Program-made: the position numbers and the translations under genes
Notes under the pieces: model-generated
The model's input: only the letters and a program-made list of their open reading frames with translations
Database searches by the model: none
What the model was told of the DNA's origin: nothing
Source of the DNA: Bacteroidota bacterium
GTDB taxonomy: Bacteria > Bacteroidota > Bacteroidia > J057 > JAJTIE01
Length of the DNA: 35,936 nucleotides
Direction: 5' to 3'
NCBI GenBank assembly: GCA_019638695.1
Contig: JAHBTG010000025.1
Location: forward strand, 1-35,936
Part shown: piece by piece, positions 1 through 35,936 of the stretch
Layout of the letters: every line of letters begins with the position of its first letter
Numbering within the stretch: the first letter of the stretch is position 1

Positions 1-734
1 GGATGTGCGGCGGCCCGGGAGGCAACACGCTGAGATGCTTCCGCAGGCGGGGCTATATTTCCCAGCTTGGATTCCAGCAGGCGGAGGGTGTCGTCCTCAT
101 CAAATAGCCCGGCCACGATCAGGGTAGCCTGGGTAGGGTGAAAATACGTTCTGGCATAGGTCCGGCAGCGTTCGGGAGAAAGGGCATCCAGGTCCTGGGA
201 GGTGGGGTGAGTGGCATAGGGATGTCCCGGCCCAAAGATCTTTTCGCCAAAGATCACCCTGGCCTGGTAAGGCGTTTTTTGCTGCTCCACCACCAGCCGC
301 TGGCGGGTACGTTCCAGTTCGGTGGCAAATTCCTCCTCGGGTAAAGTAGCGTTCAGCACCACATCCCTGAGCAGGTTGAGTGTCAGCGGCAGGTGGCGCT
401 CCAGGGTGCTCAGGGTGAGGGTAGAAAGCTCATAACCGGTGTCCACACTCAGGCTGGCCCCAAAGTCGTCCAGCATCTGGGAGAGCTGCAGGCTGGTCTT
501 GGTGGTGGTGCCTTCTGTCAGGAGCTTGCCGGTGAAGGCCGCCAGCCCGGTAATGTCTTCATAGCAGTTGCCGGCCGGGAATACCAACTGGCATTCTACC
601 ACTTCCTGGGTGCCATAGCGTATCATATACACCGGTATCCCGTTGCTCAGGGTGTGCCGGGAGACTGGGGGCAGGGGCACATAGGTGATGGCGGCGGCGG
701 CGGGCGGGCTTTGGCGGTCTAGTCTGCGGCTCAT
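1..734 (-). CDS. M16 family peptidase, non-catalytic partner subunit (partial)
   Basis: The reading frame runs from an ATG at 734 off the left edge, so only the first 244 or so residues are visible. The sequence around residues 60-75 (GLAAFTGKLLTEGTT) aligns with the place where active M16 proteins carry HxxEH, but no His or Glu zinc ligand is present. This is typical of the inactive subunit of two-gene M16 pairs (the MPP alpha / processing-peptidase-like arrangement). The later VVEQQKTPYQ and GHPYATHPT segments also fit M16. Its ATG overlaps the TGA of the upstream M16 gene (ATGA), so the two are translationally coupled and probably form a heterodimer. There is no signal peptide at the chosen start. 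The C-terminal domain lies outside the window. Confidence 0.85.
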   Translation of the reverse strand, partial: MSRRLDRQSPPAAAAITYVPLPPVSRHTLSNGIPVYMIRYGTQEVVECQLVFPAGNCYEDITGLAAFTGKLLTEGTTTKTSLQLSQMLDDFGASLSVDTGYELSTLTLSTLERHLPLTLNLLRDVVLNATLPEEEFATELERTRQRLVVEQQKTPYQARVIFGEKIFGPGHPYATHPTSQDLDALSPERCRTYARTYFHPTQATLIVAGLFDEDDTLRLLESKLGNIAPPAEASQRVASRAAAH

Positions 735-1969
735 GCTTGCGTACTCAGGTAATAGAGGGTGGAGCACTGCTCCGGGCGCAGGTATTTCTGCTTGGCATCC
801 AGTACTTGTTGTGCTGTCAGCTGTCGGTAGGCGTCTGCCTGGGTATTGATGAGATGCGGGTCTCCCAGGCTGTCATAGATCGCCATGGACATGGCGCGGT
901 TCAGCACGGTGGTCTTTTCAAAGATATCGCTGCTCTCTATACGGTTTTGCATGCGTTCCAGCTCGTCCGGTTTCAGGCTGTCAAATTCCTGCAGTACTTC
1001 GTTCAGCACCTGTTCATATTCTTCCACTGTGCGTCCTTTGGCCACTCTTCCTTCTATGGAGAGCATGCCGGGGTCATAGAGCCCCCAGGAAAAAGCAGAT
1101 ATGCTGCTGGCCACGCGGGTTTCCTTCACCATCCGCTGGTAGAGCCTGCCGCTCTTGGAGCCGGTGAGCAGGTCTGTGACGATATCGGCGGCAATGTAGT
1201 CCTGTGCAGCGCGGGGCGGGCAATGCCAGGCTTTGTACACGGCATGGTAAGGCACGTCCTTTTCTACCGTCAGGCTGCGGGCTTCATGCTGTGGCGGTTC
1301 GGTAATGCGGCGCGGGCGTTTGACGTCCCGCCGCGGCAGGGGACCGAACCATTTCTCCGCCAGGCGCATGGCTTCTGCTGCTTTGATACCTCCGCTAATA
1401 ACCAGTGTGGCATTGTTGGGGGCGTAAAAGCGGTAAAAGAATTCTTTGATTTCGTCCAGCGAAGTGTGCTCTACATGTCCCGGGTCTTTGCCTATGGTCA
1501 TCCAGTTGTAGCTGTGGAAGCGGAAATGCAGGGGACGCAGCAGTAGGTAGGCGTCTCAGTAGGGCTGGTTGAGGTAGCGTTGTTTGAATTCTTCGATCAC
1601 CACACTGCGCTGCACGGCCAGGTTCTGTTCGCTGAAGTCGAGCTCCAGCATACGGTCACTCTCCAGCCACAGGGCTGTCTCCAGCTGGCTGCCCGGCAGG
1701 GTAATGTAATAGTTGGTAATATCACTGTTCGTGAAGGCATTGTTCTCCCCGCCCACCCGTTGCACATGGGTGTCATAGTCTGGCACATGCTTGCTGCCGC
1801 TGAACATGAGATGCTCGAACAGGTGTGCCAGCCCGGTGCGGGTGGGGGATTCATCCGCTGAGCCCACCCGGTAAAGGATGTCCACGGCCACTTTGCTTAC
1901 GGTGGGGTCCTCATGAATAAGTACCCGCAGCCCGTTGTCCAATACATAGCTGGTGAAGTGAATGTGCAT
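731..1969 (-). pseudogene. M16 family zinc peptidase, catalytic subunit, interrupted by in-frame TGA
   Basis: Read from the ATG at 1969, the first 137 residues carry the inverted zinc motif HLFEH (His49, Glu52, His53) and the downstream Glu pair (VVIEEF, Glu126/127) that supplies the third ligand. The frame then meets TGA at 1558-1556 and continues, with no shift, through DAYLLLRPL into TIGKDPGHVE and FFYRFYAPNNATL, all normal M16 sequence, to a TGA at 733-731. Family members usually read NQPYGD here, so a GGA glycine codon appears to have become TGA. With the stop read through, the protein would be 412 residues, a normal length for a one-domain-pair M16 subunit. An ATG at 1501 could restart the second half, but that half lacks the zinc site. 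The next gene encodes the inactive partner. It is either a recent pseudogene, a sequencing error, or (less likely) read through. Confidence 0.85.
1556..1558 (-). other. In-frame premature TGA in the M16 peptidase gene
   Basis: The plus strand reads tca, giving TGA on the minus strand, between the codons for NQPY and DAYLLL. Both flanks are conserved M16 sequence in the same frame. TGA is used as a normal stop elsewhere in the window (uppS, coxA, ctaA, sco), so general reassignment of the codon is unlikely. Confidence 0.9.
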
Positions 1970-1984
1970 CGCTCAGGGTTTGGC

Positions 1985-1992
1985 GAAAATTA
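1985..1992 (-). promoter_or_regulatory. Possible -7 promoter element for the M16 pair
   Basis: On the minus strand this reads TAATTTTC, one base from the Bacteroidota -7 consensus TAnnTTTG. It lies 16-23 bases before the ATG at 1969. I see no clear TTG about 20 bases further upstream, so support is modest. Confidence 0.35.
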
Positions 1993-2183
1993 CAGAAATT
2001 CTGGCATCTCTTAATTCTATGCCGCCTGCACACCCATAAAATAGGGCAGATTTCCGCTGTCTGCACGCCCATTTCCCTTAAGCAACAATAGTTTTCTGTT
2101 TTTTTAATGCAGGAGTTATGTATATTCAGATATATGTATTTGTTTTGGCGCTGAATTAGTTGCTAGACTAACTACCTTTCAGG

Positions 2184-2210
2184 AGAGCCGGTCCCGCCGG
2201 CTCTTTTTTT
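2184..2210 (+). terminator. Rho-independent terminator with no plus-strand gene upstream
   Basis: The stem AGAGCCGG/CCGGCTCT (2184-2191 with 2197-2204) has a 5-base loop and ends in a run of seven T (2204-2210). The only gene to its left is on the minus strand, so this terminator does not close any protein gene I can see. It lies 165 bases before sdhC. Confidence 0.8.
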
Positions 2211-2348
2211 ATGGGCAAACCGATAAGGGCGGCTTGGGTGTCGGTTATGTCTTAGAGACATTCTAAATTAACTTTTTTTGGGCTTAATCGAAGAAAAAGC
2301 GGGCATTGTTCTGTTATTTCAAAGTCTGGATACACCCGAATTTTCATT

Positions 2349-2355
2349 TACTTTG
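2349..2355 (+). promoter_or_regulatory. Possible -7 element for sdhCAB
   Basis: TACTTTG is one base shorter than the TAnnTTTG consensus and lies 20 bases before the sdhC ATG, giving a short leader as is common in this phylum. I see no clear -33 TTG partner. Confidence 0.3.
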
Positions 2356-2375
2356 AAGTAACGATTCGAGAAACG

Positions 2376-3056
2376 ATGGAAGTAAAGCTTGACGTACCCC
2401 TTCTCACCTCCAGCATAGGTAAAAAGCTGCTGATGGCCGTCACCGGCCTGGGTCTTACCTTTTTCCTCTTCGGGCACCTTGCCGGGAACCTGCTGCTGCT
2501 TAAGCAGGATGGCGGAGTGGCCTTTAATGAATATGCTGCTTTCATGAAGTCTTCTCCCCCCATATGGGTATCTGAGATCCTAGTGTTTGCCGGTTTCGTG
2601 ATGCATATCATTCAGGGCATTCGCCTGACTATTCTCAACGCCAAAGCCCGCCCTGTAGGCTACAAGCGCAATAAGGGCTCTGCCAACAGTACCTTTTACA
2701 GCCGGTTTATGTCTGTAACGGGCACTATCCTGCTTATTTTCCTGATCATTCACCTCTGGAGCTTTTTCTTCAAGCATAAGCTGCTGAACCTGGAGCCGGG
2801 TGTGGACCTGTACACTGCTGTGGTACTGGCATTCTCCAATGTATACTACACCTTGTTTTATGTGGTGGCTATGGTGGTGCTGGCGTTTCACCTCGCCCAT
2901 GGAGTGCAAAGCGCTGTGCAGACCCTGGGGTGGCAGATCAACCCCAAAGTGGCCAGGTGCATTCAGAACATTGGGTATGCCCTGGCAGTACTGGTGCCTG
3001 CCGCATTTGCCATGGTGCCCCTTTATATCCTGTTTGCCACTCAAGGAATCTTTTAG
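2376..3056 (+). CDS. sdhC: Succinate dehydrogenase cytochrome b subunit
   Basis: This is the membrane anchor of complex II, a 226-residue protein with about five transmembrane helices. It is the single-polypeptide diheme b type (Bacillus/Wolinella-like) and passes electrons from succinate oxidation to menaquinone. Histidines placed in the helices fit heme ligation: His34 (GHLAGN), His77 (MHIIQG), His126 (IIHLW) and His172/His175 (HLAHGVQ). The ATG at 2376 gives a short cytoplasmic N terminus before the first helix. The sdhA gene follows after 40 bases and sdhB after that, so the three are cotranscribed. The same architecture serves quinol:fumarate reductases, so direction cannot be read from sequence alone, but the nearby aa3 oxidase favours aerobic succinate oxidation. 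Confidence 0.93.
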   Translation: MEVKLDVPLLTSSIGKKLLMAVTGLGLTFFLFGHLAGNLLLLKQDGGVAFNEYAAFMKSSPPIWVSEILVFAGFVMHIIQGIRLTILNAKARPVGYKRNKGSANSTFYSRFMSVTGTILLIFLIIHLWSFFFKHKLLNLEPGVDLYTAVVLAFSNVYYTLFYVVAMVVLAFHLAHGVQSAVQTLGWQINPKVARCIQNIGYALAVLVPAAFAMVPLYILFATQGIF

Positions 3057-3096
3057 GCTCTATTCCCAAGCATTATTCCCAAATATCTGATAGCTT

Positions 3097-5010
3097 ATGT
3101 CAGTACTGGACTCTAAAATACCCGAAGGCCCGCGGGCGGAGAAATGGACCCGCCACAAGGGGAACATCAAACTGGTAGCGCCTCACAACAAGCGCAAGCT
3201 GGATATCCTGGTGGTAGGCACGGGTTTGGCCGGTGCTTCAGCTGCGGCTTCGCTGGCGGAGCTGGGCTATAATGTGAAGACCTTCACCTTCCATGACAGT
3301 CCGCGCCGCGCACACTCCATTGCCGCCCAGGGGGGCATCAATGCCGCCAAGAACTACCGTAATGACGGAGACAGCGTGCACCGCCTCTTTTACGATACGA
3401 TCAAAGGAGGAGACTTCCGTGCCCGCGAAGCCAATGTGCATCGCCTGGCAGAAGTATCCGGTAACATCATAGACCAGTGTGTGGCGCAAGGGGTGCCCTT
3501 TGCCCGCGAATACGGGGGGCTGCTGACTACCCGTTCGTTCGGAGGCACGCAGGTAAGCCGCACATTGTATGCCCGTGGCCAGACCGGCCAGCAGCTGCTC
3601 CTGGGTGCTTATAGCGCCTTGAATAAAGGAATCCATTCCGGGCAGATCAAGAGCTATACCAAGACGGAACTGCTGGATGTCGTGGTTATAGACGGCGTAT
3701 GCCGCGGTATTGTAGTACGGGACCTGGTAACCGGCAAACTGGAAAGCCATTTTGGACATGCCGTGCTCCTGTGTACAGGAGGGTATGGCAATGCCTATTA
3801 CCTGAGCACCAATGCCAAGAATAGTAACGTAACGGCTGCCTGGCGCGCCCACAAGCGGGGAGCGTTCTTTGCCAATCCTTCTTTTGTACAGGTGCACCCC
3901 ACCTGTATACCCGTCAGCGGTGATTACCAGAGCAAGCTTACCCTTATGAGTGAGAGCCTGCGTAACGACGGCCGGGTATGGGTGCCCAAAACACCCGGAG
4001 ACAAGCGCCACCCCAACCAGATCCCGGAAGAGGAACGCGACTATTACCTGGAGCGTATTTACCCGGCATTTGGCAACCTGGTGCCGCGTGACGTGGCCAG
4101 CCGCAATGCCAAATACCAGTGCGATGAAGGCAAAGGCGTGGGCGAGAGCGGTCTGGCCGTGTACCTGGACTTCCGCGATGCCATCAAGCACTTTGGGCGC
4201 CCTACCATTGAGGCCCGCTATGGCAACCTCTTTGATATGTATAAAAAGATCACCGACGAGGACCCCTATGAGGTGCCCATGCGCATCTACCCCGCGGTGC
4301 ATTATACCATGGGAGGTCTCTGGGTAGATTATAACCTGATGACCACCATCCCCGGGCTTTTTGCACTGGGAGAGGCTAACTTCTCAGACCACGGTGCTAA
4401 CCGCCTGGGTGCCAGTGCATTAATGCAGGGCCTTGCAGACGGGTATTTTGTGATCCCTTATACCATTGGAGAGTACCTGGCGGGTATTAGTTTCACCAAG
4501 ACCCCCACAGACCATCCAGCCTTTAAGACGGTGGAAACAGAGGCTAACCAGCGGCTGGAGAGGTTGCTGTCTATAAAAGGGAGCTTGACTGTGGATGAGA
4601 TCCACCGCCGTAGCGGTAAGATCCTGTGGGATAACTGCGGTATTACCCGGAATAAAGCAGACCTGGCGAAGGCGCTGGATGAATACCGTGCCATGCGGGA
4701 GCTTTTCTGGAAAGAAGTAAATATACAGGGCAGTTCTCAGGACCTGAACCAGAGCCTGGAGAAAGCCAACCGCCTGGCAGACTTCCTGGAACTGGGCGAG
4801 CTGATGATACAGGACGCCTTGCACCGCGAAGAAAGTTGCGGTTGTCATCTGCGCGAAGAATATATGAGCCCCGAAGGTGAGGCTGTGCGCAATGATGATG
4901 CGTTTTGCTACGCCGCGGCCTGGGAACACAAAGCCGACGGCGGCTGGAACCTCCATAAGGAGCATCTGAAGTTTGAAAACGTAAAACTGGTACAACGCAG
5001 CTATAAGTAA
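3097..5010 (+). CDS. sdhA: Succinate dehydrogenase flavoprotein subunit
   Basis: This 637-residue FAD protein oxidises succinate to fumarate. The Rossmann glycine motif GTGLAG is at residues 41-46. His73 in AHSIAAQGG fits the histidine that binds FAD covalently. The VHPT segment, RNDGR, the VHYTMGG segment and [14 protein letters not shown] near residues 433-446 match the substrate-binding and capping regions of the SdhA/FrdA family. The length and C-terminal tail ([14 protein letters not shown]) match the Bacteroidota form, which groups with the FrdA type having a single large cytochrome b subunit. It is encoded between sdhC and sdhB; sdhB begins 5 bases after its stop. The protein is cytoplasmic and bound to SdhC through SdhB. 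Fumarate reduction is possible under low oxygen. Confidence 0.96.
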
Positions 5011-5014
5011 TACC

Positions 5015-5788
5015 ATGAGTGCGAACTATATCAATATAACTGTAGAGGTATGGCGCCAGCCCGGTGACAAAGCCCAGGGCCGTTTTGAGACCTATTCTCT
5101 GCAAAACATCTCCACCCATATGTCTTTCCTGGAGATGCTGGACGTGCTGAACGAGCAGCTCCAGAAAGAGGGTAAGGAGCCCGTTGCTTTTGACCATGAT
5201 TGCCGGGAGGGTATCTGCGGCAGTTGCGGTATGTATATCAATGGCCGGGCACACGGTCCGCAAGAACTTACGACTGCCTGCCAGCTGCATATGCGCACAT
5301 TCCAGGATGGCGAACACATTGTGGTGGAACCGTGGCGTGCCCGGGCATTCCCTGTGCTCAAAGACCTGGTAGTAGACCGCGGGGCGTTTGACCGCATTCA
5401 GCAGGCTGGCGGCTTTGTATCCATAGATACCGGCAGTGCACCGGATGCTAACGAGATCCCCATCCCCAAACCTATCTCGGATTATGCCTTTGAGGCGGCG
5501 GCCTGTATCGGTTGCGGGGCTTGTGTGGCTGCGTGTAAAAATGCGTCTGCCATGCTGTTCGTTTCTGCCAAAGTATCTCACCTGGCCTTGTTGCCGCAGG
5601 GCCAGGTGGAAAAGCGGGAGCGGGTAAAGGCCATGGTGGCCCAGATGGATGCAGAAGGTTTTGGAAACTGCTCCAACACCGGCGCTTGCGAAGCCGAATG
5701 CCCCAAAGGCATCTCGCTCTCCAATATCGCCCGTATGAACCGTGAATACCTTTCTGCCAAGCTCAGCCAAAAGCAATACGACAAATAA
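5015..5788 (+). CDS. sdhB: Succinate dehydrogenase iron-sulfur subunit
   Basis: This 257-residue protein carries the three iron-sulfur clusters that link FAD to heme. Cys63, Cys68, Cys71 and Cys89 fit the [2Fe-2S] plant-ferredoxin-like domain. Cys164, Cys167, Cys170 and Cys229 fit the [4Fe-4S] cluster. Cys174, Cys219 and Cys225 fit the [3Fe-4S] cluster. All eleven expected cysteines are present, so the subunit should be functional. It is the last gene of the sdhCAB operon. A weak AT-rich hairpin (AAGTTT/AAACTT, 5788-5805) follows the stop, and the next gene has its own promoter. Confidence 0.96.
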
Positions 5789-5846
5789 AGTTTATGTGAA
5801 AACTTATTGTCTCCGCAAATTTTCTGGTGGCGTTGTGGATTTTTTC

Positions 5847-5854
5847 TATATTTG
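5847..5854 (+). promoter_or_regulatory. -7 promoter element for the DUF6089 gene
   Basis: TATATTTG is an exact match to the Bacteroidota TAnnTTTG consensus and lies 29 bases before the ATG at 5883. A clear -33 TTG is not obvious. Confidence 0.6.
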
Positions 5855-5882
5855 CCTCTCAAAGACCTAAACTACAGGACAC

Positions 5883-6977
5883 ATGTTTATTCGTTTTCGC
5901 GCTTCGTTCCTGATTTTTGCAGCATTTCTGCTGTTCTCTACGCTAGATGCGCAAGCCCAGCGCCGTTACAACTACTTTAGTCTTGGCCTCACCGTAGGTG
6001 TCAGCCACTATCAGGGAGACCTTGATGATAATGGTTTTGACTGGTGGAACGTGTTCTCTTCCAAAGAGAATGAGAACATAGGCAATCCCTTCGCACTGCT
6101 TCGCCCCGGTTTTGGCGCTTGTCTCAACTACCATTTCCACCCGCATATGTACGTGCGGTTTGCCTTTAACCAGGGCTGGATTGGTGCCAGTGACGAGAAA
6201 AACACGGATGGCCCCCGTATTTATCGTAACCTGCATTTCAAGAGCCATGTGACTGAGATCTCTGCTCAGCTGGTATACGAGTTCTTTGCTACACAGCGCC
6301 ACTATCGCTATCGTCCTACCTGGAGTCCTTATATATACTCCGGTATAGCCGTCTTCAACTTCTCTCCCAAGGCCAAGCCCGATGAGCAATGGCTCTCTGC
6401 CTATCCCGGTCTGTTCAGCTCTGCCGATGAGTGGGTAGCTCTGCAGCCCCTGGGTACCGAAGGCCAATATCTGGATGATCCTGATAATCGTTATCCCGAT
6501 CCTTACAAGCTGACCCAGATCTCTATCCCCGTGGGTATCGGTGTGCGTCGCAAGATCAATGACCGTATGGATGTGTTCATTGATATGGGTATCCGCAAAA
6601 CCTTTACAGACCACCTGGATGATGTATCTGGCCGTATTACTCCTGTAGAAATGATGTTCCCCGGCGGTGACTACCGTGCAGGAGGCGCCTATGCTTCCAT
6701 GAATGAGTTCTTTGACCAGGGCCAGGTAAAGAGCGCCCTGTTCTCTGACCGCAGCGGCTATATCTACAGCAGCAGGCCTTTTGATCCTTTGGAGGACAGG
6801 TCCAGGTTTGATGGTCCTGCGGACTATTCCCCCGATGCCTACGGCATTCGCCCTGGTGGCTGGAAAGCAACCGGTGAGATTCGTGGTAACCGTAATGACC
6901 TCGACTGGTATATGTTTACTACTGTGGGCGTTACTTATATCCTGGATAAGCCTGACCGCTGCCCCAAGTTCAAATAA
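5883..6977 (+). CDS. DUF6089-like outer membrane beta-barrel protein
   Basis: The 364-residue product begins with a Sec signal peptide (hydrophobic stretch to about residue 25, cut near AQAQ). It then shows alternating aromatic and polar segments typical of a small outer membrane barrel (YFSLGLTVGVSHYQGDL near the start, QISIPVGIGVRRKIN, DVFIDMGIRKTFTDHL). The opening SHYQGDL segment and the place immediately upstream of uppS and bamA match the DUF6089 family, which keeps this position in many Bacteroidota. Its molecular role is unknown; context suggests envelope biogenesis. It is closed by a strong terminator at 7000-7033, so it is a separate transcript from uppS-bamA. Confidence 0.8.
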   Translation: MFIRFRASFLIFAAFLLFSTLDAQAQRRYNYFSLGLTVGVSHYQGDLDDNGFDWWNVFSSKENENIGNPFALLRPGFGACLNYHFHPHMYVRFAFNQGWIGASDEKNTDGPRIYRNLHFKSHVTEISAQLVYEFFATQRHYRYRPTWSPYIYSGIAVFNFSPKAKPDEQWLSAYPGLFSSADEWVALQPLGTEGQYLDDPDNRYPDPYKLTQISIPVGIGVRRKINDRMDVFIDMGIRKTFTDHLDDVSGRITPVEMMFPGGDYRAGGAYASMNEFFDQGQVKSALFSDRSGYIYSSRPFDPLEDRSRFDGPADYSPDAYGIRPGGWKATGEIRGNRNDLDWYMFTTVGVTYILDKPDRCPKFK

Positions 6978-6999
6978 GCCATCCCTCACTTGAAAATAT

Positions 7000-7033
7000 A
7001 AAAGGACGAGACTGCACAGGTCTCGTCCTTTTT
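7000..7033 (+). terminator. Strong Rho-independent terminator after the DUF6089 gene
   Basis: A perfect 13-base stem (7000-7012 with 7020-7032) surrounds the loop TGCACAG and ends in a T run. The A-rich left flank means it could work in both directions. Confidence 0.92.
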
Positions 7034-7100
7034 GTATGGGTAAATAGGTAAATTAGCAGGCCCAATATTGGACTTAGCCTTTCCGGCGGACTTTCCTAGA

Positions 7101-7859
7101 ATGTTACCCTTGGCAGAATCAACCTCCTCGGCACTTGACCCTGCCCGCATTCCCCGGCATATAGCCATCATTATGGATGGTAATGGCCGCTGGGCCAAGC
7201 AGCGTGGCAGCATCCGGATATTTGGGCATAAATCTGCTTTGAAATCTGTGCGTGAGGCCGTGGAAGGTTGCGTGGAAGTGGGCGTGCGCTATCTTACCCT
7301 GTACACATTTTCTACAGAGAACTGGCGCCGTCCCAGGGCCGAAGTGAATGCACTGATGCAGTTGCTGGTGTCTTCCCTGCGCAAGGAGATCCAGACACTC
7401 TCGGACAATGGCGTGCAGCTGCAGGTCATTGGGGATATGGAGGCCCTGCCTGCCCGCTGCAAGAAAGAACTGCAGGAGGCCCAGGACACTACGGCACAGA
7501 ATACCCAGCTGGTGCTTACGCTGGCCCTCAGCTATGGCAGCCGGCTGGATATTACCCGGGCCATGCAGGAGATCGCCCGGCAGGTAGCTGCCGGCACCTT
7601 GCAGCCGGAACAGATAGACGAACAAGTGATTGCCCGGCATCTCAGCACTGCGGATATGCCCGATCCCGAACTGCTGATTCGCACGAGCGGAGAATACCGC
7701 ATCTCTAATTTTCTCCTTTGGGAAATTGCGTACAGCGAGCTGTATATTTGCGATACCTTGTGGCCGGATTTTCGTCGACAACACCTCTTTGAAGCCATAC
7801 GGCAATATCAGGGCAGGGAACGCCGTTTTGGAAAAATCAGTGAACAACTTCAGTCTTGA
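7101..7859 (+). CDS. uppS: Isoprenyl transferase (undecaprenyl diphosphate synthase)
   Basis: This cis-prenyltransferase condenses isopentenyl diphosphate units onto farnesyl diphosphate to make the lipid carrier for peptidoglycan and surface polysaccharides. The family signature HIAIIMDGNGRWA is present with the Mg-binding Asp at residue 26. The second signature LLIRTSGEYRISNFLLW followed by AYSELY is near the C terminus; canonical proteins have RTGGE, so the Ser is a mild variant. I chose the ATG at 7101 (252 residues) over an upstream TTG at 7068 because the extension adds nothing family-like. The stop overlaps the bamA start by one base (TGATG), so translation is coupled. Confidence 0.94.
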   Translation: MLPLAESTSSALDPARIPRHIAIIMDGNGRWAKQRGSIRIFGHKSALKSVREAVEGCVEVGVRYLTLYTFSTENWRRPRAEVNALMQLLVSSLRKEIQTLSDNGVQLQVIGDMEALPARCKKELQEAQDTTAQNTQLVLTLALSYGSRLDITRAMQEIARQVAAGTLQPEQIDEQVIARHLSTADMPDPELLIRTSGEYRISNFLLWEIAYSELYICDTLWPDFRRQHLFEAIRQYQGRERRFGKISEQLQS

Positions 7860-10354
7860 TGCACCGCCTGCTCTTTAGTCTCCTGCTCCTTGCCTCCCCC
7901 GTGTGGGCGCAGCAGCTTCCCACCATCCCCGACGGTAAATATGTACTGGCCGATGTAGAGGTTCAGGGCAATGCGTCCATCGAACGGGCTACCATTATCA
8001 CCTTCAGCGGCCTGGTGATGGGGCAGACCATACAGGTGCCCGGTGATGACATAGCCGCTGCCATGCGCCGTCTCTGGAAACAGAACGTGTTTGAAGATGT
8101 GGCGATCAGTGCGCTCAAAATAGAAGATAACCGCATATACCTGCTTATACAAGTGGCAGAGACGCCTCGCCTGGCGCGCTATTCCTTCGAGGGCGTGAAA
8201 AAAACGACGGCAGATGAACTTCGGGAGAAGATCAAATTCGTCCGGGGCCAGCGCTTTACAGAGGCCAAGAAACGCCAGGCTGTGCGCATCGTTCGCAACT
8301 ACTTCATGGCTAAGGGTCATTATGATGCGCAAATAGACATTACCTCCCGGGAAGATCCTTCTGCTCCCAATGGGATCATTGCCACCGTTAAGATTCGCAA
8401 GGGCAGGAAGCATAAGATACAGGCTATCAATATTTCAGGGCTGGAGGAGATCTCTGAGCGCAAGCTGAAGGCCAAGATGAAAGATACCAAGGAGCGCCGT
8501 ATATACAGTGTGTTCAAGCGCTCCAAGTTTGTTACCTCGGATTACGAAGCTGACAAGGAGAAGATTATCCAGTATCTGCAAAGCAAAGGTTACCGGGATG
8601 CCCGCGTCCTCAGCGATACCGTGCGTAAAGTGGAAGGCCGCAACCTGGTGCGTGTGGATATGCAGCTTTTCCAGGGACGCCAGTACTACATCCGCTCCAT
8701 TCAGTGGGACGGTAACCAGAAGTATGCTACCGGCCGCCTGGATACATTGCTCAACATTCGCCCCGGAGATATTTATAACACTACGCTGCTGAGCAAGCGT
8801 TTATATGGAGACCCTTCCGGCAATGATATCAGCAGTCTGTACCAGGACGACGGGTACCTGTTCTTCAATATAGAGCCTATAGAGCGTGCAGTGGTGGGAG
8901 ATTCTATCGACCTGGTCATGCAGGTATATGAAGGGCCCATTGCGCATTATGACCGCATTATTATCGAAGGGAACCGCAGTACCAGCGACTATGTCATCCT
9001 GCGGGAGATACGGACCCTGCCGGGCAACAAATTCAGCCGTGCGGAGGTTATCCGCACCCAGCGGGAGCTCATGGCGCTGGGATACTTTAATGACCAGACG
9101 ATGAACGTTACCCCTGTCCCCAACCCGGAGAAGGGCACGGTGGATATGAAGTACTTTGTCGAAGAAAAGGCTTCTGATCAGCTTTTCTTCCAGATGGGCT
9201 GGGGAGGACGCGTGATGAATCCTAATGCTGCCCTGGCCGGTTTTGGCGGGGGGCTTATCGGCACCGTGGGGGTTACCCTGAATAACTTCTCTACCAAGCA
9301 ATTCTTCAAAAAAGGAGCCTGGCAGCCTATTCCCAAAGGAGACGGCCAGCGCCTCACCCTTCGTGCACAAGTTAACGGACGCGGGTTCCAGAATTACGGG
9401 GTTTCTTTTATGGAACCCTGGTTCGGCGGGCACAAACCCAATTCGCTGGGGATGAATGTCAACTATAGCATCCAGTCATGGGCGCCCACCGGCTTCCGTA
9501 TCAATATCCTGGGTACATCCGTAGACTGGGGGCAGCGCATGAAAGTGCCCGACGACTTCTTCCGCAGTTATACCACACTGGGTTACCGCTATTACCACGT
9601 GCAGAATGCCGGCAGCTTCTTCCCGGCAATGCCCAATGGTTTTGTCAATATCATAAGCCTCAAGCAGACGTTCGATCGCACCAGCTCTGCGCCGCCTATC
9701 TTCCCCACCAGTGGTAGCGTCCTTACGTTCTCCGTAGAGGGCACGCCTCCTTATTCACTCTTCCGCCAGAATACAGATTATGCAGAGGACCCCTCTTTGC
9801 GGTTCCGTTGGCTGGAGTTTCACAAGTGGTCCTTCCGCACGGAGGCATATATACGGATGACCCGCAGCAAGAAGCTGCCGATGATCCTTTTCCCGCGCGC
9901 TATGTTTGGCTTCCTGGGGGCCTATAACCGGGATCTGGGTGTGTCGCCCTTTGAGCGGTACTATATTGGCGGAGACGGTTTGTTTGGCTTTAACCTGGAT
10001 GGCCGTGAGATCATTGCCGGCCGCGGTTATGACGGACCCTACCTCGGCCCTTCCGGAGGCGGTACGATCTACTCCAAGTATACGCTGGAGCTGCGTCAGC
10101 CCATTGCGCTCTCGCCCATGGCCAGTGTATGGGTACATGCCTTTGCAGAGGCCAGTAATGCCTGGGGCCGCTTCCGCGACTATAATCCTTTTGAGCTCTA
10201 CAGGGCTGTGGGAGGGGGTGTCCGGCTCTTTTTGCCTATGTTTGGGTTAATTGGCCTGGATTTTGCTAGACCTCTGGATGACGCACCCAATAATCTCAAT
10301 GATAACAACACCAAGAAGTATACATTGCACTTTATGATTGGTCAACAGTTTTAA
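7859..10354 (+). CDS. bamA: Outer membrane protein assembly factor BamA
   Basis: This 831-residue Omp85-family protein inserts beta-barrel proteins into the outer membrane. A signal peptide ends near SPVWAQ. Successive POTRA modules occupy roughly residues 25-430 (for example ADVEVQGNASIERATI, IQAINISGLEEIS and YDRIIIEGNRSTSDY). A 16-strand barrel follows and ends in Phe (IGQQF), the usual C-terminal signal. The L6 loop motif appears as Arg722-Gly723-Tyr724 in AGRGYDG. The start is the ATG at 7859, overlapping the uppS stop. Skp-like genes follow 18 bases downstream. It is essential in Gram-negative bacteria. Confidence 0.95.
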   Translation: MHRLLFSLLLLASPVWAQQLPTIPDGKYVLADVEVQGNASIERATIITFSGLVMGQTIQVPGDDIAAAMRRLWKQNVFEDVAISALKIEDNRIYLLIQVAETPRLARYSFEGVKKTTADELREKIKFVRGQRFTEAKKRQAVRIVRNYFMAKGHYDAQIDITSREDPSAPNGIIATVKIRKGRKHKIQAINISGLEEISERKLKAKMKDTKERRIYSVFKRSKFVTSDYEADKEKIIQYLQSKGYRDARVLSDTVRKVEGRNLVRVDMQLFQGRQYYIRSIQWDGNQKYATGRLDTLLNIRPGDIYNTTLLSKRLYGDPSGNDISSLYQDDGYLFFNIEPIERAVVGDSIDLVMQVYEGPIAHYDRIIIEGNRSTSDYVILREIRTLPGNKFSRAEVIRTQRELMALGYFNDQTMNVTPVPNPEKGTVDMKYFVEEKASDQLFFQMGWGGRVMNPNAALAGFGGGLIGTVGVTLNNFSTKQFFKKGAWQPIPKGDGQRLTLRAQVNGRGFQNYGVSFMEPWFGGHKPNSLGMNVNYSIQSWAPTGFRINILGTSVDWGQRMKVPDDFFRSYTTLGYRYYHVQNAGSFFPAMPNGFVNIISLKQTFDRTSSAPPIFPTSGSVLTFSVEGTPPYSLFRQNTDYAEDPSLRFRWLEFHKWSFRTEAYIRMTRSKKLPMILFPRAMFGFLGAYNRDLGVSPFERYYIGGDGLFGFNLDGREIIAGRGYDGPYLGPSGGGTIYSKYTLELRQPIALSPMASVWVHAFAEASNAWGRFRDYNPFELYRAVGGGVRLFLPMFGLIGLDFARPLDDAPNNLNDNNTKKYTLHFMIGQQF

Positions 10355-10372
10355 CGCATAAACACCACACCT

Positions 10373-10918
10373 ATGAAACGCTCCCTGCTTCTCTTGCCCC
10401 TGTTTGCCTTCCTGGGTATTGCACACACCGCTTTTGCCCAGAAGTTTGGTTATATAGATTCCCAGTCTGTGCTGGAAAAGATGACCGAATACCAGGCCGT
10501 ACAACGTGAGATGGATGACCTCTCCAAGCGCTGGCAAGGCGAACTGGACAACCAGTATGCCGCTATAGAGAAGTTATACAATGACTATCGTGCCAAGGAA
10601 GTTTTGCTGTCCAAAGAAGACAAAAAGCGCATGCAGGATGAGATCATGGCTGCGGAGAAAAAAGCCCGCGAGTTCCAGAACAGTAAATTCGGTTATGACG
10701 GCGAACTCTTTAAGCAGCGGGAAGAGAAGATGCGCCCTATCCAGGAGAAGCTTATGGACGCCACTAAAGCCATATCTGTGGAGCGCCGCCTGGATGTCAT
10801 CTTTGACCGCTCTGGCTCTGCTACCATCTTCTATGCCGATCCCCGCTTTGATGTATCTGCCGATGTGATGCGCAAACTGGGTGTGAACCCCGACACCGCT
10901 ACTACGCCCGGCAAGTAA
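10373..10918 (+). CDS. OmpH/Skp-family periplasmic chaperone (first copy)
   Basis: This 181-residue protein has a signal peptide (MKRSLLLLPLFAFLGI...AFAQ), then the short KFGYIDSQSVLEKMTEYQAVQ segment typical of OmpH/Skp. A long charged region of about 90 residues should form the coiled-coil tentacles, and a C-terminal body strand region follows (LDVIFDRSGSATIFYADPRFDVS). Skp proteins trimerise and hold unfolded outer membrane proteins on their way to BamA. The location immediately after bamA supports that role. It is followed by a paralogue with its own promoter. Confidence 0.9.
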   Translation: MKRSLLLLPLFAFLGIAHTAFAQKFGYIDSQSVLEKMTEYQAVQREMDDLSKRWQGELDNQYAAIEKLYNDYRAKEVLLSKEDKKRMQDEIMAAEKKAREFQNSKFGYDGELFKQREEKMRPIQEKLMDATKAISVERRLDVIFDRSGSATIFYADPRFDVSADVMRKLGVNPDTATTPGK

Positions 10919-10943
10919 TCCTGCTACGGCATTGCACTTTTGC

Positions 10944-10951
10944 TATCTTTG
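10944..10951 (+). promoter_or_regulatory. -7 promoter element for the second Skp-like gene and murI
   Basis: TATCTTTG matches TAnnTTTG exactly and lies 20 bases before the ATG at 10972. It sits in the 53-base gap between the two Skp-like genes, so the second copy can be transcribed separately. Confidence 0.6.
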
Positions 10952-10971
10952 CCATTCCTTTTGAAACTATC

Positions 10972-11556
10972 ATGAAGAAAATTGCAATTCTTTGCCTGGG
11001 TATGATGTGCACCCTGGCAGTACAGGCACAGGTTAAGATTGGGTATACCAATGGGGAAGCCCTGCTCTATATGATGCCCGACTATAAGGGAGTGGACGAG
11101 CAGCTGAGGGTCTCTCAGCGCAAGTACCAGGAAAATATCAATATCAAGCAGCAATATCTTCAGGCAAAGCTGGAAGAATACCGCGACAACGAAAGCAAAG
11201 GAGCCCTCACTGCCGAGCAGAAGGAGAAGATGCAGAATGACCTGATGACCCTGCAAAAGGAGATAGAAGAGTATATTGACGATGCCGAGCAGCAAATGCA
11301 GGCCCGCCGTGCTGAGCTGTTGAAACCCCTGGTTACCAAGATGCAGGCTGCCTTGGAGGGACTGGCCAAAGAAGAAGGCTACTCCTATATCTTTAACAGT
11401 GCCGTGGCTGGCGGCAGTGTATTGCTGCATGGCCCCAAGGAGCATGATGTAACGCTCAAGATGCTCAAACGCCTGGGTGTGGAAGTTACCCCCGAGCTGG
11501 AGAAGCAGTTGAAGGGTGAAGAAGTCAGCCCCATAGGTACCGGCACCGGTAAGTAA
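10972..11556 (+). CDS. OmpH/Skp-family periplasmic chaperone (second copy)
   Basis: This 194-residue paralogue of the preceding gene has a signal peptide ending near AVQAQ, an opening VKIGYTNGEALLYMMPDYKGV, a long Glu/Lys/Gln-rich coiled-coil region (about residues 45-125) and a C-terminal body domain with YSYIFNSAVAGGSVLLHGP. The two copies are clearly diverged, so this is an old duplication; tandem skp-like genes after bamA are common in the phylum. The presumed role is an outer membrane protein chaperone, possibly with different clients. It is 3 bases from murI. Confidence 0.88.
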   Translation: MKKIAILCLGMMCTLAVQAQVKIGYTNGEALLYMMPDYKGVDEQLRVSQRKYQENINIKQQYLQAKLEEYRDNESKGALTAEQKEKMQNDLMTLQKEIEEYIDDAEQQMQARRAELLKPLVTKMQAALEGLAKEEGYSYIFNSAVAGGSVLLHGPKEHDVTLKMLKRLGVEVTPELEKQLKGEEVSPIGTGTGK

Positions 11557-11559
11557 GCC

Positions 11560-12378
11560 ATGATGGAATCCCAAGCCCCTATTGGCATCTTTGATAGCGG
11601 CCTGGGCGGCCTCACCGTCTTACAATCTATACAAGAGAGGCTCCCCCACGAGTCTCTTTTGTATTTTGGAGATACCGGTCATTTGCCTTATGGGGACAAG
11701 AGTCCCCAGCAGGTGCGCGGCTATGTGCGCAGCATCACCCGTTATCTGCTAGGCCAGGGAGTAAAAGCCATTGTGGTAGCCTGCAATACCGCAAGTGCGG
11801 CTGCCCTGGATGTGGTGATGGAAGAGGCCGGCCCTGTGCCGGTGGTGGAAGTGATCTCCCCTGCGGCCCAAGCGGCTATAGCTGCTACCCGCAATGGTAT
11901 CGTGGGCATTATCGGTACGAAAACCACGGTTTCCAGTGGGATGTATACCCAGCGCCTGAGCGCCTTGCGGGCAGATGTGCAGGTGATCGCCCGTCCCACA
12001 CCACTGCTGGTGCCTTTGATAGAAGAAGGGTGGCAGCATACACAGGTCCTGCAGGATGTGGTGGCCACTTACCTGGCGCCGGATGTTTTTCCTGCTATAG
12101 ACACCCTTATCCTGGGGTGTACACATTACCCGATCATCTCCGAGCAGGTTGCCCGGCACCTGGCCGCCCGGTTTCCCCAGCCTGTGCAGGTGATTACTTC
12201 AGGGCCGCCCACGGCAGACCAGTTAGCCCTGTTATTGGCCAGGCATCAACTGCAGGCGTCTGCAGGCAGCCAGGCACGGTATTGCTACCAGGTCTCGGAC
12301 CTCACACCCACTTTTCAGATGCTGGCCCATACCTTCCTGCAGTCTCCTATCGCACTGGAGCAGGTAACCCTTTCTTAG
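11560..12378 (+). CDS. murI: Glutamate racemase
   Basis: This enzyme makes D-glutamate for peptidoglycan. The cofactor-independent racemase signature is complete: Asp12 in FDSGLGGLT, the catalytic Cys75 in VVACNTASA and the second catalytic Cys187 in LILGCTHYP. The length of 272 residues is normal. Two adjacent ATG codons (11560 and 11563) are possible starts. It follows the second Skp-like gene by 3 bases and is probably cotranscribed. Its 3' end overlaps the convergent minus-strand gene by 3 bases (12375-12378). Confidence 0.95.
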   Translation: MMESQAPIGIFDSGLGGLTVLQSIQERLPHESLLYFGDTGHLPYGDKSPQQVRGYVRSITRYLLGQGVKAIVVACNTASAAALDVVMEEAGPVPVVEVISPAAQAAIAATRNGIVGIIGTKTTVSSGMYTQRLSALRADVQVIARPTPLLVPLIEEGWQHTQVLQDVVATYLAPDVFPAIDTLILGCTHYPIISEQVARHLAARFPQPVQVITSGPPTADQLALLLARHQLQASAGSQARYCYQVSDLTPTFQMLAHTFLQSPIALEQVTLS

Positions 12379-12701
12379 CTGCTACCCCGCGGCCGGAAAT
12401 ACGGCGCTTTGTATTGTGATTGATCCGGGGCCTTGCTCCCCAGTTCCTGCTGCAGGTGCTTGAGCCGGCGGCTGCTTCGCACAATATCCACTAACATCCA
12501 CACACAGCCCAGTCCAAAGACTGCCAGTAAGCCCGCCGCAGCCACTATGGCTAGTTGGTGCACCGGGTTTTCCTCTGTGTTTGCCAGCGTACTGAGCAAT
12601 AATCCGCAACAGGTGAAGCAGATCACTGTCAGCAGGATCATTTTGCCGAATAGCGCATATTTATTCAGCCGTACATGTAATGAGTTCTGGTAGTACCGCA
12701 T
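12375..12701 (-). CDS. Hypothetical small membrane protein with two helices
   Basis: I do not recognise this 108-residue protein. It has two hydrophobic helices (about residues 20-40 and 50-73), the second followed by a basic stretch (RSSRRLKHLQ), which places the C-terminal tail in the cytoplasm. The tail ends APYFRPRGSS. The frame is convergent with murI and overlaps its stop. Hydrophobic patterning and a sensible ATG make it likely real, though nothing identifies a function. An unusual 25-base dyad lies about 70 bases upstream of its start. Confidence 0.65.
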   Translation of the reverse strand: MRYYQNSLHVRLNKYALFGKMILLTVICFTCCGLLLSTLANTEENPVHQLAIVAAAGLLAVFGLGCVWMLVDIVRSSRRLKHLQQELGSKAPDQSQYKAPYFRPRGSS

Positions 12702-12771
12702 ATGGCAATATAATTGAACGTGAATTGCCTGGTTCTCTATAAAGTACGACTTGTATTGAATAATGTTATGG

Positions 12772-12796
12772 TAATATTCAATTTTATTGAATATTA
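12772..12796. promoter_or_regulatory. Perfect 11-base AT-rich dyad (operator candidate)
   Basis: TAATATTCAAT and ATTGAATATTA are exact inverted copies around a 3-base centre. A further copy of the half-site, ATTGAATA, occurs about 20 bases to the left. The dyad lies upstream of the minus-strand gene at 12701 and downstream of the one ending at 12902. It has no T run, so a repressor site seems likelier than a terminator. Confidence 0.5.
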
Positions 12797-12833
12797 ATCA
12801 TTCTTAAGTTGTGCCAGGGGATGCTGTTCCTGT

Positions 12834-12849
12834 GCTCTCTGCAGAGAGC
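12834..12849. repeat. Perfect 16-base palindrome
   Basis: GCTCTCTGCAGAGAGC is its own reverse complement. It is enclosed by a further TGCCAG/CTGGCA inverted pair. It lies just past the 3' end of the ceramidase-like gene. It could stabilise that transcript's end; no T run follows on either strand. Confidence 0.5.
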
Positions 12850-12901
12850 CTTTACCACTGGCAGGGCTTATTCATTTTACCCGGTTGGGGATGAGATGGG
12901 G

Positions 12902-13663
12902 TTACATATGCAGCAGGTGGCGCTTGCGCACTGCATTGATCGTGCGCTGGTAGCGATACACGTATTCCATGACCAGCGTAGCGGCCAGTGCGCCAAAGGT
13001 GTGCCACAGGAAGTGTGTGCCCATAGGGAATACTATGGACAGTTCCAGGTCCAGGGCGCGGGCACTGACGGCCAGCAGGAAGCAGGACAAGGCCAGTACG
13101 ATAAACCGCGCATGGCGGTAACCCGTACGGTAGAGTACCAGGCTGATAGGAAGCAGCATCAGTAATGCCATCATACCGTAGCTGATGCTGATCCCCGCCA
13201 TGCGCGAGAGGGGTAGCCAGTCCATCCGGATGGCCCATGAGATGAGTACCTGCAGGACAAAGAGCCCGCCTATAATGCCGAATATGGTCCGGCCGCTCAA
13301 CCGTAATTGCCGCCAGAAGAAGATGGAAGTCAACAGGCTCAGCAGCAGGATGGGCAGCCAGTCCATAACCAGCCACACGTCGTGCGCCCGGAAGCCATGA
13401 TAAATGGTGCCTCCTACGCCTCCCACCAAAAGCAGCGGCAGGCATGCCGCCAGGAAAGGATGCTGCCGGAACTGGCCGCGCAGGCGTACTATCCAGGAAA
13501 AAACAATGCCTATAAACAATGCTGCGCTCACCATATTCCAAGGTTCCATGATCAGATGATCCGGGTTGGTCTCGGCGTAGATGGGGCCGTGGTCGTGTAT
13601 GCGTTCACGAATCTGTTCTTCTGAATAGAGAGGATGCAGGAGGGGAAGCAGCAGGTGTATCAT
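12902..13663 (-). CDS. CREST-superfamily membrane hydrolase, alkaline-ceramidase-like
   Basis: This 253-residue, roughly seven-helix membrane protein carries the spaced residues of the CREST family (alkaline ceramidases, PAQR receptors, Per1). An early EPWNMVSA (Glu40, Asn43, Ser46) resembles the ceramidase AEFWNTxSN segment. His89 and Asp101 are in adjacent helical positions (TIYHG...VMDWLP), and a final HxxxH pair is His217/His221 (THFLWH). In alkaline ceramidases three histidines bind a catalytic zinc and hydrolyse the amide of ceramide. The Ser usually four residues before the first His is Gly here. The phylum makes sphingolipids, so a lipid amidase is plausible, but the substrate is inferred. 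No gene partner nearby helps. Confidence 0.7.
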   Translation of the reverse strand: MIHLLLPLLHPLYSEEQIRERIHDHGPIYAETNPDHLIMEPWNMVSAALFIGIVFSWIVRLRGQFRQHPFLAACLPLLLVGGVGGTIYHGFRAHDVWLVMDWLPILLLSLLTSIFFWRQLRLSGRTIFGIIGGLFVLQVLISWAIRMDWLPLSRMAGISISYGMMALLMLLPISLVLYRTGYRHARFIVLALSCFLLAVSARALDLELSIVFPMGTHFLWHTFGALAATLVMEYVYRYQRTINAVRKRHLLHM

Positions 13664-13769
13664 ACGGTAAAGCTACATACACAGTAATAACTCCGGGTAA
13701 TAGCTATAAGTTGCACCTTATACACAACAGGAGCGGGTATTGCGGGATTACCTGCGCATAATTGCAGGA

Positions 13770-13800
13770 TTGACCGCTAACCCTCATCTGCGTATCTTTA
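13770..13800 (+). promoter_or_regulatory. Promoter for the secreted protein gene at 13806
   Basis: TTG (13770-13772) and TATCTTTA (13793-13800) are separated by 20 bases, matching the -33/-7 arrangement with one mismatch in the -7 box. It lies directly before the ATG at 13806 and argues against a longer frame beginning with TTG at 13740. Confidence 0.55.
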
Positions 13801-13805
13801 AGGCT

Positions 13806-14672
13806 ATGTTTGGCAACTGGCACATATGGGGTTTATTGTGGCTGGCCGCTCTTTGCAGTCCCGGCCCCTTATTTGCCGAGCCCTTGCTGGCAGACCTGGA
13901 ACTGGAGGAAGGGGTGTGGGAACTGGCCGTGGTGAGCCTGCATAACTACAATGCCAGTCCCCTGCAGGAAGAATACGGTACCTTTCTTGTGCGCAATACA
14001 CATGCGCTGCGCCAGATGAAGCAGAGCTGGCAGGGCCATCCTTTTTTTGAAGATAACTGCGATTATCACTATGCCCTGAAGTTCTACCAGAACCGCAAGC
14101 TGCGCAAGACGTTGTTGCTGAACCTCAACTGCCAGTATATCACAGAGGGCATGTTCAGCTATACTTTTGACCCCCAGCTACTGTTCCGCTTCAGGGCCTA
14201 TTTTGAGCGGGTGCCCTGGAGTAACATCAACTATTCCGATATCCGCAAGCTGCGCACAGCTATTCAGCGCCTGGAGAACCAGCAGCAATTCTATTTTTAC
14301 CACGATGTAAAGCCCTATCAGTATGACGGCTGCTTTGTACTGAAGACTACCGGGCACAAACCCGATGCCGACAGGGATAGCCTGGTGCGGGTGCTGGCAG
14401 ACTATATTGCCTGGCATGCGGAGAGCCGCGATTTTCATATAGTCCCTCACTTATTATATCTGGACGACCGGGACCGCCTGGCCATCAGATACGAGGTTTA
14501 CTGTAATGAAGACCTGGCTCGTAAATACCTGGGCCGCGAACAGCGCAATGTGGTGGCCTGGTGGCGCAGCCACCTGGAGTGGATAGACCAGGAAAATAAA
14601 ACCCTGACGTTAACGGTCGTCGGCATTAGCCAGAAGCGCTATAACCAGGTGATGGGCTACACCAGTCCCTGA
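13806..14672 (+). CDS. Secreted protein of unknown function
   Basis: I do not recognise this family. From the ATG at 13806 the product is 288 residues with a signal peptide (MFGNWHIWGLLWLAALCSPGPLFA, cut before EPLL). The mature part is rich in Tyr, Phe, Arg and Gln, with mixed alpha/beta patterning, three to four Cys and no transmembrane helix, so it should be periplasmic or exported. It has no type IX C-terminal domain. The DUF5686 gene follows in the same direction after 40 bases but has its own promoter. Confidence 0.75.
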   Translation: MFGNWHIWGLLWLAALCSPGPLFAEPLLADLELEEGVWELAVVSLHNYNASPLQEEYGTFLVRNTHALRQMKQSWQGHPFFEDNCDYHYALKFYQNRKLRKTLLLNLNCQYITEGMFSYTFDPQLLFRFRAYFERVPWSNINYSDIRKLRTAIQRLENQQQFYFYHDVKPYQYDGCFVLKTTGHKPDADRDSLVRVLADYIAWHAESRDFHIVPHLLYLDDRDRLAIRYEVYCNEDLARKYLGREQRNVVAWWRSHLEWIDQENKTLTLTVVGISQKRYNQVMGYTSP

Positions 14673-14675
14673 GGA

Positions 14676-14707
14676 TTGCTCCTTTGCGCAACATTCCCTT
14701 ACCTTTG
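14676..14707 (+). promoter_or_regulatory. Promoter for the DUF5686 gene
   Basis: TTG (14676-14678) and TACCTTTG (14700-14707) are 21 bases apart; the -7 box is an exact TAnnTTTG match. Transcription would start near 14713-14716, which makes a start at GTG 14713 unlikely unless the transcript is leaderless. Confidence 0.6.
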
Positions 14708-14712
14708 AGCCC

Positions 14713-17349
14713 GTGCGCCCGCTTACTTCCTATGCTGCCCAGCTATGTTGCAGGTTCAGGATTACCTGGATGCTTTATGCCCTGCTGGTTGTGCTGCACG
14801 TTCCGGCCCGGGCGCAGGATAGTCTCTACACCATACAGGGCGTGGTGGCAGATGAGCAATTTGAAGAACCCCTGCAACTGGTAACCCTGCAGGTGGACAG
14901 CCTGGGGACCGGGGCGCTTACCAACCTGGACGGTTTCTTTACGCTGAGGCTTCCTGCCGGGCGGTGGACCTGCCGTTTGCAGCTCATCGGCTATCTCGAT
15001 GCCGTGTATACGCTGGAAGTTCCGCCCTCCGTTCAGGAGCCGCTGGTGCTGTATATGCGCCCCAAGCATAGCCTTAATGTGCAGGAGCTGGAAGTAAGCG
15101 GCCGGGATAGCCCGGCCAATCGTATTATTAAGAATGCCAGCCGCAACCGGGATAGGAACCGGCTGGCTGCGCTGAATGCCTGGGAGTGTGAGACCTATAA
15201 CAAGACCACACTCACGCTCAATAACATTAGCGGCCAGAAGCTCCAGAAATCCCTGCTGTTGCGCCCGGCGCGGGAATACCTGCTGGCTAACAAAGAGGAC
15301 TCTGCCATGATAGACAGTAACCAGCGCTACAAAGTGGGGGTTTTTGTCACAGAAACGGTGTCCCGGGTCTATCATAAGAAAGGCGCCTTATCCAAGGAAG
15401 AAGTCTTGGGCTCCCGCGGTTCCGGCTTTGAAAGTGCAGAGACCGGTATGGTTACCGCCTTGCTGGCACAGGTGGATTTCTACGATAGTTATGTCACCAT
15501 CCTGGAGCGGCAGTTCATCAGCCCGCTGGCGCCCGGTGCGTTCATGAACTACAATTTCTATTGGCTGGATACCCTGGTGGAGGCTGGACAAGATACCATC
15601 TTTGGGATCAAAGTAGTGCCTAAGCGGGCCATAGATCCTGTATTCAAGGGCTGGATCTATATCCAGGGAGGCAGCTGGGCCATTCGTAACCTGGATCTGC
15701 GGATGAACGCAGATCCTAACATCAACTTTATCCAGGACATCCGCATCCAGCAGAGTTTTGAACGGATAGATAATAATTGGGTGCCCACGCTCAAGGATAT
15801 ACAGGTAGACTTTAAGAATACCGATAAGAAAATGGGTTTCCTGGGACGTAGCATCACCCTCCACCGGAAATACCTGCTCAATGCGCCCCGCCCGGATGAG
15901 TTCTATGCGGGGGAGACCAAACTATTGGCAGACAACGCCGCATACAGGGATTCCACCTTCTGGGATGCCAACCGGCAAAGCCCGCTGGAACAAAGCGATT
16001 CCCTGGCCTTTGGACTGGTCAACCATCTCCAGGCGCTGCCTTTCTGGAAGGTGGTGCGCATTGCCCATGAGTTCTTCGAGACCGGTAAAAAACGATTTGG
16101 CAAGTTTGACTTTGGCCCCTATTCCAAGCTGGTAGGTTATAACCAGGTGGAAGGCCTGCGCACACAGCTGGGTGTCTATAGCAATTATCACCTGAGCGAA
16201 CGCCTCAGCTTTGGTGCACGCGTAGCTTATGGCTGGAAGGATGAACGCACCAAGTATGGAGGCGAGCTTATGTATCGGTTTAACCGCATTCCGGACATCA
16301 GGGCCGGTTTTTCCTACTATAACGATATTGAGCAGGTGGGCATAGCCAACTATGAGCTGGATGGCGCTGGTTTGCTCAATTCTTTGCTCATGTATCGTCC
16401 GCTCACCCAGCTCAACTATTACCGGGATGCCAAACTCTGGTTCCAGGCCGATATTTTCCCCGGGGGCAACGGCTATTTCCTGGCGCGCCATAAGTATTTT
16501 GAGCCGGCATTTCCTTTTGTATTTAGTGGTGCAGACGGCCGGTTGCATAGTTCCTATAGTGTCTCTGAGCTGGGCACTACCTTGCGCTTTTCCTTCAAGG
16601 AAGACTATGTCATCAAAAAAACCGGCAAGGTGTATACCGGCACCCGGTATCCCATTGTCTACCTGGAGTATGGCGCCGGGCTGGCCGGTTTGCTGGATGC
16701 CGATGTGGATTACCATCGCCTGAAGCTGACCGTGACCGACAAATTGAAGATGGGCCGCCTGGGCTGGATGAACTGGACGGCTTCTGTGGGCCAGATCTTT
16801 GGGGAAGTGCCCTTTCCCAGCCTGTATGTATTCCAGGGCAGCCAGAGCCTGGCCATGTATGTCTTGGGCGGGCAGCTGGATGCCCTGCGCTCTTTCCTTG
16901 GGGTTACCAACCGCACCAATTATTACCAGAGCGTGAGCTTTAACCTGATGCATTTTTATGAGTTTGTGGCAGATCAATATGCCGTGGCCGGCGCAGACTG
17001 GCATCTGGAGGGCTGGTTCTTCAAAAAACTTCCCGGCCTGAATTGGGTGCTCAACAAGCTCAAATGGAAAGAGGTCCTTACGCTGCGCATGGCTGCCGGC
17101 AGCCTCACACCGGAGAACGTGGCCCTGAATAACCCTGTGCTGCAGGATGATAACCGGGAGTTTATCCGCATCAAGGCGCCGGACCGGGAGCCTTATGTAG
17201 AATATGGAGTGGCCGTAGAAAATATTTTCAAGCTCTTCCGCGTAGATTATGTACGCCGCTTCAATTACCTGAACCCTCAGGTGCCCAGTACCTTGCAGGG
17301 TTTCAACTTCAACTGGGGTTTGCGCGTGAGCATGAACTTTAGCTTCTAA
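14713..17349 (+). CDS. DUF5686 outer membrane protein with carboxypeptidase-like regulatory domain
   Basis: Up to 878 residues if the GTG at 14713 is used. An in-frame ATG at 14770 would give 859 residues and agrees better with the predicted promoter, but leaves a weak signal peptide (MLYALLVVLHVPARAQ). A CarboxypepD_reg-like beta sandwich follows (about residues 38-117: IQGVVADEQFEEPLQLVTL, TNLDGFFTLRLPAGRW). Next come the DUF5686 segment (SPANRIIKNASRNRDRNR onward) and a long beta-rich C-terminal region ending in Phe (VSMNFSF), fitting an outer membrane barrel. The family is widespread in Bacteroidota and resembles TonB-dependent receptors in its N-terminal domain, but no plug domain is seen. 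Function unknown. The yqgE-like gene begins 13 bases after its stop. Confidence 0.85.
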   Translation: MRPLTSYAAQLCCRFRITWMLYALLVVLHVPARAQDSLYTIQGVVADEQFEEPLQLVTLQVDSLGTGALTNLDGFFTLRLPAGRWTCRLQLIGYLDAVYTLEVPPSVQEPLVLYMRPKHSLNVQELEVSGRDSPANRIIKNASRNRDRNRLAALNAWECETYNKTTLTLNNISGQKLQKSLLLRPAREYLLANKEDSAMIDSNQRYKVGVFVTETVSRVYHKKGALSKEEVLGSRGSGFESAETGMVTALLAQVDFYDSYVTILERQFISPLAPGAFMNYNFYWLDTLVEAGQDTIFGIKVVPKRAIDPVFKGWIYIQGGSWAIRNLDLRMNADPNINFIQDIRIQQSFERIDNNWVPTLKDIQVDFKNTDKKMGFLGRSITLHRKYLLNAPRPDEFYAGETKLLADNAAYRDSTFWDANRQSPLEQSDSLAFGLVNHLQALPFWKVVRIAHEFFETGKKRFGKFDFGPYSKLVGYNQVEGLRTQLGVYSNYHLSERLSFGARVAYGWKDERTKYGGELMYRFNRIPDIRAGFSYYNDIEQVGIANYELDGAGLLNSLLMYRPLTQLNYYRDAKLWFQADIFPGGNGYFLARHKYFEPAFPFVFSGADGRLHSSYSVSELGTTLRFSFKEDYVIKKTGKVYTGTRYPIVYLEYGAGLAGLLDADVDYHRLKLTVTDKLKMGRLGWMNWTASVGQIFGEVPFPSLYVFQGSQSLAMYVLGGQLDALRSFLGVTNRTNYYQSVSFNLMHFYEFVADQYAVAGADWHLEGWFFKKLPGLNWVLNKLKWKEVLTLRMAAGSLTPENVALNNPVLQDDNREFIRIKAPDREPYVEYGVAVENIFKLFRVDYVRRFNYLNPQVPSTLQGFNFNWGLRVSMNFSF

Positions 17350-17362
17350 ACCCGGATGCCGC

Positions 17363-17968
17363 ATGCAATACTCCGATGAACTGGAACGCTGGGAGCAGCA
17401 TATCTGGGCCACGATGCCCGCCCCTGCCGCCGGCATGCTGCTGGTTGCCAACCCTTTTATGCAGGACCCCAACTTTCGCCGCACGGTGGTGTTGCTGGTA
17501 TTGCATGCCGAGGAGGAAGGCACCCTGGGCTTTGTCCTGAACAGGCCCCTGGATGCCAGGGTAAATGAAGTGGTAGGTACCCTGGGCGGGTTCTCCGCAC
17601 CGTTGTTGCAAGGCGGACCCGTAGAACTGGATACCCTGCACTTTGTGCACCGGATGGGAACTGCCGTCCCCGGTGCCTGCCCGGTAACGCCGGAGATTGC
17701 CTGGGCCGGAGATTTTGACTGGCTCAGCCTGCAGGCAGCTCTTGGACAGTTGCCCGAAGACGATTTCCGTTTCTTCCTGGGCTATTCTGGCTGGGCTGCG
17801 GGCCAGTTGGCGGCCGAGCAGCAGCAGCGTAGTTGGCTGGTGTGCCCGGCCTCTCCTTTCCTGGTTTTTAATACCACTCCGGAGGATATCTGGGTACAGG
17901 CTATCCGGCATATGGGGGGCAAAGTTGCCCATATGGTGCACTTCCCTGAGGACCCTTCACAGAATTAA
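17363..17968 (+). CDS. YqgE/AlgH family protein (UPF0301)
   Basis: This 201-residue cytoplasmic protein shows the family pattern: GMLLVANPFMQDPNFRRTVVLLVLH near residues 24-48, GTLGFVLNRPLD, LLQGGPVELDTLHFVH and FRFFLGYSGWAAGQLAAE, ending with the DIWVQAIRHMGG helix. AlgH was named for a link to alginate regulation in Pseudomonas, but its biochemical role is not established. It lies 13 bases downstream of the DUF5686 gene and is probably cotranscribed with it. Confidence 0.92.
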   Translation: MQYSDELERWEQHIWATMPAPAAGMLLVANPFMQDPNFRRTVVLLVLHAEEEGTLGFVLNRPLDARVNEVVGTLGGFSAPLLQGGPVELDTLHFVHRMGTAVPGACPVTPEIAWAGDFDWLSLQAALGQLPEDDFRFFLGYSGWAAGQLAAEQQQRSWLVCPASPFLVFNTTPEDIWVQAIRHMGGKVAHMVHFPEDPSQN

Positions 17969-17988
17969 ATTTCCTCGTTGATTTTCCA

Positions 17989-18018
17989 TTTTTGGGAATT
18001 TCTCTCCGTTTTTGGGAA
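17989..18018 (+). repeat. Two direct copies of TTTTTGGGAA, 20 bases apart
   Basis: Exact copies start at 17989 and 18009. An inverted exact copy, TTCCCAAAAA, lies at 18469-18478 beyond the small gene at 18113. The 20-base spacing is close to two helical turns, as expected for paired protein-binding sites. They are 54-83 bases upstream of the sigma-54-like element. Confidence 0.5.
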
Positions 18019-18071
18019 AGCAAGCGGATTTATACTTATGATATCTATCTGATTGTCAGCAGTTTATGATT

Positions 18072-18087
18072 TTGGCACAACTTTGAC
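18072..18087 (+). promoter_or_regulatory. Sigma-54-like promoter element
   Basis: TTGGCAC (18072-18078) matches the -24 box. At the correct spacing (GG plus 10 bases) the -12 box reads TTTGAC, with AC in place of the invariant GC. A start near 18098 would fit an ATG at 18113. The -12 mismatch keeps this tentative. Confidence 0.4.
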
Positions 18088-18090
18088 TAT

Positions 18091-18112
18091 ACAGAAAGCA
18101 AATCCTTTCTGT
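18091..18112 (+). promoter_or_regulatory. Perfect 8-base inverted repeat touching the start codon
   Basis: ACAGAAAG and CTTTCTGT are exact reverse complements around a 6-base loop. The right arm ends at 18112 and the ATG begins at 18113. It could act as an operator just after the promoter or as an RNA hairpin limiting initiation. Confidence 0.55.
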
Positions 18113-18391
18113 ATGTCTTCCGCTATTAAAATTAAACACCTTGGCAACTTTCGCATTTGGGAGCCTATTATTCTGATCCCTTTTGCGGGCGTCTCGGGGC
18201 TCTATCGTATTCATTATGACGGCGCCGGCATTTTTGGGATGGAAGAGCAATCCCTGAGCCAGGGAGATGCCCTGCTGTTCAGCAATCTGCAACGCCTGCA
18301 GGGGGAGTTTACCTTTACGATTACTTGTCCCGACGGCAGCACCTTTACCGATGCAGAGGGATACAGCCGCTTTCAGGCCAAGATCGCTTAA
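18113..18391 (+). CDS. Hypothetical small cytoplasmic protein
   Basis: I do not recognise this protein. From the ATG at 18113 it has 92 residues; a longer frame from 18053 would include the promoter-like element and hairpin, so I prefer the shorter one. It has no signal peptide and no transmembrane helix. The sequence alternates hydrophobic and polar residues (FRIWEPIILIPFAG, LYRIHYDGAGIFG, GEFTFTITCPDGSTF), suggesting a small beta-rich fold. It stands alone, with a sigma-54-like element and repeats upstream and two hairpins downstream. Confidence 0.65.
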   Translation: MSSAIKIKHLGNFRIWEPIILIPFAGVSGLYRIHYDGAGIFGMEEQSLSQGDALLFSNLQRLQGEFTFTITCPDGSTFTDAEGYSRFQAKIA

Positions 18392-18465
18392 GATTTAAAT
18401 ACCAGGCAGTTTTTTGATCAGCCGTTCCGGCGGCACCACCCACACCCTTTAATTAACATATGTGG

Positions 18466-18485
18466 TTTTTCCCAAAAAGGGAAAA
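18466..18485 (+). terminator. AT-rich hairpin downstream of the small gene
   Basis: TTTTCCC and GGGAAAA pair across a loop of five A. It lacks a T run on the plus strand; read on the minus strand the TTTTCCC arm comes last, which also gives no standard tail. It overlaps the inverted copy of the TTTTTGGGAA repeat, so it may be a binding site instead. Confidence 0.35.
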
Positions 18486-18487
18486 GA

Positions 18488-18512
18488 AGGCTTGCAGCTT
18501 TGTTGCAGGCCT
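18488..18512 (+). terminator. Possible terminator before the aldo/keto reductase gene
   Basis: A 9-base stem with one G-U pair (AGGCTTGCA with TGCAGGCCT) encloses a 7-base loop and is followed by TTGTGG, a poor T tail. It is 78 bases upstream of the reductase gene. Confidence 0.4.
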
Positions 18513-18590
18513 TTGTGGCGTATGATAAGGGCCTGCCTGGTGGGCCATCCTTTTTTACAGTAGATTGGTGGCCGTTAATACCGTAGATCT

Positions 18591-19610
18591 ATGAGATACA
18601 CCACTTTGGGCAATAGCGGCCTGCGCGTTTCAGAGCTATGCCTGGGCACCATGACCTTTGGCACCGAATGGGGGTGGGGTGCAGATGCAGCCGTTTCTGC
18701 ACGTTTGTTTGAACAATACCTGGCTGCCGGGGGCAATTTTATCGATACTGCCAATTATTACACCCAGGGAAGCAGCGAGCGTATCCTCTCTGCTCTGATA
18801 GCTCCCTACCGGGAAGAGTTAGTCGTCGCCACCAAGTTTTCGCTCAATATGGACCGCAAGGGCCTGAATACCGGGGGCAACCACCGCAAGAACATTCGTC
18901 AGGCGCTGGAGGCGTCTTTGAAGCGCCTGCAGACGGACTATATAGATCTATACTGGCTCCATGCCTGGGATTTCACCACCGGGATAGAGGAGGTGATGCG
19001 CACGCTAGATGACCTGGTGAGCAGCGGCAAAGTGCTTTATATAGGCATCTCCGACACCCCTGCCTGGATAGTGAGCCAGGCAAATATGATGGCCCAGCTT
19101 CGCGGGTGGACGCCTTTTCAGGCTATACAAATAGAATACAGTCTTATCCAGCGTACGGTGGAGCGAGAGTTGCTTCCTATGGCAGAATCGCTGGGCCTCA
19201 GCGTGCTGGCGTGGAGTCCCCTGGGCTCAGGGGTGCTCACCGGCAAGTACAATCAGGAGGCGGTGGCGGCGGATGCCGGACGGCTAAAGCCGGATAGCCG
19301 GCGCCTGGCGGCCCGTAACCTGGAGCTGGCGGCAGAGGTCCGGCGACTAGCGGCGGACCTGGGATGCAGCTCCGCCCAGCTGGCATTGCGCTGGGTGATG
19401 CAGCGTGGTCCCCATGTCATTCCCATTCTGGGAGCACGCAAGCCCGAACAACTGGCGGATAACCTGGCCGTCACACAACTTACGCTGTCTCCACAGGTAC
19501 TGGAAAGACTACAGGAAGCATCGGCAGTGGATATGGGCTTTCCGCTGGATTTCCTGAGATCTGATAATATCCGGGATATTATTTTCGGGGAGAAGCGCTT
19601 GGGTAGTTAA
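18591..19610 (+). CDS. Aldo/keto reductase
   Basis: This 339-residue NADPH-dependent oxidoreductase has the (beta/alpha)8 family motifs. The catalytic tetrad fits Asp52 and Tyr57 (IDTANYYTQGSSE), Lys82 (VVATKFS) and His124 (YWLHAWD). The C-terminal nucleotide-binding motif appears as HVIPILGARKPEQLADNL. The sequence most resembles the subgroup related to YajO and the potassium-channel beta subunits. The physiological substrate cannot be told. The gene stands alone between the small orphan gene and the oxidase cluster. Confidence 0.92.
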   Translation: MRYTTLGNSGLRVSELCLGTMTFGTEWGWGADAAVSARLFEQYLAAGGNFIDTANYYTQGSSERILSALIAPYREELVVATKFSLNMDRKGLNTGGNHRKNIRQALEASLKRLQTDYIDLYWLHAWDFTTGIEEVMRTLDDLVSSGKVLYIGISDTPAWIVSQANMMAQLRGWTPFQAIQIEYSLIQRTVERELLPMAESLGLSVLAWSPLGSGVLTGKYNQEAVAADAGRLKPDSRRLAARNLELAAEVRRLAADLGCSSAQLALRWVMQRGPHVIPILGARKPEQLADNLAVTQLTLSPQVLERLQEASAVDMGFPLDFLRSDNIRDIIFGEKRLGS

Positions 19611-19711
19611 CGGCTTGAGCTGTAAATGCAGTGCAAAGCGCTTTGAATCTATCTAAATAACAGGTTTCCCTGATCATTTAATGGAAAAAGGCGCTTTAGC
19701 ATCTTCAGTTC

Positions 19712-19742
19712 TTGTATGCAATTCAAACTTGGTGTAATTTTG
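19712..19742 (+). promoter_or_regulatory. Promoter for the cytochrome oxidase cluster
   Basis: TTG (19712-19714) and TAATTTTG (19735-19742) are 20 bases apart, and the -7 box matches TAnnTTTG exactly. It is the best promoter ahead of the coxB-coxA genes. The predicted start is almost at the ATG at 19749, so the first gene may have a very short or no leader. Confidence 0.6.
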
Positions 19743-19748
19743 GCCAGT

Positions 19749-20135
19749 ATGCGAAATCCTGCAAAACTCCTCCGCAACACTTGCCTCATCTGTGCACTTT
19801 GGGTACTCCCGTTATTGGTGGCGGGTGGCACCTTGCACGCGCGTGCGAGCTGGCAGTGCCTGCTGCCGGAGCTGGCAGGTAACGAGTCTCAGGACGCGCC
19901 CAATCGTCAGCCGCACCTGCTGGGCGTGCTGCTCACGCTGGTACAGACGACTAATAGTAACGGCCCGTTGTCTGCCACAGTGGCTGCTTCTGGTGCAGAT
20001 CTTTCTTCGGCTGCCATGAACCTTGGTCTTGTGCTGCTGGCTGTGGTGGTGCTGTTGGTTACCGGGGTAACCATACTCGTATATGGCCTTGTTAAAGGCA
20101 AGATTCGTATCCAATCGTCCAACCGGGATATCTAG
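19749..20135 (+). CDS. Hypothetical membrane protein at the head of the oxidase cluster
   Basis: I do not recognise this protein. The ATG at 19749 gives 128 residues; an upstream ATG at 19716 falls inside the promoter and is rejected. The N terminus is a signal sequence or first helix (CLICALWVLPLLVAGGTLHARA). A middle part of about 60 polar residues follows, then a strong transmembrane helix (about residues 92-115, AMNLGLVLLAVVVLLVTGVTIL) and a short basic tail (KGKIRIQSSNRDI). Only 3 bases separate it from coxB, so it is almost certainly cotranscribed with the oxidase and may be an accessory subunit or assembly factor. This is inferred from context only. Confidence 0.72.
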   Translation: MRNPAKLLRNTCLICALWVLPLLVAGGTLHARASWQCLLPELAGNESQDAPNRQPHLLGVLLTLVQTTNSNGPLSATVAASGADLSSAAMNLGLVLLAVVVLLVTGVTILVYGLVKGKIRIQSSNRDI

Positions 20136-20138
20136 TAG

Positions 20139-21386
20139 ATGAAGTTACACTTTTCAAATATGTGGAAGAACTGGACCTGTAAGGCCTGCACGCTGGCTGT
20201 ATTTTTCCTGTTTCTGGCTACTGCCCATGTGGCATTCGGCCAAAAGACCCTGGGCGCAGAAGCCGCGGCCCGCGCGGCAGAAGCCGGTCCAGTGGTAGAT
20301 CCGGCTGCCAAGGGAGAATGGGTTTCCATTCTGATCAAAGCTGTGCAGGGCCTGGGCCTGCTCCTGCTCTTGCTTGTCGTCTTCCTCACCTCCCGGCTGG
20401 CGCGGCTGGTAGATTTTGACCCATTTAAGAACTGGAATGCCAATGTTATGAATGCCCGCATGTTTGCGGTCTTCGGGGCAATTTTTGCAGGTTTTATCCT
20501 GTATGAACTCAAATATCACGCGCCTTATATCCTTCCTTCTTCTGCGAGTGTGCATGGAGCAGAGATAGACAATCTGTATAACATCACCCTCATTATGACG
20601 GGCCTGGTGTTTGTCATTACCCAGGCGCTGCTGTTCTTCTATGCTTTCCGTTACCAGAACAGCCCCCGCCGCAAGGCACTTTATTACCCGGATAATCATA
20701 AACTGGAGCTTATCTGGACACTGGTTCCGGCGCTTGCCCTGGCAGTGGTGGTACTCTATGGCGTAAAGGTGTGGAACGATATTCACCATCCGCAACTGGC
20801 CCAGGAGCCTATCCGGATTGAGGTGGTGGCCGAGCAGTTTAAGTGGACGTTGCGTTACTCCGGCGATGATGCTACCCTGGGTAAGTATGACTACAAGAAA
20901 ATCACAGGGGATAACCCCCTGGGCTTGGACAGCCTGGACAAAGCCGCCCATGATGACAAGGTGGTCTATACCAAGGAATTGCACCTGCCGGTGAACCGCC
21001 CGGTAACCCTGCATGCCCGTGCCAAGGATGTGCTGCATGGTATGTATATCCCCCATTTTGCCGTGAACGTGTATGCCGTGCCCGGTATGCCCACCCAGTT
21101 TACGTTTACGCCCACGATGACCACCGACCAGATGCGTCGTAAGACGGGCAATCCCAAGTTTAATTACGAGATGGCTTGCGGGCAGCTTTGCGGCAGCTCG
21201 CATTACAACATGCGGGTAGTGGTTATTATAGAAGATGAAGCCTCCTATAAGAAATGGGTGGCGGAACAGCCCACCTGGATAACCAAGGATGCTCCTGCAA
21301 CTGCGCCCGAAGCGCCAAAGTCAGATGCGCCTAAAGGGCAGACCGCTATGAACCAGATTCCTGTTCGCACTGCATCCCTGCAATAG
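20139..21386 (+). CDS. coxB: Cytochrome c oxidase subunit II
   Basis: This 415-residue subunit takes electrons from cytochrome c through the binuclear copper A centre. The CuA ligands are complete: His300 (VLHGMYIP), Cys347, the Gln349 backbone position, Cys351, His355 and Met358 in CGQLCGSSHYNM. The N-terminal half is longer than in proteobacterial forms. A signal-like segment (1-34) and two extra hydrophobic helices (about 63-84 and 107-124) precede the two canonical helices (about 148-170 and 191-212). No C-terminal cytochrome c domain is fused, so the donor must be a separate protein. The C-terminal tail is rich in Ala, Pro and Lys. It is followed by coxA after 45 bases. Confidence 0.95.
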   Translation: MKLHFSNMWKNWTCKACTLAVFFLFLATAHVAFGQKTLGAEAAARAAEAGPVVDPAAKGEWVSILIKAVQGLGLLLLLLVVFLTSRLARLVDFDPFKNWNANVMNARMFAVFGAIFAGFILYELKYHAPYILPSSASVHGAEIDNLYNITLIMTGLVFVITQALLFFYAFRYQNSPRRKALYYPDNHKLELIWTLVPALALAVVVLYGVKVWNDIHHPQLAQEPIRIEVVAEQFKWTLRYSGDDATLGKYDYKKITGDNPLGLDSLDKAAHDDKVVYTKELHLPVNRPVTLHARAKDVLHGMYIPHFAVNVYAVPGMPTQFTFTPTMTTDQMRRKTGNPKFNYEMACGQLCGSSHYNMRVVVIIEDEASYKKWVAEQPTWITKDAPATAPEAPKSDAPKGQTAMNQIPVRTASLQ

Positions 21387-21431
21387 TTTGCTTACATTTC
21401 TTTCGCCTTACCTCTTTAATTTATAAGTACC

Positions 21432-23393
21432 ATGGCATCGGAACTCTCTCCCCAAGCGGTACATGCCCTGCATACCCATGATGCGCATGGCGCACATGCG
21501 GATCACGGTCACCACCACCACAAGGAGTCCTTTATCACGAAGTACGTCTTCAGCCAGGACCACAAGATGATTGCCAAGCAATTCCTGATCACGGGCATTG
21601 TCATGGGTTTTATCGGCGGTCTGATGTCCCTGATCTTCCGGCTGCAACTGGCGTATCCGGATACGCCCATGCCTTTCCTGGAGGGTATTGTGGGCAAATG
21701 GGCAAAGGACGGTACGCTGGATCCCAGCTTCTACATGTCGCTGGTTACCCTGCATGGTACTATCATGGTATTCTTTGTGCTGACGGCCGGTCTCAGCGGT
21801 ACTTTCAGTAACCTGTTGATTCCCTATCAGATAGGTGCCCGGGATATGGCTTCGCCGTTCCTCAATATGCTTTCCTACTGGTTCTTCTTCACCTCATCGG
21901 TCATCATGATCGTCTCTATTTTTATAGAGTCTGGTCCTGCCGGTCCGGGTTGGACGGTATATCCTCCGCTCAGCGCCTTGCCGCAATCCATGCCGGGCAG
22001 CGGCCTGGGGATGACGCTGTGGCTGGTGAGCATGACGCTGTTCATTGTCTCCTCGCTGATGGGCGCGCTTAATTATATCTCCACCATATTGAACATGCGC
22101 ACCAAGGGCATGAGCATGACGCGTATGCCGCTCACGGTATGGGCTTTCCTGTTTACTGCTATACTGGGTGTGCTGTCATTCCCCGTGTTGGTTAGCGCCG
22201 TGGTGCTGCTCATCTTCGACCGTAGCCTGGGTACCAGTTTTTACCTGAGCGAAATCGTGCTGCAGGGCGAGGTATTGGCCAATGAAGGCGGCAGCCCCAT
22301 CCTGTTCCAGCACTTGTTCTGGTTCCTGGGTCACCCCGAGGTGTATATCATCATCATGCCGGCGTTTGGCATTTCCTCCGAGATTATTGCCACCAATGCA
22401 CGCAAACCCATCTTTGGCTACCGCGCCATGATCGGTTCTCTTATGGGCATATCCTTCCTGTCTTTCATCGTATGGGGGCACCATATGTTTGTAACGGGAA
22501 TGAACCCCTTCCTGGGTACCGTATTTATCATTGCTACCCTGGTGATTGCGGTGCCGTCGGCGGTCAAGACCTTCAACTACCTGGCCACCCTGTGGCAAGG
22601 GAACATCCGGTTCACACCAGCCATGCTGTTCTCCATAGGCCTGGTATCCCTCTTTATCTCCGGGGGTCTGACGGGCCTGTGGCTGGGTAATGCTCCCCTG
22701 GATGTACCGCTGCATAACACCTATTTTGTGGTGGGCCACTTCCATATTGTGATGGGGTCTGCCGCCATATTCGGCATGTTTGCCGGGGTATACCACTGGT
22801 TCCCCAAGATGTTTGGCAAGCTTATGAATGCGCGCTTGGGTTATCTCCATTTCTGGCTCACGTTTGCGGCTGCCTACATGGTGTTCTTCCCCATGCACTT
22901 TATCGGCCTGGCTGGCGTACCCCGCCGGTATTATGCCTTTACCGAGTTTGACATTGCCAGCAAGTTCATGGACCTGAACGTGTTCATTACCTGGTCTGCC
23001 ATACTGGGTGTGGGTGCACAGTTTATCTTCCTCTATAACTTTGTGGTAAGTGCCATCTGGGGCCGCAAGTCTCCGCAAAATCCCTGGCGGGCCAATTCAT
23101 TGGAATGGACCACGCCTGTGGAGCATATTCACGGCAACTGGCCCGGAGAGATCCCCGCTGTGCACCGCTGGCCGTTTGATTATAGCAAGCCGGGGGCTCC
23201 CCAGGACTTTATCCCGCAACATATCTCTGAGCAGGATCTGAAGGATGGTAAGAACTACTGGGATGAAGGCGGTGGGGATGATCATCCTGTGGTGGCAGCT
23301 CCTTCCGGGGGTGGTGCCTCTGCGCCTGTAATCGAACCAGAGAAAGTATATTACAAGGATGAGACCTCTGAGGCGGACCAAGCCGGTGCCTGA
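21432..23393 (+). CDS. coxA: Cytochrome c oxidase subunit I
   Basis: This is the catalytic, proton-pumping subunit of an A-type heme-copper oxidase, 653 residues with about 12 helices. Heme a ligands fit His108 (LHGT) and His438; heme a3 fits His436 (GHFH). CuB ligands are His301 (HPEVY, with Tyr305 for the Cys/His-Tyr crosslink position), His350 and His351 (WGHHMF). Glu303 marks the D channel and Lys379 (VPSAVK) the K channel, so it is an A1-type enzyme. The N terminus is unusually His-rich (nine His between residues 11 and 30). The C-terminal tail past about residue 610 is disordered-looking. The ctaA ATG begins 2 bases after its stop. Confidence 0.96.
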   Translation: MASELSPQAVHALHTHDAHGAHADHGHHHHKESFITKYVFSQDHKMIAKQFLITGIVMGFIGGLMSLIFRLQLAYPDTPMPFLEGIVGKWAKDGTLDPSFYMSLVTLHGTIMVFFVLTAGLSGTFSNLLIPYQIGARDMASPFLNMLSYWFFFTSSVIMIVSIFIESGPAGPGWTVYPPLSALPQSMPGSGLGMTLWLVSMTLFIVSSLMGALNYISTILNMRTKGMSMTRMPLTVWAFLFTAILGVLSFPVLVSAVVLLIFDRSLGTSFYLSEIVLQGEVLANEGGSPILFQHLFWFLGHPEVYIIIMPAFGISSEIIATNARKPIFGYRAMIGSLMGISFLSFIVWGHHMFVTGMNPFLGTVFIIATLVIAVPSAVKTFNYLATLWQGNIRFTPAMLFSIGLVSLFISGGLTGLWLGNAPLDVPLHNTYFVVGHFHIVMGSAAIFGMFAGVYHWFPKMFGKLMNARLGYLHFWLTFAAAYMVFFPMHFIGLAGVPRRYYAFTEFDIASKFMDLNVFITWSAILGVGAQFIFLYNFVVSAIWGRKSPQNPWRANSLEWTTPVEHIHGNWPGEIPAVHRWPFDYSKPGAPQDFIPQHISEQDLKDGKNYWDEGGGDDHPVVAAPSGGGASAPVIEPEKVYYKDETSEADQAGA

Positions 23394-23395
23394 GA

Positions 23396-24403
23396 ATGAC
23401 CGCTCCTGTATCCGACGCAGCGCAAATTGCCTGGCATCGTTTCCATAAAGCGGGGCTGTGGGCAGTTTGCGCTGTTTTTTTGGTCATCCTGGCAGGTGCG
23501 GTAGTGCGCACTACCGGCAGCGGTATGGGGTGCCCGGACTGGCCCAGGTGTTTTGGTAACTGGGTGCCTCCTACAGATGAAAGCCAGCTTCCGCCGGATT
23601 ATCAAACCCGTTACCGGGTGCAGGGGCAGCCCATTGCGCCCTTTAATGCAGCCAAAACCTGGACGGAGTACCTGAACCGGCTGACAGGTGCGCTGGCCGG
23701 CCTGTTGGTTGCGTGGATGTTCCTGCAGGCATTTCGGCTTCGTCGTTTTGCCCGTGGGCCTTTGCTGCTCTCTGCTGCGGCCCTGATAATGATGGGTTTC
23801 CAGGCATGGCTGGGCAAGAAGGTGGTGGATTCCAATCTTAAAGAGTATATGATTACCATACATATGGTGGTAGCGGTGCTTATCGTCTTTGTACTGCTGC
23901 TGGCCTTGCGGCGCAGTTTCCTGAAGCCGGTGACCCATGTAAAGCCCGTATTGCCTGCCTGGGGATGGATACTGCAGGCGGCTGTAGTGGCGCTGAGCCT
24001 GGTGCAACTGGTGCTGGGTACCCAGGTGCGGGAGCAGATAGATGCGATTGCTCTGGAGATGGCATATGCCGGCCGGGCGCAGTGGATTGGCCGGTTGGAT
24101 ACTCTTTTTTATGTGCATCGCAGCTTCTCGCTGGTTTTGCTGGCCCTGGGGGTATGGGCATTTCTGTTGCTGCGCCGGTTCCCGGGGCAGTTGCGCCGCA
24201 TGGTGTATGTGAAAATGGCACTGCTGTTCACCATGCTGCTAAGTGGCATTATATTGTCTTATTGGCATATCCCCGCAGCCATTCAGCCCGTACATTTACT
24301 GGTTAGTATCATTTTGCTGGCCATGGAGTTTGTTATATTTTTAAACTTGTGGGTGCAAAAACAGCGCACACAATCTGCTTCCATACAAGTTCTGGCCTCG
24401 TGA
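23396..24403 (+). CDS. ctaA: Heme A synthase (COX15/CtaA family)
   Basis: This 335-residue, eight-helix membrane enzyme oxidises the C8 methyl of heme O to make heme A for CoxA. The TTGSGMGCPDWPRCFG segment carries a Cys pair (Cys46, Cys52). Heme-ligand histidines fit His156 (TIHMV), His241 (VHRSF) and His300 (PVHLL). The first expected ligand, His in the ExxHR motif, is Asn94 here (EYLNR), with the catalytic Glu91 kept. This may be a lineage variant. Placement between coxA and ctaB confirms the role. Its TGA overlaps the ctaB GTG (GTGA). Confidence 0.92.
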   Translation: MTAPVSDAAQIAWHRFHKAGLWAVCAVFLVILAGAVVRTTGSGMGCPDWPRCFGNWVPPTDESQLPPDYQTRYRVQGQPIAPFNAAKTWTEYLNRLTGALAGLLVAWMFLQAFRLRRFARGPLLLSAAALIMMGFQAWLGKKVVDSNLKEYMITIHMVVAVLIVFVLLLALRRSFLKPVTHVKPVLPAWGWILQAAVVALSLVQLVLGTQVREQIDAIALEMAYAGRAQWIGRLDTLFYVHRSFSLVLLALGVWAFLLLRRFPGQLRRMVYVKMALLFTMLLSGIILSYWHIPAAIQPVHLLVSIILLAMEFVIFLNLWVQKQRTQSASIQVLAS

Positions 24404-25305
24404 TAGAAGATACCCCTTATACCAAGACCCGCAGTACCTGGCAGCTGGTGGCCCAGAAAATGGCAGATTATCGCCAGCTGGGTAAACTTCGCCTGAGCCT
24501 GGTGGTGGTGCAGAGTGCGGCCATAGCCTTTTTGCTGGGCAGTGATGTGCCACCGCATTGGGCGCATTTTGCCTGGCTGGTCCTGGGGGGGCTACTGATC
24601 ACGCTCTCTGCCAACGCCCTGAATGAGACCCTGGAGGTAGCTTATGATGCCGAGATGCGCCGCACGGCTGGCCGTCCTTTGCCGGGTAGCCGCATGACGC
24701 GCCTGGAGGCTATTGCGTTTGCATCCCTCACCGGGTTGGGAGGGGTACTGATGCTATGGCAGAGTGTGGGCCTCTACAGTGCATTGCTGGGCCTGGGCTC
24801 TCTGTTACTGTATGCGTTTGTGTATACGCCCGCCAAGCGCATGGGCGCTATTGCCGTTTGGGTGGGCGCTGTGCCCGGCGCCCTGCCTGCCCTGATCGGC
24901 TGGGTAGCTGCTACCGGCAGCTTTTCGGCGATGGGCTGGTTGTTGTTTGCCTTGCAGTTCTTCTGGCAGTTGCCTCATTTCTGGAGCATTGCCTGGCTGG
25001 CACATGAAGATTATACCCGTGCAGGTTTTCGGTTATTGCCTGCTAAAGCTCCCGGCAAGTGGGTGGCATTGCAGGTAATCCTCTGGACGCTGCCGCTTAT
25101 TCCGCTCAGCTTGCTGCCGCACCTGATGGGGCTGGCCAACACGACCACTACGGTGTGGCTGTTTCTGTTTGCGGTGGCCTACCTGGCCCAGACGGTGCAA
25201 CTGTGGGTGCAATGTACGCGCCGGGCGGCTTTGCTGCTTATGTTTGGTTCCTTCCTCTATTTGCCCGCTGTGCAGGTAGTGTTTTTGCTCGAAAAATATC
25301 TTTAG
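24400..25305 (+). CDS. ctaB: Protoheme IX farnesyltransferase (heme O synthase)
   Basis: This UbiA-superfamily prenyltransferase adds a farnesyl group to heme B, giving heme O. The first prenyl-diphosphate motif reads N-x3-E-x3-D-x2-M then RRTAGRPLP, with Glu replacing the first Asp. The second region includes YTPAKRMGAIAVWVGAVPGA and LPHFWSIAWLAHEDYTRAG. About nine helices are expected. I chose the GTG at 24400, which overlaps the ctaA stop and gives 301 residues; the frame is also open from a GTG at 24349, inside ctaA, but that extension does not look family-like. Confidence 0.93.
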   Translation: MIEDTPYTKTRSTWQLVAQKMADYRQLGKLRLSLVVVQSAAIAFLLGSDVPPHWAHFAWLVLGGLLITLSANALNETLEVAYDAEMRRTAGRPLPGSRMTRLEAIAFASLTGLGGVLMLWQSVGLYSALLGLGSLLLYAFVYTPAKRMGAIAVWVGAVPGALPALIGWVAATGSFSAMGWLLFALQFFWQLPHFWSIAWLAHEDYTRAGFRLLPAKAPGKWVALQVILWTLPLIPLSLLPHLMGLANTTTTVWLFLFAVAYLAQTVQLWVQCTRRAALLLMFGSFLYLPAVQVVFLLEKYL

Positions 25306-25311
25306 TAGTTT

Positions 25312-25938
25312 ATGAACGCACCCAAGCGCGATATCGCTGTCAGCCTCAGGGCTTTGCACCCGCAAAAGTTCCTGCTATGGGTGTATATCATCAGCACTAC
25401 CATGATTTTTGCCGGTCTCAGCAGTGCAGTGCTGGTGAGTATGGCAGATGCCATTGGCAACGGTAACTGGCGTTTCTTTTCGCTGCCGCATACCTTCTGG
25501 GTATCCACGCTCATTGTTTTGCTGAGCAGTGTGACGCTGCAGTATGGTTACCTGAGCGCCCGGCGCAATGAAATAAGTGCCGTCAAGTGGGCGCTGGTGC
25601 TTACGGCGGTGCTGGGCACAGCTTTCCTGTTTATCCAGTTCCTGGGTTTTCGCAGTTTGTTTGAGATGGGGATTGCGCTGGTGGATAATAACTTTATCAA
25701 TGCCGCAGGCAAGCAGGTCAAAAGCAACAGCGCAGCTTTTCTCTACATCATTGTGGGCATGCACGGCCTGCACTTGTTGGGCGCCCTGGGCGCCGTGCTG
25801 GTAATGGTCTTCCAGGCATTGCGCCTGCGCATAGGCAAAGACAACCTGCTGGGGCTGGAGCTTACCCTGATTTTCTGGCATGCGCTGGGTTTCTTGTGGT
25901 TGTATTTATTCATATTTTTGTCCGTCATCTATTCCTAA
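25312..25938 (+). CDS. Cytochrome c oxidase subunit III family protein (first copy)
   Basis: This 208-residue protein has five helices and the C-terminal subunit III pattern (MHGLHLLGALGAV then FWHALGFLWLYLFIF). It is weaker than the copy that follows: the canonical GFHGxHV and GLYWHFVD motifs are only partly kept, and the acidic lipid-binding residues are reduced. Two tandem subunit III-type genes are usual in Bacteroidota oxidase clusters. It may be a structural subunit that pairs with the second copy. Six bases separate it from ctaB. Confidence 0.87.
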   Translation: MNAPKRDIAVSLRALHPQKFLLWVYIISTTMIFAGLSSAVLVSMADAIGNGNWRFFSLPHTFWVSTLIVLLSSVTLQYGYLSARRNEISAVKWALVLTAVLGTAFLFIQFLGFRSLFEMGIALVDNNFINAAGKQVKSNSAAFLYIIVGMHGLHLLGALGAVLVMVFQALRLRIGKDNLLGLELTLIFWHALGFLWLYLFIFLSVIYS

Positions 25939-25947
25939 TTGTAACCT

Positions 25948-26673
25948 ATGGCTACTCCTGTAATTGCCAGCAGCGCACCGGATGCCGCTCACCAGGCCAC
26001 ACCCACTTTGTGGGGCGGGGCTCGCCGTCCTATGGGTGCCCGCTATGGCAAACTGATGATGTGGTTCTTCCTGTTGTCAGATGCCTTTACCTTCAGCGGG
26101 CTGCTTATTGCCTATGGGGTGTTGCGCATGAGCCATGAATGGTGGCCCAACCCTGAGGTGGTCTTTCAGTCCGTACCTTTTGTGGCAGACTATGGTATGC
26201 CGCTCATCTTTGTGGGGATCATGACCTTTATCCTCATTATGAGCTCTGTGACCATGGTGTTGGCAGTGGATGCCGGCCACAAGCAGAACCAGAAGATGGT
26301 AACCTTCTGGCTGTTCCTCACCATCATAGGCGGCCTCATGTTCCTGGGTTGCCAGGCGCTGGAATGGGAGCACCTGATCCACCAGGGCGCTACTATGAGC
26401 CGCAATCCTTTCGGCCCCAACTATGATCCTGTCAATCATATAGCAGACTTCAGCGCTCCGCAGAACTTTGCGCAGCTGTTCTTTACCATCACCGGTTTCC
26501 ATGGTGGGCACGTCTTCAGTGGGGTGATCCTGCTGATCATCCTGTTTATCAATGTGGTCAACGGTAACTATCAGCGCAGCGGCGACTATGAGATGGTAGA
26601 GAAGATAGGTCTCTACTGGCACTTTGTAGACCTTGTTTGGGTATTCGTGTTCACCTTCTTTTATCTGATCTAA
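25948..26673 (+). CDS. coxC: Cytochrome c oxidase subunit III (second, canonical copy)
   Basis: This 241-residue protein has five helices. The C-terminal part keeps the standard motifs TGFHGGHVFSGV, then E-K-IGLYWHFVDLVWVFVFTFFYL. The GFHGxH and WHFVDxVW elements are the best signatures of subunit III, which stabilises subunit I and helps sustain proton uptake. A stretch at residues 140-165 (EWEHLIHQGATMSRNPFGPN) fits the loop before the last helices. It starts 9 bases after the first copy and ends 3 bases before the subunit IV gene. Confidence 0.94.
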   Translation: MATPVIASSAPDAAHQATPTLWGGARRPMGARYGKLMMWFFLLSDAFTFSGLLIAYGVLRMSHEWWPNPEVVFQSVPFVADYGMPLIFVGIMTFILIMSSVTMVLAVDAGHKQNQKMVTFWLFLTIIGGLMFLGCQALEWEHLIHQGATMSRNPFGPNYDPVNHIADFSAPQNFAQLFFTITGFHGGHVFSGVILLIILFINVVNGNYQRSGDYEMVEKIGLYWHFVDLVWVFVFTFFYLI

Positions 26674-26676
26674 CTC

Positions 26677-27054
26677 ATGGCCGGACATTCTTCTCACCAC
26701 GATCACGGACACGGAACAAAAGTATTTGCCGATGGTCCGCTGGAGCATCATGAAACGCATGGTACTATTTTTCAGCGCATTATCCTGCCGTTCATATGGC
26801 TGCTGCTGATCACAGCCGCTGAGTTCTTCATTGCTCTGGTCATTAAGAACGAGGACAATAAAACCGCAGTGGACATCACCTTCGTTGTGATGACGCTTGT
26901 CAAGGCATTCTTCATTGTCTCGTATTTCATGCACCTGAAGTTTGAGTTCAAAGGCCTGAAATGGTCCATAGTATTCCCCCTGCTGTTTATTGTTTATTTG
27001 CTGGTACTGATGGTGCTGGAAGGCACTTATATGTATAATACACTGGTAGGCTAG
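26677..27054 (+). CDS. Cytochrome c oxidase subunit IV (prokaryotic type)
   Basis: This 125-residue protein has three helices (about residues 32-55, 66-86 and 93-118) and the VKAFFIVSYFMHLKFE segment typical of prokaryotic subunit IV (COX4_pro / CtaF-like). The N-terminal tail is rich in His (nine within about the first 29 residues: HHDHGHG, HHETHG), as in subunit I of this cluster. The subunit is not catalytic and is thought to support assembly and stability. The next gene starts directly after its stop codon. Confidence 0.9.
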   Translation: MAGHSSHHDHGHGTKVFADGPLEHHETHGTIFQRIILPFIWLLLITAAEFFIALVIKNEDNKTAVDITFVVMTLVKAFFIVSYFMHLKFEFKGLKWSIVFPLLFIVYLLVLMVLEGTYMYNTLVG

Positions 27055-27765
27055 GTGGCTACGTCTATGTCTGAGGGTGAGATAAACCGCAAGAAAGGCA
27101 AGATACAGGCACTCCTGGTACTGTCTGTTCTGGTAATGCCTCTCCTCATCTGGGCCGTGGTGCTGGTATTTGGCGAGACCCACTGTAAGCCGTTGATGAT
27201 AGTGAAAACGGTGAATGCCCAGGGAGATAGCCTGCCCCGTCTGCTCCCGGAAGTTAAAGGACTGGTGGACCAAACGGGGAAACCCTTTGCCCCCACCCAG
27301 CTTAAAGGCCGCCATCACCTGGCGGGGTTTATCTTCACTACCTGTCCCATTGCATGCCCTTTGGTAAGCGATGCCATGAGATCAGTCTTTACAGACCAGC
27401 AAGGGTTTAAGGACGTCCTGTTTGTGAGCTATACGGTAGATCCGGCAAATGACAGCCTCCCTGTGATGCGGGACTATGCCCTCACCTATACACAAGATGC
27501 CCGGCTCTGGGCTTTTGTCTCAGGAGATTCTGCTGCCTTGCGTACGCTTATTATGGAGGGTTACCTTCAAAGTGTAAAGGATACGCCGGAATTGCCCGAG
27601 AAGATCACCCACAGCTCTATGCTGGTGCTGGTAGATGCAGACAGTCGTCTTCGTGGTTTTTACAACAGCCAGGAACCGGCGGATATGAAACGTTTGCAGG
27701 AGGAACTTAATGTACTCCGTTGCGAGTATAAACAGGTGAAGAAGCAGAGCATGAAAACCTCCTGA
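27055..27765 (+). CDS. SCO1/SenC family copper chaperone
   Basis: This thioredoxin-fold protein delivers copper to the CuA site of subunit II. One N-terminal helix (about residues 18-40) anchors it to the inner membrane with the domain in the periplasm. The copper motif is TTCPIACPL (Cys97, Cys101) with the distal ligand His186 (ITHSSM), and the conserved YTVDPAND segment is present. The start is either the GTG at 27055, abutting the previous stop, or the ATG at 27067, four codons in. Its TGA overlaps the ATG of the DUF420 gene. Confidence 0.93.
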   Translation: MATSMSEGEINRKKGKIQALLVLSVLVMPLLIWAVVLVFGETHCKPLMIVKTVNAQGDSLPRLLPEVKGLVDQTGKPFAPTQLKGRHHLAGFIFTTCPIACPLVSDAMRSVFTDQQGFKDVLFVSYTVDPANDSLPVMRDYALTYTQDARLWAFVSGDSAALRTLIMEGYLQSVKDTPELPEKITHSSMLVLVDADSRLRGFYNSQEPADMKRLQEELNVLRCEYKQVKKQSMKTS

Positions 27766-28307
27766 TGATGGCCTTCTCCCTTAAATCCAGATATTCCGTT
27801 CCACTCATCATCCTGCTGAGCGTAGCGATCCCACTGGTGGTGGCCGTCCTGATCTTTGTACCTGGTAAGGCTACGCTTTTTGCCGGCCTGGAGAAAGGAT
27901 TCCTTCCACTGGTAAATGCTTGTATCAATAGCATGGTCACCGTGTTGCTGATCACCGGTTTTGTATTGATACGCCAGCGTAAAATAGCCCAGCATAAAAC
28001 AGCCATGCTGTCAGCTTTTGTTTTGAGCAGCCTTTTCCTGGTGAGTTATGTGACCCAGCATACGCAGTTCAGTTCTACGCCTTACCCCAAAGAGAATCCC
28101 TTCTATGGGCTATACCTGTTCATCCTGTTCTCACATATTTTGCTGGCGGTGAGTATTGTTCCCCTGGCGCTCTTCAGTATTTACCGTGGGCTTAATCGCC
28201 AGGATAAACGTCACCGTGCAGTGGCTCGCTGGACCTTGCCTATCTGGCTGTATGTTTCTATCACGGGTATGGTGGTATACCTGATGATCTCTCCTTACTA
28301 TACCTAA
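27765..28307 (+). CDS. DUF420 membrane protein
   Basis: This 180-residue protein has five hydrophobic helices. It carries the family's spaced residues in helices 2-4: LVNACINSMVTVLLITGF, a KTAMLSAFVLSSLFLVSYVTQH helix, and FSHILLAVSIVPLAL. DUF420 proteins (related to CtaM/YozB) are found next to oxidase genes; the Bacillus/Staphylococcus homologue CtaM is needed for heme A-containing oxidase maturation. A role in oxidase assembly is therefore likely here. It overlaps the sco stop (TGATG) and is followed 4 bases later by a small exported protein. Confidence 0.9.
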   Translation: MMAFSLKSRYSVPLIILLSVAIPLVVAVLIFVPGKATLFAGLEKGFLPLVNACINSMVTVLLITGFVLIRQRKIAQHKTAMLSAFVLSSLFLVSYVTQHTQFSSTPYPKENPFYGLYLFILFSHILLAVSIVPLALFSIYRGLNRQDKRHRAVARWTLPIWLYVSITGMVVYLMISPYYT

Positions 28308-28311
28308 GCTT

Positions 28312-28554
28312 ATGAGACGTCATATATTAGCTGTCGTGGGTATTTGCACTCTTTTGCTGTTGGCTGGTCCTGTTGCCGCCCAGTGCCCCATGTGCAAGAG
28401 TAATGTGGAGTCTGCCCAGAAAAACGATGCCAAACGAGTGGGTACCGGGTTGAATACTGGTATTCTTTTTCTGATGGCAACTCCTTATCTGTTGGTACTT
28501 ACGGGCGGTTTTTTGTGGTATCGTCACCGCCGTCGCCTGCGTGCCGGGGTCTGA
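28312..28554 (+). CDS. Small exported CxxC membrane protein, function unknown
   Basis: This 80-residue protein has a signal peptide (MRRHILAVVGICTLLLLAGPVAA), then a mature N terminus beginning QCPMCKSNVESAQKND. Cys25 and Cys28 form a CPMC motif. A transmembrane helix (about residues 49-69) and a basic tail (RHRRRLRAG) follow, so the CxxC segment faces the periplasm. It is tightly linked to the sco and DUF420 genes. The CxxC and location suggest copper or thiol handling during CuA assembly, but this is inferred. I do not know a characterised homologue. Confidence 0.75.
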   Translation: MRRHILAVVGICTLLLLAGPVAAQCPMCKSNVESAQKNDAKRVGTGLNTGILFLMATPYLLVLTGGFLWYRHRRRLRAGV

Positions 28555-28558
28555 CATA

Positions 28559-28566
28559 TATGTTTG
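28559..28566 (+). promoter_or_regulatory. -7 promoter element for the DUF983 gene
   Basis: TATGTTTG matches TAnnTTTG and lies 25 bases before the ATG at 28591. No clear TTG is seen upstream at the right distance. Confidence 0.4.
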
Positions 28567-28590
28567 CTCATTTTTGAATCCTTCTCTGTC

Positions 28591-29028
28591 ATGGCTTCCA
28601 ATCAGTATCCCAGCCTTTTGCAAGGTATCGCAGGTGCTCAGTGCCCTAAATGCCGTCATGAACGCATGTTTAGCCACAAGGCCTATGACCTGCGTAATTT
28701 CCTGCGCATGCCGGAGCGGTGCCCGCATTGCGGGTTCCGCTTTGAAGTGGAGCCGGGCTTCTGGTGGGGGTCTATGTATATTACCTATGCGTTTAATGTG
28801 GCCATCCTGGTTGCCGGCCTTATCTGCTACTTTATGTTTGCCCTGCCGGTGTGGACAGTGGTCCTGGGTATATTCTTTATGGCCCTTATACTCCTGCCTG
28901 TTTTGGTGCGGCTGAGCCGGGTACTCCTCCTCTATTTGTTTGGCCAGGTGGCTTTTGATCCCCGGCGGCATGACAATACTCCTGCCCAGAATGCGCCTTA
29001 TTTTGAAGAGCATCCGAATCCTTCCTGA
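28591..29028 (+). CDS. DUF983 zinc-ribbon membrane protein
   Basis: The ATG at 28591 gives 145 residues; a TTG at 28564 lies in the promoter-like element and is rejected. The N-terminal part has two Cys pairs, CPKC (about residue 18) and CPHC (about residue 44), that should bind one zinc. The PERCPHCGFRFEVEPGFWWGSMYI segment is characteristic of DUF983. Two hydrophobic helices follow (about residues 70-90 and 93-115). The function is unknown. It is 36 bases from the oxidase cluster and may be linked to it, but it could have its own promoter. Confidence 0.87.
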   Translation: MASNQYPSLLQGIAGAQCPKCRHERMFSHKAYDLRNFLRMPERCPHCGFRFEVEPGFWWGSMYITYAFNVAILVAGLICYFMFALPVWTVVLGIFFMALILLPVLVRLSRVLLLYLFGQVAFDPRRHDNTPAQNAPYFEEHPNPS

Positions 29029-29068
29029 GGAGTTATCACACCATTGAGCGTAGTAAAATGACGATTGG

Positions 29069-29105
29069 TTAGGCATATATACCGGGTATCTTCATATTTG
29101 CCTAA
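29069..29105. promoter_or_regulatory. Nested inverted repeats upstream of the metalloprotease gene
   Basis: TTAGGCA (29069-29075) and TGCCTAA (29099-29105) are exact inverted copies. Inside them lies ATACC-G-GGTAT (29079-29089), also perfect. The right arm overlaps CATATTTG (29093-29100), one base from the -7 consensus. The layout fits an operator covering a promoter for the gene at 29149. Confidence 0.4.
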
Positions 29106-29148
29106 ATTGCTCTTTATCCGCTATTTCTCTTTTGTAACCTAAAGCTGA

Positions 29149-31359
29149 ATGAAATCTTATTCTAATGTATGTATGCGCGTAGCCGCATTGCTGTTGATGA
29201 TACTGTGGACACTGCCCTCTCAGGCGCAGCATGTGTGCGGAACCGAAGACCGTGAGACTTTCCTGTCTAGAATGCAGCCCGAAGAAAGGGTTATGTATGA
29301 GCAGTTAGAGCGGCAGGTGCAGGAGTTCGTACTCTCCAAGGCCGGAGAAGTGCAGAACAATCCTCTGTGGAAAGCACACCGTTACGATACGGTAAAATAT
29401 GTAATTCCCTGTGTGGTACATGTGGTACATGATGTCAATAACCCCAGCACACCGGACAGTGTGGTGGCCCGCATCATCCTGGAGCAGATGAACTATGGTC
29501 TTCACCGCGATTTCCGCGCCTTGCCCGGTACATTGGGCTATGGGCACAAGGCAGTGGATATGCAGATCGAATTTAACCTGGCGTCGATAGACCCCAATGG
29601 AGACCCTACCAATGGGATTGTTTATCATGCCCATAATACACATAGCAGCGTAAGCCAGTCTTCTTCTGCTGCCATGAAACAAGCCTATAACTGGGACCAG
29701 ACCAAGTATTTCAATATCTGGCTGGTGCGGGAGATTACGGATGGCGGAGGGAGCTTTATCCTGGGATTTGCCCGCTTTCCCGTGCAGACGGGTACTCCCT
29801 ATACAGATGACGGTATAGTGGTGCGCTACAATAATTTCTCTGCTACCGGCGATTATAGCGAGCGCAGCTATGGCCGCACCGCTACCCACGAGATTGGCCA
29901 CTGGATGAACCTGTACCATACCTTCCAGAGTGGTTGTGTGGGAGGAGACCTGGTGGCAGATACCCCTCCCGAAGGTTCTGATCCTATCTATGGTACTTGT
30001 ACCCGCCGTTACAACCGTTGTAATAACGATAATCCCGATCTGCCCGAGAATAACAAGAACTACATGGGCTACCTGGATGACCTGGGGGTCAACCATTTCA
30101 CCGTCGGTCAGCGTAACCGTGCCCATGCCGTGTTTGAGACGGCATCTTATGGCCAGCGTTACCCGCTTTGGCAAGATGGCAACCTGCAGGCTACCGGCAC
30201 CGGTCCATACAAGGCGCCTGTGATTGCAGATTTTTATGTGAGTAACCGCTATACCTGCCCGGGAGAGCCCGTTACCTTCTATGATTACAGCATGGGCAAA
30301 CCTCATGCATGGGAGTGGAGCTTCCCCACGGCAGATGCCGGGTTCCAGAGCTCTACGGAGCGCACGCCTACAGTGTACTTCAGTACTCCCGGAGCCCACA
30401 GCGCTTACCTGAAGGTTACCAACCAGGGTGGTACCAAAGACACTACCATAGAGGGTATCGTGGTCGTGCGGAATATCGCGCCCAAATCACTGCCTTATGC
30501 TATAAGTTTTGAAACGAGTGAAACTGCTGAGTATTACTTTTCCAATCCCGACAGCGGCATTGTGGGCCTGCGTGGCATCGCCTGGGAGACCACGGCTCTG
30601 GGTGGATATGAGTCTAGCCGTTGCGCCCGTATGAACCATAGCATCTATTGCGAGTATCATGCTCGTGATGGAGTTGTACTCCCCCCGGTTGACCTTTCTG
30701 ATGATTCCCAGACAGATGCCAGTATTGCCTTCAGCTGGTCTTATGTACCCTATTTCTTCTCAGATGCCTCTGCTCAGGGCCGCGTGTATACAGACAGCCT
30801 GGCTATCCTGGCCAGTACAGACTGCGGACATACCTGGACCCGTGTACACCAGCTGGGCGGGATAGAGATGAGCGTAACCGGTAACTTTACCAACGTCAGC
30901 GGCACCTTCAATTTTTATGGTAATAACTGGCGCAGAGATACCATCTCACTCAATCAATTCCTGGGAGAAGACAATCTCCAGTTAAAAGTGGAGGCTATTA
31001 ACGGTTATGGCAATGACCTGTTCCTGGACGCCATCTCTGTAGATTATGTTCAGGGTAACCCCGGCATTTTGCCCGGAGTCGTATCCCGCCACCGCCCTCG
31101 TCAACTCGCCAGCGCTCGTTTGGCGCCTAACCCCGTAACAGACCATACGCACCTCTACCTGGATCTGGCCAATGGTCAGAAAACCTCTCTCCAGGTAATG
31201 GATGCCAGCGGACGCCTCGTTCAGCAAGTGCAATATGGTCAGCTGGCGGCCGGTAGCCACACCCTGGAGGTGAATCTCCACAGCCAGCCGGCAGGTATTT
31301 ACCTGGTGCGCCTGCGTACCGATGATGGCGAGAAGACCTTCAAAGCCATCAAGCATTAA
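29149..31359 (+). CDS. Secreted M43 (pappalysin/cytophagalysin-type) metalloprotease with PKD and type IX sorting domains
   Basis: This 736-residue exported zinc protease has a signal peptide ending near PSQAQ (about residue 27) and a pro-region to about residue 75. The catalytic domain has HExxHxxxxxH as His247, Glu248, His251 and His257, with a Met-turn around Met306 (NYMGYLD). A PKD-like domain occupies about residues 355-440 (CPGEPVTFYDYS, AWEWSFP, TPGAHSAYLKVTN). A beta-rich domain of about 190 residues follows, resembling MAM/jelly-roll modules. The last 80 residues (LAPNPVTDHTHLYLDL onward, ending GEKTFKAIKH) are a type A C-terminal sorting domain for the type IX secretion system. It is probably surface-attached or released to digest external protein. 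It is closed by its own terminator. Confidence 0.93.
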   Translation: MKSYSNVCMRVAALLLMILWTLPSQAQHVCGTEDRETFLSRMQPEERVMYEQLERQVQEFVLSKAGEVQNNPLWKAHRYDTVKYVIPCVVHVVHDVNNPSTPDSVVARIILEQMNYGLHRDFRALPGTLGYGHKAVDMQIEFNLASIDPNGDPTNGIVYHAHNTHSSVSQSSSAAMKQAYNWDQTKYFNIWLVREITDGGGSFILGFARFPVQTGTPYTDDGIVVRYNNFSATGDYSERSYGRTATHEIGHWMNLYHTFQSGCVGGDLVADTPPEGSDPIYGTCTRRYNRCNNDNPDLPENNKNYMGYLDDLGVNHFTVGQRNRAHAVFETASYGQRYPLWQDGNLQATGTGPYKAPVIADFYVSNRYTCPGEPVTFYDYSMGKPHAWEWSFPTADAGFQSSTERTPTVYFSTPGAHSAYLKVTNQGGTKDTTIEGIVVVRNIAPKSLPYAISFETSETAEYYFSNPDSGIVGLRGIAWETTALGGYESSRCARMNHSIYCEYHARDGVVLPPVDLSDDSQTDASIAFSWSYVPYFFSDASAQGRVYTDSLAILASTDCGHTWTRVHQLGGIEMSVTGNFTNVSGTFNFYGNNWRRDTISLNQFLGEDNLQLKVEAINGYGNDLFLDAISVDYVQGNPGILPGVVSRHRPRQLASARLAPNPVTDHTHLYLDLANGQKTSLQVMDASGRLVQQVQYGQLAAGSHTLEVNLHSQPAGIYLVRLRTDDGEKTFKAIKH

Positions 31360-31386
31360 TCTGTAACCCTCATTTCTACTTACACT

Positions 31387-31418
31387 GCCCCATAGCTTGC
31401 TGTGGGGCTTTTCTTTTT
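31387..31418 (+). terminator. Rho-independent terminator after the metalloprotease gene
   Basis: GCCCCATAG pairs with CTGTGGGGC (one G-U) around a CTTG loop and is followed by TTTTCTTTTT. It lies 28 bases after the stop codon. Confidence 0.9.
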
Positions 31419-31505
31419 GAGGCTATTCACTTTGTGCAGATAATTGTAAATTCGCTATAGATTATCCTATTGGATACCGGCTGCTACTTTACCTCGTAAA
31501 TTTTT

Positions 31506-33587
31506 ATGACCGCCCTTTCTTTCGTAAGTGTGTTGCTTCTTTTGCTGTGCAGCTTCAGCTTGCCTGGGTTTGCACAAGTAGGTATTGGCACCACTGCACC
31601 AGATGCCAAAGCCATTCTGCATCTTAAACTGGGAGCTACCCCCCGTGGGCTATTGTTGCCCCAGCTAGATACTCCGGACCGGACAGGTTCCCTGCAGGCG
31701 GGTCTGGGTATGGAGCATATCGGTTTGCTGGTGGCCGATACGAACCAGGTTACCGGCGGCCTCTATGTGTGGAGTGGTGTTGGCTGGGTAAACCTCACAC
31801 AAGACCCGCCTCCGCTCTGGGAGCGTACAGGAAGCTACATTCATCCCTATAACCTTGCCGACAGAGTAGCCATTGGGACCGCTGCCCCGCAGAATATGCT
31901 GGATGTCGCGGCAGGCGCCCGTTCCGGTGCGCATCCTACAGACAGGCCATTCTATGTGTCCGGCGTGGCCGGTTTGGGGGCAGGCGTAGAGTTTCGCACC
32001 GCAGATGCCGCTCAGGGCATAGGCATAGGCAATAATGTTTTATATGCAGCGGGTACCAATCCTGACCAGGAGCTTAGTGTAGCAGCTAAGGGTGCCGGAG
32101 GGCTATCTTTTGTTACCAATAATGCTACCCGGCTTAAGGTTACAGGTGGCGGTAATGTAGGTATAGGTGTTGAACCGGCAACTACTTTTCATGTGGGCAA
32201 ACTGGGTACTCCTTATGTAGACCAGGCCCAGTCCACTTATAATTCATTTACTGCCGATACCCGCGCGCAATCCTTTCGGGCAGGAGTATCCGGGCCCCTG
32301 GTGGGCATTGAGTTTTTAATGAGTGGCAATCCCGGCGATATGTTCACCTTTCAGATACATGCCGGCGAAAACCCTTCCTCTCCCAATCCGCTCATGGCCC
32401 CTCAGGTAGTTACTTCAACCACCGGAGGGATTAACTGGCAATATGCTACCCTGTCCACGCCTGTCATGCTCACAGCAGGACAGGATTATCATGTGGTGCT
32501 CACGCTGGTTTCAGGCATAGCAAACTATGCTATGAGCACTGCTAATCCTTACCCCAATGGCAGGTTCTTCTACTATTTTGGCTTCTGGAACCCGTTCAGT
32601 TCCACAGACGATCTGGCTTTCCGCACCTATATGGGCACTAAAGTAGATATCTTGTCGGCAGATGGTCCCTCCGGTAATGTGGGCATAGCTACTGCTGCCC
32701 CCACCCATACCCTTCATATCGCAGGGAATATGCGTCTGCAAGACGGCACTGAAGCTGCAGGGTACCTGCTGCAGTCCGATGCTTTAGGCGTAGCCACCTG
32801 GGTAAACCCCGCTGCCCTCATGGGGCCGCAGGTCTGGACAAGCGGAGTAGGTACAGCCTACCTTACCACTTCCTCAGATAAAATAGGGATTGGTAACAGT
32901 ACCCCAGGTCACAGGGTACATATAGGAGACGCTACCTCAGATGCACAGCTGGTATGCCTCAGGGTGTTGGGCAATGAGCCCTCCGCCTGGAAAGGAGGCG
33001 CTGCCTTTGGGTATACTTCTGCCTCGGTAATCATGGGACAACTGAATGGGGTAGCCACCATCGGGGGCCACTCAAGCAACCTGGATGCCTGGACTAACCT
33101 GGCCATAAACCCGGGTGGCGGCAATGTGGGAATAGGTACCTTCTTCCCTACGGAAAGATTACATGTAGTCGGTAATATATTGGCAGATGGTTATTTATAT
33201 ACCTCAGACCGGCGCTATAAAGACCATATTATGCCTATTCCCAATGCTTTGGCAGCGATTTCCCGGTTAAATGGTGTCTATTATGACTGGCGCATTGCAG
33301 AGTTCCCTCACCTGCAGTTTCCGCAGGGGCGCCAGCTGGGGGTCATCGCGCAGGAAGTGGAGACGCTGTTCCCGGAGGCCGTACATACCGGGACAGACGG
33401 CTATAAGACCGTAGACTATATCCGGCTGATCCCCGTGCTGCTGCAAGCGGTGAAGGAGCATAAGACCCAGACAGACCGGGAACGCGAACAACTTATGCGT
33501 ATGGTTCAGGACCTGGCAGACCAGAACCGGGATCTGCAGCTGCGGCTGCAGGCGCTGGAAGGCCAGGCCCTGCAAGGCAGGAAATAG
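31506..33587 (+). CDS. Secreted fibre-like protein with C-terminal S74 intramolecular chaperone domain
   Basis: This 693-residue protein has a signal peptide (ending GFAQ, residue 24), then the VGIGTTAPDAKAILHL opening common to Bacteroidota surface fibre proteins. Several further VGIG/IGIG-type repeats occur (for example GNVGIGVEPATTFHVG, GNVGIATAAPTHTLHIAG, GNVGIGTFFPTERLHVVG), consistent with a trimeric beta-structured shaft. Residues about 240-380 look like an inserted beta-sandwich. The C terminus is a peptidase S74 domain: Ser567 and Lys572 in SDRRYK fit the self-cleavage dyad, followed by the LGVIAQEVETLFPEAV motif and a final coiled coil (about 645-690). S74 domains trimerise, help fold the upstream fibre, then cut themselves off. 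No type IX sorting domain is seen. Function inferred as a surface fibre or adhesin. Confidence 0.87.
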   Translation: MTALSFVSVLLLLLCSFSLPGFAQVGIGTTAPDAKAILHLKLGATPRGLLLPQLDTPDRTGSLQAGLGMEHIGLLVADTNQVTGGLYVWSGVGWVNLTQDPPPLWERTGSYIHPYNLADRVAIGTAAPQNMLDVAAGARSGAHPTDRPFYVSGVAGLGAGVEFRTADAAQGIGIGNNVLYAAGTNPDQELSVAAKGAGGLSFVTNNATRLKVTGGGNVGIGVEPATTFHVGKLGTPYVDQAQSTYNSFTADTRAQSFRAGVSGPLVGIEFLMSGNPGDMFTFQIHAGENPSSPNPLMAPQVVTSTTGGINWQYATLSTPVMLTAGQDYHVVLTLVSGIANYAMSTANPYPNGRFFYYFGFWNPFSSTDDLAFRTYMGTKVDILSADGPSGNVGIATAAPTHTLHIAGNMRLQDGTEAAGYLLQSDALGVATWVNPAALMGPQVWTSGVGTAYLTTSSDKIGIGNSTPGHRVHIGDATSDAQLVCLRVLGNEPSAWKGGAAFGYTSASVIMGQLNGVATIGGHSSNLDAWTNLAINPGGGNVGIGTFFPTERLHVVGNILADGYLYTSDRRYKDHIMPIPNALAAISRLNGVYYDWRIAEFPHLQFPQGRQLGVIAQEVETLFPEAVHTGTDGYKTVDYIRLIPVLLQAVKEHKTQTDREREQLMRMVQDLADQNRDLQLRLQALEGQALQGRK

Positions 33588-33741
33588 GCTGCCGGGCATT
33601 CTTGTCCCTTATTTTGCCGTTTCAGCACCCGGTGCTGGTATAAAGACCGGCTTGCTATTAGGTTTGCAGATGTACTTTTTTGCATTAATTTGATAAGAAT
33701 TGGTAGGCACACCCCTTTGTTTGCCAAATTTGCCCGCACAC
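33588..33741. other. Intergenic region before topA
   Basis: No gene is seen in these 154 bases. They contain the AT-rich stretch at 33675-33699 and CAAATTTG (33725-33732), one base from the -7 consensus, placed 10 bases before the topA ATG. A TTG at 33700-33702 is 22 bases upstream of it. I see no terminator for the S74 gene. Confidence 0.35.
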
Positions 33742-35936
33742 ATGCCAAAACACCTGCTTATTGTCGAGTCGCCTGCCAAGGCAAAGACCATCGAAAAATA
33801 CCTGGGGAAAGATTACCGGGTAGAAGCTTCTATGGGCCATATCCGTGATCTGCCCAAGGGCAATAATGCCATAGATGTTGCCAACAACTTTGCCCCCAAA
33901 TATGTGGTGAGCAAGGAGAAGAATGATGTGGTAAAAAAGCTTCGAGACCTCGCTAAGGATGCAGAAAGCGTATGGCTCGCCACGGACGAAGACCGGGAAG
34001 GAGAAGCCATTTCCTGGCATTTGGTAGAAGTACTGGGCCTGGACCTTGCTAGCACCCGGCGCATTGTGTTTCATGAGATTACCAAAAACGCCATTCAGCA
34101 GGCTATCCAGAAACCCCGTACCGTGGATATGAACCTGGTCAATGCCCAGCAGGCCCGCCGGGTATTGGACCGTTTGGTGGGCTTTGAGCTGTCTCCGCTC
34201 CTGTGGAAGAAACTGAAGCCAGGTCTCAGTGCAGGCCGCGTACAGAGCGTAGCTGTGCGCCTGATCGTAGAACGTGAGCGGGAGATCATTGAATTTGCTG
34301 CACAAACCTACTACCGCATTACTGCCCAGTTGCAGGGCAAAGTCGGTAAGCCTTTCCAGGCAGAGCTTAAAGCTCGACCGGGTGCGCATGCAGATGCGCT
34401 GAGTATCTTGCAGATTTGCCAGAATGCACGTTTTCAGGTGGCAGATGTGCAGAAAAAACCGGGTAAACGCAGCCCCGCTCCGCCGTTTACTACCAGTACA
34501 CTGCAACAGGAAGCCAGCCGCAAACTGGGTATGAGCGTTACGCAGACCATGCGCATTGCGCAGTCGCTCTATGAGAACGGGTATATCACGTACATGCGTA
34601 CGGATTCGTTGAACCTGTCTGAGACGGCCTTAAAAGCTTCCCAGGAGGCTATCATTGCACAGTTCGGCGCCCGCTACCACCAGCGCCGCACCTATAAGAC
34701 CAAGTCTGCCGGTGCACAGGAAGCCCACGAAGCCATTCGCCCTACGGACTTTACTGCGCAACATATCTCCGGTCTGGAGAATCAGGAACAGCGTCTGTAT
34801 GAGCTTATCTGGAAGCGTGCGGTTGCCAGCCAGATGGCTGATGCCGAACTGGAAAAGACCACTATCTCCATCGATATTCTGGGGGAGAAACCCTTGCCCC
34901 AGCTGGTGGCTACAGGAGAAGTGATCACCTTTGACGGCTTTATGAAACTGTATCTCGAGAGCCGTGAGGAAGATGAAGACGATGAAGAAAATGCAGGACT
35001 GTTGCCTGCCCTGCAAAAAGGAGACCCCCTCCATTTGCTGGAAATGCTGGCCCGCGAGAGCTTTACCCGTCCCCCGGCGCGTTACAATGAAGCTGCATTG
35101 GTGAAGAAGCTGGAAGAACTGGGCATTGGCCGTCCTTCTACTTATGCCCCTACGATCTCCACCATACAAAAGCGGGAGTATGTCATCCGGGAAAGCCGGG
35201 AAGGGGTCCGGCGTAAATACCAGGAGTTGCTCCTTAAAGACGGGCAGATCAGTCCGCAGACCCGCTCGGAGAATGTGGGCGTAGAAAAGAACAAGCTCTT
35301 CCCTACAGACTTGGGGGTGCTGGTCACAGACTTCCTGGTCAATTATTTTCCCAATGTCATTGACTACTCTTTCACCGCTTCCGTAGAAGAGGAGTTCGAT
35401 ATCATTGCCAACGGCAAGCTCCATTGGGAGGAAATGCTGCGGCGCTTCTATGGCCCTTTTCATGAGCGGGTACAACTTACCGAAAGCAGTGCGGAGCGTG
35501 CCACCGGTGAAAAGGAACTGGGGGCAGACCCCGCCTCCGGTAAGCCCGTGATCGTGCGTATGGGCCGCTATGGACCGCTGGCCCAGATAGGACTGAGCGA
35601 TGACCCCGATAAGCGATTTGCCAGCCTGCAGAAGAACCAGCGTATAGAAACCCTTACGCTGGAGCAGGCGCTGGATCTTTTCAAGCTGCCCCGTCATGTG
35701 GGCGAGTATGAAGATGCCGTGGTAAAAGCCGCTGTTGGCCGCTTTGGGCCCTATCTCCAGCACAAGTCCAAGTTTTATAGCCTGCCCAAAGATCTGGGGC
35801 CGCTGGAGGTGAGCCTGGAGGAAGCCATTACCCTCATCGAAGCCAAGCGCAAAGCCGATGCCGAGCGCGTGATCCATGACTTTGGCGAGCAAGGTATACA
35901 GGTGCTCAATGGCCGCTTTGGCCCCTACATTACGCA
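33742..35936 (+). CDS. topA: DNA topoisomerase I (partial, C terminus beyond window)
   Basis: This type IA topoisomerase relaxes negative supercoils. The frame opens at ATG 33742 and is intact for 731 codons to the window edge. The TOPRIM domain begins KHLLIVESPAKAKTIEKYLG, with the acidic triad in ATDEDREGEAISWHL. The AGRVQSVAVRLIVERE segment and the active-site Tyr in GYITYMRTDSL follow. Further on are EAHEAIRPTDF and the GRPSTYAPTISTI helix. The visible C-terminal part has the repeated FGPY motifs (RFGPYLQHKSKFYSLP, RFGPYIT) of the Bacteroidota form instead of four-Cys zinc fingers. It is a single-gene unit preceded by a 154-base gap with a weak CAAATTTG element at 33725-33732. Confidence 0.96.
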   Translation, partial: MPKHLLIVESPAKAKTIEKYLGKDYRVEASMGHIRDLPKGNNAIDVANNFAPKYVVSKEKNDVVKKLRDLAKDAESVWLATDEDREGEAISWHLVEVLGLDLASTRRIVFHEITKNAIQQAIQKPRTVDMNLVNAQQARRVLDRLVGFELSPLLWKKLKPGLSAGRVQSVAVRLIVEREREIIEFAAQTYYRITAQLQGKVGKPFQAELKARPGAHADALSILQICQNARFQVADVQKKPGKRSPAPPFTTSTLQQEASRKLGMSVTQTMRIAQSLYENGYITYMRTDSLNLSETALKASQEAIIAQFGARYHQRRTYKTKSAGAQEAHEAIRPTDFTAQHISGLENQEQRLYELIWKRAVASQMADAELEKTTISIDILGEKPLPQLVATGEVITFDGFMKLYLESREEDEDDEENAGLLPALQKGDPLHLLEMLARESFTRPPARYNEAALVKKLEELGIGRPSTYAPTISTIQKREYVIRESREGVRRKYQELLLKDGQISPQTRSENVGVEKNKLFPTDLGVLVTDFLVNYFPNVIDYSFTASVEEEFDIIANGKLHWEEMLRRFYGPFHERVQLTESSAERATGEKELGADPASGKPVIVRMGRYGPLAQIGLSDDPDKRFASLQKNQRIETLTLEQALDLFKLPRHVGEYEDAVVKAAVGRFGPYLQHKSKFYSLPKDLGPLEVSLEEAITLIEAKRKADAERVIHDFGEQGIQVLNGRFGPYIT

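Follow-up and report, generated by a model that had tools for sequence, protein, structure and literature searches.

An in-frame TGA in an M16B zinc peptidase gene of a Bacteroidota bacterium: probably a recent nonsense mutation

What does a single TGA signify when it falls inside a gene for an M16B zinc peptidase whose coding sequence continues in the same frame on either side? The question is raised by a locus at one end of the window, by which we mean the whole stretch of DNA that was analyzed (35,936 nucleotides; contig C65, 1-35936). The window belongs to a 2.94-Mb draft genome of 146 contigs that is about 96% complete. The locus is organized as follows.

731..1969, minus strand: gene for an M16B zinc peptidase, the catalytic member of a subunit pair, broken by a single in-frame TGA.
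1559..1969, minus strand: N-terminal fragment of 137 amino acids, with zinc motif HLFEH at 1811-1825 (PF00675, translation).
1556..1558, minus strand: the in-frame TGA, codon 138, a glycine in the relatives read across the site.
731..1555, minus strand: in-frame C-terminal remainder, with constraint as in relatives and a first internal ATG at 1501-1499.
1..734, minus strand: 5' portion of the gene for the partner M16 subunit, truncated at the contig end, the rest lying at G000:C110:15048-15518.

Translation of positions 731-1969 on the minus strand yields a 412-residue M16 protein with one TGA and no change of frame. The two Pfam domains of an M16B catalytic subunit are both present above curated cut-offs, Peptidase_M16 (PF00675, E=5e-21) on the N-terminal side of the stop and Peptidase_M16_C (PF05193, E=1e-28) on its C-terminal side. 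The HxxEH zinc motif, here HLFEH at residues 49-53, precedes the TGA (bases 1558-1556), which sits directly C-terminal of the zinc-site region. These results bear out the initial annotation, which had read M16 coding on both sides of one TGA in the same frame, with the zinc site on one side and the rest of the protein on the other. The uninterrupted frame expected of an M16B catalytic subunit is broken at codon 138.

The alignment to M16 proteins of relatives that the initial annotation had proposed as a check placed glycine opposite the stop in each of the 34 relatives whose sequence was read through this position, with all four GGN codons in use among them, and close relatives do read NQPYGD there, as had been claimed. 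The accompanying proposal of a one-base change from GGA to TGA fared less evenly. The glycine stands, but GGA as its ancestral codon can only be supposed, the two nearest relatives having GGC at this position; GGA accounts for 103 of the 820 glycine codons in the genes of the window. In a search of the same class, the ortholog was present in 209 of 296 genomes, and 149 of the 150 ortholog matches listed were without an internal stop, the sole exception among them being the genome studied here. Since all other listed orthologs are open, the stop is, among the genomes searched, confined to this one, and a private lesion with intact relatives is the pattern of a recent nonsense pseudogene. Recurrence of the stop at the same place was considered and rejected, as the stops flagged in two relatives (G018 and G002) sit at the C-terminal end and are not internal. 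In another draft genome (G016, contig C583), the M16 ortholog matches as two overlapping pieces near residues 73-79, an apparent frameshift.

The stop codon of the gene (TGA, 733-731) overlaps the start of the partner (ATG, 734-732) in an ATGA arrangement, which supports the translational coupling suggested earlier. The partner had also been described as open. Within the window it is open only up to the contig edge at position 1; the remainder at the end of contig C110 is open as well. The partner is split over the two contigs (window 1-731 and C110), and the matched pieces leave a gap of roughly 35 residues between them. In G001, a member of the same family with 79% identity and the nearest relative in the comparison set, both M16 genes are intact and lie next to each other.

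The age of the lesion was approached with a relative-rate test that set this lineage against G001, with an order-level consensus as outgroup. Before the stop, 6 changes fell in this lineage and 4 in G001; after it, the counts were 23 and 22, with 27 unresolved. Of the residues after the stop that do not vary in the order-level set, 29 of 30 are kept here, and intact relatives depart at 0 to 4 invariant residues in the same kind of test. The dN/dS ratio against G001 was about 0.06 before the stop and 0.17 after it. However, intact pairs show the same contrast between the two parts (identity between G001 and G007 is 0.76 in the N-terminal part and 0.55 in the C-terminal part), and the higher divergence after the stop is consequently a property of the family. 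Because a second lesion and an acceleration of rate after the stop are both lacking, the earlier description of a fresh loss of function is supported. Judged from the sequence, the coding stretch after the stop is undecayed, and the stop would then be very recent, absent from the organism, or read through.

A coding-potential scan of sampled stretches (589 kb, 20% of the genome), with a best-frame filter against antisense shadow frames, showed how unusual the site is. Coding signal flanked a same-frame stop on both sides in 36 cases. In nearly all of these a start codon was nearby; where the ATG was distant, the cases that were read out resembled ordinary boundaries between genes or weak, non-coding tails. 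The M16 TGA was the only site in the 589 kb with strong coding straight through and no nearby start, which argues against general recoding and against a generally error-ridden assembly.

We therefore favor, with a probability of roughly 0.62, a recent single-base nonsense substitution in an otherwise normal and conserved M16B zinc peptidase gene, a reading that takes the base to be real. This figure, like the lower standing given below to an error or minority variant, is a matter of judgement and was not computed.

The explanation that survives best beside it is that the TGA is an error of sequencing or assembly, or else a variant from a minority strain that was carried into the consensus, and that the organism's gene is intact. 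We regard this as possible, though on balance doubtful. It would fit a lesion that consists of one substitution only, in a gene that is otherwise fully constrained and bears no trace of decay. It would also fit a draft in which the TGA is 1.6 kb from a contig end and the operon is divided between two contigs; a contig end so close, within the same operon, is a mild warning on the base. Set against it are the cleanness of the assembly elsewhere, with no second stop within continuous coding in the 589 kb sampled, and the fact that bacteria commonly carry genuine nonsense alleles of recent origin.

Functional readthrough or recoding of the UGA, whether by a suppressor tRNA, by misreading by tRNA-Trp, as selenocysteine or as glycine, would deliver a full-length protein and would account for a C-terminal part without relaxation. 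Yet it is the glycine that is conserved and not the stop, neither cysteine nor tryptophan occurs at the position in the relatives read, and the fold downstream of the stop is only weak. The candidate mechanisms were rejected one after another. For selenocysteine, no tRNA-Sec match exceeded the RF01852 cut-off in this genome, about 96% complete, and relatives have glycine in place of UGA or cysteine at the site (34 of 34). For a suppressor tRNA, none of the 35 tRNA matches in the genome carries a UCA anticodon. A tRNA-Trp with a 4-bp anticodon stem is the form linked to UGA readthrough (PMC13092985); the tRNA-Trp (CCA) found here has a stem of 5 bp (ACGGT/ACCGT). A genome-wide code with UGA as a sense codon is contradicted by the use of TGA as terminator in 6 of the 29 genes of the window (none of which contains an in-frame TGA), by an intact prfB (RF2), by the missing UCA tRNA, and by the clean 589-kb scan. 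The read-through option of the initial annotation thus lacks support, since machinery, suppressor tRNA, conserved stop and a second such case in the sampled genome are all wanting, and we consider it very improbable. Still harder to credit is the extension in which the stop is real and efficiently read through, so that an isolated UGA in place of a glycine codon yields a regulated level of full-length protease.

The tRNA search also brought up a tRNA-like element at G000:C35:18106-18221 (L078:1107-1222), 116 bases in length, which scored 35.6 bits with the Rfam tRNA model and was missed by ARAGORN. Its variable region, at about 45 bases, is very long, and its anticodon loop, UCGUCUA, is unusual and gives no UCA anticodon. 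Elements about 70% identical to it occur in G002 and, in at least 3 tandem copies, in G012; no counterpart was found in G001.

That the gene works as two polypeptides, with a restart at the internal ATG (1501-1499) followed by reassembly, can be dismissed as scarcely credible, for although this ATG lies 19 codons past the stop and opens a 256-aa frame holding the C domain, a restart there skips about 18 residues after the stop, every match listed in the class search is one open frame with no split in relatives, and the apparent split in G015 sets no precedent and was rejected because both of its pieces run to contig ends.

If a single-base nonsense substitution did recently strike the M16B gene, translation would end after residue 137. 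The resulting fragment would retain the zinc motif and lose two thirds of the protein, so that activity is very unlikely and the protease would be inactive in this strain or population of cells. Translation of the coupled partner may in turn be reduced. The loss could be buffered, because two further M16 loci are open and carry HxxEH motifs (C95, 435 aa, HFLEH; C54, 952 aa, HFVEH), and these may cover part of the function. A single nonsense in a common bacterial zinc-protease gene is of an ordinary kind, with little import beyond annotation, where a flag for a possibly broken gene is warranted. If the stop is real, an M16 pair kept as widely as in the class search would be losable in a lineage with other M16 proteases.

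Among known systems, the closest structural counterparts are the two-subunit M16B zinc peptidases, of which the active subunit in 3amj/3ami matches best in the PDB (E=2e-48 over residues 9-373). Like these pairs, the gene described here has the HxxEH motif and an adjoining second, partner M16 gene; unlike them, it stops after residue 137. Save for the possible sequencing error, the locus does not differ from recent bacterial pseudogenes that arose by one nonsense substitution, with which it shares a single stop, two intact flanks and intact orthologs.
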